A stretch of 63,102 nucleotides of DNA. It comes from Clostridia bacterium (lineage in GTDB: Bacteria > Bacillota > Clostridia > Christensenellales > Aristaeellaceae). How positions within the stretch are numbered: the stretch's first letter is position 1; each line of letters begins with the position of its first letter. The position numbers were made by a program, and so were the translations under genes. Below the pieces are notes generated by a model. The model was not told where the DNA came from. It worked only from the letters and a program-made list of their open reading frames with translations, and ran no database searches. The stretch spans positions 1 through 63,102 of the forward strand of contig JAFXCE010000062.1 in the NCBI GenBank assembly GCA_017521565.1, read 5' to 3'. Below, in pieces: positions 1-63,102 of the stretch.

Positions 1-64
1 ATAGTAAACTACGGAAATGGAATTGACCGTTTGTATGTCAGAGAAATAAAATAGACTATTCATT

Positions 65-83
65 AAATTCCAATTTGTCGAAC
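65..83 (+). repeat. Cassette right-end inverted-repeat motif (copy at left window edge)
   Basis: The stretch AAATTCCAATTTGTCGAAC matches motifs found directly after genes at 34359, 61117 and 62906. Those lie at the right ends of the tRNA-Ala-associated cassettes. No tRNA fragment follows it here, so this may be the tail of another cassette whose body lies to the left of the window, or a solo copy. Confidence 0.5.
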
Positions 84-136
84 GGTTCGAGCGTGCTTCT
101 GTACACCGTACGGTGTAATGCATGGCCGCGCCCCTT

Positions 137-233
137 GGCTCTCCCTCCGGGAGAGCTGGCGGCGAAGCCGACTGAGAGGGCCTTGCCTCTCCCTTTGGGA
201 GAGGTGGCCGAGCATAGCGAGGACGGAGAGGGT
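137..233 (+). repeat. Palindromic GCTCTCCC-type repeat, two tandem units, left of DUF559 gene
   Basis: Two related units lie head to tail (about 137-185 and 186-233). Each opens with a small palindrome of the form CTCTCCC-N3/4-GGGAGAG and ends near GAGAGGG. The same unit occurs in inverted orientation at 591-643, so the DUF559 gene sits between inverted copies. The second unit's last bases (GGAGAGGG) also serve as the ribosome site of that gene. Confidence 0.7.
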
Positions 234-236
234 AAC

Positions 237-617
237 ATGACCATCCCCAAGGATAACAGCCAATTGGAAAATGCCCGGCGGCTTCGCAGGGAAATGACCC
301 CCCATGAACGTAAACTCTGGTATCTTTTTCTTCGCAAATACCCGGTAAAAATCTATAAACAGCGGATCATCGGCAGATTCATTGTGGATTTTTACTGCGC
401 CAGTGCAAAGCTGGTTATCGAAGCAGATGGTTCTCAGCATTATGAGCCTCAGGGCATGGCATATGACGCGGAACGCTCCGCATTTTTGTCGGCTCTGGGC
501 TTGGAAGTCCTGCGATTCTCCAACCGGGATATTGACAGTAATTTTCGTGGTGTGTGCATGCAAATTGACATGACCATTCAGAACCGGCTGCAGGGCCCTC
601 TCAGTCACCTGCGGTGA
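237..617 (+). CDS. DUF559 domain protein (endonuclease-like fold)
   Basis: This 126-residue protein matches the DUF559 family, small proteins with a restriction-endonuclease-like (Vsr-related) fold whose biological role is not settled. Family features visible are the N-terminal LRREMTPHERKLW segment, the core IIGRFIVDFYC followed by LVIEADGSQH (candidate acidic metal-binding residues), and LEVLRFSNRDI near the C-terminus. I chose the ATG at 237 because GGAGAGGG lies 4 bases upstream; an in-frame ATG at 75 has no ribosome site and runs through repeat DNA. The last codons run into the inverted repeat copy at 591-643, so the C-terminal residues (about RLQGPLSHLR) are encoded by the repeat itself. 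This suggests the gene and the repeats travel together. Confidence 0.8.
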   Translation: MTIPKDNSQLENARRLRREMTPHERKLWYLFLRKYPVKIYKQRIIGRFIVDFYCASAKLVIEADGSQHYEPQGMAYDAERSAFLSALGLEVLRFSNRDIDSNFRGVCMQIDMTIQNRLQGPLSHLR

Positions 618-643
618 CAGCTCTCCCAAAGGGAGAGCCAGGG
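591..643 (-). repeat. Palindromic GCTCTCCC-type repeat, inverted copy right of DUF559 gene
   Basis: Read on the minus strand this is the same unit as at 137-185: a CTCTCCC-TTT-GGGAGAG palindrome, then a GTCACC-GCAG-GTGAC stem, then TGAGAGGGCCCTG. With the left copies it forms inverted repeats around the DUF559 gene and overlaps that gene's 3' end. Confidence 0.7.
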
Positions 644-673
644 CTGCATGTCATCGAATGCATGGATATAAGA

Positions 674-705
674 AATGGAGCGTATCGGTATTGATACGCT
701 CCATT
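674..705 (-). terminator. Terminator of the liv operon
   Basis: A 13-bp perfect stem (AATGGAGCGTATC against its complement, 6-base loop) lies 41 bases past the livF stop. On the minus strand it is followed by TTCTTATAT, a moderate U-tract, so it most likely ends the livJHMGF transcript. Confidence 0.7.
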
Positions 706-745
706 CACTGTTTTACGGATACCCGCCCAAAGGCGGGGGAATTTT

Positions 746-1450
746 TTAGCCCAGATAGGCCTTGCGCACGTCGTCGTCGTGCATGAGGTCGTCGGCAATG
801 CCTTCCTTGACAATGTTGCCCGTCTCCAGCACGTAGGCTCGATCCGCAATGGACAGCGCCATCTGCGCATTCTGCTCAACCAGAAGGATGGTCGTGCCGG
901 CGCGGTGCAGCTCCTGCACGATATCGAAGATCTGTTCAACCAGAATCGGCGCAAGACCCATAGACGGCTCGTCGAGCATCAGCAGCTTCGGCTTGCTCAT
1001 CAGCGCACGGCCCATCGCCAGCATCTGCTGTTCACCACCGGAAAGCGTGCCGGCAATCTGGCGGTGGCGCTCCTTCAGGCGCGGGAAGCGGGTGAATACG
1101 TCGTCAAGAGATTCTGAAATCTCACTCGCCGGACGGGTATAGCCGCCCATCTCCAGGTTCTCGCGGACCGTCATCTGCTGGAAAACGCGGCGTCCCTCCG
1201 GACACAGCGCCATGCCCTGCGGCACGATCTTGCTCGCCGGAACGCCGGCGACCGCCTTGCCGTCAAAGGTCACAGCGCCGGAGCGCGGCTTCATCAGGCC
1301 CGCCACGGTGTTGAGCGTGGTGGATTTTCCGGCGCCATTCGCGCCGATGAGGGTGACAATTTCGCCCTCGTTTACCTCAAAGGAGACGCCTTTGATGGCA
1401 TGGATGCTGCCGTAATAAACGTGCAGATCCTCAACTTTCAGCAGGCTCAT
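746..1450 (-). CDS. livF: Branched-chain amino acid ABC transporter ATPase LivF
   Basis: The 234-residue protein is one of the two ATPases that power a HAAT-family importer (leucine, isoleucine, valine and related amino acids) at the cytoplasmic face of the membrane. Walker A is GANGAGKST at residues 36-44, the ABC signature is LSGGEQQ near 136, and Walker B is LLMLDEPSMGL near 155. The length and the EGRRVF segment are typical of LivF rather than LivG. The start ATG has GGAGGGC 7 bases upstream and lies 3 bases after the livG stop. It is the last gene of the liv operon. Confidence 0.95.
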   Translation of the reverse strand: MSLLKVEDLHVYYGSIHAIKGVSFEVNEGEIVTLIGANGAGKSTTLNTVAGLMKPRSGAVTFDGKAVAGVPASKIVPQGMALCPEGRRVFQQMTVRENLEMGGYTRPASEISESLDDVFTRFPRLKERHRQIAGTLSGGEQQMLAMGRALMSKPKLLMLDEPSMGLAPILVEQIFDIVQELHRAGTTILLVEQNAQMALSIADRAYVLETGNIVKEGIADDLMHDDDVRKAYLG

Positions 1451-1453
1451 CGC

Positions 1454-2311
1454 TTAGCCCTCCTTCTGCTTGCCCAGATACGCTTCGATGACGACCGGGT
1501 TATTCTGAATCTCTTCTGCCGTGCCCTTGGCAATGATGCGTCCGTAGTTGAGCACGCAGATGCCTTCACAGATGCCCATAACCAGATTCATGTCATGCTC
1601 AATCAGCAGGATCGCAATCTTGAACTTGTCGCGAATCTTGGCGATGTTCTCCATCAGTTCTTCGGTCTCATGCGGGTTCATGCCGGCAGCCGGCTCATCC
1701 AGCAGCAGCAGGCTCGGGTTCGTCGCCAGCGCGCGGACGATCTCCAGACGGCGCTGCGCACCGTACGGCAGGGAACCCGCCTGATGACCCGCCAGATCCT
1801 GCATGTCGAAGATGGACAGCAGATCCAGCGCGCGCTCATGCTGCGCGCGCTCGCCCTTCCAGAAGGACGGCAGACGCAGAATGCCGGACACGGTAGAATA
1901 GCCAATCTGATTGTGCAGGCCGATGCGGACGTTATCCTCGACGGACATGTTGCCAAACAGTCGGATGTTCTGGAACGTACGGGCAATGCCGAGCTTGTTC
2001 GCCTGCACAGTGTTCATGCCCGCCGTATCACGGCCATTGATCAGCACGGTGCCCATCGTCGGCTGATATACCTTGGTCAGCAGGTTGAAAACCGTGGTCT
2101 TGCCCGCGCCGTTGGGACCAATCAGACCAGCGATCTCCGTCTTGCCGATGACGAGGTTAAAATCCTCGACGGCGCGCAGACCGCCGAAGTCAATGCCCAG
2201 GTTGCGGGTTTCAAGCACGGGGCGCTCACCGACGTCGCGCTCGGGCAGGATGCCGTAGCTGGGCGCCGGAACCATCTTGACCGGCGTCTTCTGGAACTTT
2301 CTCTGCGTCAT
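1454..2311 (-). CDS. livG: Branched-chain amino acid ABC transporter ATPase LivG
   Basis: This 285-residue protein is the second ATPase of the liv importer. After an N-terminal extension of about 28 residues it has Walker A GPNGAGKTT (about 68-76), the GTARTFQN-like Q-loop segment IARTFQNIRLF that is typical of LivG, and Walker B LLLLDEPAAGMNPHE. The signature motif region reads LPYGAQRRLEI, as in LivG proteins generally, rather than LSGG. The start ATG overlaps the livM stop by 4 bases (ATGA) and has GGAGGGGG upstream, so translation is probably coupled. Confidence 0.95.
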   Translation of the reverse strand: MTQRKFQKTPVKMVPAPSYGILPERDVGERPVLETRNLGIDFGGLRAVEDFNLVIGKTEIAGLIGPNGAGKTTVFNLLTKVYQPTMGTVLINGRDTAGMNTVQANKLGIARTFQNIRLFGNMSVEDNVRIGLHNQIGYSTVSGILRLPSFWKGERAQHERALDLLSIFDMQDLAGHQAGSLPYGAQRRLEIVRALATNPSLLLLDEPAAGMNPHETEELMENIAKIRDKFKIAILLIEHDMNLVMGICEGICVLNYGRIIAKGTAEEIQNNPVVIEAYLGKQKEG

Positions 2312-3372
2312 GCCTGATCCCCCTCCTTTGCAGACTTCTTAAAGACCTTGGCTTTGAACGAATCCAGCGTGTTCTTGATGAACGGGTTATTGCCGGCCAG
2401 CATGACGAGGATCAGCACGATCGCGTAGATCAGCATGCGGTAATCGCCGAACTGACGGAGCATCTCCGGCAGAACCGTCAGCACGGTCGCCGCAATCACA
2501 GAGCCTCGGATATTGCCGATACCGCCAAGGACGACAAAGACCAGCACGAGGATGGAGGTGTCAAACTTGAACTTGACCGCCTGAATCTGAGAGAAGTTCA
2601 GGCCATAGAGCGCGCCGGCCATGCCCGCCAGTGCGGCGGAAACGACGAACGCCAGCATGCGGTACTTCGTCACGTTCAGACCCACGGACTCCGCCGCGAT
2701 GCGGTTGTCGCGGATGGCCATGATCGCGCGTCCGGAGCGGCTGTTGATCAGGTTGAGCACGACGACCAGGGTGATCATCACCAGCACGAAGCCGACCTCG
2801 AACGTCGCCAGCTTCTTGATGCCGGTCGCGCCCATCGGTCCGTTGATGATCATCTTGCCCGGCAGGTTCGGATCCAGAAAACCGAAATTGAGGGCAATGC
2901 CTTCGACAGAGAAGTAGATACAGTTAATCAGGTTGCGGATGATCTCGCCGAAAGCCAGCGTGACAATGGCCAGATAGTCGCCGCGCAGGCGCAGGACCGG
3001 AATGCCGATGAGCACGCCCGCGATACCTGCGAACAGACCACCTGCCGCAAGCGCTGCAATCAGGCGGATGGTCTCAAGGTTCACATCCGGGAACGCAAAG
3101 AGCAGATACTGACTGACCAGAACGCCGGTGAACGCGCCCACGGACATGAAGCCTGCGTGACCGAGGCTCAGCTCGCCGGAGATACCGACGGTGAGGTTCA
3201 GGGACACGGCCATGACGATATAGACGCAGATCGGAACGAGCTGACCCTTGAGGGATCGGCTCATCTTGAAGCCGTCGATCATGCCGGAGAGCGCAAGTTC
3301 GCAGATCAAAAAGATCAGGATCACGCCGGCGTAGGTGACAAAGTTGCGGGAAGGCTTTTTGTATTTCATCAT
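2308..3372 (-). CDS. livM: Branched-chain amino acid ABC transporter permease LivM
   Basis: This is a multi-span inner-membrane permease of about 354 residues that forms the channel with LivH. The family hallmarks are NLTVGISGELSLGHAGFMSVGAF near residue 60 and the EAA-like loop LRLRGDYLAIVTLAFGEIIR near 145. I place the start at 3372 because GAGGTGG lies 5 bases upstream; a longer reading from 3396 would overlap livH and has no ribosome site. The C-terminus ends in a basic tail (FKKSAKEGDQA) overlapping the livG start. Confidence 0.93.
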   Translation of the reverse strand: MMKYKKPSRNFVTYAGVILIFLICELALSGMIDGFKMSRSLKGQLVPICVYIVMAVSLNLTVGISGELSLGHAGFMSVGAFTGVLVSQYLLFAFPDVNLETIRLIAALAAGGLFAGIAGVLIGIPVLRLRGDYLAIVTLAFGEIIRNLINCIYFSVEGIALNFGFLDPNLPGKMIINGPMGATGIKKLATFEVGFVLVMITLVVVLNLINSRSGRAIMAIRDNRIAAESVGLNVTKYRMLAFVVSAALAGMAGALYGLNFSQIQAVKFKFDTSILVLVFVVLGGIGNIRGSVIAATVLTVLPEMLRQFGDYRMLIYAIVLILVMLAGNNPFIKNTLDSFKAKVFKKSAKEGDQA

Positions 3373-3382
3373 ATCGGCCACC

Positions 3383-4267
3383 TCAAACCTTCTCATGGAC
3401 TTTTTTGCCCAGCAGGCCAGTCGGCTTGACGAGCAGAACGATGATCAGAACCGCGAACACCAGCGCGTCGCCCAGTTCTGTGGAAACATATGCCTTGCCC
3501 AGAATCTCAATCAGACCCAGCAGAATGCCGCCGATGAGCGCGCCCGGGATGGAGCCGATGCCGCCGAAGACAGCCGCAGTAAACGCCTTGATGCCCGGCA
3601 TGGAGCCGGTGGTCGGCATGAGCACCGGATAGGAGGAGCACAGCAGAACGCCGGCAATCGCTGCCAGGCCGGAGCCGATGGCAAACGTCATGGAGATGGT
3701 CGCATTGACGTTGATGCCCATCAGTTCAGCAGCGCCCTTATCCTCGGAGACGGCACGCATGGCCTTGCCCATCTTGGTCTTGCCCGTAAACAGGGTCAGC
3801 GCGATCATGATGATGATGTTCGCGGCAATGGTGATGAAGGTCTCGCTGGTGATATGGAGCTGACCGTCAAACAGGGTCAGGGAACCGAAATTCACCAGAC
3901 TCTGATAGCTCTTGGGGTTCGCGCCCCAGATCAGCAGCGCAATATTCTGCAGCAGCCAGCTCACACCGATCGCCGTAATGAGCACGGAAAGGCTGGTCGC
4001 CGTGCGCAGCGGCTTATAGGCCATGCGCTCAATGAGGATGCCCAGCGCGGTACAAACCACGATTGCCAGCACAATGGCGGCAATCGGCGGCAGGCTCCAG
4101 TACTGGATCGCACAGAAGGACATATATGCGCCGATCATGATGACGTCGCCATGGGCGAAGTTGAGCATCTTGGCGATGCCGTAGACCATGGAGTAGCCCA
4201 GTGCGATGATGGCGTAAACGCTGCCCAGGCTGATGCCGTTGAGCAGATAGGACAGGAACTGAATCAT
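3383..4267 (-). CDS. livH: Branched-chain amino acid ABC transporter permease LivH
   Basis: The 294-residue membrane protein pairs with LivM. It carries the LivH signatures GSVYAIIALGYSMVYGI near the N-terminus followed by LNFAHGDVIMIGAY, and the cytoplasmic loop TGKTKMGKAMRAVSEDK near 160, which contacts the ATPases. The ribosome site AAGGAAG precedes the ATG. A 206-base gap holding a hairpin separates it from the upstream binding-protein gene. Confidence 0.95.
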   Translation of the reverse strand: MIQFLSYLLNGISLGSVYAIIALGYSMVYGIAKMLNFAHGDVIMIGAYMSFCAIQYWSLPPIAAIVLAIVVCTALGILIERMAYKPLRTATSLSVLITAIGVSWLLQNIALLIWGANPKSYQSLVNFGSLTLFDGQLHITSETFITIAANIIIMIALTLFTGKTKMGKAMRAVSEDKGAAELMGINVNATISMTFAIGSGLAAIAGVLLCSSYPVLMPTTGSMPGIKAFTAAVFGGIGSIPGALIGGILLGLIEILGKAYVSTELGDALVFAVLIIVLLVKPTGLLGKKVHEKV

Positions 4268-4414
4268 GCTTCCTTGGTTCTCCCTTCGTAAATTTTATCG
4301 AATCGGAAACTGCACGGAAATCCGTACAGCGAGCACCGAAGTATCTAATGAAGTAAAGCTGTTCGGAAGTGAGGCGGGCACTGCCCGCTTTACAGGGGAA
4401 ATAATACGCGAAAT

Positions 4415-4448
4415 GCTCCCCGGCCAAGTTCAAACCAAGCCGGGGAGC
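4415..4448 (-). terminator. Hairpin between livJ and livH
   Basis: A perfect 10-bp stem (GCTCCCCGGC against GCCGGGGAGC) lies 25 bases beyond the livJ stop, without a strong U-tract on the minus strand. It probably stabilises or partly attenuates the transcript so that the binding protein is made in excess over the permease and ATPase proteins. Analogous hairpins follow the other binding-protein genes at 20466 and 54032. Confidence 0.6.
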
Positions 4449-4473
4449 TTTTGGATTTGCTTACACGATTCGA

Positions 4474-5598
4474 TTAGTTGCCAGCGCCAACGTACACGCC
4501 GTCCTTGATGACGACAGCAGTCGGGGTCTTGTCAACTTCGCCGGTGGCGTCCCAACGCATGGTGCCGGTCAGGCCGACGACTTCGATCGCCTGCATCGCC
4601 GGGATCATCATCTCGCAGGCATCCTCAGCAGAGGTATCCGCGGTGATGCCAGCCTGCTCGCAGGCAGCGAGGAGCGCGTACATGCCGTCGTAAGCATCGG
4701 CAGCAAACTGGTTCGGAATCTCGCCATGCTTGGCCTGATAGGTCGCGACGAAGTTCTTGGTCAGATCGTCCTGCGCGTCCGCAGAGAACGGAGTGAGGAG
4801 CATAACGCCCTCGGCCAGGGAAGCGTCGAAGCCTTCCAGAGTCAGGATACCGTCCATGCCGTCAACGCCGAAGAAGATCGGGGCGTAGCCGACAGCGTCA
4901 GCCTGCGCAAGGATCAGAGAAGCCGGGGTGTAGTAGATCGGCAGGAAGACCAGCTCAGCGCCGGCGTCCTTCATCTGGGCAATCTGCACGGAGTAGTCCG
5001 CGTTGTTGTCGTCAGAGAAAGCGGCTTCGGCAACAATCTCCAGACCCAGCTCAGCAGCCTTGGCCTTGAAGGAGTTGTAGATGCCCATGGAGTAGTCCAG
5101 CGCGTTGTTGTAGATGACGCCGACCTTGGTCGCCAGCTTGTTGTCCACGATGTACTGCGCGGACGCCAGACCCTGAGAGGAGTCCTTGAAGCAGACGCGG
5201 TAGATGTTGTCCTTGCCCTCGGTGATCGCATCGGCGGAGCCGGACGGCGTGAGCATGAAGATGCGCTCTTCATTGGCCACGTCGGCGACAACGGCGCAGG
5301 AGCCGGAGGTAACGGTGGAGAGCATGAGGGTCACGCCGTCGTCAAGCAGCTTGTTGTAAGCATTGATGCCGAGCTCGCCGTCGCCCTGGTCGTCTTCCGC
5401 CAGAACCTCGAACTGCAGGCCGCCCTTGGCGTTGATTTCCTCAGCAGCGATCTGCGCGCCGTACTGAACAGCCAGACCATACACGGCATAGGGGCCGGTC
5501 ATCGGGCCGATCACGCCAACCTTGATCGCTTCGGCCATCGCCAGAGAAGCGGTCATCAGCATGACGAGCGCAAGAGCGATTGCAAAAATCTTCTTCAT
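4474..5598 (-). CDS. livJ: Branched-chain amino acid ABC transporter substrate-binding protein
   Basis: The 374-residue secreted protein captures amino acids for the LivHMGF importer (Peripla_BP_6 type, with the family opening IKVGVIGPMTGPYAVYG). The signal peptide (about residues 1-22) is a short basic start, a hydrophobic stretch and ASLAMA, an A-x-A signal peptidase I site; there is no lipobox cysteine, so it is not an obvious lipoprotein. The mature part shows the two-lobed layout with the SAVVADVANEERI-like hinge region. It is the first gene of the operon, and a sigma-A promoter lies about 90 bases upstream. The substrate is not fixed by sequence and could be another amino acid. Confidence 0.92.
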   Translation of the reverse strand: MKKIFAIALALVMLMTASLAMAEAIKVGVIGPMTGPYAVYGLAVQYGAQIAAEEINAKGGLQFEVLAEDDQGDGELGINAYNKLLDDGVTLMLSTVTSGSCAVVADVANEERIFMLTPSGSADAITEGKDNIYRVCFKDSSQGLASAQYIVDNKLATKVGVIYNNALDYSMGIYNSFKAKAAELGLEIVAEAAFSDDNNADYSVQIAQMKDAGAELVFLPIYYTPASLILAQADAVGYAPIFFGVDGMDGILTLEGFDASLAEGVMLLTPFSADAQDDLTKNFVATYQAKHGEIPNQFAADAYDGMYALLAACEQAGITADTSAEDACEMMIPAMQAIEVVGLTGTMRWDATGEVDKTPTAVVIKDGVYVGAGN

Positions 5599-5684
5599 AA
5601 CAAATTCCCCCTGTATTCGGGCTTAAATGCCCGGGATGATCTCCCGCAGCGTCCTTAACAGAACATTTGCGGCTGATGTCGCCT

Positions 5685-5713
5685 ATTATACCTCAATTCT
5701 CATAGCAAAACAA
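5685..5713 (-). promoter_or_regulatory. Sigma-A promoter of the liv operon
   Basis: On the minus strand it reads TTGTTT-N17-TATAAT, with the -10 box ending about 87 bases upstream of the livJ start. The rest of 5599-5928 shows no gene; it is AT-rich upstream of this promoter. Confidence 0.65.
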
Positions 5714-5928
5714 GGGATTTATATGTAATTTCTTTCATGTTTTTCATGAATGATTTTCACTTTATGCATGTATGAATCAACAAAATTGCAATCCATGGCC
5801 ATTTCCCCCCTTATTTGCCCATGTAGTTGGCAGATTTGAATGAACGCTGCATCTGATGCTTCCGCCAGCGGCGCAAGTGCGAAATACGCCTATGTGTATC
5901 ATCCTGTATATCTATAATATAGAAAAGT

Positions 5929-5965
5929 GTCCGCACGCAGCCGGAAGTTCCTGCTGCGTGCGGAC
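5929..5965 (-). terminator. Terminator downstream of the cysteine desulfidase gene
   Basis: A 12-bp perfect stem (GTCCGCACGCAG with its complement, 13-base loop) is followed on the minus strand by ACTTTTCT. It ends the radA-cyuA transcript before the liv promoter region. Confidence 0.8.
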
Positions 5966-5987
5966 GCATCACACAATGATATCTGCC

Positions 5988-7262
5988 TTATACCGGACAG
6001 TCGCTGCCCTTGCTCATGATCTTCACGATCACCGAATTGGTGCTTTCCATGCCCTCGCGCACCAGATGGCCGAGGTTTTCAAACAGCGTGTACAGCTCGC
6101 TTCCAACGATACCGTCGCCGCCGCGCACGTTCATGCCGTTCATCGCCAGGAAAGCCGACTTAACCGCAAGCCCGCTTGAAAGCTGCACCTTGTTGGCACA
6201 GCCTTCCTTGGCGCCGTCGCAGATCATCCCGCAGATCGAGCCGAGAATGTTCTGCATGGCAAAGAGCATCTGCTCTTCTCCGCCGCCGAGCATATACACC
6301 ACGCCGACCGACGCGCCAAGGCCGCTCGCCACGCCGCATGCACAAACCGCCGACAGCGTACCGGTAAACGTCTTGACATAGATATTGACCAGATTGGCCA
6401 GCGCTGCCGCACGGAGCTTCGTCTCCCGGTCAATGCCCAGCGACTGCGCGACGCCCTCGATCGTCAGCAGGAGCGTAATTCCCTGGTTGCCGCTGCCCGT
6501 CGCCGTCATGACCGGCATGCTTACGCCGCTCATGCGCGCATAGCTCGCCGCCGCGCAGAGTTCCTCCGCCCGGGATACCGGAGAATGCCCGATCGCGCCC
6601 TGCTCAATCAGGGTGCGCACCGCGCGGCCAAGGCCAAAGGTCAGCCCCTTTTCAGCAATCGCCATGTTCATGTCGATGCCCTCCTGCAGGAACAGGAGCT
6701 TTTCAAGCGGCACATTCTTTGCAAAATCCAGCATATCCGCCAGCCTGCACGCCCGGATCGGATCCGCATTCAGCGCATCATCGCCATGCTCCTCGACATA
6801 CGGCTCAAACGGCGCATGATCGATGCGCACGATATTGGTGTGGCTCCCCAGCGTCAGCACGCGGACAGTGTCCTCCTGCGTTTCAATCACGCTCTCCACC
6901 AGCAGCCCATGCACATCCTCGCGGGTATTCACCGTCACCAGACCATCGAAGACCATCTGCTTGGCAGCGCGCAGCGCCTCGGGCGTCACATGATCGAGCA
7001 CCCTCAGCTGCGCATCCGCGTTGCCCGCCGTCACGCCCATCGCCGCGCAAAGCGCCACGCCGCGCTCATCCGCACCGGGGATGCCGACGCCCATCGCATT
7101 TTTATACAGATAGTTGTCCAGCGTCAGCGTCAGCTTTTTGATGCTCCCGCGCACATGCTTGCGCGCCGTCGCCGTATTCAGCGCAATCGCCACCGGTTCC
7201 GTACAGCCCGTAGAGGGCATGATCGCCCGGTGCATCCTTTCAAGAAAGAACTCGTGATTCAT
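5988..7262 (-). CDS. cyuA: L-cysteine desulfidase / UPF0597 (YhaM, CyuA-type) protein
   Basis: The 424-residue protein matches the family of iron-sulfur enzymes that break L-cysteine into pyruvate, ammonia and sulfide; some members may act on serine. The N-terminal STGCTEPVA holds the conserved cysteine near residue 19, and the C-terminal half has the cluster-ligand cysteines in the VCACGVASGLGAS and GSICGMICDGAKEGC segments. I chose the ATG at 7262 because GGGAGGAC lies 7 bases upstream; the longer reading starts inside the gap after radA. It follows radA by 58 bases on the same strand and may be cotranscribed with it. The cysteine-versus-serine assignment rests on family resemblance only. 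Confidence 0.85.
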   Translation of the reverse strand: MNHEFFLERMHRAIMPSTGCTEPVAIALNTATARKHVRGSIKKLTLTLDNYLYKNAMGVGIPGADERGVALCAAMGVTAGNADAQLRVLDHVTPEALRAAKQMVFDGLVTVNTREDVHGLLVESVIETQEDTVRVLTLGSHTNIVRIDHAPFEPYVEEHGDDALNADPIRACRLADMLDFAKNVPLEKLLFLQEGIDMNMAIAEKGLTFGLGRAVRTLIEQGAIGHSPVSRAEELCAAASYARMSGVSMPVMTATGSGNQGITLLLTIEGVAQSLGIDRETKLRAAALANLVNIYVKTFTGTLSAVCACGVASGLGASVGVVYMLGGGEEQMLFAMQNILGSICGMICDGAKEGCANKVQLSSGLAVKSAFLAMNGMNVRGGDGIVGSELYTLFENLGHLVREGMESTNSVIVKIMSKGSDCPV

Positions 7263-7320
7263 CGTCCGTCCTCCCTGTATATTGGTCAGAAGCTTCATCT
7301 TAAAGCGTATGGCTTCTTCT

Positions 7321-8697
7321 TCATCCGATCAGAATAGATACCGCCTCGCCCAGCGTCTCTACACCGTAAACGCGCATGCCCTGCGGCGCGCGGATATGCT
7401 TTGCATTTTCCCGCGGGATCACCGCCGAGGTAAACCCCAGCCGCGCGCACTCCGCCAGCCGCCGTTCGCACTGGGATATCGCGCGGATTTCTCCGGCAAG
7501 GCCAACCTCGCCCATCACCGCCCAGTCGCCCGGGATGCAGATCTCGCGCACACTTGATGCAACCGTCGCACACAGCGCCAGATCCGCTGCCGGCTCCGAC
7601 AGCGAAAGTCCACCCGCAACGTTGATATATACGTCCTGATTAAACAGCGATACGCCCGCCCGCTTTTCCAGCACGGCAAGCAGCAGCGCCAGCCTGCCGC
7701 CGTCAAATCCATTGGTCGTCCGCCTCGGCGTGCCGTAGGCCGTCTGCAGCGCCAGCGCCTGAACATCCACCAGCATCGGCCGTGAGCCCTCGATCGCGGG
7801 AATCACGCAGCTGCCGGGCACGTTTTTCGCCCGCTCGGAGAGCAGCATCTCCGAAGGATTCTCCACCGGCGCCATGCCGCGCTCATGCATTTCAAACAAG
7901 CCCAGTTCATTCACAGAACCGAAACGATTCTTCACTGCACGCAGGATGCGGTATTCATGCTGCCTGTCGCCCTCAAAATACAGCACGACGTCAACCATGT
8001 GCTCAAGAATTCTCGGGCCGGCAATCGCGCCCTCCTTCGTCACATGACCAACCAGAAAAACCGCGCAGCCCGTCGTCTTGGCCATGCGCATCAGCAGGCT
8101 TGCGCATTCGCGCACCTGCGACACGCTGCCCGGCGCACTGGCCATGTCCGGGCGGTACATCGTCTGGATCGAGTCGATGATCATGTAGTCCGGCTGGATC
8201 TCCTCCCAGCGCTTCTCCGCGGCGTCCATGGCGTTTTCGCTGAGGATGAGCAGATTCTCGCTCTTTACGCCCAGCCTTCTGGCGCGCATCTTGATCTGAC
8301 GCGCGCTCTCCTCGCCGGAAATATACAAGACCCTTGCTCCGGCATTAGCCAGATATTCGCTTGCCTGCAAAAGCAGCGTCGATTTGCCGATACCCGGATC
8401 GCCTCCCACCAGCATGAGCGAGCCTTCCACAATGCCTCCGCCCAAAACGCGGTCCAGCTCGCCGATGCCCGTCGACGCGCGCGCCGCGTTTTCCTCCGGG
8501 ATTTCGTCAAGGCGCATTGCCTTTGCACCCGTGCCCGGCCGCTGCTTGAGCTCCTTCGCCTTGACCGTCTGCGCGGCCGCCTGCGGCGCCTGTTCCTCCA
8601 TCGTGTTCCAGCTGCCACAGCCCGGGCATTTGCCCATCCATCGCGGCGTCTCATAGCCGCATGCGCTGCACAGATAGATTGTCTTTTCCTTGGCCAT
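7321..8697 (-). CDS. radA: DNA repair protein RadA (Sms)
   Basis: This is a 458-residue, full-length RadA, a DnaB-like ATPase that promotes branch migration during recombinational repair and transformation. A four-cysteine zinc finger (CSACGYE...CPGCG) covers residues 10-28, Walker A is GGDPGIGKST near 98, and the RadA-specific motif KNRFGS is near 257. The C-terminal Lon-protease-like domain (from about 300, with the VYINVAGG segment) is complete. A palindrome and a weak promoter lie upstream at about 8720-8755. Confidence 0.96.
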   Translation of the reverse strand: MAKEKTIYLCSACGYETPRWMGKCPGCGSWNTMEEQAPQAAAQTVKAKELKQRPGTGAKAMRLDEIPEENAARASTGIGELDRVLGGGIVEGSLMLVGGDPGIGKSTLLLQASEYLANAGARVLYISGEESARQIKMRARRLGVKSENLLILSENAMDAAEKRWEEIQPDYMIIDSIQTMYRPDMASAPGSVSQVRECASLLMRMAKTTGCAVFLVGHVTKEGAIAGPRILEHMVDVVLYFEGDRQHEYRILRAVKNRFGSVNELGLFEMHERGMAPVENPSEMLLSERAKNVPGSCVIPAIEGSRPMLVDVQALALQTAYGTPRRTTNGFDGGRLALLLAVLEKRAGVSLFNQDVYINVAGGLSLSEPAADLALCATVASSVREICIPGDWAVMGEVGLAGEIRAISQCERRLAECARLGFTSAVIPRENAKHIRAPQGMRVYGVETLGEAVSILIG

Positions 8698-8741
8698 GTC
8701 TGCCTCCGTCTCTTTGCTTCGCTCTATTGTATCATACTTTC

Positions 8742-8755
8742 ATGGGCATGCCCAT
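8742..8755. promoter_or_regulatory. Palindrome upstream of radA
   Basis: ATGGGCATGCCCAT is a perfect 14-bp palindrome near the probable -35 region of radA (a TACAAT -10 box sits at about 8727 on the minus strand). It could be a repressor site. No regulator can be named. Confidence 0.3.
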
Positions 8756-8795
8756 ATTTTTTTAGCCGACCTATCCAAATGAGACAGTTGTTAAG

Positions 8796-8825
8796 TTGAT
8801 TCCCTTCGCTTCAATGGGATATAAT
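8796..8825 (+). promoter_or_regulatory. Promoter of the metallophosphoesterase-like gene
   Basis: TTGATT-N18-TATAAT, ending 57 bases before the chosen start codon at 8883. A TTGCGGGAA/TTCCCGCAG-type stem (8840-8860) lies in the leader just ahead of the ribosome site. Confidence 0.5.
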
Positions 8826-8882
8826 TTGCACATTCAACTTTTCCCGCAGCCTTGCGGGAACCGGACAGGAGGAGTCTTACGG

Positions 8883-9998
8883 ATGAACCGACGCCCGCAG
8901 CAGAGCCGCTCTCAATATGATGCGTTCTCACCGCGCCATACCGCGCGCTTCACCGCCTCCACCCCCGACGCCCGTTTTTTTGAGCCGCGAAAGAATATGC
9001 CGTTTTCCCGGCGGATCCTTCTTCTCGCTTTGGCCGCTTTGCTGCTGGTCGCCGCCGGGAACTTCATCGCCAATCGGTTTATCCGCCTTGATCGCGTGAG
9101 CGTGCCCATCCGCGGATTGCCGGAGAGCTTTGACGGCTACACCCTGCTGCATATTTCCGATCTGAAGGGCGAAAGCTTCGGCAGCAGTCAGCGCGCCCTT
9201 TCCCTTGCGCTGAACAAAGCCCGATACGACGCCGTCGTCATCACCGGCGATATGATCTCCGCCCGCGGCAACGCACAGCCGTTTTATGCGCTGCTTGACG
9301 TCCTGCGTTCGCATGACGCATCCGCGCCCATCTACTTCATCCCCGGGGACAGCGACCCGGTTCCGGCCTCCGCCGCCCATTTTGCCGGAGGCAGCCCCTT
9401 TGCGCCCTGGGTGCTGGGCGCACAGCAGCGCGGCGCGCAGCTGCTCTCCAGCCCGCAGGCCATCCGGCGCGGGGCGCATACCGTCTGGCTTGCCACAGGC
9501 TCTCAGCTGAGCCTTGACATCGACGCCATGCAAAAGCAGTTTGAGCTCCAGTATATTCAGGCGCGTTCCTCCGGCGGCGAAAACGAAATTGAGCTGGCAA
9601 CGTATAATCTCAAGTGGCTTGAGGAAACGCGCGCCGCACGGAGCGATATGCAGGAGGGCGATACCTACATCGCCCTCGCGCATGCGCCGCTCTCCGGTGA
9701 AGAGCTGGCGCTCAATCCGCTCCTTTCCCGCATTCATCTCCTGCTCTGCGGCCATTATCTGGGCGGCATGCTTCGCCTGCCTATGCTTGGCCCGCTGTTT
9801 GTCCCTTCAGCCAGTCTTCCGCGCTACGGCATACTCCCGGGCGACGCCTGTGTCTCCGGCCTGCGCCGGGAAGGCCGCGCCTATGTCTATACCTCATCCG
9901 GCCTGGGCTCCTCCGTTCAGGACTATCCCGCGCTGTTTTTCCGTTTGTTCAATCCGCCCTCCGTCTCGCTGATTACCCTGACGCCCTCCTCGCTGTAA
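8883..9998 (+). CDS. Calcineurin-like phosphoesterase-fold protein with degenerate active site
   Basis: The 371-residue protein has an N-terminal cytoplasmic tail rich in R and S, one membrane span (about residues 45-63, RILLLALAALLLVAAG) and an outside domain with the calcineurin-like layout of YkuE-type phosphoesterases. Each metal motif can be aligned but is altered: DLK in place of D-x-H, GDMIS intact, PGDSD in place of GNHD/E, LAHAP intact, and GHYLGG in place of GHxHGG. It may therefore be catalytically dead or use other metals. The start is the ATG after AGGAGGAG; an in-frame ATG at 8796 lies in the promoter. It stands alone with its own promoter and terminator. Function unknown. Confidence 0.75.
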   Translation: MNRRPQQSRSQYDAFSPRHTARFTASTPDARFFEPRKNMPFSRRILLLALAALLLVAAGNFIANRFIRLDRVSVPIRGLPESFDGYTLLHISDLKGESFGSSQRALSLALNKARYDAVVITGDMISARGNAQPFYALLDVLRSHDASAPIYFIPGDSDPVPASAAHFAGGSPFAPWVLGAQQRGAQLLSSPQAIRRGAHTVWLATGSQLSLDIDAMQKQFELQYIQARSSGGENEIELATYNLKWLEETRAARSDMQEGDTYIALAHAPLSGEELALNPLLSRIHLLLCGHYLGGMLRLPMLGPLFVPSASLPRYGILPGDACVSGLRREGRAYVYTSSGLGSSVQDYPALFFRLFNPPSVSLITLTPSSL

Positions 9999-10007
9999 GG
10001 ACATATC

Positions 10008-10045
10008 AAACGCCCCGCCGGTTTTCGTCTCCGGCGGGGCGTTTT
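10008..10045. terminator. Bidirectional terminator
   Basis: An AAACGCCCCGCCGG stem with its complement and a TTTTCGTCT loop is followed by TTTTT on the plus strand and by A/T-rich sequence on the other. It serves the convergent genes at 8883 and 10059. Confidence 0.8.
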
Positions 10046-10058
10046 TCATGCCCTCTGT

Positions 10059-10751
10059 TCACATGTCTGTATCCTTTTGCGGCAGGATGGCTTCGGGGCT
10101 GCAGCATTCCCCATCCCGCCAGAACTCCATATGCAGGTGTGTTCCAAGCTCATCTTCACAGGGAATCCTTTCAAGCAGCACGCCAAGCTGCTGTCCGCGC
10201 GTGACAGTCTGTTCCTGTATCACATCGCAGCTCTCAAGCCCCGCATAGACCGCCTCGCTGCCGTCCATGTGCGCCACGCGGATGCGCCATCCCCAGAGCT
10301 CGTCGCGCATCATCGCCGTGACCACGCCGTCCGCCGCGCAGCGTACACTCTCGCCCGCTTCTCCCGCGATATCGATTCCTTCATGAATCTTCACACAGTC
10401 CAGCGCCGCCCAAAGCACCGGCTGCCGGATGTCATACGCCCGCACAACCGCACCGCCGACCGGCCACACCGTCCCCACCCGCTTCTCCAGTGCATCATAA
10501 CGCACCCTGAGCGGCGCAATGGTCGGCAATGGGGTAACCTGCTCGGCGGGCAGCGTCGCAGGCGGTGCGCTCGCCCGGATTTCCGGCGCTTCCGCCGCCG
10601 CCTGCATGCCGCTCTCTTCACGGATTTGCCCCGTGTAAATCGCGCCCGCCGCAACAACCGCAGCCGCGGCGCCAATCGTAACCAGATAAGCGTATTCCAT
10701 CATCCACTCGCGGATTCTCTGCGCCGCTGTCCTTCTTTTTTTCATGCTCAT
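10059..10751 (-). CDS. M23-family peptidase (LytM/SpoIIQ-like), membrane-anchored
   Basis: The 230-residue protein has a basic N-terminus (KKRRTAAQR), one membrane span (about 19-39), a P/A/T-rich linker (about 45-85) and a C-terminal M23 domain. Zinc-ligand motifs are present: HEGID (H-x3-D) near residue 145 and HLHME (H-x-H) near 208. Such enzymes cut peptide bridges in peptidoglycan, and SpoIIQ-type members act at the forespore membrane. The start ATG follows GGAGGG by about 7 bases; a longer upstream reading crosses hairpin DNA and is rejected. No sporulation genes adjoin it, so a sporulation role is only a possibility. Confidence 0.85.
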   Translation of the reverse strand: MSMKKRRTAAQRIREWMMEYAYLVTIGAAAAVVAAGAIYTGQIREESGMQAAAEAPEIRASAPPATLPAEQVTPLPTIAPLRVRYDALEKRVGTVWPVGGAVVRAYDIRQPVLWAALDCVKIHEGIDIAGEAGESVRCAADGVVTAMMRDELWGWRIRVAHMDGSEAVYAGLESCDVIQEQTVTRGQQLGVLLERIPCEDELGTHLHMEFWRDGECCSPEAILPQKDTDM

Positions 10752-10863
10752 CCCGCCCCCTCCTGCCAAGGATGACCAAATGCAGGAAAAACCATACATC
10801 TCAAAAGGAGCAGGCAGGATCCGCAGCACGTTTTTGAAGCGGCGTCTCCCGTCACGCATAGAA

Positions 10864-11140
10864 AAAGCGGCCATCGGCCGCCTTTGACTGTCAAAAAACT
10901 TCCATCGAGTGAAAATCAAATCGGTCGCGGCGGCATGTACGGCGCGACCGCAGCGATTTTTATGGAGGGAAATCCCATTTCCCGGAGGAAAAATCGTTTC
11001 TTCGCAGATTTTACGGCCGGAAGCCGCAGGCTTCAAGTAAAATCTGTAGGGGGGGTGGTCGTGGCGGGGGAAAAGTTCCCCCGTCCACCAGCCTGTCAAA
11101 AATACTTTTTTGACAGGCTGAAGCGGCCATCGGCCGCCTT
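10864..11140. repeat. Dense hairpin array flanked by a direct repeat
   Basis: This block has no credible gene and consists almost wholly of consecutive perfect stems: GCGGCC/GGCCGC (10867), TTTGAC/GTCAAA (10883), CGGTCGCG/CGCGACCG (10922/10943), CGATTTTT/AAAAATCG (10954/10989) enclosing GGAAAT/ATTTCC, AGATTTTAC/GTAAAATCT (11006/11037) enclosing GAAGCC/GGCTTC, CGGGGGAA/TTCCCCCG (11065/11076), and AGCCTGTCAAAAA/TTTTTTGACAGGCT (11090/11106). A final GCGGCC/GGCCGC copy overlaps the stop codon of the next gene. AAGCGGCCATCGGCCGCCTT occurs at both ends. Some hairpins act as terminators; the whole may be a mobile repeat or a structured RNA. Confidence 0.6.
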
Positions 11141-12209
11141 ATTCTCTGATTGAAATCGTCTGTCCGTCGGATATCAGCGTCATCACGCCATGGTCCGCAG
11201 CCGTATACACCTTTGCGCCTGTCCGCTGCAGCGTCACCTTTGTGCTGTTGGCAGGATCCTTCCCTGTCATCAGCGCCAGCTTCGGCGCCACCCTCGCCGC
11301 AAACTCGCTCGAGGTCGCCTCCCCGCTGCCGCCGCGCGCGCAAATCAGCGCATCCGCGCGCAGATTGGCGCCCGATGTGAGGATTTCCCGCTCTCCGCCC
11401 GCTGTCGTACCGCACATGATCAGCACGGCCGTCCCGCCATAGTCCACGCGCAGGCTCAAGCTGTCATCCCGCTCGTCGGTATGCACGCGATGCGCAGGGC
11501 CGATAACCGTAACCGTCGCGCGGCCAAGGGAAAATGTAAGCCCCTGCTGCGGCGCGATGATCTGCGTTTTTCCGCTTTTCTGCGCGGTCTCCAGCATGCG
11601 GTTCACCGCTGTGTTCTTCGTCTGGCAATCCTGATACAGCAGATAGTCCGGCGGCATCAGCTTCATCGCCAGCGGCAGCCCGTAAATCTGCGTCTCCTCG
11701 CTGGTCGGCGCAACGACAGCATGCAGGCGGCTTACGCCGCACAGCGCCAGCTGACCGGCGAGCGACACGCCCATCCCGCTTCCACCGCCCACGAGCATCG
11801 TATACCCGTCGCAGCAGACCAGCACCGCTTCGCCCTCTCCTGCGCGCAGCGTCTTGACCGTCATGCCCGCGCGGCTCACGCTGTATGGCCACGCCGGAAG
11901 CGAAATCCCCCCGGCAAGCGCGGTTACGCTGCCAAGGCCTTCCGCTATCCCGCCGGATACGCTCTCCTTCACGCGCTCAAGACTGCTCAGATCGAGCCCC
12001 TCAAGGCTTTGCTGAATCCGGGCGGGATCGAGCTGCTCAAAGCTCAGTTCCGGCGCGCCTGTCACAGGGTTATTTTTCACCAGCCCCAGCACATGCGCGC
12101 CCACAAACAACAGCGCAGCCAGGCCCAGCAGCAGCACAATCCTTGTCAGGCAGCCGCCCATGCAGCCGCGCCGCCTCTTTCTGACGTGCGATCTTGCCTC
12201 GCGCGCCAT
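11139..12209 (-). CDS. ComEC-type metallo-beta-lactamase-fold protein lacking metal ligands
   Basis: The 356-residue protein has a basic N-terminus (RKRRRG), one membrane span (about residues 20-42) and an exported domain resembling the beta-lactamase-like part of ComEC. The usual THxHxDH motif is replaced by APTSEETQ (after LHAVV), and the later HHGS motif is replaced by ARGGSGE, so the metal ligands are gone. Overall spacing and flanking hydrophobic strands are kept. The start ATG lies 2 bases past the threonine aldolase stop, with its ribosome site GGAGGC inside that gene's last codons, so the two are cotranscribed. Role unknown; a structural or nucleotide-sensing role would fit, but this is inference. 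Confidence 0.65.
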   Translation of the reverse strand: MAREARSHVRKRRRGCMGGCLTRIVLLLGLAALLFVGAHVLGLVKNNPVTGAPELSFEQLDPARIQQSLEGLDLSSLERVKESVSGGIAEGLGSVTALAGGISLPAWPYSVSRAGMTVKTLRAGEGEAVLVCCDGYTMLVGGGSGMGVSLAGQLALCGVSRLHAVVAPTSEETQIYGLPLAMKLMPPDYLLYQDCQTKNTAVNRMLETAQKSGKTQIIAPQQGLTFSLGRATVTVIGPAHRVHTDERDDSLSLRVDYGGTAVLIMCGTTAGGEREILTSGANLRADALICARGGSGEATSSEFAARVAPKLALMTGKDPANSTKVTLQRTGAKVYTAADHGVMTLISDGQTISIRE

Positions 12210-12211
12210 GC

Positions 12212-13240
12212 TTACAGCGCCTCCATCATCATGGCGAGCGCCCTTGCGTCCTCCTCGGTCGTTGCCCAACTGGTCACAAAGCGGATCGCCACATGATTCT
12301 CGTCAATATCGCCCCAATGCTCAAACTCAACCTTTTCAGCAAGCGCCTTCTCCTGCTCGCGGGTGATCACCGGGAACACCTGGTTGGTCGTCGTGGCGAT
12401 GAACTGCTTCACGCCGCCCTTCTCCATACCCGTGCGGATGATATCCGCCATCTGGTTGGCGTGCTTCGCCCAGGCAAAGTAATCGTCGTTTTCAAACGCC
12501 GCCAGGAACATCACGCCGCAGAGCCTGCCCTTAGCGATCATGCCGCCGCGGTTCTTGATCATAAAGCGGAAATCCTTCTGCAGCTGCACATTGCCGATGA
12601 CAAGCGCCTCGCCAAAGAACAAGCCGTTCTTCGTTCCGCCGATATAGAACGCATCCGTCAGCGCGGCGAGATCCCGGAGCGTCGCCGTGGCCTCGCTCGC
12701 TTCAAGCGCGCTGCCCAGGCGCGCGCCGTCCGCATAGAGCAGCAGATCGTTCCTGTCGCAGACCTCGCGCAGCGCCTTGAGCTCATTAAGGCTGTATACC
12801 GTGCCGATCTCCGTCGGCTGGCTGATGTACACCACGCGCGGATGCACCATGTGTTCATCCGTGTGCGCATCGACCACCGCCTGCACGCCCTCGGGCAGCA
12901 CCTTGCCGTCCTTCGAGGCGGCAATTAAGACCTTGTGACCGCTTCCCTCGACGGTGCCGGTTTCGTGCACGTTGATATGGCCGGTTTCCGCAGAAATCGC
13001 AGCCTCATACGGACGCATGAATGCGCTCAGCGCAATCATGTTCGCGCTTGTGCCGCCGACCATCATGTGGACAGCCGCCTCCGGCCTGCCGCACTTTTCG
13101 CGGATCAGCTCCGCAGCCTTCATGCTGTATGCATCCAGACCATACCCGCAGGTATGCTCAAGGTTTGTTTCCGTCAGCTTCTTCAGGATCACCGGATGGG
13201 CGCCTTCGCCGTAATCATTTCTGAAAAAGAGCTTATTCAT
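12212..13240 (-). CDS. ltaE: Low-specificity L-threonine aldolase
   Basis: This 342-residue, full-length PLP enzyme of the beta-eliminating lyase family splits threonine or allo-threonine into glycine and acetaldehyde in the cytoplasm. The PLP lysine is in GGTKNG near residue 201, the cofactor Asp is in YADGARLGS near 170, and HINVHETGTVEGSGHK near 88 is the usual substrate-loop region. GGGAGG precedes the ATG. It sits between the rRNA methyltransferase gene and the metallo-beta-lactamase-like gene on the same strand. Acetaldehyde is also the product of the distant eut pathway, but nothing in the sequence links the two. Confidence 0.93.
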   Translation of the reverse strand: MNKLFFRNDYGEGAHPVILKKLTETNLEHTCGYGLDAYSMKAAELIREKCGRPEAAVHMMVGGTSANMIALSAFMRPYEAAISAETGHINVHETGTVEGSGHKVLIAASKDGKVLPEGVQAVVDAHTDEHMVHPRVVYISQPTEIGTVYSLNELKALREVCDRNDLLLYADGARLGSALEASEATATLRDLAALTDAFYIGGTKNGLFFGEALVIGNVQLQKDFRFMIKNRGGMIAKGRLCGVMFLAAFENDDYFAWAKHANQMADIIRTGMEKGGVKQFIATTTNQVFPVITREQEKALAEKVEFEHWGDIDENHVAIRFVTSWATTEEDARALAMMMEAL

Positions 13241-13255
13241 CAGAGGTTCCTCCCT

Positions 13256-14068
13256 TTATTTGACTGTACCGATGTACAGCGTCTCGTCGATCGTGATCTG
13301 CCGGATCGCAGACAGGTCAAGCTTCTCGATATCTGTGCCCGCAAGCATCGGCGTCATCCTCGCCAGATGATACGCCGTCTCCTGCGAAACATGAAGCGTA
13401 TAGCAGATCGTCTCCTGTGCAATCACGTTCATCTTTTCATGCACATAACGTTCCACGTCGCCGCCGTCGTATTCCTTGCGGCGCAGCTGATCCGCCGCCA
13501 GCTCCCGCAGCTCCCTGAGATAACCGCTGCGCGGCGCAAGCTTAAACACAAGCCCCCCGGGGCCAAGTACGCGTTTAAACTCCGCATAGTTCGCCGGCGT
13601 AAAGATATCCAGCACCGCATCGGCGCAGCCGTCCGCAAGCGGAATGCTGCCCAGATCCGCCGCAAAAAACACCGCCGTCTTTTCGCCCCTAGCCGCAAGG
13701 CGCACAGCCTCCTTCGACAGGTCAAAGCCGATGCGCGTCATCCCGCGCCCCGGGCAGACCGCTTTGGCGTAATATCCCTCGCCGCAGCCGGCGTCCACGA
13801 TCACAGGATTCTCCTGCGGAAGATATGCATCAAGCATCTCCGTCAGGCGCTCCACCACCGGCTGATACACGCCCGCAGCAAACACCTGCGCCCGGCTCTC
13901 AAAGAGTTCCTTCCTATAGAACATGTCCTTCTGACCGGGGACAAAATTGACATAGCCCTGCCGCGCAATGTCGTAGGTGTGGCGCTTTGGGCAGATGAGG
14001 CTGCTGTCCTTCCGCGAAAATGCGCCGCCGCACAGCGGACAGCGCAGAAGATGTACAATCCGATCCAT
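13256..14068 (-). CDS. rlmA: 23S rRNA (guanine-N1)-methyltransferase RlmA
   Basis: The 270-residue protein has the RlmA layout: an N-terminal zinc site (CPLCGGAF and a second pair around CPKRH, residues 9-29), then a SAM-binding methyltransferase domain with VIVDAGCGEGYYAKAV near 95. The enzyme methylates G745 or G748 in domain II of 23S rRNA and can influence macrolide or tylosin sensitivity. RlmA-I and RlmA-II cannot be told apart by eye. It lies 22 bases after the GNAT gene and 16 bases before the aldolase gene, so the group is probably one transcript. Confidence 0.9.
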   Translation of the reverse strand: MDRIVHLLRCPLCGGAFSRKDSSLICPKRHTYDIARQGYVNFVPGQKDMFYRKELFESRAQVFAAGVYQPVVERLTEMLDAYLPQENPVIVDAGCGEGYYAKAVCPGRGMTRIGFDLSKEAVRLAARGEKTAVFFAADLGSIPLADGCADAVLDIFTPANYAEFKRVLGPGGLVFKLAPRSGYLRELRELAADQLRRKEYDGGDVERYVHEKMNVIAQETICYTLHVSQETAYHLARMTPMLAGTDIEKLDLSAIRQITIDETLYIGTVK

Positions 14069-14089
14069 CGTTGATCCTCGTCGATCCTC

Positions 14090-15310
14090 TTAGAAGTAAT
14101 CCGAAAAATACGGCTGCTCGATGGGGATAATATCCTCAAGGATGCGCACCGCATCGTCGCTTGCGCGCAGGCGCTCCACGCGTTTGAGATACGTTGGGCG
14201 CTTATAGCCGTAGAACATCGCCGTCAGCGTCTGGATATCGCAGCGCACCAGCTCGCCCTGCGTGCCGCCGCGCTCAAGGATGGTGTTGCCCTCCTTGTCC
14301 CAGCGCAGCGAGAAATCGCCGCAGTTACACTCCATCACCGGGTCATCAATCACAAAGTGCAGGTCGTCGTGAATGGAGATGATATCAAACGGATACTTTC
14401 GGATGAACGCCTCAAAATCGACGATGCGCGCCATCACGTTGGGCTCAATCTCCTCCTGAATCTCGCTGTCCTCCAGCAGGAAAGCCATCGGCTCGTTGGT
14501 GTAGTTGGTGCCGACCACCTTCTCCACCATCGAGAAGTGCGCCGAGATATAGTTCCACAGGCCGTGCCGCGCCTCCTGATTGATATAGACAAGTTCCTTG
14601 ATGCGGAAAATGTCATTGGCGATATAGTAGACCAGATAGCCTGTAGGCTCCTCGTTGTTATCGTAATAGACGGCGACCAGTACGTCATCCGCTTCCCAGC
14701 GCCAGTATTCCTCCCACTCAAGGTCATTGCGCTTGAGCGCGCCGTGGCGCATGCGGGTAAAGGCGTCGTGCACACGGCGCAGATCCTCGCTGTCAATCGC
14801 AACGCGCTCGACCATGCCGGAGACCTTGTGCCGCTTGGGCAGCTGCGTGTCCTTGATGGTGTATTTCATCTTATCGGTCACGATCTCCCAGCCCTTTTTG
14901 CGGTAATAGGGGATCATATAGGGGATCAGCATGGACACGCACTGATGGTTCTCGCGCATACAGTTGAGCGCTTCCTTGATCAGCGCGCTCATCAGGCCGC
15001 GGCCCGCATATTCCGGATACGTCGCCACACCCGTCACGCCGCCCATCTTGTACATCTGGCCGAAGATGTTCACCTGCATGGGATAGACGCTGATCTGGGA
15101 GGCGAGCTTCTCGCCGTCAAACCAGCCGAACGACTCCGTCTTCTTGAGGACGGGCTTTTTGCTGCGCTCCATCTCCTTCTGGTTCCAGCCAAGCGATGCC
15201 AGTTCGCTGTCCGTCACCTGGAAGGCATAGCGAAGCAGCGCATTGTACTGCGCCGTGTCGTCGGTCGTCAGCGCACGCATATGCAGGCGCTCATGCAGCT
15301 TCTGTCTCAT
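14090..15310 (-). CDS. GNAT-family N-acetyltransferase, Eis-like
   Basis: The 406-residue protein has the three-part build of Eis-like enzymes: an N-terminal GNAT domain with acetyl-CoA loop MGGVTGVATYPEYAGRGLM (about residues 90-110), a second GNAT-like domain (about 160-290) and a C-terminal SCP2-like domain (from about 300, with MECNCGDFSLRW). Eis proteins acetylate amines, including aminoglycosides and lysines; this substrate is unknown. The ATG has AAGGGG upstream. Its promoter overlaps the terminator of the preceding cation-transporter gene. Confidence 0.85.
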   Translation of the reverse strand: MRQKLHERLHMRALTTDDTAQYNALLRYAFQVTDSELASLGWNQKEMERSKKPVLKKTESFGWFDGEKLASQISVYPMQVNIFGQMYKMGGVTGVATYPEYAGRGLMSALIKEALNCMRENHQCVSMLIPYMIPYYRKKGWEIVTDKMKYTIKDTQLPKRHKVSGMVERVAIDSEDLRRVHDAFTRMRHGALKRNDLEWEEYWRWEADDVLVAVYYDNNEEPTGYLVYYIANDIFRIKELVYINQEARHGLWNYISAHFSMVEKVVGTNYTNEPMAFLLEDSEIQEEIEPNVMARIVDFEAFIRKYPFDIISIHDDLHFVIDDPVMECNCGDFSLRWDKEGNTILERGGTQGELVRCDIQTLTAMFYGYKRPTYLKRVERLRASDDAVRILEDIIPIEQPYFSDYF

Positions 15311-15365
15311 AGATACCCCTTCTTGCCGGTGGGCCTTCCGCCCACAAAACCCTATAGATAAAAAT

Positions 15366-15395
15366 ATTATAACACAACCCCCGCCCTTCTTACAA
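15366..15395 (-). promoter_or_regulatory. Promoter of the GNAT-rlmA-ltaE operon
   Basis: TTGTAA-N18-TATAAT on the minus strand, about 55 bases before the GNAT start. The spacer lies inside the stem-loop described at 15378-15403, so terminator and promoter are interleaved. Confidence 0.55.
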
Positions 15396-15403
15396 GGCGG
15401 GGG
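15378..15403 (-). terminator. Terminator of the cation transporter gene
   Basis: Perfect CCCCCGCC/GGCGGGGG stem with a 10-base loop, six bases past the stop codon at 15410. On the minus strand the tail is TTGTGTTATAATATTTTT. Confidence 0.65.
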
Positions 15404-15409
15404 CTGGCT

Positions 15410-16576
15410 TTAGCTGTGCACAAAGCTGTTTTCCAGCGTGATCACACAGTAATAGTTCGGATATTCCGCAGTGACCCGGCTGCAGATATGCGTCTTGATT
15501 TCCCGTTCCGTCATCTTCAGGCCATAGGGCATCACGCAGTCAAACACCACGTTCACATGCGTATTGCCCGGCACAATGCGCAGATCGTGAATGGTCATCT
15601 GCGGATGAAGCTCGCGGACGATCTCCATCAGCATCGCGCGCATCACGCCCACGCGCGGATCATCCGTAACGATCGGATCATAGTGGATGACCAGATGCAG
15701 TTTGTCACGCGTATAAAAATCGCGTTCGATGTTGTCAATCAGATCATGGCTGTCAAGCGGATCCTCTTTGGCGTCCATCTCCAGATGCACGCTGGCAAAC
15801 TGCCTGCCCGGGCCGTAATCATGCAGCATCAGGTCGTGCGTCCCCAGCACGCCGGGATAGCTCATCAGCTTTTCGCGGATGGCCTCCACCTGCTCCTCGG
15901 AGGGCATGGAACCGAGCATCGGATCCACCGTATCGCGGATCAGTCCCACGCCGCTCACGAGAATGAACGCCGCCACCGCCGCGCCCATGAAGCCGTCGAC
16001 CATGAGGTTCGTGAAATGGCCGATCAGCATCGCCAGCAAAACGGCCGAGGTGGAAATCACATCGTTTCGGCTGTCGTCCGCGGTGGCGATCAGCGTTTTG
16101 GAATCGATCTTTTTGCCGATCGCGCGATTAAAGCGCGAGAGCCAGAGCTTGACAGCGATCGAGCCGAGCAGAACAATCAGCGTCACGCCGCTCATCTCCA
16201 CAGGCGTGGGCGCAAGGATTTTTTCCACGCTGCTCTTCATCAGCTCCACGCCGATGATCAGCACCATGACCGCAACCGTCAGGCCGGAAAGATACTCCAT
16301 TCGCCCATGTCCGTAGGGATGCTCTTCATCCGCAGGCTTTTCCGCCAGCTTGAAGCCCAGCAGGCTCACAATGCTCGTGGAGGCGTCCGCAAGGTTATTG
16401 ACCGCATCCGCCATAATCGCTACGGAGCCGCTGAGCAGCCCCGCCAGCAGCTTAAACCCGAAAAGCAGCACATTGCTGCCGATGCCCACGCCGCTGGCCG
16501 CCTTGCCGTAGCGGCTTCTTACGCGTTCGTCTTTCATGTCCTCGCCAATATGGTTTTCCAGCCATTTGAGAATCAT
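15410..16576 (-). CDS. Cation diffusion facilitator (CDF) family transporter
   Basis: The 388-residue membrane antiporter exports divalent metals (Zn, Fe, Mn, Co or Ni) in exchange for protons. It has six membrane spans in the first 220 residues, the metal-site motif MADAVNNLAD (span II) and its partner TADDSRNDVIS (span V), the family segment EEHPYGHGRMEYL, and a C-terminal cytoplasmic domain (from about 220) with LMLHDYGPG. The DAVNN and DDSRND motifs resemble Mn/Fe-type members more than the HxxxD zinc type, so iron or manganese is likelier. There is a C-terminal extension of about 80 residues. AAGGAAG precedes the ATG. Confidence 0.88.
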   Translation of the reverse strand: MILKWLENHIGEDMKDERVRSRYGKAASGVGIGSNVLLFGFKLLAGLLSGSVAIMADAVNNLADASTSIVSLLGFKLAEKPADEEHPYGHGRMEYLSGLTVAVMVLIIGVELMKSSVEKILAPTPVEMSGVTLIVLLGSIAVKLWLSRFNRAIGKKIDSKTLIATADDSRNDVISTSAVLLAMLIGHFTNLMVDGFMGAAVAAFILVSGVGLIRDTVDPMLGSMPSEEQVEAIREKLMSYPGVLGTHDLMLHDYGPGRQFASVHLEMDAKEDPLDSHDLIDNIERDFYTRDKLHLVIHYDPIVTDDPRVGVMRAMLMEIVRELHPQMTIHDLRIVPGNTHVNVVFDCVMPYGLKMTEREIKTHICSRVTAEYPNYYCVITLENSFVHS

Positions 16577-16766
16577 ATGCTCACTTCCTTTTATATGATC
16601 GATGCATGTTTGTCAGATGTACCAAACTCTCCCGATACGAAAACATGCCCATGCAGAGCACAGGCAGATAAAATTATATTCTTCGTTTTCAGGAAAAATC
16701 CTCTTTTCTCTTTCCCATTTCTGCCTTTCTTTATGTTGTACATAAACCCGCTTGTTTTGTAATTCT

Positions 16767-16815
16767 AACAAATATACCTACTTTACTTGTATATTTGTTG
16801 TTATATTGTTACAAT
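16767..16815 (+). promoter_or_regulatory. Promoter with overlapping 11-bp inverted repeat, upstream of the flavin reductase
   Basis: TTGTAT (16787) and TACAAT (16810) are spaced by 17 bases. The arms AACAAATATAC (16767) and GTATATTTGTT (16789) are a perfect inverted repeat with an 11-base spacer, and the right arm covers the -35 box. This is a good repressor or activator site and implies that the reductase is switched. Confidence 0.55.
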
Positions 16816-16869
16816 TACTGTTAACCCTCTGCATGTATATGCAGATAAGAAAGAAGGAGGAATATTCCT

Positions 16870-18876
16870 ATGGATCTTTCCCGCCGCAGCTTCCTGAAAG
16901 GCGCCGCGCTGTCCGCGCTGAGCGTCGCCGCCGCGAACGTCCTGCCGGCTTCCGTCGCCGCCGCTGAAGAGACCAAGGCTGAAGCGCCCGTCTCCGCCAA
17001 TCCCGATTGGCTGGGCGAAGCGCCGGTCATCGCCGACAGCGAAATCGCCAAGACCTACACCACCGACTTGCTGATCATCGGCGCCGGCAACGGCGGCATG
17101 ATGGCGGCTTCCATCGCCGCTGACCACGGCATCGACTTCCGTGTCATCGAGCAGAACGCTACCGTCGGCGCGACCCGCTACTGGTACGGCGCGATCAACT
17201 CCGCCGAGACCAAGAAGGCCGGCGTCGAGGTCAACACCGCCGCCCTGCGCAGCGAGATCTCCCGCTACACCTCCGGCAAGATGGATCAGCGCGTGCTCAA
17301 CGTCTGGATCAACGAGTCTGCCGCGATGCATGATTACCTCGCCCCGATCCTGACCGAGGCAGGCATGACCTGTGCCTTCACCGCCGCGGGCGAGAAGGAA
17401 GTGGATAACTACACCCAGTACTACTACCCGGCTACCGAGCACTTCTGGGGCATGCAGAAGAAGCGCAACGAGATCTTCCAGGAGCGCATCGAGCAGAAGG
17501 GCTACTACATCGACTTCAACCACAGCCTCGTCTGCCTGACCAAGGAAGGCAATAAGGTTACCGGCGCGATCGCGCAGAACGTCCTGACCGGCGAATACAT
17601 CAAGTTCGTCGCCAACGTCGCGACCCTGCTCGCCACCGGCGGCTACGAGGGCAACCCGGAGATGATCGAAGCCTGCGCGCCGATCCTGCCGATGTGCGTC
17701 ACCGCTTCTTCCTTCTATGCCTCCAACAAGGGCCAGGGCATCAAGGCCGGCATCTGGGCCGGCGCGATGAAGGACATCGAGGCCGCGCCGATGATCTTCG
17801 ACCGCGGCATCGTCGCCCCGGGCGTCGACGCGGGCTATGTGCTCAACGAGAAGGGCGAAAAGGTCTGGCCGGGCACCGTGTCCCAGTTCAACCCGGGCAC
17901 CCAGCCGTTCCTGAAGGTCGACCGTGACGGCGTGCGCTTCATGAGCGAGTCCCAGCCGTACAACGACGCTTCCCACGCCGCTGCCCGCCGCAAGGGCGGC
18001 GTCTATGCGCAGATCTTCGACAGCAACGTCTGCGCCGACGTGCAGCGCTTCCACACCATCGGCTGCTCCGCGATGACCCGCTCCCAGGGCGACGCGCTGC
18101 TCCCGAACACCATCGAGCCGCAGGTTGAAGCCGGTCTGATCATGAAGGCCGACACCCTCGAGGAGCTCGCCGATAAGCTCGGATTCGCCGGCAAGGCCAA
18201 GGAGACCTTCCTGGCGACCTGCGCCCGCTACAACGAGCTCTACGACATGCAGGAGGACGTGGACTTCGGCAAGCCGGCGTACCGCCTCTCCGAGCTGCGC
18301 AACCCGCCGTACTATGGCCTCTGGCTGGGCGGCTCCCTGCTGTGCACCATGGACTCCCTGTGGATCAACGAGGACATGCAGGTTCTGACCCCGGAGCGCG
18401 AGGTCATCGAGGGCCTGTACGCCACCGGCAACTGCGCCGGCACCACGTTTGTTGACAACTATCCGGAGCTCATGCCGGGCTTCTGCCTTGGCCGCAACCT
18501 GACCTTCGCGATGCATATCGTCAACAAGCTCATCGCCGACGGCATCCCGACCGGCAAGGGCCCGTCCATGGAAGCGCCCGTCACCGTCGAGAACCTGACC
18601 GCCGAGGGCTGCAAGGACGGCACCTACACCGCGCAGGCCGCCGGTTACGCCGGCCCGGTTCCGGTGACCGTTGAAATCAGCGGCGGCAAGATCGTCGCTG
18701 CGACTGCCGACGTTTCCGGCGAAACCGCCGCGCTCGGCGGCGCTGCCGGCCCGAAGGTCATCGAGGGCATCCTCGCTGCCAACGGTACCGTCGACGTCGA
18801 CGTGGTCTCCGGTTCTACCATGACCAGCAACGCGATCATCGCCGCGGTCAACGACTGCCTCTCTCAGGCGAAGTAA
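16870..18876 (+). CDS. Tat-exported FAD-dependent reductase with C-terminal FMN-binding domain
   Basis: The 668-residue flavoprotein is of the fumarate-reductase-like class used by gut anaerobes to respire organic acceptors. The Tat signal is SRRSFLKG (residues 4-11) with an A-x-A cleavage site near 35. The FAD Rossmann motif is DLLIIGAGNGGMMAAS near 62. The C-terminal FMN-binding domain (about 585-668) has VVSGSTMTS, where the second T is the likely site of covalent FMN attachment by ApbE. The capping region reads CTMDSLWIN and GNCAGTTFVDNYPELMPG instead of the fumarate-site signatures, so the acceptor is probably not fumarate. The TRAP genes follow. Codon use is strongly biased, suggesting high expression. 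Confidence 0.85.
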   Translation: MDLSRRSFLKGAALSALSVAAANVLPASVAAAEETKAEAPVSANPDWLGEAPVIADSEIAKTYTTDLLIIGAGNGGMMAASIAADHGIDFRVIEQNATVGATRYWYGAINSAETKKAGVEVNTAALRSEISRYTSGKMDQRVLNVWINESAAMHDYLAPILTEAGMTCAFTAAGEKEVDNYTQYYYPATEHFWGMQKKRNEIFQERIEQKGYYIDFNHSLVCLTKEGNKVTGAIAQNVLTGEYIKFVANVATLLATGGYEGNPEMIEACAPILPMCVTASSFYASNKGQGIKAGIWAGAMKDIEAAPMIFDRGIVAPGVDAGYVLNEKGEKVWPGTVSQFNPGTQPFLKVDRDGVRFMSESQPYNDASHAAARRKGGVYAQIFDSNVCADVQRFHTIGCSAMTRSQGDALLPNTIEPQVEAGLIMKADTLEELADKLGFAGKAKETFLATCARYNELYDMQEDVDFGKPAYRLSELRNPPYYGLWLGGSLLCTMDSLWINEDMQVLTPEREVIEGLYATGNCAGTTFVDNYPELMPGFCLGRNLTFAMHIVNKLIADGIPTGKGPSMEAPVTVENLTAEGCKDGTYTAQAAGYAGPVPVTVEISGGKIVAATADVSGETAALGGAAGPKVIEGILAANGTVDVDVVSGSTMTSNAIIAAVNDCLSQAK

Positions 18877-18893
18877 GCCACAGTATCTTTTCG

Positions 18894-18920
18894 GAACCTC
18901 CGCTTCGGCGGAGGTTCTTT
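18894..18920 (+). terminator. Terminator of the flavin reductase gene
   Basis: AACCTCCGC/GCGGAGGTT stem with a 4-base loop, followed by CTTTGATCTTTTT. It separates the reductase from the TRAP operon. Confidence 0.75.
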
Positions 18921-19379
18921 GATCTTTTTCGCGGTCTGTCCCTGCCGGAAAGCCTCGCTCTGGCCGGCCGCATTTCTGCCGCTGTGATCGAAATCGACAG
19001 CGCAGCGCTCTCGAATGCGGATTACCTGCGTACTGGGATAATTTTCCTGTTTTTTCCCGCCGCTTCCGGTTATCCTATCGACCGAGGAGCTGCGGCAAAC
19101 AGCGCCGCACCCGGATTCCCGCATCACAGGATGCACAGAGAGTCTTTCCCCGGAGGAAAACCGCCATCGTCATGATCGCGCTTTCGCCCGGCAAGAAAAG
19201 ACATTCCGGGCGAAGCACAGCGCAAACGCGCATGCATACGTCTCCTCATATACCGTGCCCCGCATGGCTGAAACGTGCGGGGCACGCGTGTTTTCTGCAG
19301 GATCGCAAGTTTCGTCATGCATATTCTTTCAGTTTACCCATACATAGATGAACATTTTTCACTTGGTGCATGAAGATAA
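18921..19379. other. Gene-free 459-base stretch with an orphan terminator
   Basis: No convincing reading frame is seen. A strong hairpin (CGTGCCCCGCA/TGCGGGGCACG, 19254-19286) followed by CGTGTTTT points to a plus-strand transcript ending here that is not explained by the reductase, which already has its own terminator. It could be a small RNA or a leader that attenuates transcription toward the TRAP genes. A second GC-rich region (about 19085-19115, GCTGCGGC and GCGCCGCA) may fold. Confidence 0.4.
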
Positions 19380-19407
19380 TTGACAAAATACAGAAACGGT
19401 GTAAAAT
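19380..19407 (+). promoter_or_regulatory. Promoter of the TRAP operon
   Basis: TTGACA-N16-TAAAAT, 63 bases before the dctP start. The short spacer may mean that activator help is needed. Confidence 0.65.
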
Positions 19408-19470
19408 GGTGCATACGCACTGAAAATTGCAATGTCACGACGGCATTGCAGCATATAGGAGGAAGAAACC

Positions 19471-20445
19471 ATGAAGAAACTGATGACCATTCTTGTTCTG
19501 GCGCTCGCGCTCTGCGTCGCCGGCAGCGCCATGGCTGAGACCGTTTTCCAGCTGGGCACCACCGTCAACGAGCAGGACTCTTTCCAGGTCGCGGCTGAGA
19601 AGTTCGCCGAGCTGGTCGCCGAGCGCACGAACGGCGAATACAAAATTGAGATCTATCCCAACGGCACGCTGGGCGGCGAGAGCGACATGCTCGACTCCAT
19701 GTCCATGGGTATGCTCGACATGGGCATCATCACCTCCGGTCCGTTCGTCAACTTCTCCGAGATGATGGGCGTGCTGGATATGCCGTACCTCTTCGCCACC
19801 AACGAGGAAGCCTATGAGGTCCTCGACGGCGAAATCGGTCAGGAGCTGCTCTTCACCCTCGAAGAGGCCGGCCTGAAGGGTCTCGCCTACGCCGAGCGCG
19901 GCTTCCGCAACGTGACCACCTCCGTTCGCCCGATCAACAGCGCCGAGGACCTCAAGGGCCTGAAGCTGCGCGTCATGGAGAACGAAGTTTACACCGCCAC
20001 CTTCAAGGCGCTGGACGTCAACGCCGTGCCGATGGCCTGGGCCGAAGCGCTCACCGCCATGCAGCAGGGCACCATCGAAGGCCAGGAGAACCCGGTCAAC
20101 GTCATGTATTCCTATAAGCTCTGGGAGTACGGTCAGAAGTACGCGACCTTCGATCGTCATTCCTACGCGACCGCGATCATCACCATGAGCCTTGATGTGT
20201 TCAACACCCTCGATGAGGAGACCCAGCAGATCTTCAAGCAGGCTGCTCAGGAAGCCGCCGAGTATGAGCGCGCCTGGGTTGCCGAGCAGGAAGCCGGCCA
20301 GATTCAGGCCCTGAAGGACAACGGTATGGAGATCGTCGAGAATCCGGACGTCGAGTCCTTCCGCGCTGCTGTGCAGCCGGTGTATGACGCGTATCCGCAG
20401 TACAGCGAGTACATCGAGCGCATTCAGGCTGCTCTCGCCCAGTAA
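19471..20445 (+). CDS. dctP: TRAP transporter substrate-binding protein DctP
   Basis: The 324-residue exported protein of the DctP/SiaP family binds an organic acid for the TRAP transporter. The signal peptide (about 1-23) ends in GSAMA, a signal peptidase I site without a lipobox. Family motifs include LGTTVNEQDSFQVAAEKFAE, the IEIYPNGTLGGESDML segment, and the substrate-carboxylate arginine region GLKLRVMENEVYTATFKALDV near residue 167 (R169-like). GGAGGAAG precedes the ATG. Together with the adjacent Tat reductase it suggests uptake of the same or a related carboxylate. Codon use is highly biased. Confidence 0.92.
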   Translation: MKKLMTILVLALALCVAGSAMAETVFQLGTTVNEQDSFQVAAEKFAELVAERTNGEYKIEIYPNGTLGGESDMLDSMSMGMLDMGIITSGPFVNFSEMMGVLDMPYLFATNEEAYEVLDGEIGQELLFTLEEAGLKGLAYAERGFRNVTTSVRPINSAEDLKGLKLRVMENEVYTATFKALDVNAVPMAWAEALTAMQQGTIEGQENPVNVMYSYKLWEYGQKYATFDRHSYATAIITMSLDVFNTLDEETQQIFKQAAQEAAEYERAWVAEQEAGQIQALKDNGMEIVENPDVESFRAAVQPVYDAYPQYSEYIERIQAALAQ

Positions 20446-20465
20446 TCCACGGACTTGATTTAAAA

Positions 20466-20494
20466 ACGGCGCTCCGTCGTGGAGCGCCGTCTTT
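20466..20494 (+). terminator. Intercistronic hairpin between dctP and dctQ
   Basis: Perfect ACGGCGCTCC/GGAGCGCCGT stem, 5-base loop, then CTTTTG. It is probably a leaky terminator or mRNA stabiliser that lets the binding protein be made in excess, as after livJ and dppA. Confidence 0.7.
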
Positions 20495-20511
20495 TGTCGG
20501 AGGAACAATCT

Positions 20512-21000
20512 ATGAATGCAATCAAGAAATTCCTGACGCCGGTCAGCAATGTGTTTGATAAGGTCTGCTCTGCGCTGATTGTTTTCATGCTTGGCGCCAT
20601 GGTGATCATCACAGGCGCGCAGATCATCTGCCGCACATGGTTCACCGCGCTTTCCTGGTCGGACGAGGTGACGCGCTATCTGCTCATCTGGTCCACCTTC
20701 CTGGGCGCAACCGTCGTCTACCGCCACAACGGTCACATCTCCGTCACGCTCCTGCAGGACGCTGTCAGCCCGAAGCTGGCCAAGACGCTGCGCGTGCTGG
20801 TGCATATCATCTGCTTCGTGCTCTTCGCCGTCCTTCTTCATTACAGCAACCTGTACTGCCTGAAGCTCAAGAAGACGGCGACCGCCATGCCCATCAAGAT
20901 GAAGTACATCTACAGCTGCATCCCCGTCAGCATGGCGATCAACATGGTTCATTCCCTGCTGATGATCGCAGAGGAAGCGACAAAGGAGGTTAAAGGCTAA
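20512..21000 (+). CDS. dctQ: TRAP transporter small permease DctQ
   Basis: The 162-residue protein has four membrane spans and the DctQ signature (QIICRTWF...LSWSDEVTRYLLIWSTFLGA). It scaffolds the large subunit DctM in the membrane. The ATG follows GGAGGAAC; a longer frame from 20479 runs through the terminator stem and is rejected. The stop codon overlaps the dctM start by one base (TAATG), so translation is coupled. Confidence 0.92.
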   Translation: MNAIKKFLTPVSNVFDKVCSALIVFMLGAMVIITGAQIICRTWFTALSWSDEVTRYLLIWSTFLGATVVYRHNGHISVTLLQDAVSPKLAKTLRVLVHIICFVLFAVLLHYSNLYCLKLKKTATAMPIKMKYIYSCIPVSMAINMVHSLLMIAEEATKEVKG

Positions 21001-22268
21001 TGGCTCTGATTCTCTTTGGCATGTTCATCCTCCTGCTGGTCGTCGGCGTGCCGATCGGCTTCGCCATCTGCTCTGCGGCGGGCGTCACGCTGTTCGTCGG
21101 TCTGGGCGATGCGAAGATGATGATGCTGGCGCAGCGCATGTTCGTCGCCTGCGACTCCTTCTCCCTGATTGCCGTCCCGTTCTTCATTTTTGCGGGCGAT
21201 CTGCTCGCAGGCGGCAAGATCTCAAAGGTGCTCGTCGAGTTCTGCGAATCCCTTCTGGGTATGATCAAGGGCGGTCTGTCCGTCGTTTCCGTTCTGGCCG
21301 GCATGTTCTTTGCCGCGATCTCCGGTTCCGGCGCGGCAACCACCGCTGCCGTCGGCGCAACGCTCGTACCGGAGCTCAAGAAGCGCGGCTATAAGGAAGA
21401 TCAGGCGGCAGCGCTCATCGCCGCCGCGGGTACCATTGGCGTCGTCATTCCGCCGTCCGTTCCGATGGTTCTCTATGCTGTCATCGCTGAGGAGAGCGTC
21501 AACAGCCTCTTCCAGGCGGGCTTTCTGCCCGGCCTCCTGATGGGCGGCATCCTGATCGCCATCTCGATTTTTCAGGCCTATAAGAACAACTATCCCAAGG
21601 GCGCGTCCTTCAACATTCAGAATGTCGTGCGTACCTTCCTCAAGGCGGTCCCCGGCATTCTGATGCCGCTGATCATCCTCGGCGGCATCTTCTCCGGGTA
21701 TTTCACGCCCTCCGAAGCCGCGGCTGTCGCCGTCATCTATGCGCTGCTGGTTTCCACCTTCGTTTACCATGACATGACGTGGAGCAAGCTCTACAGCACC
21801 ATGCTCGGCTCCGCCAAGACCAGCGCGGTCATTATGATCATCATCGCCTGCTCCGGCCCGTTCGGCTGGGCGCTGGCCAACTGGAAGATTCCGGAGACGA
21901 TCTCCGCCGCCGTACTGGGCATCTCCAGCAACAAGTACGTCATTCTCTTCCTGATCTCGGTGATTATCCTCATCGCAGGCGTCTTTATGGAGACCTCCTC
22001 TGCGATCATTCTGCTCACGCCGGTTTTCCTTCCGCTGATCCGCGCGCTGGGCATCTCCACGCTGCACTTTGGTATCCTCTTCGTCGTGGGCATTGCCATC
22101 GGCATGATCACCCCACCGGTCGCGATCAACCTGTTTGTCGCTTCCGGCATCACGAACCTGCCGCTGACCAAGATCTCCAAGGCGGTCATCCCCTACCTCA
22201 TCGGCCTGATCGTCGTGTTCCTGTTCATCGTGTATGGCCCGCTGTTCGTCCCCGGTTTTATCGCTTAA
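21000..22268 (+). CDS. dctM: TRAP transporter large permease DctM
   Basis: The 422-residue, roughly 11-span membrane protein carries out Na+- or H+-coupled uptake. Typical motifs are ILFGMFILLLVVGVPIGFAI at the N-terminus, FFAAISGSGAATTAAVG near residue 105, IPPSVPMVLYAVIAEES near 150 and a TPPVAINLFV segment near 365. It is the last gene of the TRAP operon and is followed by a strong terminator. The substrate is not predictable from this subunit. Confidence 0.95.
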   Translation: MALILFGMFILLLVVGVPIGFAICSAAGVTLFVGLGDAKMMMLAQRMFVACDSFSLIAVPFFIFAGDLLAGGKISKVLVEFCESLLGMIKGGLSVVSVLAGMFFAAISGSGAATTAAVGATLVPELKKRGYKEDQAAALIAAAGTIGVVIPPSVPMVLYAVIAEESVNSLFQAGFLPGLLMGGILIAISIFQAYKNNYPKGASFNIQNVVRTFLKAVPGILMPLIILGGIFSGYFTPSEAAAVAVIYALLVSTFVYHDMTWSKLYSTMLGSAKTSAVIMIIIACSGPFGWALANWKIPETISAAVLGISSNKYVILFLISVIILIAGVFMETSSAIILLTPVFLPLIRALGISTLHFGILFVVGIAIGMITPPVAINLFVASGITNLPLTKISKAVIPYLIGLIVVFLFIVYGPLFVPGFIA

Positions 22269-22276
22269 GCCAACTT

Positions 22277-22313
22277 AAAAGCTGCCTTCTCCTGCAGGAG
22301 GCAGCTTTTCTTT
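22277..22313 (+). terminator. Terminator of the TRAP operon
   Basis: AAAAGCTGCCT/AGGCAGCTTTT stem enclosing a small CCTGCAGG palindrome, followed by TTTTCTTTG. Confidence 0.85.
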
Positions 22314-22417
22314 GTCCTGCTTTTCTTTTCCTTTTCTGCTCGCTGCCCATCGCAGGCCTGATCATTTCATTTTCGCGCATCCCCTGCTCAAAGCGCTTTT
22401 TTTGTTGAGTTTTACCC

Positions 22418-22445
22418 TTAACAAAACGCAAAAACGTGGTATGAT
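22418..22445 (+). promoter_or_regulatory. Promoter of the MATE gene
   Basis: TTAACA-N16-TATGAT, 33 bases before the chosen start codon. Confidence 0.55.
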
Positions 22446-22478
22446 GTGTGTATCATTCACACGAAAAGGAGACAGGAC

Positions 22479-23861
22479 ATGTTTAAGACCAGCGCACATC
22501 GAAACATGGATATGACCGAAGGACCGCTGTTTACAAAAGTGCTTTTCTTCGCCGTGCCGATCATGCTCTCTGGCATTCTTCAGCTGCTTTTCAACGCTGC
22601 GGATACCATTGTCGTCGGCCGTTTCGCCGGCAGTCAGGCGCTGGCCGCAGTCGGTTCCGTCGGCTCGCTCAACAACATGATCATCAGCCTGTTTGTCGGA
22701 CTGTCCATCGGCGCGAACGTGCTGGTTGCGCGCTACACCGGTGCGCGCGACAATGCTGCCGTCTCCGAGACAGTGCATACCTCCGTCCTGCTTTCGCTGG
22801 TCGGCGGCAGCTTTCTGACGGTCGTCGGCGTGCTGCTTGCACGCCCGCTCCTCTCCCTGATGGGGTCCCCGGACGACGTCATCAATCTGGCGGTGCTCTA
22901 TGTCCGCATCCTCTTTCTGGGCATGCCCGTTCAGATGCTCTATAATTACTGCGCCGCCGTGCTGCGCGCCGTCGGCGACACCAAGCGCCCGCTGTATTTT
23001 CTCACCGCAGCAGGCGTGATCAACGTGATCCTGAACCTGATCTTCGTCATCGTATTTCATATGAGTGTGGCAGGCGTTGCGCTGGCCACCATCATCTCTC
23101 AGGCCATCTCTGCGTGGCTGGTTACGCACTCGCTGATGACCACGCACGGCCCGACGCAGCTGCGGCTGAGCCGCCTGCACATCAACGGCAGAATCCTGAA
23201 AGAAATCATCCGCATTGGCCTGCCCGCCGGCATCCAGTCCTCCGTTTTCTCCCTGTCCAACGTCGTCATTCAGTCCTCCGTCAATAGCTTCGGCTCCATC
23301 GCCATCGCCGGCAATGCCGCCGCCGCAAATGTCGGCAGCTTTGTCTATCAGGCGATGAACACCTTCCATCAGGCGATCACCTGCTTTGCCGGTCAGAACA
23401 TCGGCGCGCGCAAACCCATGCGCATCGTCGACTCGATCAAGGCGTGTATGATCTGGGCGCTCCTGTTTGGTATGGTCTTCGGCTGGGGCTCCTGCCTCTT
23501 TGGCGAAACGCTCCTTGGGTTCTACTCCACCGATCCCGCCGTCATCGCCGTGGGTATGGAACGCCTGTTCATCGTCAACGGCCCATACTTCATCTGCGGT
23601 ATGATGGACGTCATGACCGGCGCTCTGCGCGGCATCGGCTATTCGATCCTGCCGATGTTTGTCTCCATTCTTGGCGCATGCGCTTTCCGCATTCTCTGGG
23701 TCGTCACCATCTTCGCCGCCAATCCGTCCATGCAAAGCCTGATGATTTCCTATCCCGTCTCCTGGGCGCTGACCTTTGCTGTCCTGCTCTTCTTCTTCCG
23801 CCTGATCTGGAAGCGCCGCTTCCTGCTGGAGTTCACGCCGGAGGAACTTGCAAGGCGATAA
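22479..23861 (+). CDS. MATE family multidrug/organic cation efflux transporter
   Basis: The 460-residue, 12-span membrane protein is a MatE-type Na+/H+ drug antiporter. The N-terminal half begins LFFAVPIMLSGILQLLFNAADTIVVGRFAGSQALAAVG, with the expected pseudo-repeat at about residue 240 (IGLPAGIQSSVFSLSNVVIQSSVNSFGS). The ATG at 22479 follows AAAGGAGAC by 7 bases; an in-frame ATG at 22446 lies over the promoter -10 region. The substrate is unknown. A convergent TetR-family gene lies downstream but does not share its promoter. Confidence 0.92.
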   Translation: MFKTSAHRNMDMTEGPLFTKVLFFAVPIMLSGILQLLFNAADTIVVGRFAGSQALAAVGSVGSLNNMIISLFVGLSIGANVLVARYTGARDNAAVSETVHTSVLLSLVGGSFLTVVGVLLARPLLSLMGSPDDVINLAVLYVRILFLGMPVQMLYNYCAAVLRAVGDTKRPLYFLTAAGVINVILNLIFVIVFHMSVAGVALATIISQAISAWLVTHSLMTTHGPTQLRLSRLHINGRILKEIIRIGLPAGIQSSVFSLSNVVIQSSVNSFGSIAIAGNAAAANVGSFVYQAMNTFHQAITCFAGQNIGARKPMRIVDSIKACMIWALLFGMVFGWGSCLFGETLLGFYSTDPAVIAVGMERLFIVNGPYFICGMMDVMTGALRGIGYSILPMFVSILGACAFRILWVVTIFAANPSMQSLMISYPVSWALTFAVLLFFFRLIWKRRFLLEFTPEELARR

Positions 23862-23915
23862 CCGCGCGATTGCCATGCCCGAAATCGCATTCTTCATCAC
23901 AAGTAGCATATGCTA

Positions 23916-23940
23916 AAAGCAGGCATCTGCCTGCTTTCTT
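23916..23940 (+). terminator. Terminator of the MATE gene
   Basis: AAGCAGGCA/TGCCTGCTT stem with a 2-base loop followed by TCTTGTTT. Confidence 0.7.
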
Positions 23941-24013
23941 GTTTCAATAAACGCCTTTGCCTGAAAGCCATCCCGGCAGAATTCGTTGTTTCCGGAATGC
24001 CGTGGAAACATAT

Positions 24014-24044
24014 AAAAGCCCTCCCCGTTCAGGGGAGGGCTTTT
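24014..24044. terminator. Terminator of the TetR gene (bidirectional)
   Basis: AAAAGCCCTCCCC/GGGGAGGGCTTTT stem with a 5-base loop and T-runs on both strands, 20 bases past the TetR stop. Confidence 0.85.
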
Positions 24045-24063
24045 GTGATACAGCCATTCAAAA

Positions 24064-24606
24064 TTACGCCTTCAAAAGGGCCAGCACGCGCTCAAGACAG
24101 GCATCAAGCTCCTCCATCAGAGTCATGTGCTGCTTGGTGGCCTGAACCGTCGCCAGACCGTGCGCATAGACGGTCATATCGATGCAGAGACGATGCGCCG
24201 CTTCAACCGAAATACCGGTATAGGCGGCCTCGCTCTTCACCAGCTCGCTGTTCTCCGCTTCCTTGAGCACGGAATAACCCAGCTCATGGCCCGGACGCAT
24301 GAACAGATACGCAAACAGGCACGGCTGCTCGACGCCAAAGCGCAGATAGGTGCGGCACACGTTCAGCAGCGGCTCGCCATCCTGCTCGCAATTCTTCAGC
24401 GCAGCTTCGAAGGTTTCCTTCGCCTTCATCTCAAGCGCATTCTTCAGGTCGTCCATGCCTGTAAAGTAGCTGAAAATCGGCTGGGTAGAGCAATTGAGCG
24501 CCTTGGCAACAGAGCGCGCATTGACCGCTTCCATACCCTCCTGACAAAACATGGCAAATGACCTCTCCAGGATCATTTCCCGCGTAATCCTCTGTTTGGG
24601 CGGCAT
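24064..24606 (-). CDS. TetR/AcrR family transcriptional regulator
   Basis: The 180-residue protein has an N-terminal TetR DNA-binding domain: RITREMILERSFAMFCQEG, then the helix-turn-helix NARSVAKALNCSTQPIFSYFTGM (about residues 29-50), and a ligand-binding C-terminal part. The ATG sits next to AGAGGAAG. It is alone on its strand. A near-perfect inverted repeat 46 bases upstream is a likely self-regulatory site. The target may be the convergent MATE pump or a distant gene; nothing here decides it. Confidence 0.85.
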   Translation of the reverse strand: MPPKQRITREMILERSFAMFCQEGMEAVNARSVAKALNCSTQPIFSYFTGMDDLKNALEMKAKETFEAALKNCEQDGEPLLNVCRTYLRFGVEQPCLFAYLFMRPGHELGYSVLKEAENSELVKSEAAYTGISVEAAHRLCIDMTVYAHGLATVQATKQHMTLMEELDACLERVLALLKA

Positions 24607-24651
24607 AATTCCACTCCTCTTCCTCTGATTTTACATACTGCCAAACCATAA

Positions 24652-24679
24652 GGACGGAACAAAAACACATGTTCCATCC
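24652..24679. promoter_or_regulatory. Probable TetR operator
   Basis: GGACGGAACA and TGTTCCATCC form an inverted repeat (9 of 10 matches) with an 8-base spacer, upstream of the TetR gene. This is the usual geometry of TetR autorepression sites. The rest of 24680-24920 is AT-rich and gene-free. Confidence 0.55.
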
Positions 24680-24923
24680 GCATTATCAACTGTACATTAT
24701 GCTATCATATTTTTCCTTTTCCGTCAATGCTTTCTCCCCGCTTTCCGGCTCAAAACAGCACCCGTCATATAAACATTTTGTACACAAAAAAACGTGTGCG
24801 TCTCTGATAAATCCAGCATTTTCCACACTTCTCTCCTTCGAACATTTCATCTCTTTTCGACAAATTTCTTCGACATTTTTCTACATATATTCCCTGTTTT
24901 GACGACAGAAACCAAGGGAGGAA

Positions 24924-24952
24924 TTGCGTATCGCATGCGTTCGTGCTACAAT
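24924..24952 (+). promoter_or_regulatory. Promoter of the secreted protein gene
   Basis: TTGCGT-N17-TACAAT, 32 bases before the start codon. Confidence 0.6.
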
Positions 24953-24984
24953 AGGCTATCAACCAATAGAGGTGTACACACATT

Positions 24985-25767
24985 ATGAAGAGTCTTTTGA
25001 GCCTGCTGCTCATCCTGTCCGCGCTGCTTTCCTCCGTTCCGGCGCTGGGGGAAACGCTCTCCCTTGATGAGATGATGGCAGCGGAGGATGCCGTCATGGT
25101 CGATGAGGCCTTAAACGTCGACGCGCCAAATCACGCGGCGCGCGAGGATTTTATCAACCGCATCATTGCCCTCGCGCAGCAGCTTTACGATGCCGCAGGC
25201 GGAAAGGCCAAACGCGCACAATACAGCGGCGATATCTATGTCTGCAAGAATTTCACCGTTCACCTCTTCCGCGAAAACTGCGAAGCTTTCCGTATCGCAG
25301 AATACCCGGATGTTCCGCTGATCATCCCCAACAACCAGAAAAAAGCAGACTGTGCCCCCTATGTCTACGGCGTAGAATGGCAGGATGTCCCCGCAGCTGA
25401 GGGCAATCCCTTTTACGCCGCCGCCACCTTCCGTTACGATGAGGCGCTGAGCAAAGAGGAGAACCGCAAAGCCGCTCGCGAATTCCTCATGCAGGTCAGA
25501 CGCGGCGACTACTTCCAGATGGCGGCAAACTACTACTACGGCATCGGTGCGCACAGCATGATCTTCATTGCGGACTACGATCCCGAAACAGATACAGTCC
25601 GCTGGACAGATTCCAACATGAAGGGAAAATCCATAAACGGCGAGCGCTATGCCTATGTCCAGTATGAGGCGGAAAAGAAAATCGACTGGTTTGTCGACGC
25701 CTTCTGCCGCAGGAAGTATGGCGCAACGCTTTACCGCCTGCGAGAAGATATCATCTACGCCGAATAA
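24985..25767 (+). CDS. Secreted protein, possible papain-like (CHAP/NlpC-type) cysteine hydrolase
   Basis: The 260-residue protein has a signal peptide (about 1-20, cleavage after PALG). I do not recognise a named family. The pattern is that of small cysteine hydrolases: a cysteine at a helix start (GDIYVCKNFTVHLF, near residue 90), a histidine in a strand (GIGAHSMIFIADYD, near 192) and a polar residue 15 further on (TVRWTDSNMKG). The spacing between Cys and His is short of typical NlpC/P60 but similar to some CHAP proteins. It may act on peptidoglycan or peptides outside the membrane. It stands alone with its own promoter and terminator. Confidence 0.6.
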   Translation: MKSLLSLLLILSALLSSVPALGETLSLDEMMAAEDAVMVDEALNVDAPNHAAREDFINRIIALAQQLYDAAGGKAKRAQYSGDIYVCKNFTVHLFRENCEAFRIAEYPDVPLIIPNNQKKADCAPYVYGVEWQDVPAAEGNPFYAAATFRYDEALSKEENRKAAREFLMQVRRGDYFQMAANYYYGIGAHSMIFIADYDPETDTVRWTDSNMKGKSINGERYAYVQYEAEKKIDWFVDAFCRRKYGATLYRLREDIIYAE

Positions 25768-25774
25768 ACAACAG

Positions 25775-25806
25775 AGGGGCGAAGCCGATAAAGGCTTCGC
25801 CCCTTT
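25775..25806 (+). terminator. Terminator between the secreted protein gene and ppk1
   Basis: AGGGGCGAAGCC/GGCTTCGCCCCT stem with a 6-base loop; on the plus strand TTAGTCTGCTGTTTTTT follows. Confidence 0.75.
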
Positions 25807-25828
25807 AGTCTGCTGTTTTTTCTCCGGC

Positions 25829-27889
25829 TTACACCCTGATCACCGCGTCATACGCCTGCTGATACAGCGCCTCCTGCGCATTGAGCGGCGCTTCCTCGCC
25901 CGGCTCCATGCGCTTATATGTGCCGTCAGCGTCCATCCGGCGCGCCTGCATGTTGTCGCGCAGCATCAGGTTGAACATGGCAATCACGCGCGCGCGCAGC
26001 GCCTGATCCTCAACCGGCGCGGCGACCTCCACGCGGCGCAGCGTATTGCGGGTCATGTAATCCGCCGAGGCAATATAGACCTTCGCCCGTTCTCCGCATC
26101 CGAAGATGTAGATGCGCGAATGCTCCAGGAATCGGCCGACGATACTGATGACGCGGATATTCTCCGTCCGGCCCGGTATGCCCGGAATCAGGCAGCAGAT
26201 GCCGCGCACGATCAGATCAATCTTCACCCCGGCACAGGAAGCCTCCGCCAGCCTGCGCATAATCGCCTTGTCCGTCAGCGAGTTGATCTTGACGCCGATA
26301 TACGCGTCCTCGCCCGCCTGCGCGTGCGCGATCTCCTCGTCGATCATCGCCAGCACCTTGTCCTGCAGGCAATGCGGCGCAACCATCAGCTTTCTGGTCG
26401 CGCGCACTGTCTCGCCCATGGCCAGCGCCCTGAATACCTCCGCCGCCTCGCGGCCGATCTCCTGATCAAATGTCATCAGGCTCAGGTCCGTATACAGTCG
26501 GGCCGTTTTCTCGTTGTAGTTGCCCGTGCCAACCTGCGTGTAGTACTGCGCATGGCCGTCCTCCATGCGGGTAATCAGGCAGAGCTTGGAATGCACCTTG
26601 TAGCCATCCAGACCATAGATCACATTGCAGCCCGCAGCCTCCAGCCGGCGGCTCCATTCGATGTTGTTCTCCTCGTCAAAGCGCGCCTTGAGCTCCACCA
26701 GAACCAGCACATCCTTGCCGTTTTCCGCTGCCTCAATCAGGGCCTCGACAACCTTGCTCTGCTTCGCCACACGGTACAGCGTCATCTTGATGGACACGAC
26801 GCTGTCGTCGTTCGCCGCCTCCTGCAGCATCGTCAGGAACGGCTTGATGCTCTCATAGGGATAGGAGAGCAGCTTGTCCCCCGCCTTGACCTGCTCCAGC
26901 ACCGGGCGCGCAGGATCAAACATCGCGCTGCGCTGCGGAATCCTGCGGCTGTAGAACAGTTCGGATTTCTGGCGCAGGATATCCTGAATTTCAAAGAGGA
27001 ACGACAGATCCAGCGGCGTATTTGCACGGAAAACATGCTCGCGGCGCACATCCATGTGCTTACACAGGGCGCGCACAATCTCGCCGTCCAGCTCGCGCGT
27101 CAGTTCCAGCCGGACAGGCGCAAGCCGCCTGCGCTTCTTGATCAGCTCCGCCATGAACTCGCGATAATCGATATCCTCCTCGTAGAGCGCATCCGCGTCG
27201 ATGTCGGCGTTGCGCGTCACGCGGAAGAGGGACTTTTCCCGGATGGTATAGCCCGCGAAAATCTTCGCGCTGAAATGCAGGATCAGCTCCTCGGCGAGCA
27301 TGTATGTTCTGTCCTTCGCGCTGACCTCAATCAGCCGCGGGAATACGCTCGACGTACAGGGAATCAGGCCGATCTTGCGCTTGCCGTTTTTGCGCTCCAG
27401 CACAACCGCCGCCCAGATATCCTTGCTGCGCACAAACGGAAACGGCTGGCGGCGGCCGACGATGATCGGAGAGATCAGCGGCGCAATTTCGCTGTCAAAA
27501 TAGCGCTCCAGCTTCTCGCTCTCCTGCCGGCTGATCTTGCGGAAATCCACCAGACGAACGCCCGCCGCCTCAATGCGCCCGAGCAGCTTTGCATAAATGA
27601 AGTCCTTCCGCTCATTCAGCCTGCGCACAACCCTGAACACCGCCTCAATCTGCTCGTCCGGGGTCATGTTTGTCTTATTCTCGCGGATATTGGGAGAAAG
27701 ATGCGCCTGATCCACCAAGGAGCCCACGCGCACCATGAAAAACTCATCGAGGTTGCTCTGATAGATGGACGCAAAGGAAAGCCGCTCGCAAAGCGGCGTC
27801 TGCTCGCTCTCGGCCTCCTCCAGCACGCGTTCGTTGAACTTGAGCCACGACAGCTCGCGGTTCATAAAAATCTGTTCCGTCGTCTCCAT
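25829..27889 (-). CDS. ppk1: Polyphosphate kinase 1
   Basis: The 686-residue full-length enzyme polymerises the terminal phosphate of ATP into polyphosphate. The N-terminal domain opens IFMNRELSWLKFNERVLEEA. The C-terminal kinase core shows the autophosphorylated histidine in GYKVHSKLCLI (near residue 432) and the second conserved histidine in FLEHSRIYIFG (near 589), with YYTQVGTGNYNEKTARLYTD between them. The gene is single, with GAGAGGA upstream of the ATG. It is followed convergently by the secreted-protein gene. Confidence 0.97.
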   Translation of the reverse strand: METTEQIFMNRELSWLKFNERVLEEAESEQTPLCERLSFASIYQSNLDEFFMVRVGSLVDQAHLSPNIRENKTNMTPDEQIEAVFRVVRRLNERKDFIYAKLLGRIEAAGVRLVDFRKISRQESEKLERYFDSEIAPLISPIIVGRRQPFPFVRSKDIWAAVVLERKNGKRKIGLIPCTSSVFPRLIEVSAKDRTYMLAEELILHFSAKIFAGYTIREKSLFRVTRNADIDADALYEEDIDYREFMAELIKKRRRLAPVRLELTRELDGEIVRALCKHMDVRREHVFRANTPLDLSFLFEIQDILRQKSELFYSRRIPQRSAMFDPARPVLEQVKAGDKLLSYPYESIKPFLTMLQEAANDDSVVSIKMTLYRVAKQSKVVEALIEAAENGKDVLVLVELKARFDEENNIEWSRRLEAAGCNVIYGLDGYKVHSKLCLITRMEDGHAQYYTQVGTGNYNEKTARLYTDLSLMTFDQEIGREAAEVFRALAMGETVRATRKLMVAPHCLQDKVLAMIDEEIAHAQAGEDAYIGVKINSLTDKAIMRRLAEASCAGVKIDLIVRGICCLIPGIPGRTENIRVISIVGRFLEHSRIYIFGCGERAKVYIASADYMTRNTLRRVEVAAPVEDQALRARVIAMFNLMLRDNMQARRMDADGTYKRMEPGEEAPLNAQEALYQQAYDAVIRV

Positions 27890-27980
27890 GGTCGCATATC
27901 CTCTCTATCTTTCAATCCATTTTATGAATCGGCATTCTTCTTTTGATTATATCGAATTCCCGGACAAAAATCCACAAGAA

Positions 27981-28012
27981 AATCCCCGCAGAAACACTTT
28001 CCTGCGGGGATT
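27981..28012. terminator. Terminator of the DegT aminotransferase gene
   Basis: AATCCCCGCAG/CTGCGGGGATT perfect stem with a 10-base loop. On the minus strand TTTCTTGTGG follows, so it ends the aminotransferase transcript ahead of ppk1. Confidence 0.8.
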
Positions 28013-28039
28013 CGCCATTTTGTCGTGGTCGCATCCGGT

Positions 28040-29218
28040 TTATTTGCCGAATTTCTTGCAGATATCCAGCACCGCTTCGGCGACATACTTCGCATCCTCA
28101 ACGCTGAGGGAGGAATACAGCGGCAAAGAGATTTCGCTCTCGGAGAAGTCATAGGCCTTCGGGAAATCTTCCGGCGTATAGCCAAAGCGCTTGGTATAGG
28201 CGCTCATCGTGTGCAGCGCGATGAAATGGACGCTCACACCGACATTGCGCGCCTTGAGTTCCTCAATGAACTGATCGCGGGAGATCGTCAGGCGCTCCGC
28301 AACGATGCGCAGGATGTAAAGATGGCGGCTGTGATGGCAGTATTCCGGCGTCTTTTGCAGGCGAAGCTGCGGGACATCCTTAAACGCTTCCTCATAGACC
28401 TCCACCACCTGAAAGCGGCGGCGCTGCATATCGCTCATGCGTGAAAGCTGCACGCCCGCCAGACTCGCCTGGATGTCAAACATGTTGTACTTATAGCCCG
28501 GCTCCTCGATGTCGTAGCGCCAGGAGCCGCCCTTGCCGTAGCGGTTCCATGAGCCCGCGCTCATGCCGTGCGTGGAAAGCACACGCGCCTTTGCTGCAAG
28601 CTCGGGATCGTCGGTGACAAGCGCGCCGCCCTCGCCGCAGGCCAGATTCTTCGTCGCATAGAAGGAATAGCTCACCGCACCACGGGGATGGTGACCGACG
28701 AGCTCGCCCTTATAGCGGGTCTCAACGGCATGCGCCGCATCCTCGGAAAGGAAGAGGTTGTGCTGATCGCACAGCGCGCCGATGGCGTCAAGATCCGCCG
28801 CCAGACCGGAATAATGCACCGGCACAATGGCACGCGTCTTATTTGTAATCTTCTTTTCAATCTCTACCGGATCAATCAGGCCGGTATCGGGATCGATATC
28901 TGCAAACACTGGCGTCGCGCCGACGTGAAGAATCGTATTTGCCGAGGCTGCAAAGGTCAGCGGCGTCGTGATGACCTCGTCTCCCGGACCGATCCCCTGC
29001 GCCACCAGAGACAGATGCAGCGCTGCCGTGCAGGAATTGAGGCCCACGCAGTACTTCGCACCGACGTATTCTGCAAATTGCTTTTCAAATTCGATGGTAC
29101 GCGGCCCCTTCGCCCACCATCCGGATCGGATGGTATCGCTGACAGCCTGCACCTCCGCCTCCGAAATATCCGGCAGACAGAAGGCCATCCAATTGTCTCT
29201 CACCTTGAATTCGCTCAT
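28040..29218 (-). CDS. DegT/DnrJ/EryC1/StrS family PLP aminotransferase
   Basis: The 392-residue sugar aminotransferase-type enzyme has its PLP lysine in SFYATKNLACGEGGA (near residue 190) and its cofactor Asp in FLSEDAAHA (near 163). Family members transaminate keto-sugars (for example UDP-4-keto sugars) in cell-surface glycan, LPS or antibiotic pathways. It stands alone here, with no sugar dehydratase or glycosyltransferase neighbours, so the substrate cannot be said. The start is the ATG at 29218 with GGAGGG upstream; the longer frame crosses the promoter. Confidence 0.88.
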   Translation of the reverse strand: MSEFKVRDNWMAFCLPDISEAEVQAVSDTIRSGWWAKGPRTIEFEKQFAEYVGAKYCVGLNSCTAALHLSLVAQGIGPGDEVITTPLTFAASANTILHVGATPVFADIDPDTGLIDPVEIEKKITNKTRAIVPVHYSGLAADLDAIGALCDQHNLFLSEDAAHAVETRYKGELVGHHPRGAVSYSFYATKNLACGEGGALVTDDPELAAKARVLSTHGMSAGSWNRYGKGGSWRYDIEEPGYKYNMFDIQASLAGVQLSRMSDMQRRRFQVVEVYEEAFKDVPQLRLQKTPEYCHHSRHLYILRIVAERLTISRDQFIEELKARNVGVSVHFIALHTMSAYTKRFGYTPEDFPKAYDFSESEISLPLYSSLSVEDAKYVAEAVLDICKKFGK

Positions 29219-29272
29219 ATAAACCCTCCACCCGCAATGCGGGCCATGATCGCTTTGTTCGTTTAGGCTATC

Positions 29273-29301
29273 ATTATAGCACATCTATCGCCCCGCATCA
29301 A
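29273..29301 (-). promoter_or_regulatory. Promoter of the DegT aminotransferase gene
   Basis: TTGATG-N17-TATAAT on the minus strand, 55 bases upstream of the start. Confidence 0.75.
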
Positions 29302-29437
29302 GAAGAGACACAATTCGTCACCCGGCCATATTCGTGCCACACCCTCTTCTCCCCGCTTTTCACGATTCATCCGACCAATTTTGTGTCACTTCTGACTACA
29401 AACCGGCAAATTTCCCCCGATTATTCTCTTCTCAGGG

Positions 29438-29466
29438 TTGACAACACTGTCAACCTGCGTTATAAT
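29438..29466 (+). promoter_or_regulatory. Consensus sigma-A promoter of the trp transporter T-box operon
   Basis: TTGACA-N17-TATAAT is a perfect consensus promoter. The -35 box is also the left arm of a palindrome, TTGACA-ACAC-TGTCAA (29438-29453), which could add a repressor site. Confidence 0.85.
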
Positions 29467-29472
29467 TCACCC

Positions 29473-29773
29473 AATCGAAGAAATAAACCGGTTGAGGAAA
29501 GAGAAGTACGCCTCTTGTTTCCATCACAGAGAGCCGCCATCGCTGGGAATGCGGTATGGAACAGACGCCGAAATGGACTTTCTGAGGGCTCTGTCAACGG
29601 GCAGGCGTAAGCCTCCTTACTAGGCAGGGACGGGACGCAGACCCGTTATCAGGCTGCACCGTATGTTGGTACGGGGTAAGCGGATCGGAGTTTTCCGGTC
29701 AATATGAGTGGCACCACGGAAGAGTTTTTTCCGCCTCATATCTCCAGTCGGAGGTATGGGGCGTTTTCTTTTT
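29473..29773 (+). promoter_or_regulatory. Tryptophan T-box riboswitch
   Basis: This is a complete transcription-attenuation T-box leader. The AGTA loop-E element lies at 29505-29508 and the specifier codon TGG (Trp) at 29574-29576 in GAAATGGAC. The antiterminator is formed by ATGAG/CTCAT (29704/29735) and CGGAA/TTCCG (29717/29729) around the T-box bulge TGGCACC. The bulge TGGC pairs with a tRNA 3' end GCCA, which fits the G73 discriminator of bacterial tRNA-Trp. The competing terminator is a 14-bp stem (29732-29763) followed by TTTTCTTTTT. Uncharged tRNA-Trp should turn on the ABC transporter genes downstream. Confidence 0.93.
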
Positions 29774-29850
29774 CAGATGGAACACCGGCGCTTCCCACGA
29801 CTGCTCCCCCCTTTTCCCCACACAATCAAAAGCAACAGGAGGAACACACT

Positions 29851-30813
29851 ATGAAGCGCATCATGTCCATCATCATCGCCGTCGCCCTGATCCTCACCGC
29901 CGCCGCTGCCTTTGCCGATACCTACAAGATCGGCGTCGGTCAGTTCGCGCAGCACGGATCGCTGGATAATTGCTATCATGGCTTCATCGAAGGCCTTGCC
30001 GAGGCCGGCATCGTCGAGGGCGAGAATCTCAAAATCGACTTCCAGAACGCGCAGGCCGACATGGGCATCGCCCAGCAGATCGCCGCGCAGTTCGCCGCCG
30101 GCAGAGTCGACATGATGGTCGGTATCGCCACTCCGATGGCGCAGGCCTGCTACAACGCCGCCTCCGGCTCCATCCCGACGATCTTCACCGCCGTCACCGA
30201 TCCCATCGCCGCCGGTTTTGCTGATGCTTCCGGCAAGGCTTCCGGCGACGTAACCGGCACCTCCGACGCGCTGCCCATCGAAGCGCAGCTGAAAACCATC
30301 CGCGCCATGCTGCCGGATGCGAAGAAGATCGGCATCCTCTACACCACCAGCGAGGTCAATTCCATCTCCGCGATCGAAATCTACAAGTCTCTCGCGCCAA
30401 ACTACGGCTTTGAAATCATCGAATCCGGTATCTCCACCATCGCCGACATCCCGCTGGCGCTCGACGCGCTGCTCTCCAAGGTCGACTGCCTCACCAACCT
30501 GACCGACAACACGGTTGTTTCCGCCCTCGCGCTGATGCTCGACAAGGCCAATGCCGCCGGCAAGCCGGTCTTTGGCTCTGAAATCGAGCAGGTCAAGCTC
30601 GGCTGCATCGCCGCAGAAGGTCTTGACTACATCGCCCTCGGCCGCCAGACCGGCCTGATGGCTGCCAAGGTTCTCAAGGGCGAAGCGAAGGCCAGCGAGA
30701 TCCCGTATGAGATCATCACCGAGCCGGGCCTGTATGTCAATGCCGACGTCCTCGCCAAGTTCGGCGTCGTCCTCAGCGACGAGCTGGCTGCCCGCGCCAA
30801 CGAAGTGCAGTAA
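29851..30813 (+). CDS. trpX: Tryptophan ABC transporter substrate-binding protein (TrpX-type)
   Basis: The 320-residue protein is of the ABC_sub_bind family (COG2984 type). The signal peptide (about 1-22) ends AAAFA, a signal peptidase I site with no lipobox cysteine. The mature part shows the family features: KIGVGQFAQHGSLDNCYHGF, GIATPMAQACYN and FTAVTDPIAAGF. I chose the ATG at 29851 because AGGAGGAAC precedes it; the open frame upstream runs through the T-box terminator. The Trp-specific T-box makes tryptophan, or a precursor such as indole compounds, the likely substrate. The trpY and trpZ genes follow. Confidence 0.88.
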   Translation: MKRIMSIIIAVALILTAAAAFADTYKIGVGQFAQHGSLDNCYHGFIEGLAEAGIVEGENLKIDFQNAQADMGIAQQIAAQFAAGRVDMMVGIATPMAQACYNAASGSIPTIFTAVTDPIAAGFADASGKASGDVTGTSDALPIEAQLKTIRAMLPDAKKIGILYTTSEVNSISAIEIYKSLAPNYGFEIIESGISTIADIPLALDALLSKVDCLTNLTDNTVVSALALMLDKANAAGKPVFGSEIEQVKLGCIAAEGLDYIALGRQTGLMAAKVLKGEAKASEIPYEIITEPGLYVNADVLAKFGVVLSDELAARANEVQ

Positions 30814-31118
30814 TATTGGGCTGCCGCCCAAACCCGCCCGGGGACATTGTCCCCGGACCCCTTCTTTGCTTCGCGCAGTATATAATGATTTTCATGATTT
30901 TCTCAAAAAGCTATGTTTTGCGCCCGAAGGTTTCCAAAGGGACCGAAACCTGCTGCCGCCAGCGGCGGAAATAAGCAGGTGGAGCGTCAGGAATCGCAAG
31001 GAGTGTCTGTCAGACGCGACTATGCGAGATCCTCGGGTCGATCGGAAAGCCCTTTGGCGTGGCGTCGGGGTAGAACCCCGATACCCCAAAATGCAATCAA
31101 AGATTGGGAGGATCTCCT
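30814..31118 (+). other. 305-base spacer between trpX and trpY with hairpins
   Basis: No gene is visible. A CCGGGGACA-TTG-TCCCCGG hairpin (30838-30856) shortly follows the trpX stop, and a TCGGGG-TAGAA-CCCCGA hairpin (31063-31078) lies near the trpY ribosome site. Both may tune expression of the permease and ATPase relative to the binding protein. The spacer is unusually long for an ABC operon. Confidence 0.45.
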
Positions 31119-32000
31119 ATGAACCTTCTTCTGAGCGTCCTTGAGCAGGGCCTGATCTACGCCGTTCTCGCCCTGGGCGTGTACATCACCTTCAGAATCC
31201 TCGATTTCCCGGATATGACTGTCGATTCGTCATTCCCGCTTGGCGCAGCTGTCACCGCCCTGATGATTCAGGCTGGCATTGCCCCGCTGCTGACGCTCCC
31301 GGTTTCCATGCTCGCCGGCGCGCTTGCCGGTGTGCTCACAGGCGTCATCCATGTCAAGCTCAAGGTTCGCGATCTGCTCTCGGGCATCATCGTCATGACC
31401 GGCCTGTATTCCGTCAATCTGCATGTGGCAGGCCGTGCAAACGTCCAGCTCTTCTCCTTCAATACCATTTTCAAAAACGACATGATTTCCGCGCTGCCTG
31501 CAGGCATTCAGCCTTACGCACCGGTCATCATTTTGGCGCTCATCACCATCATCGCCAAGATTCTGATGGACGCCTATCTCGCCACGCGCTCCGGTTTCCT
31601 CCTTCGCGCCACCGGCGATAATCCCACGCTCGTCGCGACGCTCGCCAAGGACGCCGGCATGGTCAAGATCCTCGGTCTGTCCATCGCCAATGCGCTGGTC
31701 TCGCTCTCCGGCTGCATCATGTGCCAGTATCAGCGCTATTTTGACATCTCCATGGGTACCGGCACGCTGGTGCTAGCCGTTGCCTCCGTCATCGTCGGCA
31801 CGCAGCTTCTGCGCGGTCTGCGCTTTCTGCGCGCGACGACGGCCGTTGTGCTCGGCTCCATCATCTACAAGGGCTGCGTTGCGCTCGCGCTGGATATGGG
31901 ACTTTCCCCGTTTGATCTCAAGCTCGTCACCGCTGCGCTGCTGCTTGTCATCATCGTCGTCGGCGGACATAACCGAAAGAAGGTGAAGCGCCATGCTTGA
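31119..32000 (+). CDS. trpY: Tryptophan ABC transporter permease (TrpY-type)
   Basis: The 293-residue membrane protein (COG4120 type, BPD_transp_2 fold, about nine spans) opens VLEQGLIYAVLALGVYITFRILDFPDMTVD, typical of this permease family. The ATG at 31119 has GGGAGGATCT upstream. Its last codons overlap the ATPase gene by 8 bases. With TrpX and TrpZ it forms the importer controlled by the Trp T-box. Confidence 0.87.
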   Translation: MNLLLSVLEQGLIYAVLALGVYITFRILDFPDMTVDSSFPLGAAVTALMIQAGIAPLLTLPVSMLAGALAGVLTGVIHVKLKVRDLLSGIIVMTGLYSVNLHVAGRANVQLFSFNTIFKNDMISALPAGIQPYAPVIILALITIIAKILMDAYLATRSGFLLRATGDNPTLVATLAKDAGMVKILGLSIANALVSLSGCIMCQYQRYFDISMGTGTLVLAVASVIVGTQLLRGLRFLRATTAVVLGSIIYKGCVALALDMGLSPFDLKLVTAALLLVIIVVGGHNRKKVKRHA

Positions 32001-32766
32001 ACTGAAGAATATCGTCAAGATCTATCAGGGCGGCACGGTGAATGAAACCTGCCTGTTCAACGAGTTTAATCTCACCATCCCGGACAAGCAATTCGTGTGC
32101 GTCGTAGGTTCCAACGGTTCGGGCAAAACCTCGCTGCTCAACATCATCTGCGGTTCCATCCCCATTGAGGATGGCGCGATCATCATCGGCGGCAAGAGCA
32201 TCACCGCCATGCCCGAGCACAAGCGGCTTCGCCGCATCGGCCGTGTCTATCAGGATCCCTCTCGCGGAACCTGCCCATCGATGACCATTCTTGAAAACAT
32301 GTCCATGGCGGACAACAAGGGCAAGCCGTTCAACCTCATGCCCTGTGTCAACCGCAAAAAGGCCGACGAATACCGCGCCATGCTGGCGCAGCTGGGTCTC
32401 GGCCTCGAGGACAAGATGGGCGTCATGGTCGGCAATCTCTCCGGCGGACAGCGTCAGGCGATGGCGCTGCTGATGAGCACGATGACCCCCATCGAATTCC
32501 TCATCCTCGACGAGCACACCGCAGCGCTCGATCCCAAGACCGCAGAGATCATCATGGAGCTGACCGGAAAGATCGTCGCCCAGAAGCAGCTGACGACCAT
32601 CATGGTTACGCATAACCTGCGCTACGCCGTCGAATACGGCGACCGTCTGCTGATGATGCATCAGGGACATCTGGAGCTGGATATCTCCGGCGAGAAACGC
32701 AAGGGCCTCAAGGTCGAGCACCTGCTGGAGCGCTTCAATGCGATCTCCATCGAGTGCGGCAACTAA
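31993..32766 (+). CDS. trpZ: Tryptophan ABC transporter ATPase (TrpZ-type)
   Basis: The 257-residue ATPase (COG1101 type) has Walker A GSNGSGKTS near residue 38, the Q-loop RIGRVYQDPSRGTCPSMT that is characteristic of this family, signature LSGGQRQAMAL near 150 and Walker B FLILDEHTAALDP near 172. It overlaps the permease gene and ends the operon. The 32767-32876 spacer holds a GCGGGC-TGT-GCCCGC hairpin that may terminate it, although its T-run is weak. Confidence 0.9.
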   Translation: MLELKNIVKIYQGGTVNETCLFNEFNLTIPDKQFVCVVGSNGSGKTSLLNIICGSIPIEDGAIIIGGKSITAMPEHKRLRRIGRVYQDPSRGTCPSMTILENMSMADNKGKPFNLMPCVNRKKADEYRAMLAQLGLGLEDKMGVMVGNLSGGQRQAMALLMSTMTPIEFLILDEHTAALDPKTAEIIMELTGKIVAQKQLTTIMVTHNLRYAVEYGDRLLMMHQGHLELDISGEKRKGLKVEHLLERFNAISIECGN

Positions 32767-32876
32767 GCGGGCTGTGCCCGCACCCACTACGCTTCGCGCC
32801 AGTTTTAATCCGTTTTCTTCGGCCGGAGGGGCCTCGAAAACTACTTTGCACGAATAAGTACAGACGGCCCGGGCGC

Positions 32877-32905
32877 TTGCCTTGGCCGTTTGTTCATGCT
32901 ATAAT
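32877..32905 (+). promoter_or_regulatory. Promoter of the DUF554 gene
   Basis: TTGCCT-N17-TATAAT, 38 bases before the chosen start. Confidence 0.65.
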
Positions 32906-32943
32906 ACTTCCATTCTTTTTTCACCGAAATGAGGCATATATAC

Positions 32944-33660
32944 ATGATCGGAACGGGTACCATCATCAACTCTGCGCTTGTGCTGCTGGGCGGTCTTTTC
33001 GGTTTTCTCTTTGGAAAAGCGCTCAAGGATCGCTATCAGGATATCATGGTCAAGGCCTGCGGCGTAAGCACGGTCTTCATCGGCGCAAGCGGCACATTCA
33101 AGCACATGCTGACCGTTGCCGACGGCGCACTGGGCACCACGGGCGAAATGATGCTCGTCATCTCCCTGTGCATCGGAGGCCTGATCGGCGAAATCCTCCG
33201 CATTGAGGACAATCTCGAGCGCTTCGGCGAATGGCTGAAGGTGAAAAGCCACTCCGAGGGCGATTCCCGTTTTATCGATGGCTTTACCTCCGCCTCCTTC
33301 ACCATCTGCATCGGCGCGATGGCGATTATCGGCCCAATGAACGACGCGCTGTATCGCGACTATACGATTTTGACCACGAAGGGCATCCTTGACTGCATCA
33401 TCATCATGGCGCTGACCGCCTCCCTGGGAAAGGGCGCCGTGTTCTCCGTCATCCCCATGGCCATCTGGCAGGGCCTGATGACCGTCCTCGCCTCTTTCGT
33501 CGGCCCGCTGATGACGGCTTCTGCGCTCTCCTGCCTCTCTCTGGTGGGCAATGTGCTGATCTTCTGCGTCGGCATCAATCTCGCCTTCGGCAAGAAAATC
33601 AAGGTCGCCAACTACCTGCCTGCGCTGATTATCGCCGTCATCTGGTCGTTTTTCCTCTGA
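32944..33660 (+). CDS. DUF554 (YqgA-type) membrane protein
   Basis: The 238-residue integral membrane protein with about seven spans starts MIGTGTIINSALVLLGGLFG, the usual N-terminus of the DUF554 family, and contains ASFTICIGAMAIIGPMNDA near residue 115. Family members are suspected transporters of unknown substrate. I chose the ATG at 32944 because of GAGG 10 bases upstream and family length; an ATG five codons earlier lacks a ribosome site. A single-gene transcript is likely, followed directly by the tRNA-Ala promoter. Confidence 0.85.
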   Translation: MIGTGTIINSALVLLGGLFGFLFGKALKDRYQDIMVKACGVSTVFIGASGTFKHMLTVADGALGTTGEMMLVISLCIGGLIGEILRIEDNLERFGEWLKVKSHSEGDSRFIDGFTSASFTICIGAMAIIGPMNDALYRDYTILTTKGILDCIIIMALTASLGKGAVFSVIPMAIWQGLMTVLASFVGPLMTASALSCLSLVGNVLIFCVGINLAFGKKIKVANYLPALIIAVIWSFFL

Positions 33661-33685
33661 TTTTTCAGAAAATGTATTTTCCCCC

Positions 33686-33713
33686 TTGCTTTTTCTCCGA
33701 AATGTGGTATAAT
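33686..33713 (+). promoter_or_regulatory. Promoter of tRNA-Ala
   Basis: TTGCTT-N16-TATAAT, 31 bases upstream of the tRNA 5' end. Confidence 0.65.
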
Positions 33714-33744
33714 ATCCTTCGCTTGAGATATTGAAACTGCATAC

Positions 33745-33820
33745 GGGGCATTAGCACAGTTGGTAGCGCGCTACATTCGCATTGTAGAGGTCACCGGTTC
33801 GAATCCGGTATGCTCCACCA
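33745..33820 (+). tRNA. tRNA-Ala (anticodon CGC)
   Basis: The 76-base gene with encoded CCA has acceptor stem GGGGCAT/ATGCTCC, including the G3:U70 pair that identifies alanine tRNAs, and discriminator A. The anticodon arm CTACA-TTCGCAT-TGTAG gives anticodon CGC, which reads GCG. The T arm CCGG-TTCGAAT-CCGG is normal. The D stem (GCAC/GCGC) has an A-C mismatch at its third pair, unlike the common GCTC/GAGC. Split or damaged copies of this gene occur at 33925, 34422, 61181, 61346 and 62966. Confidence 0.93.
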
Positions 33821-33821
33821 T

Positions 33822-33850
33822 AAAGTCCTTCTCGAAAGAGAAGGACTTTT
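33822..33850 (+). terminator. Terminator after tRNA-Ala
   Basis: AAAGTCCTTCTC/GAGAAGGACTTT stem with a CGAAA-type tetraloop region. Equivalent hairpins follow the 3'-half copies at 61242 and 63027. Confidence 0.85.
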
Positions 33851-33924
33851 GCATTATGTATGGAAACAAGCACAAAAACAGCTTTATTGCACAAAAACAC
33901 AACAAACATAAGAAATCGAGCAAA

Positions 33925-34084
33925 TTCACTTGGGGCATTAGCACAGTTGGTAGCGGCGCATTCGCATTGCTCAGCATATAGTTTACCAGATGCAGAGGAT
34001 TCGAATGAATCCTCTGCATTTTTCTTTGTATGATTGATGCTTGGTTTTATTTATGCTATCATGTACTCGACAAACTTGAATTTG
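33925..34084 (+). repeat. tRNA-Ala 5'-half repeat with terminator, promoter and inverted-repeat end (copy 1)
   Basis: This 160-base unit begins with the 5' half of the tRNA-Ala (GGGGCATTAGCACAGTTGG onward, to the anticodon loop ATTCGCATTG), then diverges. It carries a terminator (GCAGAGGATTC/GAATCCTCTGC, then ATTTTTC), a promoter TTGATG-N17-TATCAT (34034-34062), and ends in TACTCGACAAACTTGAATTTG (34064-34084), an imperfect inverse of the motif at 34359. A copy about 95% identical is at 61346-61505. It precedes a small AT-rich gene. Confidence 0.85.
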
Positions 34085-34154
34085 TATAACTGTTAGATAA
34101 ACTTGGATTTAGATTAAGTAATTTATCAAGAAGATTTTATTTAGGAGGGCAGTT

Positions 34155-34343
34155 ATGACCTTATTCGCAATTATACTTATTATAGCTGGCGTTTTTTTAA
34201 CGATTGCACCGAATTTAGTATATGCCATTACTCAAAGCTGGAAAAATAGTAATAACTCTGAGCCTTCCCGCTTTTATAAAACTATTACTAGGGTTCAAGG
34301 CGTCGTTCTTGTTGTTATAGGTGTTGTGCTAATCGTTAGCTAA
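34155..34343 (+). CDS. Small membrane protein (62 residues) in tRNA-Ala cassette
   Basis: The 62-residue protein has two membrane spans (about 4-24 and 47-61) around a polar loop WKNSNNSEPSRFYKTITRVQG. It resembles small DUF6199-like membrane proteins of Firmicutes, but I cannot be sure of the family. GGAGGGC lies 7 bases before the ATG. Base composition is far more AT-rich than the surrounding chromosome, and the gene lies between the cassette end motifs, so it is most likely imported cargo. Function unknown. Confidence 0.65.
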   Translation: MTLFAIILIIAGVFLTIAPNLVYAITQSWKNSNNSEPSRFYKTITRVQGVVLVVIGVVLIVS

Positions 34344-34358
34344 TATCGATTAAACATC

Positions 34359-34377
34359 AAATTCCAATTTGTCAAAC
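34359..34377 (+). repeat. Cassette right-end inverted-repeat motif (copy 1)
   Basis: AAATTCCAATTTGTCAAAC, 15 bases after the small gene's stop codon. It is an imperfect inverse of TACTCGACAAACTTGAATTTG at 34064 and matches copies at 65, 61117 and 62906. Confidence 0.65.
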
Positions 34378-34421
34378 CAGCCGTTGCACAATTACATAGG
34401 GATCTGAGTTAGGCATGCTTC

Positions 34422-34482
34422 GGTAGCGCGCTACATCCGCTTTGTAGATGTCTTAGGTATCGAATTCCTATATGCTCCACCA
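34422..34482 (+). repeat. tRNA-Ala 3'-half pseudo-tRNA (copy 1)
   Basis: Starting at GGTAGCGCGCTAC it follows the tRNA-Ala sequence through the anticodon arm to the terminal CCACCA, with substitutions (anticodon loop ATCCGCTT, T arm damaged). The 5' portion (GATCTGAGTTAGGCATGCTTC) does not pair with the acceptor strand, so it cannot fold as a tRNA. It closes the cassette opened by the 5' half at 33925. Confidence 0.8.
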
Positions 34483-34511
34483 AACCTCAGTCGAAAGGCT
34501 GAGGTTTTTTT
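34483..34511 (+). terminator. Terminator after the pseudo-tRNA
   Basis: AACCTCAG/CTGAGGTT stem followed by TTTTTT. Confidence 0.8.
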
Positions 34512-34546
34512 GTTGATCTCCATTCCCCCGTGAGCCCATTCCATTC

Positions 34547-34597
34547 AATAAAAAACAGAGCCGATAGCAGCATTTCCACACCGCTTTGGCTCTGTTT
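34547..34597 (-). terminator. Terminator of the eut operon
   Basis: AAACAGAGCC/GGCTCTGTTT stem with a 25-base loop and a TTTTTTATT tail on the minus strand, 37 bases past the PHP phosphatase gene. Confidence 0.7.
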
Positions 34598-34633
34598 CAT
34601 TTTGTTTTTTCAAATACCGGCTCTATTCTGCCA

Positions 34634-35458
34634 TCAGATCGGGAACGCCTCAAATCCCTTCGGCGTCAGCTTGAGCACTTCCTTGAAGCCGCACTCGCGG
34701 GCCAGATCAAGGCAATGATCAAAGCCGTAGTTCAGATAGCGGTTGTCGTGGCAGTCGGAACTGATCGTGATGCTGCAGTTGTGCGCCTTCAGCGCCTTGA
34801 GGATGAAGGGCTCCGGATACGGCGTAGAACGGTATCCGCGGGTGATGCCGCCCGTATTGATCTCAAACGCCTTCACCTTTCCGGCCAGCGCATCGATGCA
34901 GTCCTCGACATAGCCCTCGTATTCGGCGGAAGCATTGTCAAAGTAGTTTCTGCTCTCGATATGCTTCGCGCAGAGATCCATGTGGCCGATGATATCGCAG
35001 TTCGGGCAGTACTTCGGCATTTCGGCGAGCTTTTCGTAATACAGCTTCGCATAACGCATGCCGTCGCCGTCAAAGTAGTTGTCAATGACGCGCTGCACCT
35101 CGTCCGGGCCGCGGTCAAATCCTACATATTCATCGCCAAACTTGAAATAGTGGAACGAACCGATGATATACTCATAATTCTTGAGATCATCCGAAGAATA
35201 CATGTCAAACTCAATGCCGCAGTATACGTCGATGATTCCCTTGTAGGCTTCCTTGAGGCGATAGACCTCTTTTTTGTATTCCTCCGTGCCTTCGATCGAC
35301 ATGGAATGGCTGGGAGAATACGCCATATAAGAATGACCGGAAAAGCCGATGCTGTCAAAGCCAAGCTCAATGGCCCGCTTCACGGTAGACTCATACGTAT
35401 CTTTTCCATCGCACAGCACGCCGTGCATATGCAGGTTCTGATTGTATACCTTAAGCAT
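34634..35458 (-). CDS. PHP-domain phosphatase, histidinol-phosphatase (HisK) type
   Basis: The 274-residue PHP metalloenzyme has the metal-ligand motifs NLHMHG (residues 8-13), GFSGHSYM (about 38), GIEFDMY (about 81), GSFHYF (about 101), GHMDL (about 161) and SSDCHDNRY (about 240). Family members remove phosphate from L-histidinol phosphate or related small phosphates. No other his genes are nearby. It is the last gene of the eut-oriented run, 68 bases after eutQ, so it may hydrolyse a phosphate made in that pathway, but this is inference. GAGGAGG precedes the ATG. Confidence 0.85.
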   Translation of the reverse strand: MLKVYNQNLHMHGVLCDGKDTYESTVKRAIELGFDSIGFSGHSYMAYSPSHSMSIEGTEEYKKEVYRLKEAYKGIIDVYCGIEFDMYSSDDLKNYEYIIGSFHYFKFGDEYVGFDRGPDEVQRVIDNYFDGDGMRYAKLYYEKLAEMPKYCPNCDIIGHMDLCAKHIESRNYFDNASAEYEGYVEDCIDALAGKVKAFEINTGGITRGYRSTPYPEPFILKALKAHNCSITISSDCHDNRYLNYGFDHCLDLARECGFKEVLKLTPKGFEAFPI

Positions 35459-35526
35459 ACCAGTTCATCCTCCTCGTTCCTATATCAACCATTTGACAGA
35501 TCTTTGCCCGGTGCACCGCTGCCATC

Positions 35527-35964
35527 TCAGGCCTGTTCCTGCCAGTTCGCCGGATAGACGAAATAGAGAAAGCGCGCCTTGTCCGGGACGGAGAATCTGA
35601 TCGAAGATCCCTTTGGAATCAGAATGATCTCGCCGGGCCCGGCCGTCACGCATTTTTCGTCAATCAGGATACTCAGCTGGCCTTCGATGACATAATCAAT
35701 CTCGTCATAGTTGAGCGTCCACGGAAACGTCGTCTCCTCCATCACCATCAGGCCACAGCCAAGGCGCGGAGATTCATTAAGCGTGAACAGATCGCGCGTC
35801 CATACCCGGTCGCGGGGATTGCCGGTATCCATCCGGTGCTCCTCCGTCACGTCCATCATCGGCACGGCAACCTTTTTGACGGGGCAATCGTCCTGACCGC
35901 CCATCATCTGCGCAATCACCTGACGCACAATCGCTTCAATTGCCGCTCTGTTCATCTCTTCCAT
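35527..35964 (-). CDS. eutQ: Ethanolamine utilisation protein EutQ (cupin)
   Basis: The 145-residue cupin-fold protein matches EutQ, reported to act as an acetate kinase in Salmonella (ATP from acetyl phosphate) and linked to compartment assembly. The cupin region runs from about residue 55 to 140 (TLNYDEIDYVIEGQLSILID, AGPGEIILIPKGSSIRF). Its N-terminus NRAAIEAIVRQVIAQMMG is an amphipathic helix like those on EutC, PduL and EutE in this locus, and is a probable shell-targeting tail. Together with PduL it would convert acetyl-CoA to acetate plus ATP. Confidence 0.88.
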   Translation of the reverse strand: MEEMNRAAIEAIVRQVIAQMMGGQDDCPVKKVAVPMMDVTEEHRMDTGNPRDRVWTRDLFTLNESPRLGCGLMVMEETTFPWTLNYDEIDYVIEGQLSILIDEKCVTAGPGEIILIPKGSSIRFSVPDKARFLYFVYPANWQEQA

Positions 35965-35990
35965 GCTGTTCTCCGTTCCGCTAAAAGCGT

Positions 35991-36419
35991 TCAGTCCTTC
36001 AGATAGTCAATCAGCGCATCCATGCCCTCGCCGCTGATGGAGCTGATGCAGAAAACCGGATCGGCTCCGGCCAATTCAAGCAGCTCCACCGCCTGCGCCG
36101 TCTGTTCCTTCGTCGCAATATCGGTCTTCGTCACAACACCGATGACAGGAATCGGGAATGCGACCGACTGTCCCGGCGAAAACAGGAAACGCTCCGACGT
36201 CGCATCCTGCAGAAACAGCACCAGATCCACTTCCACCGCCGTCACCGTCAGGCTGCGCATGAACGAGCGATGCTCCAGGTATTCGCCCGGCGTGTCAATC
36301 GTGTGATTGATGACCTCCAGCGCCTGTGTCTTTTTGTATTCCTGCTTGAGGCCGTTGAGCCTTTGGCAGAGGGTCGTCTTTCCGCAGGCAACATGCCCGA
36401 CCAGCATAATCTTCTTCAT
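35991..36419 (-). CDS. eutP: EutP/PduV-type small GTPase
   Basis: The 142-residue Ras-like P-loop protein of the EutP/PduV family has Walker [10 protein letters not shown] at residues 8-16, the switch region [14 protein letters not shown] near 41, and the NKxD-equivalent VTKTD near 95. Homologues associate with microcompartments; EutP has also been reported as an acetate kinase. The start codon overlaps the eutS stop by 4 bases. Confidence 0.92.
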
Positions 36420-36790
36420 GTTCTTGTAATTTCCGTCGCAATGGTAAATCCCAGCACGTTCTGCAGGACATTGAGCACGTCTCTGACTGCCGCCTCCGCG
36501 CTGGCCACGTCGCCGCAGATGACCAGAGAGCCGTTAAAGCGGTCCACGAAGACCACCTCGACGTCCGCCGCCTTGGAGGCAACATCCGCGCCGATGATCG
36601 CCGCTTCGCTCGGCGTGATGGTCATGATGCCCAGCGCGCCGGACGGCTTTCCGATCACGCCCAGCTTCTTGTACAAATCCGGCAGCGGATTGGCAATCAG
36701 GTGCGCCATGGTCACCTGTTTGCCAGGAACAAATTCCTGTATAACGCGCTGCTTCTCATACGGAGAATTCTCGTAAGGGCCCTTCGGCAT
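36416..36790 (-). CDS. eutS: Microcompartment shell protein EutS (permuted BMC-H)
   Basis: The 124-residue circularly permuted BMC-H protein forms bent hexamers at shell edges. The core [40 protein letters not shown] and [16 protein letters not shown] segments match EutS. There is a short N-terminal addition ([12 protein letters not shown]) relative to the roughly 111-residue proteobacterial form. I use the ATG at 36790 (GGTGGTGAG upstream); a GTG at 36802 is the alternative. Confidence 0.93.
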
Positions 36791-36805
36791 ATCGCTCACC
36801 ACCCG

Positions 36806-37351
36806 TTACAGCAGACTCTGGAAGAGTTCCGGGGCCGGATTGGGAATGACCACGCTGGAAACCAGCATCCCTTCCGCATTAGGCGTGTTTGTGCCGCAGC
36901 GGATGGACTCCGTGACCGCAGCAACATCGCCGGTCAGCGTCACAAAGGACTTTCCGCCGATGCCCGTGCCCAGACGCACATCGATCAGGGAAACGTCGGC
37001 CGCCTTCACCGCAGCATCCGCGCCGTAGATCGAGGCTGTGACGCTGTAGAATTCCATCACGCCGATGGCAGCGGCATGCTCCGGCATGTTGGCCATGCCG
37101 ATCGCACGGATGACCTGCGGATGCACGCGCGGAATGACGCACTTGTCAACGACATGCCCGCCGCCGATCATCGCGCCTGCGTCCAAAGACGCCTGAACCG
37201 CTGCCACCTCACCGTAGAACAGCAGATAATACTTGCCGGGACAGCCCGCCTTGGCGAACATCAGATGGACGTCCGCCGCCTTGACGACAGCATCCGCCGC
37301 CTCGATACCCTTGGCGATGCTGTTAAACTCCAGAAAACCAATCGAATCCAT
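36806..37351 (-). CDS. pduT: Tandem-BMC shell protein PduT (iron-sulfur pore)
   Basis: The 181-residue protein has two fused BMC domains (about 1-90 and 95-181; MDSIGFLEFNSIAKGIEAAD and AAIGVMEFYSVTASIYGAD). Cys37 in KAGCPGK aligns with the cysteine that holds a 4Fe-4S cluster at the trimer pore in PduT, so it probably passes electrons across the shell. GGAGG lies 5 bases before the ATG at 37351; an ATG four codons upstream lies at the ribosome site. It is next to pduS, its expected redox partner. PduT is classically a propanediol-type component, here in a eut locus. Confidence 0.93.
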   Translation of the reverse strand: MDSIGFLEFNSIAKGIEAADAVVKAADVHLMFAKAGCPGKYYLLFYGEVAAVQASLDAGAMIGGGHVVDKCVIPRVHPQVIRAIGMANMPEHAAAIGVMEFYSVTASIYGADAAVKAADVSLIDVRLGTGIGGKSFVTLTGDVAAVTESIRCGTNTPNAEGMLVSSVVIPNPAPELFQSLL

Positions 37352-37363
37352 AGCATCCTCCAT

Positions 37364-38713
37364 TTACAGCGAACTGCTGATTTCAACGGTGTTGCCCACC
37401 GAAACAACTCTGCCGGAAATACTGGCATGGATAGCGCTGCCTAATGCGCCGTCCGGGCACTTGGCAATCAGCTGACCGGCCCTCACCCGGTCTCCTGCCG
37501 CCACAACCGGCACGGACGGCGCGCCGATGTGCATCCTCAGCGGGATGCTGACCGTTTCCGGCTCATCCTCGACCAGATCGCGGATGGTGTAATGATAATA
37601 CGGGAGCACCTCAACACGCGCCGCCTGACGCTTGCTGGGCACTTTGCGCATTTCGCGCTCAGGGCTTGCGGTGTACGTCGCGCCCTCCGGCCTCTGATAG
37701 CGGATGCCGGCCGCTCCGAGCTTCTTCTTTAAGAGGCTGTTGATCTTTCTGGGCTGCAGGCCCATCGGGCAGGCATACGCCTCGCAGATGCCGCACTCGC
37801 AGCACAGCGCCGCATTGATGATCACCGGATCATGGAGATCCTCGCCGATCTCGTTTGCCACAGCCATCTTGCGCATGATCCTGTGCGGCTCCAGCGGATG
37901 ACCGAGCATGTGGCGCGGGCACAGCTGCGTGCAGTAGCTGCACTGGATGCAGGCAGACTTGGCACGGTTGAGCATGTGGCTCACCTCGATGCGCGCCTGC
38001 TGCGCGTGATAGCCGTCCGCCGGGAGAATCAGGATGCCGGACGTCGTCTTCGTCACGACCTCGCATGCAGCCTGCTCCTTCGTGAGTCCCTTGCCCATCA
38101 TCGGGCCGCCGGCTACGACGAAGTAATCGCTTCTCAGCGCGCCGCCCGCCAGCTCGATGCAGCGGGTGAAGCTCGTGCCCACCGGCACGCGCAGCACCAC
38201 GGGACGAGAAACCTCACCCGTCACCGTCAGATACTTGTGCGTCAGCGGCACATCGTGCATGGCGTCATATACGGCAAGGATGGTGGCGATGTTATCCACC
38301 ACGCAGCCCACCATGATCGGGATGCCCGCCGGCGGGACCACGCGGCCGGTGACCTCGTAGACGATCGTCTGCTCGTCGCCGGCAGGGTAGAAGCTCTCCA
38401 TCTTGTGCAGCGCAATGTTTGCGCCCGCCTTTGCAATCGCCTTTTCAAGCGATGCGATCTCGTCCCTGTAATCCGCCTTGAGCGCGATCGTGCACTTGGG
38501 GATATTCAGCTCCTGCACAATGGCGCAAAGCGCTGCGACCAGTTCGTCCGCCTTGTTGAGCATGATATAGCGGTCCGTTCTCAGAAGCGGCTCGCATTCC
38601 GCGCCGTTGATGATCAGATGCTCGATCGTGCCCTTGAGCTTTGCATGTGTCGGAAAACCGGCGCCGCCGCAGCCAACCACACCGGCCGCCGCAATCTTGT
38701 CCGTGATGCTCAT
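37364..38713 (-). CDS. pduS: PduS-type cobalamin reductase / RnfC-like flavoprotein
   Basis: The 449-residue flavin and iron-sulfur protein has an N-terminal nucleotide/FMN domain opening VGCGGAGFPTHAKLKG, an SLBB-like middle (about 135-215), two 4Fe-4S motifs CIQCSYCTQLCP and CCECGICEAYACP (about 255-305), and a C-terminal biotinyl-like segment. PduS reduces cob(III)alamin for the adenosyltransferase. Here it can serve EutT/EutBC, or move electrons through PduT. The ATG at 38713 follows AGGAAG; a TTG two codons upstream is an alternative. Confidence 0.93.
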   Translation of the reverse strand: MSITDKIAAAGVVGCGGAGFPTHAKLKGTIEHLIINGAECEPLLRTDRYIMLNKADELVAALCAIVQELNIPKCTIALKADYRDEIASLEKAIAKAGANIALHKMESFYPAGDEQTIVYEVTGRVVPPAGIPIMVGCVVDNIATILAVYDAMHDVPLTHKYLTVTGEVSRPVVLRVPVGTSFTRCIELAGGALRSDYFVVAGGPMMGKGLTKEQAACEVVTKTTSGILILPADGYHAQQARIEVSHMLNRAKSACIQCSYCTQLCPRHMLGHPLEPHRIMRKMAVANEIGEDLHDPVIINAALCCECGICEAYACPMGLQPRKINSLLKKKLGAAGIRYQRPEGATYTASPEREMRKVPSKRQAARVEVLPYYHYTIRDLVEDEPETVSIPLRMHIGAPSVPVVAAGDRVRAGQLIAKCPDGALGSAIHASISGRVVSVGNTVEISSSL

Positions 38714-38783
38714 GTTCAAGCACTTCCTTTTTTCGTTCTTCCCTTGCAGAAATCCGTCCGGGAATCCGTACTTTCCGTTTTCT

Positions 38784-39068
38784 TTACTTCAGGTTCAGCT
38801 TTTCGCGGTTGACTTCCAGCGTGTCGATGATGCCGACAATGGCCATATCCGCCGGCACATCGTCGCTCTTGAAGGCCTTGCGCGCCGTGCTACCGGAAAC
38901 GACCAGCACCTGCTCGCCGATGCCCGCGCCGACGATATCCGCAGCGACGAAAATGTCCTTCTTCCGCTTATCCGGACCGTCCTCCTGCACGACCATCAGC
39001 TTCAGGCCGCACAGGTTTTCTTCCTTCTTGGTGGCCCACACATGGCCGACCACTTTGCAAATGATCAT
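38784..39068 (-). CDS. eutN: Microcompartment vertex protein EutN (BMC-P)
   Basis: The 94-residue BMC-P (EutN/CcmL/PduN) protein forms pentamers that cap shell vertices. It has the family opening IICKVVGHVWATKKEENLCG, with LKLMVVQ and GAGIGEQVLVVSGSTAR following. GGAGGT precedes the ATG. It is the only BMC-P gene in the locus, so it is probably essential for shell closure. Confidence 0.96.
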   Translation of the reverse strand: MIICKVVGHVWATKKEENLCGLKLMVVQEDGPDKRKKDIFVAADIVGAGIGEQVLVVSGSTARKAFKSDDVPADMAIVGIIDTLEVNREKLNLK

Positions 39069-39071
39069 CGC

Positions 39072-39728
39072 TTACCTCCGAATCAGTTTGACGCGCGCCT
39101 CTTTGAGCACGTCCATTGCAGCTGGGGTGATCAGCGTGCCGGCAGGAACGACAACCTCCTGCGCCTTTTTGGCAAGCCGCTCCGCAATCTCCTCGGTGAT
39201 CAGCTTCGTTCCGGTCACCTCGCAGCGCGTCGGCTCGCCCTGCTTCTTGTCCGGCGCATTGAGCATCACACTGTCGCATCCGATGAGCTTGACGCCGAAG
39301 ACCTGAAGGGTATTCATATATCCCTCCAGCATCCTGTAAAACGCTGTGCTGCCCTTGCCGGCATGCTGCCTGTGCGGGGCCGCGCTTTCCAGCATCAGGA
39401 TCTCCACGCCCTGAAGCAGCGCCTGACAAACCGCACAGGTGAGCGAATCGCCCGGGCGGCCGGCGGCAATATCCGCCAGCTGGCGCATCGTCAGCTTCGT
39501 GATGACCACGCGGCTGTATCGCAGAATGTTCTGAATGCTTTCATAATCCTTCACGTCCAGCAGGATCATGTCCTGATGAAGCGCTTTGGGTATATCTTCT
39601 GCTCCTCCGAGCACCAGACACTTTTTCTTGCCTTCGTTTCTGGCGTCTTCGAGCTTGTTTTCGTTGTTAAGAGCGGCCAGCACCTGCTCTGTGACGAGAC
39701 GGACGAGTTCATCCATGGAATCATGCAT
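39072..39728 (-). CDS. Eut operon protein of the Firmicute eut_hyp family
   Basis: The 218-residue protein resembles the uncharacterised family found in non-proteobacterial eut operons (TIGR02536 type). No catalytic motif is recognised. Its N-terminus MDELVRLVTEQVLAALNN is an amphipathic helix of the shell-targeting kind; the middle (ALHQDMILLDVKDYES) has a Rossmann-like pattern (KKCLVLGGAED). The conserved stretch KLIGCDSVMLNA precedes a C-terminal PAGTLITPAAMDVLKEARVK, also seen in EutT-like N-termini. The start at ATG 39728 follows GAGAGGT. Function unknown; the lumen is the likely site. Confidence 0.75.
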   Translation of the reverse strand: MHDSMDELVRLVTEQVLAALNNENKLEDARNEGKKKCLVLGGAEDIPKALHQDMILLDVKDYESIQNILRYSRVVITKLTMRQLADIAAGRPGDSLTCAVCQALLQGVEILMLESAAPHRQHAGKGSTAFYRMLEGYMNTLQVFGVKLIGCDSVMLNAPDKKQGEPTRCEVTGTKLITEEIAERLAKKAQEVVVPAGTLITPAAMDVLKEARVKLIRR

Positions 39729-39740
39729 ACCCGTCACCTC

Positions 39741-40424
39741 TCACTCGATGTATCCGATGATGTTTCCGGATACCGCTGCCGCATTGGCTTCGTCAAAGTC
39801 AATGTGCATCGCCAAGGCAAAGCTGTCCTTGACGCGGATGAGCACGTCGTCGATCGTGATGGGACGCGGGCTGTCCAGATGCACGCGCACCTTCTGCCCG
39901 TCATGAACCCCGAACGCCGCCGCATCCTTGTTGGTCATGTGAATGTGCGCCTTGGCGACAATCGCCGATCCGTCGGCCTTGACCATACCGCCCGGCGCGA
40001 TGAGTACGACGTTTCCAGCGCCGCTCAGGTCGCCCGAAAGATTGACCGGGGCCTTGATGCCAAGCGCCTTGCTGTCTGTCATGGAAAGCTCCACCTGCAC
40101 GGCGGAACGGGCCGGACCCAGCACCGCCACGTTGGCAAACTCTCCCTTGCTGGTTACGATCTTCACGCGCTCCTCAGCGAGGAATTCGCCCGGCTGGCTC
40201 AGATCGCGCTTCTTTGTCAGCTTGTGTCCCTTACCGTAAAGCTGCTCCACCGCTTCCTGCGTCAGATGCACATGACGGGCGGACACCTCCACGGGAACGG
40301 GCTTCTTTTCCTTTGCGCACGGCTTTGCCGCCTGCACGGGAGCCGCCTTTGCCGCAAGCCCGGACTGCGCCACGACAGAAGCGATGATATCACGGATTTC
40401 CTTTTCGCTGTAATAATGCATCAT
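39741..40424 (-). CDS. pduL: Phosphate acetyl/propanoyltransferase PduL (EutD equivalent)
   Basis: The 227-residue PduL-type phosphotransacylase converts acetyl-CoA and phosphate to acetyl phosphate, recycling CoA inside the shell. Zinc-site motifs are SARHVHL (about 48-54) and AHIHM (about 160). It has an N-terminal targeting helix YYSEKEIRDIIASVVAQS and an A/P/K-rich linker before the catalytic domain. It substitutes for the Pta-type EutD of enterobacteria. It lies immediately downstream of eutT. Confidence 0.94.
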   Translation of the reverse strand: MMHYYSEKEIRDIIASVVAQSGLAAKAAPVQAAKPCAKEKKPVPVEVSARHVHLTQEAVEQLYGKGHKLTKKRDLSQPGEFLAEERVKIVTSKGEFANVAVLGPARSAVQVELSMTDSKALGIKAPVNLSGDLSGAGNVVLIAPGGMVKADGSAIVAKAHIHMTNKDAAAFGVHDGQKVRVHLDSPRPITIDDVLIRVKDSFALAMHIDFDEANAAAVSGNIIGYIE

Positions 40425-40425
40425 G

Positions 40426-41193
40426 TCACTTCACCTCTCCATAATATCCCACTGCGACGCGGCAGAACAGAATGTACACACAGCTCGACAGGCGGTTGAG
40501 GCCTTCGATGATGTCGCTGTGCGCCCCCGGTCCTTCCTGCGCAAACGCATTGACCGCACAAAGCTCCGTTTCTCTGACCTGCGTACGCAGCTCGTTGAGC
40601 GCCACGCACAGCTTGCCCATCCGATAGGACGGGATGGGATGGTCGATCCCGATATGCTCCTTCACGTGATGGGAGCACCTGCGAATGCCTTCGCTGTCCA
40701 TGCCAAGCAGCCTGATCGCTTTCAGGGGCTCGTCCTTCACCTCCGCCGCAAGCATCAGGCGAAGATAGGCGAGCAGTTCCTCAAGATCCTCGGCCGCCTT
40801 TGGATAGTTCGTTTCCTCAGCGACGATCTGCACGCTCATCACCCGGGCCATCAGGGAATCCAGTCTGCCCCTGAATGCAATGCGCGGATGCTGTTTGCTC
40901 ACCAGCAGATTGCCGCGGATGTGCGTCATGTCCTCCGGCTTCACGCTCATCGCCTCTCCCGTCACGTAGTCAACGTACCTGGCTTTTCCGCTTTGCGTGG
41001 GAATCGGCGTCACAGACATCGTTCCGGATGACGAAACAGGGGCGGCAAAATGAAGCTGAATCTGATGCTCCCGGATGAAATCGCGCGCGGCAGGCGTCAC
41101 GTACACACCCGGCGCCACCGTATAGCACTTCTCCTGCGTGCGATACCAGTGGGCGCGCAATTCAATATCGGTCAGAATCTTTGCGTTCTTCAT
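40426..41193 (-). CDS. eutT: Cobalamin adenosyltransferase EutT
   Basis: The 255-residue protein makes adenosylcobalamin for ethanolamine ammonia-lyase. Its N-terminal part (APGVYVTPAARDFIREHQIQL) and the C-terminal helical part (DPLKAIRLLGMDSEG, GIDHPIPSYRMGKLCVALNELR) match EutT/PduO-type folds. The HX11CCXXC metal motif described for Salmonella EutT is absent; only CSHHVKEH is near that position, so metal dependence may differ. AGGGGTGG precedes the ATG. Confidence 0.87.
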   Translation of the reverse strand: MKNAKILTDIELRAHWYRTQEKCYTVAPGVYVTPAARDFIREHQIQLHFAAPVSSSGTMSVTPIPTQSGKARYVDYVTGEAMSVKPEDMTHIRGNLLVSKQHPRIAFRGRLDSLMARVMSVQIVAEETNYPKAAEDLEELLAYLRLMLAAEVKDEPLKAIRLLGMDSEGIRRCSHHVKEHIGIDHPIPSYRMGKLCVALNELRTQVRETELCAVNAFAQEGPGAHSDIIEGLNRLSSCVYILFCRVAVGYYGEVK

Positions 41194-41240
41194 TCTGCCA
41201 CCCCTTTGTCATACAATCTTGATTGAACCGGCTTTATTGA

Positions 41241-41534
41241 TTACTTGTCGGTGGTGCCCAGAGTCGGCAGGATCATCTCGACCTCGCCGTGCGGGCGCGG
41301 GATCACGTGGACGGAAACCAGCTCGCCAACGCGGGAAGCAGCAGCAGCACCGGCGTCGGTAGCAGCCTTGACAGCGCCGACGTCGCCGCGAACCATAACG
41401 GTCACCAGACCGCCGCCAACGTGCACCTTGCCGATCAGGTTGACGTTCGCCGCCTTAACCATCGCATCGGCCGCCTCGATAGAACCGACGAGACCCTTCG
41501 TTTCAACCATACCCAAAGCCTGCAGATTCGTCAT
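41241..41534 (-). CDS. eutM: Microcompartment hexameric shell protein EutM/PduA (BMC-H)
   Basis: The 97-residue canonical BMC-H protein is the main facet tile of the shell. It has [20 protein letters not shown], the pore-loop segment [19 protein letters not shown] and [11 protein letters not shown]. The ATG at 41534 has GGAGGT 7 bases upstream; the longer frame includes the ribosome site. It is the only canonical BMC-H in the locus. Confidence 0.96.
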
Positions 41535-41604
41535 AATCGTTACCTCCAAAACATGTTTTGTTGTTTAGTTACTTTGTTCAGGGGATTCTTATCCCGGGGA
41601 TTCG

Positions 41605-43101
41605 TTATTTTCCAAGCCGCGCAATCACAGCACGGGTGATGGCTTCGATGTCCTGACGGCTCAGGCCCGAGAGGCCCTTTTCGCCGCAGGGCTGACAGGA
41701 AGAAGGCTTGCCGCCGCAGGGCGCAGGATTGCTGCCGCGCAGATCCTCCAGCTCCTTCTTGCCGTAGGCGACGCGCCTGATGTTGACCAGGTGCATCGGC
41801 GTCACGTTGTCCGACGTCGCGCTGCCGCCGACAGCGCCGCAGCCGAGCGTAAGCGCCGGAGCGAGCTTCGTCGTCGCGCCAACGCCGCCCAGCGCGCCGG
41901 GGGTGTTGACCAGCAGACGGGAAACCGGCTTTTCAAGCGCAAACGCCTTTACAACGCTCTTGTCCTCGCTGTGGATGGTCATCGTATGGCCGACGCCTTC
42001 GTTTTCGAGGATCTCAATGCAGCGCTTGCAGGCGCTCTCCCAGCTGTCCTCCACATAGAACGCGAGGATCGGGCAGAGCTTTTCGCGGGAATACGGGTTG
42101 TCCTTGCCGACCTTCGTCTGCGGGGAAACCAGCACGCGCGTGCCGGCAGGAATCGTGATGCCCGCCATGTCCGCAATCACCTGCGCGGACTTGCCGACGA
42201 TCTTGGGATTCATGGTGCCGTTGGCGCGCATGATGAAGCGGCTAACCTTGGCGCTCTCTTCCTCGGAGAGGAAATAGCCGCCCTGCTTTTTAACCTCGGC
42301 GATCACCTGATCCTTGATGCAGTTCTCGGTGACGATGCTCTGCTCGGATGCACAGATGGTGCCGTTGTCAAACGTCTTGCTGTCAAAGATGCGCTTGACA
42401 GCAAGCGGAATATTGGCCGACTTTTCGATGTACGCAGGACCATTGCCCGGGCCGACGCCCAGCGCCGGATTGCCGGAGGAATACGCAGCGCGAACCATCG
42501 CTTCGCCGCCGGTCGCAAGGATCACGCCGATGTCGCGATGACGCAGCAGCGCGTCCGTGCCTTCCTTGCTCGGGGTCATGATGCACTGGATGAGTCCCTC
42601 AGGGACATCCGCAGCCTTGGCCGCCTGCAGGATGATCTTGTAGGTCTCCACGATGCAGTTCTTGGCGCTCGGATGCGGGCTGATGACGATGCCGTTGCCC
42701 GACTTGAGGGAAATGAGCACCTTGTACATCACCGTAGACGTGGGGTTCGTGGACGGAATCAGCGCGGCGACAACGCCCATCGGCACGCCGACTTCCATGA
42801 GACCGTTTTCCTTGTCGTCACACAGGATGCCGACCGTCTTCATGTTCTTGATGTAGTCGTAGGTCATCGTGCTGCCCAGCAGGTTCTTGAGCACCTTGTC
42901 CTGCCACACACCAAAGCCCGTTTCCTCAACGGCCATCTTGGCCAGACGCTCCGCATTGGCCGCACAGGCCTGAGCAATCTTTGCGATGATGCTGTCGACC
43001 TTCTGCTGATCGTATGTACGGTAGATCGCCTGCGCCGCCTTAGCCGCGGCGACAGCGTTTCTGACCTCCTGAATCGAATACAAATCGCGGTCAAATTCCA
43101 A
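41605..43101 (-). CDS. eutE: CoA-acylating acetaldehyde dehydrogenase EutE
   Basis: The 498-residue aldehyde dehydrogenase oxidises acetaldehyde to acetyl-CoA with NAD+. The catalytic cysteine is in GTICASEQS (near residue 245), with the cofactor segments [11 protein letters not shown] (about 111) and GPGNGPAY (about 216). After a Cys/Pro/Gly-rich linker ([16 protein letters not shown]) the C-terminus [18 protein letters not shown] is an amphipathic encapsulation helix, placed at the C-terminus rather than the N-terminus as in enterobacterial EutE. The start is probably TTG at 43101, 8 bases after GGAGG. Confidence 0.95.
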
Positions 43102-43129
43102 GAATATCACCTCCTTGAATTACTTCCTT

Positions 43130-43780
43130 TTACTGTATCGGTGCGTCTGCTATATTGCAGACGGTTTCAGCAAATGCTTCGCATGCCGCCTTGCATGCCG
43201 CCTGATCGCCCGTAAGCAGTCCGCCGGCAAAGTTGGTTTCCGACGGCGGGCCGTAGAAGAGGTTGAGCGTGACGTCGGCCGCCTTGACCGCCGCGTCAAG
43301 TCCCACCAGCGCTTCAATCGGCGGGGCAATCAGATAGGCCATCGCCGTGCCCTCCGGCACATTGGCGCTCTTGGAGAGATAGCTGCCCGTGCGGGAGATG
43401 CAGTGGGCGAAGTAGACGATGCTTCCCTCGTCGTTGGCCTTATAGAACGCCGCATCGTTTTCGATGTAGCTGACCGCCGCATCCAGACCGCTTCGCACTT
43501 CCTCCGGGTTCTCGCCCGAGATGATGCCGATGAACTCGCCCGCAAGCTTCGTGCTCGCGTTGCCGGCTCCGGCATACATGCTGCGCGCATAGACCACTTC
43601 AACCTGCGCCTTCTTGGTCGCTTCATCAAGCGCCGCGTAGGAAACATCGTCGCAGTCCGTCGTGATCAAGCCCAGACTTCTGTGGCCTTCCGGCATCGGC
43701 AGCTGGGCAAGGAGCATCGGATCGGCGTTGGGAATGATCTGTACGCTCAGTATCGTGGTTTTAATGCGATCGCCGCGCAT
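43130..43780 (-). CDS. eutL: Microcompartment shell protein EutL (permuted tandem BMC-T)
   Basis: The 216-residue protein consists of two permuted BMC domains forming trimers with a gated central pore. Typical EutL segments are NADPMLLAQLPMPEGHRSLGLIT, YARSMYAGAGNASTKLAGEFIGI and FFYGPPSETNF-like LFYGPPSETNFAGGLLTG. GGGAGGG precedes the ATG. It lies between eutC and eutE. Confidence 0.96.
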   Translation of the reverse strand: MRGDRIKTTILSVQIIPNADPMLLAQLPMPEGHRSLGLITTDCDDVSYAALDEATKKAQVEVVYARSMYAGAGNASTKLAGEFIGIISGENPEEVRSGLDAAVSYIENDAAFYKANDEGSIVYFAHCISRTGSYLSKSANVPEGTAMAYLIAPPIEALVGLDAAVKAADVTLNLFYGPPSETNFAGGLLTGDQAACKAACEAFAETVCNIADAPIQ

Positions 43781-43795
43781 GTGATCATCCCTCCC

Positions 43796-44638
43796 TTACT
43801 TGACCAGATCGACGCCGCTGGCCTTCTGCTCAAGGATCTTTTCAATCACGTCCGCCACGTAAGCGCCGGCTTCAACAGCAGCAGTGCCATCCTTGTGGAT
43901 GTTGGAGACGACCGTGCGCTTGGATTCCGGCATGCCCACGTATGCGTTGTAGGCAATGTAGGCGCTCATGCTCTCCGCCGTCGCAAGGCCCGGGCGCTCG
44001 CCGATGAGCACACACACGACCTTTGCGCCCAGCGTCTCGGCGACGTATTCCTGCGAGCCGACGCGGCCAAAGCGCAGGAAGAACGGCGTGCCGACCGTCA
44101 GGCCCTTGGCCTTGAGGCTGTCGATGAGCACCGGCAGGATCTTGGGCAGGTTCACCTGAATCGCCGTGGAGCTCAGGCCGTCCGCCGCATAAATCTGCAC
44201 GTCCGGGTTCATCACGCAGTTTTCCTTGAGCGTGCGGACGGCTTCCTTGCTGAGCTTTCGGCCCATGTCCGGTCTGGTGACAAACGAGTTCTTGTCCTCA
44301 CAGGTGGTCTGAACAGTGAAAAGACCCATGTCTTCAATCAGCTTCTGATCGACGTCCACGAACACGGCGTCGCGCGCCTTGGCGTGATCCGCACGCAGGG
44401 TGAGCATGGTCTGCGTGTTCAGTCTTGCACCGGCCTTGCCCACGCCGATGCGCGCCGTCGTCTTGCGCTTCATGCGCAGCAGCGCGTCGGGATCCTCCGC
44501 CTGAATCATCGGAATCGCCTTGCAGGCCGCTGAAGCGATATCCTCACAGGCGTCGCAGCTCTTGCTGCCGCCGCCGTTTACCGCGCCGAGCTGTTTGAGC
44601 ACTTCCTCAACAATCAAGGCAACCAGTTTTTCATCCAC
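43796..44638 (-). CDS. eutC: Ethanolamine ammonia-lyase small subunit EutC
   Basis: The 280-residue EutC pairs with EutB to bind adenosylcobalamin at the subunit interface. Conserved parts are ARIGVGKAGARLNTQTMLTLRADHAKARDAV (about 72-100), DGLSSTAIQVNLPKILP (about 155) and LIGERPGLATAESMSAYI (about 210). The N-terminal DEKLVALIVEEVLKQLG is an amphipathic targeting helix; a Cys/Gly-rich linker follows. The start codon is GTG, with GGAGGG upstream. Confidence 0.96.
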   Translation of the reverse strand: MDEKLVALIVEEVLKQLGAVNGGGSKSCDACEDIASAACKAIPMIQAEDPDALLRMKRKTTARIGVGKAGARLNTQTMLTLRADHAKARDAVFVDVDQKLIEDMGLFTVQTTCEDKNSFVTRPDMGRKLSKEAVRTLKENCVMNPDVQIYAADGLSSTAIQVNLPKILPVLIDSLKAKGLTVGTPFFLRFGRVGSQEYVAETLGAKVVCVLIGERPGLATAESMSAYIAYNAYVGMPESKRTVVSNIHKDGTAAVEAGAYVADVIEKILEQKASGVDLVK

Positions 44639-44653
44639 TACTCATCCCTCCTC

Positions 44654-46018
44654 TCACTTCAGGAAGATCGTCGGGTCACCCGCCCGACGGGTCAGTTTTC
44701 CGTTTTCCATGATGCCCATCTTCTCCAGCCACACCTCGAACTCACGGATCGGGCGCAGGCCCAGGACCTCGCGGACGGCCGCAGAATCGTGATAGGCGTT
44801 GGTCTGGTAGTTGAGCATGACGTCGTCGCTCGTGGGCACGCCCAGAATGTAGTTCACGCCGGCGCTGCCCAGCAGCAGCGCGAGGTTCTCGATGTCATTC
44901 TGGTCGGCCATCATGTGGTTGGTGTAGCAGCAGTCGCAGCCCATCGGGATGCCCGTCAGCTTGCCCATGAAGTGATCCTCAAGGCCTGCTCGGATGACCT
45001 GACGGCTGTCGTAGAGATACTCCGGACCGATGAAGCCGACGACGGTGTTGACCATGAACGGCTTAAACTCTCTGGCAAAGCCGTAGCAGCGCGCTTCCAT
45101 GGTCACCTGATCGGCGCCGTGGTGCGCCTCGGAGGAGAGTTCACTGCCCTGGCCGGTCTCAAAGTACATGACGTTCGGGCCCTTGGCCGTGCCGCGCTCC
45201 TTGAGGAGCTGGCGCGCCTCGCGCACCGTATCTGCGCAGAAGCCGAAGGCTTCGTTGCCCTTCTGGGAACCGGCGATGGACTGGAAGATCATGTCGCACG
45301 GCGCGCCGCGCTTGACCGCCTCAATCTGCGCCGTGATATGGCCCAGCACGCAGATCTGCGTCGGGATTTCGAACTTGTTCTTGACCTCGTCAAAGCGCTT
45401 AAGCACCTCGGAGAGACTGCTGACGGTATCGTTGACCGGGTTGAGACCCAGCAGCGCGTCGCCACAGCCGTAGCTCAGACCCTCAAACAGGGAAGCCGTG
45501 ATGCCTTCGACGTTATCGGTCGCGTGGTTGGGCTGCAGTCGGGTCGACAGTGTGCCGCGCTTGCCGATGGTCGTGTTGCAGGTGGCGGTGACGCGCACCT
45601 TGTTAGCGCCGTAGATGAGGTCAAGGTTGCTCATCAGCTTGCACACACCCGCGACCACTTCGCTCGTCAGGCCGCGGCTGAGCGTCTTGATGTCCTCTTC
45701 CGTCGTGTCGTAGGAGAGGATGTGCTCACGCAGCTCCGCCATCGACCAGTTCTTAATGCGGTTATAAACCACCGGATCGATCGAATCCTGATTGATGCGC
45801 GTGACCTCGTCATCCTCATAGGGGACCACCGGATTCTCTCTCAGATCGCTGACAAGAAAATGGCTGAGCACCTCCTTGGCGGCGATGCGCTCAAGATCCG
45901 ATCCGGCGGCAATGCCGGCCAGCATATCACCGGATTTCTCCTCATTTGCCTTCGCCAGGACTTCTTTCACCGACCGGAACTCAAAGTGCTTTCCGGCCAG
46001 CACAGTGGATAATCTCAT
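44654..46018 (-). CDS. eutB: Ethanolamine ammonia-lyase large subunit EutB
   Basis: The 454-residue catalytic TIM-barrel subunit converts ethanolamine to acetaldehyde and ammonia by adenosylcobalamin radical chemistry. Near-invariant EutB segments include GLTSEVVAGVCKLMSN, FETGQGSELSSEAHHGADQV, FMVNTVVGFIGPEYLYD and GLEDHFMGKLTGIPMGCDCC. The ATG at 46018 sits 7 bases after GGAGG; an ATG two codons upstream is too close to it. Length matches the family. Confidence 0.98.
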   Translation of the reverse strand: MRLSTVLAGKHFEFRSVKEVLAKANEEKSGDMLAGIAAGSDLERIAAKEVLSHFLVSDLRENPVVPYEDDEVTRINQDSIDPVVYNRIKNWSMAELREHILSYDTTEEDIKTLSRGLTSEVVAGVCKLMSNLDLIYGANKVRVTATCNTTIGKRGTLSTRLQPNHATDNVEGITASLFEGLSYGCGDALLGLNPVNDTVSSLSEVLKRFDEVKNKFEIPTQICVLGHITAQIEAVKRGAPCDMIFQSIAGSQKGNEAFGFCADTVREARQLLKERGTAKGPNVMYFETGQGSELSSEAHHGADQVTMEARCYGFAREFKPFMVNTVVGFIGPEYLYDSRQVIRAGLEDHFMGKLTGIPMGCDCCYTNHMMADQNDIENLALLLGSAGVNYILGVPTSDDVMLNYQTNAYHDSAAVREVLGLRPIREFEVWLEKMGIMENGKLTRRAGDPTIFLK

Positions 46019-46039
46019 ATGCATGCCTCCATCTGCGTT

Positions 46040-47464
46040 TTAGCCAAATAAGAGCGTTTTTACCACAATAGGTATCACCATGCCGTCCAGCACCGGACGG
46101 CCCATATCGACGTAATCCCCCTGCTCCACCTTGATGCTGTCAAGGCAGATCACCTTGCGCCGCCCGCCGAGCTGCCTTCGCATCGCCATGCCCAGCACCT
46201 TGGCCATGTCGTGTTCAAGGATCACAATGAGCGGTTTGCCTTGCGGCAGCGCCGCGTCCATCTCTGTACTCAGGCACTCGGCCAGGCGGCAGACAGCCGG
46301 ATAATCCGGATCCTGTTCGCCCGTCATCGCCAGCGCGATGAGATCGGACGCGCTCTGCTCCATGAACCAGCGAATCTTTTGCCTCAGTTCGCCGGTATTC
46401 ACGCCGAAGCAGGCGCTTTGCTCCTGTGCGCTCAGCTTGAGCGCCGGAATATTCTTCATCGGCAGCAGCCCCTGCGCATAATCGATGGTGCTGCCGGAAA
46501 TGCTCGTGGTATATGTGCCGGCGCCGACCACCGTCGCGCGGATGGTCTCGCTGCCCGAGATGCATGTGTATCGTTTCAGCAGCGCGTTTTGGGCGATCGA
46601 ACGTCCCAGCAGCACGCCGATATCTCCGTAAGGAATATCATCCTGCTCCGCGGCGATACAGTCCGCCACGCCGCCGGAAAAGCAGATCGCCCGGATCGGT
46701 TCACCGGATTCAAACCACGTGCTTTCCGGCGTCTGAATCCTGTAAATCAGCGCCTCCTGCGCCTTGGCGCCAAGCGCCTGCGCCAGCAGATCCGCCATCT
46801 TGTCCGTGATTCGTTTCAGCGTTCCATAGTCGGTTCTGCGCCCGACTTCAATCGCAGCGCCCACCTCGTCGGCCACAGCCTTCACCGCCGGGCTGATGTA
46901 GGTCACCGTCATGTCCTTCTCAAGCCGGATCAGCCTGCCGCCGATATCCAGACAGCCCTTGGCGATCACCTCGCCATCCTTGAACATGACCATGTTCGTC
47001 GTGCCACCGCCGATGTCCAGGTTGACTGCGGTGCAGGCATTGTCCATGCTGTACTGATATGCGCCGCTGCCCTTGCCCGCGATGATCGATTCAAGATCCG
47101 GGCCTGCGGTCGACACCACAAACTCGCCGGCAAAGTCACTCAGCTGACTGAGCACCTCCGCCGCGTTTTCCTTGCGTGCGGATTCGCCGGTGATGATCAC
47201 CGCGCCCGTGTTCACATCTGCAGGCGTGTATCCCGCCTGCCTGTATGCCCCAGCAACCAGTTCGCGCACCGCAGCGCCGTCAATGAGTATCGGGGTTTTG
47301 AGCGGCGTCAGATAGACCGGGCTCTTGAAGACAACCTGCTTGTCCACGATGGAAACGCGCGGCACGGAAAAATAACCGCCCATGTTTTCCATATCGATCC
47401 GGCTGAAAATCACCTGCGTGGTGGAGGTGCCGATGTCGATGCCCACGCTCAAAATGCTCGCCAT
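46040..47464 (-). CDS. eutA: Ethanolamine ammonia-lyase reactivating factor EutA
   Basis: The 474-residue chaperone-like ATPase of the ASKHA fold swaps inactive cobalamin out of EutBC. The phosphate-loop motif is SVGIDIGTSTTQV at the N-terminus, and LDIGGGTTNMVMF lies near residue 150. The ATG follows GGGAGCGC and lies 43 bases past the U-tract of the EutV-controlled terminator, making it the first structural gene under antitermination. Confidence 0.95.
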   Translation of the reverse strand: MASILSVGIDIGTSTTQVIFSRIDMENMGGYFSVPRVSIVDKQVVFKSPVYLTPLKTPILIDGAAVRELVAGAYRQAGYTPADVNTGAVIITGESARKENAAEVLSQLSDFAGEFVVSTAGPDLESIIAGKGSGAYQYSMDNACTAVNLDIGGGTTNMVMFKDGEVIAKGCLDIGGRLIRLEKDMTVTYISPAVKAVADEVGAAIEVGRRTDYGTLKRITDKMADLLAQALGAKAQEALIYRIQTPESTWFESGEPIRAICFSGGVADCIAAEQDDIPYGDIGVLLGRSIAQNALLKRYTCISGSETIRATVVGAGTYTTSISGSTIDYAQGLLPMKNIPALKLSAQEQSACFGVNTGELRQKIRWFMEQSASDLIALAMTGEQDPDYPAVCRLAECLSTEMDAALPQGKPLIVILEHDMAKVLGMAMRRQLGGRRKVICLDSIKVEQGDYVDMGRPVLDGMVIPIVVKTLLFG

Positions 47465-47506
47465 AATGCGCTCCCGATCAGCAATACCCTTCGAAATCCT
47501 CTGCTC

Positions 47507-47584
47507 TAAAAAGCAATAAAAGGCCAAGACGATCCAACAATCGTCTTAGCCTTATTGCTCGTTTCACCGCACCCTGTTGTGCGG
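47507..47584 (-). promoter_or_regulatory. EutV (ANTAR) antitermination leader: P1, P2 and terminator
   Basis: Read on the minus strand, a P1 hairpin (CCGCAC-AACAGG-GTGCGG, 47584-47567) is followed after 7 bases by a P2 hairpin (AGC-AATAAG-GCT, 47559-47548). P2 overlaps a long terminator stem (47559-47512) with a TTTTT tail. This is the two-hexaloop arrangement bound by EutV. Binding to P1 and P2 would prevent the terminator and let transcription pass from eutVW into eutA-Q. The loops have A at position 1, but A rather than the usual G at position 4. Confidence 0.8.
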
Positions 47585-47588
47585 AGGA

Positions 47589-48674
47589 TTATGCAGTTTC
47601 ATTTTTGATATCGAAGGAAATCCTTGTGCCGCCTTCATCCGAGTGAACGTGCAGCTTGCCCTGCAACTTGCCGCGGACCGTGGAATCCACGATGCGCAGG
47701 CCCAGCCTTTCCCCCGCCGCCTGTCCGGGAACAAAGCCGACGCCATCGTCCGAAACCGTCACAATATGGAAGAACTTGCCGGACACAAAGGAAACCGAAA
47801 TGTGTCCGCTGTCCCGGCCGACAAAAGCATGCTCCAGCGCATTGGTGATCAGTTCGTTCACCACCAGCGCCATCGCGCTCGCCTGATTGCTTCCAATGAC
47901 CATGTTGTCACCGGTTACCTCAAAGGTGATCTGCTTTTCTTCCGGAACAAAATGCTCCAGCGCCGCTGTCAGCTGCCTGAGCATGGAGAGCGCATTGACC
48001 GTCTCGCCAGAGCCCTCCGTTTTGGTTAGCATATCATGGACGGTAGCGATTGTCAAGACTCTGGCAACGTTCTCGCTGAGCGTTTTTTCCACCTCGGTCC
48101 CGCGGAACTTGCGCGCCTGCAGGTTGAGAATGCTCGCCACCAGCTGCAGACTGTTTTTCACGCGGTGATGCACTTCCCGCATCGCCAGCATGTTTCCGTC
48201 CTCCACGCGCTCGGAGCGAAGGGAAGGATCCGCTTCCTCAAAATTCTTGGAAAGCGCCTCCAGTTTCTTTTCCTGACGGATATTCTGGCTGATATCCGTC
48301 TCCTGAATGAGCACGGCGATCACAAGTCCGCTTCCGCTTCGGATAGGCACGACGCTCTGGCGAACGATCCTGTTTTCCTGCGTGACCGCCTTGATATCGC
48401 GAACCGGCGCATTGCTGCGGATCGCCTGAAAGATCGCCGGCTCGTTGCAGCGCAGCGCATCCTCACCGACAACCGATTTTTGATAAATACTTGTCACGCT
48501 CGCAGGACTGGCCTGCGCCACGACGACTGCCCGGTCCTCGCTGACCGGGCAGTCGATGAACAGCTCAGCCTCCATGATTTCCGCAAAAAGCGGGAGCTGC
48601 CCGGCCAGCGCCTCAAGGCGCTCAATGTCCTGCAAAGGAAGCTTTGTATACTGTGTGCAGAGGCTTCTGAGCAT
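47589..48674 (-). CDS. eutW: EutW sensor histidine kinase
   Basis: The 361-residue cytoplasmic kinase (no membrane span) of the HisKA_2 class senses ethanolamine and phosphorylates EutV. The N-terminal sensory part (about 1-150) has PAS-like features (VRDIKAVTQENRIVRQSVVPI). The H-box is EVHHRVKNSLQLVASILNLQA (His near residue 168), followed by a HATPase domain (GSNQASAMALVVNELITNALEHA, VSDDGVGF). Its start overlaps the eutV stop by one base. It ends 5 bases before the P1 hairpin of the antiterminator. Confidence 0.93.
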   Translation of the reverse strand: MLRSLCTQYTKLPLQDIERLEALAGQLPLFAEIMEAELFIDCPVSEDRAVVVAQASPASVTSIYQKSVVGEDALRCNEPAIFQAIRSNAPVRDIKAVTQENRIVRQSVVPIRSGSGLVIAVLIQETDISQNIRQEKKLEALSKNFEEADPSLRSERVEDGNMLAMREVHHRVKNSLQLVASILNLQARKFRGTEVEKTLSENVARVLTIATVHDMLTKTEGSGETVNALSMLRQLTAALEHFVPEEKQITFEVTGDNMVIGSNQASAMALVVNELITNALEHAFVGRDSGHISVSFVSGKFFHIVTVSDDGVGFVPGQAAGERLGLRIVDSTVRGKLQGKLHVHSDEGGTRISFDIKNETA

Positions 48675-49396
48675 CAGGCATCACCCAGCCTCTCAGCAAT
48701 GACCCCGGCTGCCTGCTCCAGCGTGATTCTGTTCGCCTTGGCATGGGACGCGATGCAGCGATAGGCCTTCTCCTCGGAATATCCCTTCTCGATCAAACGG
48801 CGCTTGACGACGGAAACGATGTTCTCTCGTTCATCCTGCGACAGAATCGCATCGGCCAGCGCCGCAATGGGCATGCGCTTGTCCATCGCCGAGCGGCGAA
48901 GCCACTGATATGCCTCATCCTCCGTGCAGCCGCGCGTTCTGGCCAGGATGCTCTGTGCCTTGCGGATCTTGCGGTCGTCTTCGATCTTCTGCTTCGCCTT
49001 CTGCGTCTCTTCCCGGCTTTCCCTGAGGCGCTGGCTCTGCGAATACGCCATCTCAATGGCAGGCAGCAGCATCTTGGGCGTGACCGGCTTAACGAGATAA
49101 GCGGTGACGCCGGCACGCTGAGCACGCGCAATGATGTCGCTGTCGCTGAACGCTGTCAGCAGCACGACACAGCCTGCAATATCCTCTTCAATGATGGTTT
49201 CCGCTGCGGACAATCCGTCAAACACCGGCATGTTGACATCCATCAGCACGACGTCCGGCCTGTGCTGCCGGCACAGTTCAACGGCGTCAAAACCGTCCGC
49301 CGCCGTGCCCACCACCTCGCAGCCAAGCTCCTTGAGCGTTTCGCTCAGATCCAGGCATGCGATCGGTTCATCTTCTGCAATGACAATCCGCTTCAT
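48674..49396 (-). CDS. eutV: EutV response regulator with two ANTAR domains
   Basis: The 240-residue regulator has a receiver domain at 1-118 (acidic pocket AEDEP, phospho-acceptor D53 in LMDVNMP, K103 in VKP), a coiled linker, a first ANTAR domain at about 138-185 (RKAQSILARTRGCTEDEAYQWL) and a second at about 192-237 (VVKRRLIEKGYSEEKAYRCI). Characterised EutV proteins are about 190 residues with one ANTAR. ANTAR domains bind paired hexaloop hairpins to block terminators. The start is the ATG at 49396; a TTG two codons upstream is possible. Confidence 0.92.
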   Translation of the reverse strand: MKRIVIAEDEPIACLDLSETLKELGCEVVGTAADGFDAVELCRQHRPDVVLMDVNMPVFDGLSAAETIIEEDIAGCVVLLTAFSDSDIIARAQRAGVTAYLVKPVTPKMLLPAIEMAYSQSQRLRESREETQKAKQKIEDDRKIRKAQSILARTRGCTEDEAYQWLRRSAMDKRMPIAALADAILSQDERENIVSVVKRRLIEKGYSEEKAYRCIASHAKANRITLEQAAGVIAERLGDA

Positions 49397-49435
49397 CCTC
49401 AACCCTCTTCTCTGTTCTTTCCTTCTTCTTAAAAG

Positions 49436-49464
49436 AGGATACCATAAATCCGCATTTTAGACAA
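49436..49464 (-). promoter_or_regulatory. Promoter of eutVW
   Basis: TTGTCT-N17-TATCCT on the minus strand, 40 bases before the eutV start. No other clear promoter is seen inside the eut run, so the structural genes probably depend on read-through. Confidence 0.6.
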
Positions 49465-49520
49465 GATTGGCTGGTTACCGCATTTCCCGCAGCCTTACCG
49501 TTCACGGTTGCGATATGTCT

Positions 49521-49549
49521 TTGACATTTCAGGATAAAAATGCGATAAT
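49521..49549 (+). promoter_or_regulatory. Promoter of the CdaR-type regulator gene
   Basis: TTGACA-N17-GATAAT, 56 bases before the chosen start codon. Confidence 0.75.
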
Positions 49550-49605
49550 CAGATGGAGCTTTTCCCCCATTTGAACGGCACATGGCCAAGGAGGTGCTGC
49601 AAATC

Positions 49606-50778
49606 ATGCATTTGAGTTTTCTCGATAAAGAGCTTTGCCGTCGGCTTTCCCAATCGGCGCATGCCATCATTGGCCATCACGTGCTCGTTACGGACATCAA
49701 CGGCATTGTTCTTGGCAGCGATGACCCAACCCGTGTCGGCACACTGCACGAAGCTTCCCGCACCGTGCTGAGCACAGGCAAATACGCCTACCACGATCAC
49801 AATGCTGCCAACAGTCTTTCCGGCACCAGGCCGGGCATGACCATTCCCCTGCGCATTGATGGCCGCATCGTCGGCACAATCGGCATTACCGGCAATCCCG
49901 AAAACATTTCACAGTATGCCATGCTGATCCAGCAGCTTGCCCAGACGTTTTTTGACTTTCAGGCCAAGCAGCGCTCCGCCCAGTACGACGATTATGAAAA
50001 GCTCAGTCTGCTGCATGATCTGACCAGTGAAAACCTGTCCGATCACATCGATCTCATCTATGAGCGCGCTTACAAGCTGGGTTTCGATTTCAACCTGCCC
50101 CGGGTTGTGCTGCGCGTGGAAATGACGCCAAACATCAGCGAAGAACAAAACACCCGAAACTGGCTCTCCAGACGCGTCATGGAAAAGATGACGCAGCTGT
50201 TCAATGATCCTCAGGATTTTATCTGTGTGCAAAACAGCACAGAGATTGTCGCTATGCCGCTTTTCAGCGAGAGCGGTACAAGCCTTCTTACAATCTGCGA
50301 AAAAGCCCAGCGGCTGATCGATGCTTTTTCCGGCGAATGCCGTGTCTTTCATGTCGGTATCGGCACCATCGTGAACCAGCTTCAGGAATTCATCGGTTCC
50401 TATCAGGATGCAAATATGATTCTGCGCGTCCTGCATCTGCGCAGAATTCCATATGGTTATCTGACGACAGGAGATATTTTTCTTGAAAAAATGGCGCTGA
50501 GTTTGGATGATGCGGTTTGTGAACATGTCTCTTCCACGCTGCTTGACAAAATCGAAAAAGATGAAGACCGGGAACAGCTCCTGGAAATGATCACCTGCTG
50601 GTGTCACACGCACTTCAATTTCGCCAAAACTGCTGAAGCGCTGCATATCCACAAGAGTACACTGGTCTATCGTTTTCAGCGGGCGAAGGACAAATTTCAA
50701 CTGAATCTGTATGACTTTGATACGGTTATGGCGCTTTTCCTCGTTCATCTGCGCAATCAGCTCCATATCAAAAACTGA
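49606..50778 (+). CDS. CdaR/PucR-type transcriptional regulator (sugar diacid recognition family)
   Basis: The 390-residue regulator has an N-terminal sugar-diacid-recognition-like sensor (about 5-130: HHVLVTDINGIVLGSDDPTRVG, GTRPGMTIPLRIDGRIVGTIG), a middle GGDEF-like region and a C-terminal PucR-type helix-turn-helix (FNFAKTAEALHIHKSTLVYRFQR, about 340-365). Family members activate adjacent catabolic genes in response to organic acids such as glycerate or glucarate. It is divergent from eutV and lies upstream of the opine dehydrogenase operon, its likely target. The ATG at 49606 follows AAGGAGGT by 11 bases. Confidence 0.87.
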   Translation: MHLSFLDKELCRRLSQSAHAIIGHHVLVTDINGIVLGSDDPTRVGTLHEASRTVLSTGKYAYHDHNAANSLSGTRPGMTIPLRIDGRIVGTIGITGNPENISQYAMLIQQLAQTFFDFQAKQRSAQYDDYEKLSLLHDLTSENLSDHIDLIYERAYKLGFDFNLPRVVLRVEMTPNISEEQNTRNWLSRRVMEKMTQLFNDPQDFICVQNSTEIVAMPLFSESGTSLLTICEKAQRLIDAFSGECRVFHVGIGTIVNQLQEFIGSYQDANMILRVLHLRRIPYGYLTTGDIFLEKMALSLDDAVCEHVSSTLLDKIEKDEDREQLLEMITCWCHTHFNFAKTAEALHIHKSTLVYRFQRAKDKFQLNLYDFDTVMALFLVHLRNQLHIKN

Positions 50779-50800
50779 TCTTCTGTTCCATCCATATGAT

Positions 50801-50826
50801 AAACTGCCTTAACCGGCAGTTTTTTT
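50801..50826 (+). terminator. Terminator of the CdaR-type gene
   Basis: AAACTGCC-TTAACC-GGCAGTTT stem followed by TTTTTT. Confidence 0.85.
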
Positions 50827-50936
50827 CATATATTCCGTATGAAGAGGCCCCCAAATACAGATCGGTCCGTCCAAAAACCTCCGGCAGAATACGATTGTTA
50901 CAGAAAAAACAATGTTTCCCGTATTAAATGCCGCCA

Positions 50937-50959
50937 TTTTCGTACGATTCGTACGAAAA
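50937..50959. promoter_or_regulatory. 23-bp perfect palindrome, likely operator
   Basis: TTTTCGTACGA-T-TCGTACGAAAA is a perfect dyad 39 bases upstream of the -35 box of the opine dehydrogenase operon, where an activator would bind. A second, weaker dyad, ATGAG/CTCAT (50971-50991), lies between it and the promoter. The neighbouring CdaR-type protein is the natural candidate to bind. Confidence 0.6.
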
Positions 50960-50998
50960 AAAGAGATAAAATGAGAAAAATTTCATCTCATTCGGTGG

Positions 50999-51028
50999 TT
51001 GGAATGTCGCCCTGATACGTGTTACAAT
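50999..51028 (+). promoter_or_regulatory. Promoter of the opine dehydrogenase operon
   Basis: TTGGAA-N18-TACAAT. The poor -35 box and long spacer suggest dependence on an activator. Confidence 0.5.
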
Positions 51029-51120
51029 TTGCATAAAGAGAGGGAGTTCATTTTAGACATTTTGTATTGCTCCCCCAATATTTGTACCGATTATTTTGAA
51101 CATAAGGAAGGATGACTGTC

Positions 51121-52236
51121 ATGCTTGCTAAGAATCCCAAGAAGATTGCTGTTCTGGGCGGCGGCAACGGCGCACATACCATGGCTGCTGAGTTCACTCT
51201 GAAGGGCCATACCGTCAATCTGTACGAAATGCCGCAGTTCGCGGGCGCGATGAAGAAGGTCTTCGAAACCAAGACCATCTACCTGCAGGGCAACATCCCG
51301 GAGCTGCAGGGCAAGGTTGAGCTGAACATGGTCACCAGCGACATCGCTGAGGCCGTCGAAGGCTGCCACTACATCTGTATCGTTACCCCGGCATTCGCCC
51401 ACTCCGGCTATGCGGAGCTGCTCAAGGGCCACGTCCATAAGGATCAGATCATCGTCACCTACCCGGGCGCTTTCTCCGCTCTGGTTCTGCGTGAAACGCT
51501 CGGTGCTGAGGACTGCCCGGTTCTCGCCGACGCCAACAACCTGCCGTACGACTCCCGTCTCGTCGCCAAGGGCTCTGACGTCGTCAACGTCTTCGGCCGC
51601 AACCCGATCAACATCGCGTTCCTGCCGGCTTGCAAGGGCCCGGAACTGATCGAAGAAATGCGCGACGACCTCTTCCCGTTCGAGAAGATCTACACCGACG
51701 TTCTGGAGTGCGGTCTGGGCATCGTGAACCCCGACTGGCACGCCGGCCCGGTTCTCTTCAACATCAGCAACATCGAGCGTCCGGACGTCAACTTCTTCCT
51801 GTATGAGCACGGCTGGACCCCGTCCGCCTGCCGCCTGAACATCGCGATGGATAAGGAGCGCAAGGCGCTGGGCAAGCTGCTGGGCTACAACCTCCGCCCG
51901 ATGGAAGACTTCGCCGGCAGAGGCCCGGATTACGAGTGGACCTGGCAGGATCTGTATAAGGAAGGCCACGGTTCCATCGGCCTGACCCCGATCTGCGGCC
52001 CGAACACCATTGAGAGCCGTTATCTGACCGAGGATATCCCGTTCGGTCTGGTGCCGTGGGCTGCCATCGCCGGCATGCTGGGCGTTCCGATGCCCCTGAC
52101 CAACGGCTTCATCGACATCATCAACACCGTGCATGCAAAGGACTGGCGCGCTCTGGGCCGTAACCTCAAGCAGCTCGGTATCGAAGGCATGACCAAGGAT
52201 CAGCTCCTCAAGTACGTCGCCACCGGCGAAAAGTAA
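51121..52236 (+). CDS. NAD/NADP octopine/nopaline dehydrogenase family protein
   Basis: The 371-residue protein has an N-terminal Rossmann domain (IAVLGGGNGAHTMAAEF, GxGxxA type, about 8-24) and a C-terminal octopine-dehydrogenase domain (about 180-350, with GRNPINIAFLP and WTPSACRLNIAMDKERKALGK). Relatives catalyse reversible reductive condensation of an amino acid with a keto acid. In a catabolic setting the enzyme would oxidise an opine to amino acid plus keto acid. I chose the ATG at 51121, nine bases after GGAAGG. It heads an operon with a peptide-type ABC transporter. Codon use is extremely biased, implying high expression. The substrate is unknown. Confidence 0.88.
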   Translation: MLAKNPKKIAVLGGGNGAHTMAAEFTLKGHTVNLYEMPQFAGAMKKVFETKTIYLQGNIPELQGKVELNMVTSDIAEAVEGCHYICIVTPAFAHSGYAELLKGHVHKDQIIVTYPGAFSALVLRETLGAEDCPVLADANNLPYDSRLVAKGSDVVNVFGRNPINIAFLPACKGPELIEEMRDDLFPFEKIYTDVLECGLGIVNPDWHAGPVLFNISNIERPDVNFFLYEHGWTPSACRLNIAMDKERKALGKLLGYNLRPMEDFAGRGPDYEWTWQDLYKEGHGSIGLTPICGPNTIESRYLTEDIPFGLVPWAAIAGMLGVPMPLTNGFIDIINTVHAKDWRALGRNLKQLGIEGMTKDQLLKYVATGEK

Positions 52237-52275
52237 GATTTTCCCAGGCTGATCAAAGCAAAGCCTAAATGAAAC

Positions 52276-52317
52276 CGACGCCCGCCGGAGGCGTGCCTCC
52301 GGCGGGAATCGTCGGTA
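52276..52317 (+). terminator. Terminator/attenuator after the opine dehydrogenase gene
   Basis: CCCGCCGGAGGC-GT-GCCTCCGGCGGG stem nested in CCGAC/GTCGG, then TATTTTCG. Part of the transcription probably continues into the transporter genes. The following bases 52318-52452 show no separate consensus promoter. Confidence 0.75.
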
Positions 52318-52452
52318 TTTTCGCAGTCATTAAACCGCTGGGCTTATGCGGTTTATTGTATATCGGTTGCAATCCCAAAGATGCAGCATTCTCCTTACAG
52401 GTGCTGCATAGTCGCCCCGAACCCCATGACCGGATAGAAAGAAGGATTGTCC

Positions 52453-53982
52453 ATGAAAAAGAACGCCCTCCGTATCCTGGCCGCGACCCTCGTGCTCGTC
52501 ATGATGCTGGGTCTGACCGTCTCTGCTCACGCTGCTGACTGGGATGGCAAGATCACGATCGTCCAGTCCTCCGACATCATCAACTGGGATCCCTGCGCAT
52601 CTACCGACACCAACACCAAGAACTGCCTGAAGAACATCGTTCTGCGCTGCTTCGAGACCGACGACTACTTCAACGTTTTCCCGGTTCTCGTCAACACCTT
52701 CGAGCAGGAAGACAACCTCACCTGGAAGTTCACCCTGCATGAGGGCGTCAAGTTCTTCGACGGCACCCCGGTGACCACCGATGACGTCATCTTCTGTCTG
52801 ACCCGCGCGAAGGAAGGCTCTTCCTCCGGTAAGACCCTCCTCAAGCCGGTCACCCAGTTTGAGAAGGTCGACGACCTGACCTTCCGCATCCACACTGCGA
52901 CTCCGTACGGCTCCATGACCACCGCTCTCTCCAACACCACCGCCACCATCCTCTCCAAGGCGTGGGTTGAGAAGGCCGAAGCCGGCGAGTGCACCTGGGA
53001 CGACGTCATGCGCAACGGCGCTTGCGGCCGCTACATCCTTGGCGAGCGCAGCATCGGCAACTCCGTCACCCTGGTTAAGAACCCCAACTACTTCAATCCG
53101 GCCGACGCCGCTCAGAATGAAGAGCTGACCTTCCGTATCATTCCGGAAGGCACCACCCGTACCATCATGGTGCAGACCGGCGAAGCCGACGTCAACGTTA
53201 ACCTGGATACCGCTTCCATGCAGGAAGTCCTGGAAGATCCGAACGTTGAGATTCTGCAGCACGAGTCCTCCACCATCTACTACATCGCCCTGAACTGCGA
53301 GAGCCCGAATCTCTCCAACAAGCTGGTCCGTCAGGCTATCGCGTATGCGATCAACCGTGAGGACTGCCTCGAAGTTGGTTACAACGGCTATGGTCAGGTT
53401 TGGGAGAACGTCTGGGCCCCGACCGTTTACGGCTCCAGCGACAACCCGTCCGGCTACACCTACAACCCGGAAAAGGCGATGGAACTCCTCGCTCAGGCTG
53501 GCGTCAGCAACCTGACCCTCAAGGCCTGCGTCAAGACCGACGCTGAAGAGCGCATTGCTCAGGTTGTTCAGGCTTACCTCGCGATGGTCGGCATCAACCT
53601 TGAGTACACCCGTATCGACAACACCATCCTCACCGAGGTCATGGGCGCTGGCGAATACGACATGTGCTTCGACTACACCGCGTTCTACAACGATCCTGAG
53701 CTGTTCGTTGGCCGTCAGTTCCAGGCTTCCGGCATCGGTGCCAAGAACTATGCGCACTTCGACAACGAGAAGGTTAACGAGCTGATGGTCAAGGCCACCT
53801 CCACGCTGGATGAGGCCGAGCGTATGGCTTGCTACACCGAGATCAACAAGATCCTGTGCGACGAGTGCCCGTGGATCGGCATGTTCAACTCCAACCTGTA
53901 CGCGCTGCAGCACAAGGGTGTCAAGGGCGTCAACGTCAACGTTGAGACCACTTACTACTACCACACCATCCGTTACGAATAA
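52453..53982 (+). CDS. Dipeptide/oligopeptide-type ABC transporter substrate-binding protein
   Basis: The 509-residue SBP_bac_5 family protein captures peptides or related compounds. The signal peptide (about 1-28) ends VSAHA, with no lipobox cysteine. Family features are the segment LTWKFTLHEGVKFFDGTPVTTDDVIF (about 90-115), NPNYFNP (about 210) and RQAIAYAINRE (about 292). GAAGGA precedes the ATG at 52453. The dppB-F genes follow after a hairpin. Its place after an opine dehydrogenase gene suggests that an opine, dipeptide or amino acid derivative is the ligand. Codon bias is strong. Confidence 0.93.
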   Translation: MKKNALRILAATLVLVMMLGLTVSAHAADWDGKITIVQSSDIINWDPCASTDTNTKNCLKNIVLRCFETDDYFNVFPVLVNTFEQEDNLTWKFTLHEGVKFFDGTPVTTDDVIFCLTRAKEGSSSGKTLLKPVTQFEKVDDLTFRIHTATPYGSMTTALSNTTATILSKAWVEKAEAGECTWDDVMRNGACGRYILGERSIGNSVTLVKNPNYFNPADAAQNEELTFRIIPEGTTRTIMVQTGEADVNVNLDTASMQEVLEDPNVEILQHESSTIYYIALNCESPNLSNKLVRQAIAYAINREDCLEVGYNGYGQVWENVWAPTVYGSSDNPSGYTYNPEKAMELLAQAGVSNLTLKACVKTDAEERIAQVVQAYLAMVGINLEYTRIDNTILTEVMGAGEYDMCFDYTAFYNDPELFVGRQFQASGIGAKNYAHFDNEKVNELMVKATSTLDEAERMACYTEINKILCDECPWIGMFNSNLYALQHKGVKGVNVNVETTYYYHTIRYE

Positions 53983-54031
53983 GATTTAACACATTCCTTT
54001 TTGCAACCGACACAGTGTAAATCTCTTCTGT

Positions 54032-54066
54032 CCGGGAAACCGTCCTCTGGGTGGTTTCCCGGATTC
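54032..54066 (+). terminator. Intercistronic hairpin after the substrate-binding protein gene
   Basis: CCGGGAAACC/GGTTTCCCGG perfect stem with an 11-base loop, then ATTCTTC. It reduces or sets read-through into the permease genes. The rest of 53983-54249 holds no gene. Confidence 0.7.
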
Positions 54067-54249
54067 TTCAAACAACGGAAAACAGAACCGCCATTATTTT
54101 TTGTGGCAATGGATCGTATTGCGGCTTAACTTTTGATCAAACCTTCCGCGTCGCATGCGATGCCACTTCAGTAGGGCAGCCCCACGATCTACATCGTGAA
54201 AATAGATATGTTGTCATGACAACGTAAATCATTCCAAGGGGTGAAGGCA

Positions 54250-55191
54250 TTGATTAAGTATTCCGTAAAACGATTGGCTTACATGATTCCCGTCGTGATT
54301 GCCGTTATCTTTCTGGTATATGGCATTATGCACATGACCCCCGGCGATCCGGTTGCCGTTATGCTCGGCGCCGATGCTACGCCGGAACTGATTCAGGAAA
54401 CCCGTGAAGCCCTCGGCATCACCGATCCGTTCCTCGTTCAGTTTGCCAACTACGTCAAGAACCTGTTCACCGGCCACTTTGGTACCTCCTGGTACACCGG
54501 CCGCGACGTTTCCGAGCGTCTCTTCGCAGCCATTCCCTACACCATCAAGCTGAGCCTGCTGGCCATGCTGGTCGCGCTGGTTCTGTCCATTCCCATGGGC
54601 GTTCTGGCCGCTGTCAAGCACAACAGCCTCGGCGATTACACCATCAGTATTTTCGCCATGATCGGCGTTTCCGCTCCGACATTCTGGGTAGGCACCATGC
54701 TCATGCTGCTGTGCAGTCTGGGCTGGGGCATTCTCCCTTCCGCATATGACGGCACCTGGAAGAGCTATGTTCTGCCCACCATCACGCAGGGCTTCAACAT
54801 GCTCGCCAGCGTCACGCGTACCCAGCGCTCCTCCATGCTGGAAGTTCTCAGCGCCGACTACATCCGTACTGCCCGCGCCAAGGGCGTGAGCAACTTCAGC
54901 GCCACCTATAAGCACGCGCTGCGCAACGCGATCATCCCGTCCATCACCGTCGCCGGCCTGAACTTCGGCACGCTGATCGGCGGCGCAGTCGCGATCGAAA
55001 CCGTCTTCGCCATCCCCGGCGTCGGCCGTCTGATGATCGACAGCATCAAGCTGCACGACACCCCGACCGTCATCGGCTGCATGGTCTTCGTTTCCGTCAT
55101 GGTCAGTGTTATCAACCTGCTGGTTGACCTGCTGTATGCCCTGATCGATCCGCGCATCAAGGCGCAGTATCTGAAGGGAGGCAAGAAGTAA
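54250..55191 (+). CDS. Peptide-type ABC transporter permease (DppB)
   Basis: The 313-residue, six-span permease opens IKYSVKRLAYMIPVVIAVIF, and MTPGDPVAVMLG follows (about 27-38), as in DppB. The EAA loop is SADYIRTARAKGVSNFSATY near residue 205. I prefer a TTG start at 54250, nine bases after AAGGGG; a GTG at 54241 directly abuts the ribosome site. The stop overlaps the next gene's ATG by one base. Confidence 0.92.
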   Translation: MIKYSVKRLAYMIPVVIAVIFLVYGIMHMTPGDPVAVMLGADATPELIQETREALGITDPFLVQFANYVKNLFTGHFGTSWYTGRDVSERLFAAIPYTIKLSLLAMLVALVLSIPMGVLAAVKHNSLGDYTISIFAMIGVSAPTFWVGTMLMLLCSLGWGILPSAYDGTWKSYVLPTITQGFNMLASVTRTQRSSMLEVLSADYIRTARAKGVSNFSATYKHALRNAIIPSITVAGLNFGTLIGGAVAIETVFAIPGVGRLMIDSIKLHDTPTVIGCMVFVSVMVSVINLLVDLLYALIDPRIKAQYLKGGKK

Positions 55192-56072
55192 TGAACGCTG
55201 CTAATACCCGCAAAATCCCCAAGAAAAAAAGCCAGGCTTATGAAATCTGGAGACGCTTCAAAAAGAACAAGACCGCTATGGCGGCCCTGATCGTGCTGAG
55301 CCTCATCATTCTTTCCACCCTCTGTGCCGATTTCATCTGGGATTACCAGAAGGACGCCTGCAGCATCAACATCAAGAACCGCCTGCAGCATCCCTCCTGG
55401 GAGCATCCGCTGGGCACGGACGAGCTGGGCCGTGACATGCTTTGCCGACTGGTCTACGGCGCGCGCGCCTCTCTGACGGTCGGTATCCTCGGTACGAGCT
55501 TTGCGCTGCTCGTCGGCGGCACGCTTGGTGCAATCGGCGGCTACTACGGCGGCAAGCTAGACAACCTCATCATGCGATGCACGGACGTCCTCCTCGCCAT
55601 CCCGGGTCTGCTGCTGTGTATTGCCATCATGAGCGCCTTCAAGAGCAACGTCTTCTATATCAGTCTTTCTCTGGGCATCTCTTACATATCCAAGTTTACA
55701 CGAATCGTTCGCTCCTCGATTTTGAGCGTCCGCGATCAGGAATACGTGGAGGCCGCCAGAGCGATCGGCGCAAGCGATTTCTCGATCATCACGAAGCACG
55801 TTCTGATGAACTGCATGGCGCCGATCTTCGTCCAGTACGCGCTGGCCATCGGCAGCCGTATCCTCTCCGTCTCCACCCTCAGCTACATCGGCATGGGCAT
55901 TCAGGCTCCGACGCCTGACTGGGGCAACATGCTCTCCGGCGCCCGCGCGTTCATCCGCGGCAACACCTATCTGGTTATGGGCCCCGGCGTTGCGCTGCTG
56001 CTGACGATCAGCTCCTTCAACCTGATCGGCGACGGCCTGCGCGATGCGATGGACCCGCGCCTGAAGAAGTAA
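55191..56072 (+). CDS. Peptide-type ABC transporter permease (DppC)
   Basis: The 293-residue permease has the DppC N-terminus (basic [20 protein letters not shown], then a membrane span), the [21 protein letters not shown] segment typical of this family near residue 70, and the EAA loop [19 protein letters not shown] near 180. It pairs with the preceding permease, and translation is coupled to it. Confidence 0.95.
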
Positions 56073-56085
56073 GGAGGGCAATGCA

Positions 56086-57123
56086 ATGTCTAACGATATG
56101 AACAAGACCAACGACGTCATGCTGGATATCAAGAATCTCGTTGTCGAATTCAAGACGGAAGATGAAACCGTTCAGGCTATCAACGGCATTGACCTGAAGA
56201 TCAATAAGGGCAAGACCCACGGCCTCGTCGGCGAGACCGGCGCCGGTAAGACGACCACCGCGCTTTCTATCCTGAATCTCGTTCCCTTCCCCGCCGAGAA
56301 GCCGACCGCCGGCACCATCGAGCTCGACGGCGTCCATCTGTACAAGACCAATGAGAAGGGCGAGTGCGTGCCCGCGCTGACCGAGAAGGACTATCAGTCC
56401 ATCCGCGGCGAGAAGGTCGCCATGATCTTCCAGGATCCGATGACCGCGCTCAACCCGATCTTCACCGTCGGCGACCAGATCGCCGAGTCCGTCCGCCTGC
56501 ATCAGAACGTCGATCAGGCCAAGGCCATGGAGCGCGCACGCGAGATGCTCGAGCTGGTCGGCATTCCGGCCAAGCGTGCGGACGATTATCCGCATCAGTT
56601 CTCCGGCGGCATGAAGCAGCGCGTCGTCATCGCCATGGCGCTTGCCTGCAACCCGTCCCTGCTGATCGCCGATGAACCGACCACTGCGCTGGATGTGACC
56701 ATTCAGGCGCAGGTGCTTGAGATGATGCGCGGTCTGCGCGACAAGTTCGGCACCTCCGTGCTGATGATCACCCACGATCTGGGTATCATCGCTGAAATGT
56801 GCGACGAAGTCTCCGTCATGTATGCCGGCCGCATCGTCGAGTACGGCAATCTGGAGGACATCTTCGACAACACCCGCCACCCATACACTCAGGGTCTGTT
56901 CAACTCTCTGCCCAATATCGAGGACCGCAAGGCTGAGCTCAAGCCGATCCGCGGCCTGATGCCCAACCCGGCCGATCTTCCGAAGGGCTGCGCATTCTGC
57001 CCGCGCTGCGACTACGCGATGGAGATCTGCAAGACCGTTCGTCCGGAGCGCAAATGGCTGTCCGAAACCCACTGCGTCGAATGCCATCTCTATGATGACG
57101 GCAAAGACGTCAGCAAGCTGTAA
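56086..57123 (+). CDS. Peptide-type ABC transporter ATPase (DppD)
   Basis: The 345-residue ATPase has Walker [10 protein letters not shown] near residue 50, signature QFSGGMKQR near 170 and Walker [13 protein letters not shown] near 193. The C-terminal oligo_HPY extension (from about 255) holds a four-cysteine set ([14 protein letters not shown] and later C), typical of the iron-sulfur-bearing DppD/OppD proteins. GGAGGGC precedes the ATG. Confidence 0.95.
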
Positions 57124-57140
57124 GAGAGGAGGAGACAACT

Positions 57141-58109
57141 GTGGCAAACGAAACCAAGCGCGATATCCTGCTGGACGTACAGCACCTCAAAAAGTACTTC
57201 AACGTAGCCGGCGGTCAGCTGCATGCGGTTGACGACGTCTCCTTTACCCTCGAAAGAGGCAAGACGCTGGGCATCGTTGGTGAGTCCGGCTGCGGCAAGT
57301 CCACCACCGGACGCGCTATTCTTCGCCTGATCGAGCCCACCTCCGGCAGCGTGTATTTTGAAGGCCAGGATATTTCCAAGCTGAGCAAGGAAGAGATGCG
57401 CAAGCTGCGCAAGGAGATCCAGATCATCTTCCAGGATCCCTTCTCCTCCCTGAATCCGCGCCAGACCGTCAGCCAGACGATCGAAGAGCCGCTGAAGATT
57501 CACGGCATGAAGAACAAGGCTGAGCGTCAGGCTCGCGTTCGTGAGCTGATGGAAACCGTCGGTCTGGCCGAGCGCCTTGCCAACGCCTATCCGCACGAGC
57601 TGGACGGCGGCCGCCGTCAGCGCATTGGCATTGCCCGCGCGCTGGCCATGAATCCCAAGTTCATCGTGTGCGACGAGCCGGTTTCCGCTCTGGACGTTTC
57701 CATTCAGGCGCAGATTCTCAACCTGATGAAGGATATTCAGCGCAAGCATGGCATCACCTACATCTTCATCACGCATGACCTCTCCGTTGTCAATCACTTC
57801 TCCGACGACATCGCCGTCATGTATCTGGGCCGCATGGTTGAAAAGGCGCCGGCTGAAGCGCTCTTTGAAGAGCCGCTGCATCCCTACACGAAGGCGCTGC
57901 TCTCCGCCATCCCGGTCCCGAACATCCATTCCAAGAAGGAGCGCATCCTGCTCAAGGGCGAAGTTACCTCCCCGATCAACCCGCCGAAGGCCTGCCGCTT
58001 CGCCAGCCGCTGCGAATATGCGACTGACAAGTGCCGCTGCGAGGAGCCGGAGCTCATCGAGGTCAAGCCGGATCACTTCGTAGCCTGCCACCTGCTCAAG
58101 AAAGAGTAA
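57141..58109 (+). CDS. Peptide-type ABC transporter ATPase (DppF)
   Basis: The 322-residue second ATPase has Walker A GESGCGKST near residue 47 and Walker B IVCDEPVSALD near 175. The signature reads LDGGRRQR rather than LSGGQRQ, a variant seen in some Clostridial OppF-like proteins. A C-terminal oligo_HPY region with Cys-rich CRFASRCEYATDKCRC follows. The start is GTG with GGAGGAG upstream. Confidence 0.94.
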   Translation: MANETKRDILLDVQHLKKYFNVAGGQLHAVDDVSFTLERGKTLGIVGESGCGKSTTGRAILRLIEPTSGSVYFEGQDISKLSKEEMRKLRKEIQIIFQDPFSSLNPRQTVSQTIEEPLKIHGMKNKAERQARVRELMETVGLAERLANAYPHELDGGRRQRIGIARALAMNPKFIVCDEPVSALDVSIQAQILNLMKDIQRKHGITYIFITHDLSVVNHFSDDIAVMYLGRMVEKAPAEALFEEPLHPYTKALLSAIPVPNIHSKKERILLKGEVTSPINPPKACRFASRCEYATDKCRCEEPELIEVKPDHFVACHLLKKE

Positions 58110-58135
58110 AACGGCATAAACCAAGAAAAAAACCC

Positions 58136-58172
58136 GCCCTTCCCTCGTCTACGCGGGAAGGGCTTTCTTCTC
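58136..58172 (+). terminator. Terminator between the ABC operon and the racemase gene
   Basis: GCCCTTCCC/GGGAAGGGC stem followed by TTTCTTCTC. Part of the transcripts may read on into the racemase gene 34 bases further. Confidence 0.75.
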
Positions 58173-58205
58173 AAAAAGTATATATGGCAAAGGAGATGCT
58201 GCTTT

Positions 58206-58997
58206 ATGGCAGAAAACAAGATCATCCGCAACTGGGGATACATGGGCCCCAACACGCCCAACAGGCGCTATGACACGACCGTCGGCCAGCTGATGAACGG
58301 TTTCCCGGTGGGCATTCTGCAGCTGTGGGCGCATCTGCCGTTCTTCCCCGGCAATGTATCCAATGCCTACACGTATGACTTCCCGGTCAAGTTCATGGAA
58401 GTCAAAGGCTCCGGCATCGACAACATCCTCGCCGGCGATATGTCTCTGGTGGACAACATCGTCGCTGCCGCCAAGCAGCTTGAGATGGACGGCTGCCGCG
58501 TCATCTGCGCGAACTGCGGCTTCTTTGGCCACTATCAGCGCCTCGTCGCCGATCAGCTGGACGTCCCCTGCTATCTTTCTTCCATGGTTCAGGTGCCGTG
58601 GGCGCTCGTTGGCCTCAAGTCCACACAGAAGCTGGGCATCATGACAGCCAACAAGAACACGCTGACCACCTCCCTGTTCCGCGCCTGCGGCATCACGCAA
58701 GAGATGCAGGACCGCTGTGTAGTCTTCGGTATGCAGGATGAAGAGGAATTCCCCAACATCCTGACCGGCGAAGGCGGCCTTGATTATGAAAAGGTTGGCG
58801 ATGAAATCTCCGCCCAGTGCCACAAGATGATCGAAGAGAACCCGGATATCGGCGCTATTCTGCTGGAGTGCACCGACATGCCGCCGTACGCCCATCGTCT
58901 GCAGGCGGAATTCAACATGCCGGTCTACGATGCCATCACCCTGATCCGCTACGCAAAGACGGTCGTCACCCAGACGCCGTATTACGGATTCCTCTGA
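58206..58997 (+). CDS. Aspartate/glutamate/hydantoin racemase family protein
   Basis: The 263-residue protein has two-cysteine racemase chemistry, with candidate catalytic cysteines in ICANCGFFGHYQ (near residue 101) and ILLECTDMPPYA (near 220). No partner enzyme tells whether the substrate is aspartate, glutamate, a hydantoin or another amino acid. In this island it could interconvert the D- and L-amino acids released from an opine-like compound. GGAGATG lies upstream of the ATG. Confidence 0.85.
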   Translation: MAENKIIRNWGYMGPNTPNRRYDTTVGQLMNGFPVGILQLWAHLPFFPGNVSNAYTYDFPVKFMEVKGSGIDNILAGDMSLVDNIVAAAKQLEMDGCRVICANCGFFGHYQRLVADQLDVPCYLSSMVQVPWALVGLKSTQKLGIMTANKNTLTTSLFRACGITQEMQDRCVVFGMQDEEEFPNILTGEGGLDYEKVGDEISAQCHKMIEENPDIGAILLECTDMPPYAHRLQAEFNMPVYDAITLIRYAKTVVTQTPYYGFL

Positions 58998-59023
58998 TTC
59001 TGAATCAGTCATTCTCCCCCTTC

Positions 59024-59066
59024 AACCGGGAACGTCGTTTCATACGGTGCTCCCGGTTTCTTGTTC
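59024..59066 (+). terminator. Terminator of the racemase gene
   Basis: AACCGGGA/TCCCGGTT stem with a 19-base loop followed by TCTTGTTCTC. Confidence 0.6.
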
Positions 59067-59107
59067 TCTTCAACGATTGCTGTGTCCGGTTTCCACCCGA
59101 AATATGA

Positions 59108-59136
59108 TTGATATGTTTTGTGTGTTTCGATATACT
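59108..59136 (+). promoter_or_regulatory. Promoter of the DUF1349 gene
   Basis: TTGATA-N17-TATACT, 31 bases before the start codon. Confidence 0.6.
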
Positions 59137-59167
59137 GAACCAAACAAATGAAACCGGAGGAACTGAC

Positions 59168-59800
59168 ATGAAATTCGATGTAAACCGTCTTGTCTGGACG
59201 CGTGAGCCGGAAAGCTTTCAGATCACCGAGAACAAGATTGAAATCATCACCAGACCTCATACCGATCTGTGGCAGCGGACGTATTATCACTTCCGCAACG
59301 ACAACGCGCCGGTGCTTCAGATGGAGACGGAAGAAAAGTATTTTTCCTTTGTCGTCAAAACTCACTTTGAAAGCAAGCATCGCTTTGACCAGTGCGGCAT
59401 CGTCATCTATCTTGACAGCGAGAACTGGCTCAAGGGGTCCATCGAATATGAGAATGAAACCTTCCAGCATCTGGGCAGCGTCGTGACCAACAACGGCTAC
59501 TCCGACTGGGCGATGACCGAGATTGACGCATCTGTCAAATCCATGTGGTATCGCCTGAGCAGAAGAGAGGATGATTACTGCATCGAATGCTCCGAGGACG
59601 GCGTCCGCTTCAAGCAGATGCGCGTTTGCCACATGTGGCATGGCAAGGACACGATCCGCTTCGGCGTCTATGCATGCAGCCCCGAAGCTTCCTCTTTTAA
59701 GGCGACGTTCACCAACATGGAGATGACCGAGTGCAAATGGCTGGCGCATGACGGCCAGAAGCCGGATGAGGGGCCTGATCATGGAACTAAAACGGATTGA
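59168..59800 (+). CDS. DUF1349 (YesU-like) protein
   Basis: The 210-residue cytoplasmic protein has the DUF1349 concanavalin-like beta-sandwich pattern: TRPHTDLWQRTYYHF (about 35), FSFVVKTHFESKHRFDQCGIVIYLD (about 60-85), NWLKGSIEYENETFQHLGSVVTN (about 88-110) and DTIRFGVYACSPE (about 165). Relatives are sometimes linked to sugar or glycan metabolism, but no activity is proven. GGAGGAAC precedes the ATG at 59168. The last 20 bases overlap the broken ACT gene. Confidence 0.85.
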   Translation: MKFDVNRLVWTREPESFQITENKIEIITRPHTDLWQRTYYHFRNDNAPVLQMETEEKYFSFVVKTHFESKHRFDQCGIVIYLDSENWLKGSIEYENETFQHLGSVVTNNGYSDWAMTEIDASVKSMWYRLSRREDDYCIECSEDGVRFKQMRVCHMWHGKDTIRFGVYACSPEASSFKATFTNMEMTECKWLAHDGQKPDEGPDHGTKTD

Positions 59801-60145
59801 GCACGAATTTTCCGTCTGCAAAGTTACGGATTTCTCTTTGGTCAATCTGGAGGCGCCATATTGCTTCATCGGCAAAACAGACGAAGAATTCTCATTGGTA
59901 TGCCTCACTCAGGATGTTCCGGCAAATGCCATAAAGCGTGACGACGGCTGGAAAGCCTTCCGCATTCAGGGCGTGCTCGACTTTTCCCTGATTGGCATCC
60001 TTTCAAAGCTCTCCGGCATCCTTGCCGAACATGGGGCGTCTTTGCCGTCTCCACATACAACACCGACTAGGTGCTGACCAAGGCCGAAAACTACGAAAAG
60101 GCACTGCATGTTCTCGCAGATGCGGGATACGACGTCGCCGACTGA
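59781..60145 (+). pseudogene. Broken ACT-domain protein gene
   Basis: The first 75 residues (ELKRIEHEFSVCKVTDFSL onward, with VPANAIKRDDGWKAFRIQG) match small stand-alone ACT-domain proteins that sense amino acids. Near 60038 a run of four G shifts the frame (three would keep it), and further on an in-frame TAG replaces a Tyr codon in YNTD-x-VLTKAENYEKA. The restored frame then continues through ALHVLADAGYDVAD to a normal TGA at 60145. Two separate lesions argue for a true pseudogene rather than one sequencing error. It overlaps the end of the DUF1349 gene. Confidence 0.8.
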
Positions 60146-60359
60146 CGCACCAGCAGCAGACCGTAATCGGAACGTGAAAGCGCGGCCATGCGGGACCCCA
60201 TGGAGAAGCCTCAAAAATGCAGCGATGGCTGTCTGCATTGCTATATTCACAAAGAGCGATGCCCGGCGCGAAAGGCGTGCATCGACTTCTATGTAGCATA
60301 CTCAGCAAATCCCTCTTTTTCCAAAATAAAAAAGCGGACAATCCCGCATCAGCTCCCCC

Positions 60360-60389
60360 TACCCCCTCAATCATGAGGGGGTATTTTCT
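60360..60389 (+). terminator. Terminator-like hairpin
   Basis: TACCCCCTC-AATCAT-GAGGGGGTA stem followed by TTTTCTT. The stretch 60146-60530 otherwise holds only a transposase remnant and marks the change from GC-rich chromosome to AT-rich cassette DNA. Confidence 0.75.
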
Positions 60390-60416
60390 TGCCAGCTTTT
60401 GCTGTACAATGTTGCT

Positions 60417-60506
60417 ATGAACATCTTGCAGCAAATCTTTTCAGACCACTACGAAGAAATCAAGTATGAAATCGTGGAACTTGCTCGTCAAATCAGCGAG
60501 CAGTAA
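60417..60506 (+). pseudogene. Transposase N-terminal remnant
   Basis: This is a 29-residue frame with MNILQQIFSDHYEEIKY at its start. The first residues resemble the N-terminus of IS91/IS801-type zinc-binding transposases common in Clostridia, and the rest is missing. It sits exactly at the edge of the AT-rich cassette region and may be a scar of past mobile-element activity. The match is from memory and short. Confidence 0.4.
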
Positions 60507-60530
60507 TTATCCAACAAAGGAGGAATGCTT

Positions 60531-61115
60531 ATGAATAAGTCAGAGAGCAAGTATTTTAATACTGCCATCAGATTTAATAAGGCACTTCTTTCCTTACTTG
60601 AAAATAAACCGTTTGAGTATATAACGATTAGTGAGATTTGTGAAAAGGCAGAGGTCAATCGCTCTACATTTTATCTGCACTACGAAAACACCTGTGATTT
60701 GCTTAAAGAAACCACCGCTTATGTGATTGACAATTTCGTCTCATATTTTTCCGTTGATACCGAGAGCATAACTACAAAGTTTGCAGATTGCGATTTGCAG
60801 GATTTGAAGTTTGTCAATGAGAAGTATCTGCATCCGTATCTTTCGTTTGTCAAAGAAAACCAGCGAGTGTTTTTAGCAGTATTATCACAACCAACAGCAT
60901 TTGACTCAAATACTATTTTCCAGAGGCTGTTTGATAATATCTTCAAACCTATATTGGATAGGTTTCACTACCCAAGGGATGGGCAGCACTATGTTATGAT
61001 GTTCTATCTCAACGGCATTACCGCAATCATTACAGAATGGTTAAAGGATCGTTGTCAAAAAAGCATTGAGGACATTTCTGCAATCATTCACGTTTGTATC
61101 TACGGAAAAGAATAA
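60531..61115 (+). CDS. TetR family regulator (cassette-borne)
   Basis: The 194-residue protein has a TetR-type DNA-binding domain (KALLSLLENKPFEYITISEICEKA then EVNRSTFYLHYENTCDLL, about residues 15-55) and a DhaS/TetR_C-like C-terminal domain (YLNGITAIITEWLKDRC). AT-rich codon use is very different from the chromosome. The ATG at 60531 lies 7 bases after GGAGG. The stop codon is followed 2 bases later by a cassette right-end motif, so it is probably cargo of a tRNA-Ala cassette whose left half is missing. Confidence 0.85.
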   Translation: MNKSESKYFNTAIRFNKALLSLLENKPFEYITISEICEKAEVNRSTFYLHYENTCDLLKETTAYVIDNFVSYFSVDTESITTKFADCDLQDLKFVNEKYLHPYLSFVKENQRVFLAVLSQPTAFDSNTIFQRLFDNIFKPILDRFHYPRDGQHYVMMFYLNGITAIITEWLKDRCQKSIEDISAIIHVCIYGKE

Positions 61116-61116
61116 C

Positions 61117-61128
61117 CAATTCCAATTT
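61117..61128 (+). repeat. Cassette right-end inverted-repeat motif (copy 2, partial)
   Basis: CAATTCCAATTT matches the first part of the motif at 34359 and 62906 but lacks its GTC end. It directly follows the TetR stop codon. Confidence 0.5.
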
Positions 61129-61180
61129 ACACATCTCAGTCCCCACAGTCTTATATTCAGGGATGAGATAGAGATGTTTT

Positions 61181-61240
61181 GGTAGCGCGCTACATTCGCA
61201 TTGTAGAGGTCATAGGTATCGAATCCGGTATGCTCCACCA
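61181..61240 (+). repeat. tRNA-Ala 3'-half pseudo-tRNA (copy 2)
   Basis: From GGTAGCGCGCTAC through the intact anticodon arm (CTACATTCGCATTGTAG) to TGCTCCACCA it is nearly identical to the real tRNA-Ala. The T arm is damaged (ATAGGTATCGAATCC), and there is no acceptor 5' strand. The following terminator and about 60 more bases are nearly identical to the copy at 62966. Confidence 0.85.
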
Positions 61241-61241
61241 C

Positions 61242-61269
61242 AAAGACCTTCTCAAATGAGAAGGTCTTT
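61242..61269 (+). terminator. Terminator after pseudo-tRNA copy 2
   Basis: AAAGACCTTCTC-AAAT-GAGAAGGTCTTT stem, equivalent to the one after the real tRNA-Ala with paired base changes in both arms. Confidence 0.8.
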
Positions 61270-61345
61270 GCATTATACATAGAATATGACATTTCAAATT
61301 ATTTGTTCTATGCAAAACACCATTGAGGACAAGAAAAACAACTAT

Positions 61346-61505
61346 TTCACTTGGGGTATTAGCACAGACGGTAGCGGCGCATTCGCATTGCTCAGCATAT
61401 AGTTTACCAGATGCAGAGGATTCAGATGAACCCTCTGCATTTTTCTTTGTATGATTGATGCTTGGTTTTATTTATGCTATCATGTACTCGACAAACTTGA
61501 ATTTG
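61346..61505 (+). repeat. tRNA-Ala 5'-half repeat with terminator, promoter and inverted-repeat end (copy 2)
   Basis: About 95% identical to 33925-34084: 5' half of tRNA-Ala (GGGGTATTAGCACAGACGG), terminator, promoter TTGATG-N17-TATCAT (61455-61483) and the left-end motif TACTCGACAAACTTGAATTTG (61485). It drives the next cassette's genes. Confidence 0.85.
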
Positions 61506-61540
61506 CCGTATAGTGGTTATTTTCGGAAAGAGTAGATATT

Positions 61541-62146
61541 ATGGAATTTAACGAAAAACTACAGGAACTCCGAAAGCAAAAAGAACTTACCCAAGAAGAA
61601 CTTGCAGAGGTTCTTTTTGTGTCCCGAAGTGCAATTTCTAAATGGGAGGCAGGCAGAGGGTACCCCAATATAGATTCTTTGAAAGCAATTGCAAAGTATT
61701 TCGGAGTAACAATTGATGAACTGCTGTCTGGTGATGAATTGCTGACTTTAGTAGAAGAAGATACCAAGCAAAGGGAAAAACATTTTCGCGACTTGGTATT
61801 TGGATTGCTTGATTGCAGTATCGCAATGTTCTTTTTTCTGCCCTTCTTTGGGCAGAAAGCAGATACGATTATTCAGGAAGTGTCTCTTTTATCCCTTACC
61901 GAAATTGCACCATATTTGAGGACAGCATATTTTGTTGTTATAATTGGAATTATAGTATCTGGAATCTTAACCCTTGCTCTACAAAATTGCTATCAAGCAT
62001 TTTGGGTGAAGAATAAAAGTAAAATCTCGTTAGTATTAAATGCGGTTGGAGCACTCCTTTTTATCATTAGTTTGCAACCGTATGCAGCAGCATTTCTGTT
62101 CATCTTTTTGGTAATAAAGGTGTTAATGCTCGTAAAATGGCAATGA
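61541..62146 (+). CDS. XRE-type HTH protein with C-terminal membrane domain (cassette-borne)
   Basis: The 201-residue protein has an N-terminal Cro/C1-type helix-turn-helix (LRKQKELTQEELAEVLFVSRS then AISKWEAGRGYP, residues 9-42), a short linker and a C-terminal region with about four membrane spans (86-105, 124-147, 160-178, 182-198). Such proteins are membrane-tethered regulators or putative sensors in Firmicutes. It is AT-rich and carried by the second cassette, with the promoter in the 5'-half repeat 58 bases upstream. Confidence 0.85.
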   Translation: MEFNEKLQELRKQKELTQEELAEVLFVSRSAISKWEAGRGYPNIDSLKAIAKYFGVTIDELLSGDELLTLVEEDTKQREKHFRDLVFGLLDCSIAMFFFLPFFGQKADTIIQEVSLLSLTEIAPYLRTAYFVVIIGIIVSGILTLALQNCYQAFWVKNKSKISLVLNAVGALLFIISLQPYAAAFLFIFLVIKVLMLVKWQ

Positions 62147-62253
62147 TACGAAGAGTATCATCGTTGTGATGCCTCGTTTCTTGTGGTCGTTCATACCTTC
62201 TCTTAAAATGTGTTTAGGCAAGAGCCAAATACTAAAAAGAAGGTTGAACAAAA

Positions 62254-62907
62254 ATGAAAAAGAAAAACCAGAAAAACCTCGGCGTCGCAATATGTATGCT
62301 TATTGCATTTGTGATGTGGACGGTAGCAATTCGTTTTATTGATGTGCAAGCAATCGGACCGCAAGAGTCATCTGTTGGATTTGCAACGATTAACCAGTTC
62401 GTTCATACCCTCACTGGTGTGCACATGTCCCTGTACACCATCACAGATTGGCTGGGTCTGGTACCGCTTATGTTTGTGATGGGATTCGGCACTCTCGGGC
62501 TTATTCAGTGGATTAAGAGAAAACACCTCTTGAAAGTTGATTATAGTATTCTTGTTCTTGGCGGATTCTATATCCTTGTGATGGCGGCATACGTCCTCTG
62601 TGAGGTATTTGTCATAAATTACAGGCCTGTGTTGATTGATGGGTATTTGGAAGCATCTTATCCATCATCAACGACAATGCTTGTGATGTGTGTCATGCCG
62701 ACTGCAATAATGCAGTTTGATACCCGCATCAAAAACGATGCTCTCAAACGATGTGTCACTTATGCAATTACTGCTTTTATTGTATTTATGGTAATTGTAA
62801 GACTTGTTTCAGGTGTGCATTGGTTTACCGATATTATCGGCGGTGCTTTGCTCAGTACAGGACTTGTTCTCATGTATCGCGCTATTATCAGTTTGGAAGT
62901 TATATAA
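62254..62907 (+). CDS. PAP2-superfamily-like membrane protein (cassette-borne)
   Basis: The 217-residue protein has about six membrane spans. It resembles PAP2-type lipid phosphatases: NYRP (near residue 129) matches the KxxxxxxRP tail, and RLVSGVHWFTDIIGG (near 188) matches the SRxxxxxHxxxD motif. The central PSGH motif is replaced by PSST, so the usual acid-base histidine is missing. The TAA stop runs directly into the right-end cassette motif at 62906. AT-rich codon use. Confidence 0.75.
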   Translation: MKKKNQKNLGVAICMLIAFVMWTVAIRFIDVQAIGPQESSVGFATINQFVHTLTGVHMSLYTITDWLGLVPLMFVMGFGTLGLIQWIKRKHLLKVDYSILVLGGFYILVMAAYVLCEVFVINYRPVLIDGYLEASYPSSTTMLVMCVMPTAIMQFDTRIKNDALKRCVTYAITAFIVFMVIVRLVSGVHWFTDIIGGALLSTGLVLMYRAIISLEVI

Positions 62908-62924
62908 ATTCCAATTTGTCCAAC
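62906..62924 (+). repeat. Cassette right-end inverted-repeat motif (copy 3)
   Basis: AAATTCCAATTTGTCCAAC, overlapping the stop codon of the PAP2-like gene. Imperfect inverse of the left-end motif at 61485. Confidence 0.65.
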
Positions 62925-62965
62925 CATCCACTACATAACACATGGGGATGAGTTACGCATACTTC

Positions 62966-63025
62966 GGTAGCGCGCTACATTCGCATTGTAGAGGTCATAG
63001 GTATCGAATCCGGTATGCTCCACCA
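62966..63025 (+). repeat. tRNA-Ala 3'-half pseudo-tRNA (copy 3)
   Basis: Identical to copy 2 from GGTAGCGCGC to CCACCA. The preceding GGGATGAGTTACGCATACTTC resembles the sequence ahead of copy 1, so these 3' halves share a common non-tRNA left flank. Confidence 0.85.
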
Positions 63026-63026
63026 C

Positions 63027-63054
63027 AAAGACCTTCTCAAATGAGAAGGTCTTT
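63027..63054 (+). terminator. Terminator after pseudo-tRNA copy 3
   Basis: Same AAAGACCTTCTC/GAGAAGGTCTTT stem as copy 2. The match to copy 2 continues to the end of the window, so another cassette probably starts beyond it. Confidence 0.8.
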
Positions 63055-63102
63055 GCATTATACATAGAATATGGCATTTCAAATTATTTATTCTATGCAA
63101 AA

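Follow-up and report, generated by a model that had tools for sequence, protein, structure and literature searches.

Here, we describe a tandem array of small gene-carrying units at 60.4 to 63.1 kb of a 63,102-nucleotide contig from a Clostridia bacterium (Aristaeellaceae; GenBank assembly GCA_017521565.1, contig JAFXCE010000062.1); this contig, analysed over its entire length, is called the window. The array is real: two repeat modules flank AT-rich cargo, and the contig end falls within the next unit. The best explanation, to which we assign a probability of about 0.7, is that the units are tandem mini-islands without an integrase of their own, placed in tRNA-Ala(CGC), moved by a large serine recombinase (LSR) and holding their cargo in smaller motif-bounded cassettes. 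Mobility apparently has two nested levels rather than one.

In the proposed mechanism, site-specific recombination would insert a unit into the tRNA-Ala(CGC) gene, the tRNA 3' half and terminator of the incoming unit would rebuild a working tRNA, and the old 3' half would be displaced to the far end of the inserted unit. Repeated insertion, in an inferred order, would give a tandem array in which each unit brings one or two cargo genes together with its own hairpin and a promoter-like site that is presumably used. Movement of the units would most likely depend on LSRs of one clade, which are encoded by other elements residing at this tRNA gene. In most units, a smaller cassette bounded by a left and a right inverted motif (IRL and IRR) would be exchanged between tRNA units and unrelated platforms, and this exchange may still be active. 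The coordinates in the window are collected in Table 1.

Table 1. Unit parts and cargo genes along the window
Feature	Position	Strand	Basis
Solitary right inverted motif at contig left end; no tRNA part seen 3' of it	64..79	+	Motif search
Intact (rebuilt) tRNA-Ala, anticodon CGC	33745..33820	+	ARAGORN
Terminator-like hairpin, unit left end	33822..33849	+	Sequence; similar hairpin 3' of occupied tRNAs in relatives
tRNA-Ala 5'-half copy within unit	33932..33978	+	Sequence
Promoter-like TTGATG-17-TATCAT	34034..34062	+	Sequence; layout matches scored 61455-61483
Left inverted motif (IRL) GACAAACTTGAATTTG	34069..34084	+	Motif search
DUF6199 (PF19701) cargo gene	34155..34343	+	Pfam
Right inverted motif (IRR) CAAATTCCAATTTGTC	34358..34373	+	Motif search
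Right arm and displaced tRNA 3' half	34401..34482	+	Sequence
TetR-family regulator, cargo gene of first unit	60525..61115	+	PF14278/PF00440 matches
Right inverted motif, degenerate	61115..61131	+	Sequence, by eye
Right arm (61160-61181) and displaced tRNA 3' half (61182-61240)	61160..61240	+	Repeat alignment, tRNA-core motif
Terminator-like hairpin, unit left end	61241..61270	+	Inverted repeat; absent from terminator-scan list
tRNA-Ala 5'-half copy	61353..61400	+	Sequence
Second hairpin, 5' of promoter-like site	61411..61440	+	Sequence; absent from terminator-scan list
Promoter-like TTGATG-17-TATCAT, TG precedes second hexamer	61455..61483	+	Promoter scoring
Left inverted motif (IRL)	61490..61505	+	Motif search
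HTH_3 regulator with hydrophobic C-terminal part (by eye), cargo gene	61541..62146	+	Pfam
PAP2 superfamily membrane protein (PF01569), cargo gene	62254..62907	+	Pfam
Right inverted motif (IRR)	62905..62920	+	Motif search, G001 comparison
Right arm and displaced tRNA 3' half	62945..63025	+	Repeat alignment, tRNA-core motif
Hairpin and spacer of further unit, truncated by contig end	63026..63102	+	Repeat alignment

A preliminary description of this DNA had proposed tandem repeat modules with a 1785-base period, AT-rich cargo in GC-rich DNA, and cargo of TetR, HTH-membrane and PAP2-like types, all of which were borne out. The repeat copies (61160-61317 and 62945-63102) are 94% identical over 158 nt and lie 1785 bases apart, start to start; GC content is 0.366 for TetR, 0.394 for HTH plus PAP2 and 0.354 for DUF6199, against 0.567 for the window; and the profile matches agree with the cargo types named. 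With up to 3 mismatches allowed, the window contains three copies of the tRNA-core motif, against 0 in 100 shuffles. Promoter-like sites number 12 in the region versus 8.3 in shuffles, so such a site taken alone is weak evidence. The possible transposase scar that the preliminary description placed at 60417 corresponds to a 29-aa reading frame.

The sole intact tRNA that ARAGORN found in the window is the tRNA-Ala(CGC) at 33 kb. It gives the layout of a tRNA island, with an intact rebuilt tRNA at one end (33745-33820) and a tRNA fragment at the other (34423-34482), and the same layout is found in relatives and at a two-unit site on another contig of the same genome (about C153:61770-63600). 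Two sites in this genome open with intact tRNA-Ala(CGC), besides the 60-63 kb array. At the left of that array, no tRNA 5' part was seen upstream of the TetR unit and no intact tRNA was found, so the island layout was not recognised there. The internal tRNA 5' half of the units has no role assigned within the proposed mechanism.

A survey of 15 stretches from 13 genomes, all drafts, gave 14 units that contain a tRNA 5' half, spread over 9 genomes (a coding-region match at 57612 is omitted), and G177 holds one further such unit. Units measure about 0.7 to 1.8 kb and carry one or two genes each; the left motif was not recognisable by eye in 3 of the 14. No transfer genes were seen among the unit open reading frames scanned, nor a recombinase among those scanned with Pfam, which covered part of the relatives' unit open reading frames. 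An artefact of assembling repeats in a metagenome bin would suit a contig that ends inside a repeat, in a draft of 160 contigs (84.9% complete); next to no weight is given to it, as the architecture recurs in metagenome-assembled genomes of several hosts, and in some of these it lies well inside the contig.

Synteny holds for the gene 5' of the tRNA in G177, G265 and G238, and for DNA further upstream in G269. Cargo at this locus differs among the window, G265, G238 and G269 (G177 was excluded because its contig stops before the cargo), marking the locus as a hotspot of variable cargo. The 3' DNA of an unoccupied, intact tRNA in G151 aligns from its first base with the DNA past the last 3' half of the arrays in G096 (80.3% over 173 nt) and G197 (82.6% over 321 nt). 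Such a match was present at 2 of 11 array ends tested and absent at 9; this empty-site comparison supports insertion for these two arrays, not for the window's own locus. The outermost 3' half in G191 has the sequence type of the rebuilt tRNA and the half in between is of another type, a pattern that fits 3'-half exchange.

The preliminary description would have been contradicted by a single duplication with no further units, or by the same gene order in distant species; further units exist in the window's genome and in relatives, and the cargo at the syntenic locus differs in relatives. Had the array grown through homologous recombination between tRNA copies, or through segmental duplication, this would account for the left modules of other units in the window's genome, which match the query module at 82 to 94% identity over long stretches. 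We give this route little credence, because cargo differs from unit to unit, near-identical cargo lies in contexts with only the short motif in common, and native tRNA-downstream DNA lies beyond two arrays.

The preliminary description had noted that no integrase is intact here, and the window has no PF00589 or PF07508 match; the units are therefore CIME-like, not autonomous. It had proposed a search of the genome for a recombinase gene with the same repeats as neighbours. The window's genome has two PF07508 proteins, which align partially to the clade described below (22 to 25%) and lie away from tRNA-Ala, and no clade LSR at E ≤ 1e-40 (genome 84.9% complete), so mobilisation would take place in trans. 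In relatives, a displaced tRNA-Ala 3' half adjoins clade LSRs at 15 of 18 loci (at least 54% identity) and more distant homologs (≤46% identity) at 0 of 12, a count that covers 30 of 54 listed loci. The half sits 44 to 207 nt past the LSR stop, or 571 nt past it in one copy interrupted by an internal stop; the LSR of G242 (55% identical) has no adjoining half. In a 26-protein tree, a branch with 100/100 support splits 15 rows (13 flanked) from 11 unflanked. One member, L202:4170-5807, has the LSR domain set of PF00239 (Resolvase), PF07508 (Recombinase) and PF13408 (zinc ribbon).

Across 21 units and 14 LSR elements, the arm 5' of the 3' half is similar, with a mean alignment score of 5.14 versus 3.38 (maximum, 3.77) in 200 shuffles, which ignore relatedness, and 2.86 for the tRNA's own 5' side; the likeness is modest, and the LSR arms L213, L216 and L217 diverge strongly. 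G197, of the same genus as the window's genome, has in tandem an LSR, a 3' half, a plain unit and a 3' half, an arrangement suggestive of mobilisation by a neighbouring element; in no other genome were plain units seen alongside an LSR of the clade, and the tRNA of G197 lies off the contig. From this linkage, a clade LSR is the likely inserting enzyme of the units. As of 2014, serine recombinases were not known to use tRNA genes as targets. Tyrosine integrases have tRNA genes as their usual target (PMC4383910), and the units might instead be cis-mobilizable islands that depend on elements with a tyrosine integrase (phage or integrative and conjugative element [ICE]) at the same tRNA gene, not on an LSR; in G194, two PF00589 genes lie <3 kb from a displaced tRNA-Ala 3' half. 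We consider this unlikely given the clade's adjoining halves, the similar right arm and the tandem of G197.

For the inner level, much cargo is flanked by the inverted motifs GACAAACTTGAATTTG and CAAATTCCAATTTGTC, which bound gene cassettes common to unrelated platforms. A GNAT cargo is 99.2% identical over 499 bp between the tRNA site of G265 and another platform in G243, its left break falling exactly at |GAATTTG; a second cargo (91.4% over 490 bp, G221 versus G135) has its left break at that place too. The window's PAP2 block (62143-62920) recurs in G001, of another genus, at 86.4% over 780 bp, ending at the motif's last base. No left/right motif covariation was seen by eye. The right cassette border of L053 was rejected as a recombination border, an IS110-family transposase gene (PF01548) starting nearby. 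Tyrosine integrases beside the motifs were likewise rejected, as no inverted motif (≤2 mismatches) was found around 30 PF00589 loci. A plasmid or virus source of the units was rejected on tRNA-length plasmid matches only (4 Acinetobacter records) and 0 matches for the 5'-half pattern in viral contigs. The motif sequences gave a single listing match in the literature, a porcine virus paper, judged from its listing.

The inner level could also consist of mobile insertion cassettes or miniature inverted-repeat transposable elements (MITEs) with passenger genes and an unseen transposase, without integron-like recombination, a reading to which we give nearly even odds. G209 has 222 right-end copies (≤1 mismatch) versus 0 for a reversed control, and in 20 of its stretches 54 of 96 paired ends are separated by 90 to 300 bp; the flanks are unrelated, and inspection by eye showed no target duplication. 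The motifs thus stand as terminal inverted repeats around passenger DNA in many copies; in G209 they terminate numerous short non-coding elements, and conservation extends to the motifs' outer half, a picture closer to an ordinary transposon end than to an integron site. Against this, in two coding-cassette pairs the left motif's outer half does not move along with the cargo, and on several platforms the spacing between a promoter-like -10 box and the left motif 3' of it is constant (by eye). Inspection by eye of about 300 kb of G209 and of G174 stretches revealed no autonomous element with a transposase.

The preliminary description had likened the array to integrons. As a description this stands, given the further units, the varying locus cargo and the recurring cargos; as an identification it does not, given the TIGR02249 result, the tRNA-Ala site and the LSR candidate. 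A true integron (IntI, attI and attC cassettes) would share single-gene cassettes and cargo kinds such as GNAT, NUDIX, glyoxalase and an AraC regulator matching Cass2 (Pfam/profile matches); by eye, the outer part of the motif can be read as RYYYAAC, and IRR and IRL resemble R''/R'. It is nonetheless highly improbable, since the inverted motifs stand on both sides of the cargo and not as one attC at the 3' end, and tRNA halves are, to our knowledge, not attC sites. The integron integrase was rejected as driver: TIGR02249 matches are distant relatives, none of the 12 draft genomes has one above the cut-off, and 14 of 14 control genomes also give matches below it. Tentatively, the mini-island reading with motif-bounded cassettes may amount to two-level gene capture in gut Clostridia, in which LSRs that adopted a tRNA-Ala gene as their site would build arrays of ready-to-express mini-islands and a distinct system acting on palindromic sites would swap single genes between these arrays and other platforms, integron-like without an integron integrase.

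Neither mobility level was found described in open-licence PMC literature. The LSR-tRNA linkage points to a clade apparently targeting tRNA genes, with a testable attB, and thereby to a possible target-specific integration enzyme for bacteria that are hard to engineer. The units also suggest how gut Clostridia that have no known integron might accumulate small foreign genes in series and express them.

Among known systems, the units resemble integrons in their stacked single-gene cassettes and related cargo kinds, and differ in having no IntI above the cut-off, a promoter-like site per unit and motifs flanking the cargo on both sides. Like dif modules (Acinetobacter plasmids) and mobile insertion cassettes, as partial sources describe them, they place small gene modules between inverted ends; the inner-level motif is unlike the 28-bp dif site, and, unlike for mobile insertion cassettes, no transposase matching the inner-level motifs was found. 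Staphylococcal SCC elements have a protein gene as site, paired CcrA/CcrB and a larger size than the units here. Their arrays share with ours a serine recombinase, a single fixed site and composite build (per part of PMC3146451). CIMEs and accretion of ICEs/IMEs, in the portion of PMC5704250 used, are likewise integrase-less, with att sites (putative in our units), and in tandem with a recombinase element; unlike CIMEs, our units have one standard architecture, not the look of decayed ICEs, and no transfer genes were seen among their scanned open reading frames. The Dehalococcoides ssrA islands, as covered in part of PMC3146451, are also tandem at a tDNA-type gene with direct repeats and a serine recombinase in part only (DsiB in 16 of 31; the other 15 were proposed as possibly cis-mobilizable). 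They target a tmRNA gene with a six-gene integration module, and their vcrABC islands measure about 12 kb; the units here target an elongator tRNA, measure about 0.7 to 1.8 kb with one or two genes, and carry a promoter-like site, a hairpin and a second cassette level.

The window, one contig of a 160-contig draft genome, ends in an array of what look like integrase-less mini-islands (units) of tRNA-Ala(CGC), in which each repeat consists of the 3' half of the tRNA gene followed by a hairpin. Enclosed by the repeats are a copy of the tRNA 5' half, a second hairpin, a promoter-like site, and a left (IRL) and a right (IRR) inverted motif framing an HTH gene and a PAP2 gene. A TetR unit stands directly before this HTH/PAP2 unit, and only the start of a third unit precedes the contig end, which cuts it. 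The same parts follow an intact tRNA-Ala(CGC) elsewhere in the window, with a DUF6199 gene as cargo, and another intact tRNA-Ala(CGC), on contig C153, carries two units; the cargo of one encodes a 233-aa protein lacking a Pfam match, that of the other a DUF3784 protein. Window cargo is AT-rich (GC content, 0.35 to 0.39, versus 0.567 for the whole window).

Coordinates of features in the window's genome and in DNA stretches (L) from relatives (G)
Feature	Position	Detail
Tandem array	window:60.4-63.1 kb	158-nt repeat, two copies, 1785 bp apart
IRL	between the 158-nt repeats	GACAAACTTGAATTTG
IRR	between the 158-nt repeats	CAAATTCCAATTTGTC
DUF6199 site	window:33.7 kb	
Third site	~C153:61770-63600	
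PAP2 block	window:62143-62920	86.4% over 780 bp versus a locus of another genus
62-aa frame	window:60188-60373	no Pfam match
tRNA-Ala(GGC) genes	L016:1806-2200; L015:1688-1930	contigs C53 and C131 of the window's genome
Qat-like genes	L202:2736-4030	G228
Tyrosine integrase genes	L192:1-4600	G194
Alpha/beta hydrolase cassette	L068:1-1400	contig C137 of the window's genome
IS110-family transposase gene	L053:144-1337	PF01548, PF02371
Short non-coding elements	L268-L287	G209

By eye, the 62-aa frame looks like the beginning of a DUF5131 gene (PF07505). Such a gene adjoins the array on its right in G273, and DNA likeness places one there in G238 as well. Behind each of the two tRNA-Ala(GGC) genes lie similar non-coding repeats that, by eye, each end with tRNA 3' sequence and a like terminator, forming another tRNA-derived repeat.

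Insertion into the tRNA is supported by two occupied relatives of the same genus (G096 and G197), where DNA immediately past the last 3' half aligns, from its first base onward, to DNA immediately past the intact tRNA of the unoccupied relative G151, with identities of 80.3% (173 nt) for G096 and 82.6% (321 nt) for G197; this match was present at 2 of 11 array ends tested and absent at the other 9. A similar hairpin lies behind occupied tRNAs and varied terminators behind unoccupied ones. The rebuilt tRNA of G191 has the same sequence type as the 3' half farthest out, but the half in between is of the common type; swapping of 3' halves, with crossing-over ahead of the T-arm, fits this pattern, other orders of events being possible. 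The internal 5' half is conserved in many units, although by eye G084 seems to have lost it, and may represent an old attL (left attachment site).

The likely inserting enzyme, judged from comparative sequence data, is a large serine recombinase (LSR) of the clade adjoining displaced tRNA-Ala 3' halves. In G228, a 3.2-kb element in tRNA-Ala(CGC) encodes a serine recombinase (PF00239, PF07508, and PF13408) ending 48 nt ahead of the displaced 3' half. (Two genes of this element match QatD and part of QatC, possibly the remains of a defence system.) LSR matches (E ≤ 1e-40) occurred in at least 42 of 300 family genomes, and 30 of at least 54 places were examined, those left out including several at 57 to 75% identity. 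Among homologs at least 54% identical, 15 of 18 loci had a tRNA-Ala half downstream, at 44 to 207 nt (571 nt in one copy, whose gene has an internal stop); in two of the three exceptions the contig ends 2 nt past the gene, and the third, G242 (55%), is a real one. None of the 12 homologs at ≤46% identity had a tRNA-Ala half beside it. With four truncated or disrupted proteins of the 30 omitted, a tree of the other 26 (the program warned of some long branches) separated 15 rows, 13 of them flanked, from 11 unflanked rows on a 100/100 branch. Across 21 units and 14 LSR elements, the arm ahead of the 3' half was alike (mean score, 5.14, with four unit arms cut one base later than the others; 200 shuffles, mean 3.38, maximum 3.77; the tRNA's own 5' side, 2.86), and G197 carries an LSR element and a plain unit in tandem, with the tRNA beyond the contig edge. 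No clade LSR was found in the window's genome at E ≤ 1e-40, other LSRs there being distant; to move, its units would therefore depend on an enzyme supplied by another element or another cell; otherwise they are stranded. Because a displaced tRNA-Ala(CGC) 3' half in G194 has two tyrosine integrase genes just past it and a distant (29%) serine recombinase directly ahead, this tRNA may serve recombinases of more than one class.

Fifteen stretches from 13 genomes (draft data) held 14 units with a 5' half, in 9 genomes, one coding-region match being left out; G177 has one more. IRL was recognisable by eye just behind the promoter-like site in 11 of the 14. Named records with the 5'-half pattern comprised at least eight stretches, whose titles all name Clostridia or Clostridiales MAGs; for the eight listed, hosts were ruminant guts in seven, with no host titled in one. 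All counts come from draft genomes, and those for the whole family are minimum values. Upstream of the tRNA in the window lies a gene that we take to be DUF554-like; it is syntenic in G177, G265, and G238, as is DNA farther upstream in G269. Since cargo at the syntenic tRNA varies among relatives (DUF6199 in the window, GNAT in G265, two proteins without a Pfam match in G238, and in G269 two further proteins, of which one matches Cass2 below the cut-off), the locus looks like a repeatedly used insertion site.

IRL and IRR also frame smaller cassettes, a second level. They recur away from the tRNA in the window's genome (window position 65 and contigs C1, C6, and C137), with 13 genome-wide matches at ≤1 mismatch (control, 0), and IRR-like sites occur in at least 30 of 300 family genomes. 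Several pairs of loci have the same cargo in unrelated surroundings: homology breaks at the centre of the left motif in G265/G243 and G221/G135, and ends at IRR, without IRL on the left, in L081/L087. The PAP2 block of the window and its counterpart are flanked by unrelated DNA; the homology runs rightward to the final base of IRR, and its left border does not coincide with an IRL. One tRNA unit of G181 holds two cassettes joined directly by IRR. Cargo includes GNAT, NUDIX, glyoxalase, hexapeptide acetyltransferase, RibD-like, AraC (with a Cass2 match), and APH-like proteins; GNAT, NUDIX, glyoxalase, and similar cargo are kinds familiar from integron cassettes. The alpha/beta hydrolase gene on C137 is likewise framed by these inverted motifs, and there GTTTCA/TGAAAC-rich modules replace the tRNA halves. 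The IS110-family transposase gene opens foreign DNA at the IRR of a GNAT cassette, as if that IRR were its target.

The preliminary description had likened the arrays to integrons. G209 contains 222 matches to the right end CAAATTCCAATTTGTC at ≤1 mismatch; in 20 of its stretches, right ends numbered 149 at ≤3 mismatches; for 96 of them a left end lay within 4 kb, and in 54 such pairs the distance was 90 to 300 bp. Many right-end matches bound non-coding elements of that length. Flanks of the paired elements are unrelated, and their ends are conserved on either side of the centre. These elements are a burst of a MITE-like family. This pattern favours an ordinary transposon-like end and weakens the integron-like reading of the second level; we give the two readings similar weight.

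The closest known system to the tRNA-Ala arrays is the ssrA-specific islands of Dehalococcoides, of which 16 of 31 have a serine recombinase and the remainder were proposed as possibly cis-mobilizable (PMC3146451); accretion of CIMEs, integrase-less elements that keep their att sites, is described in PMC5704250.
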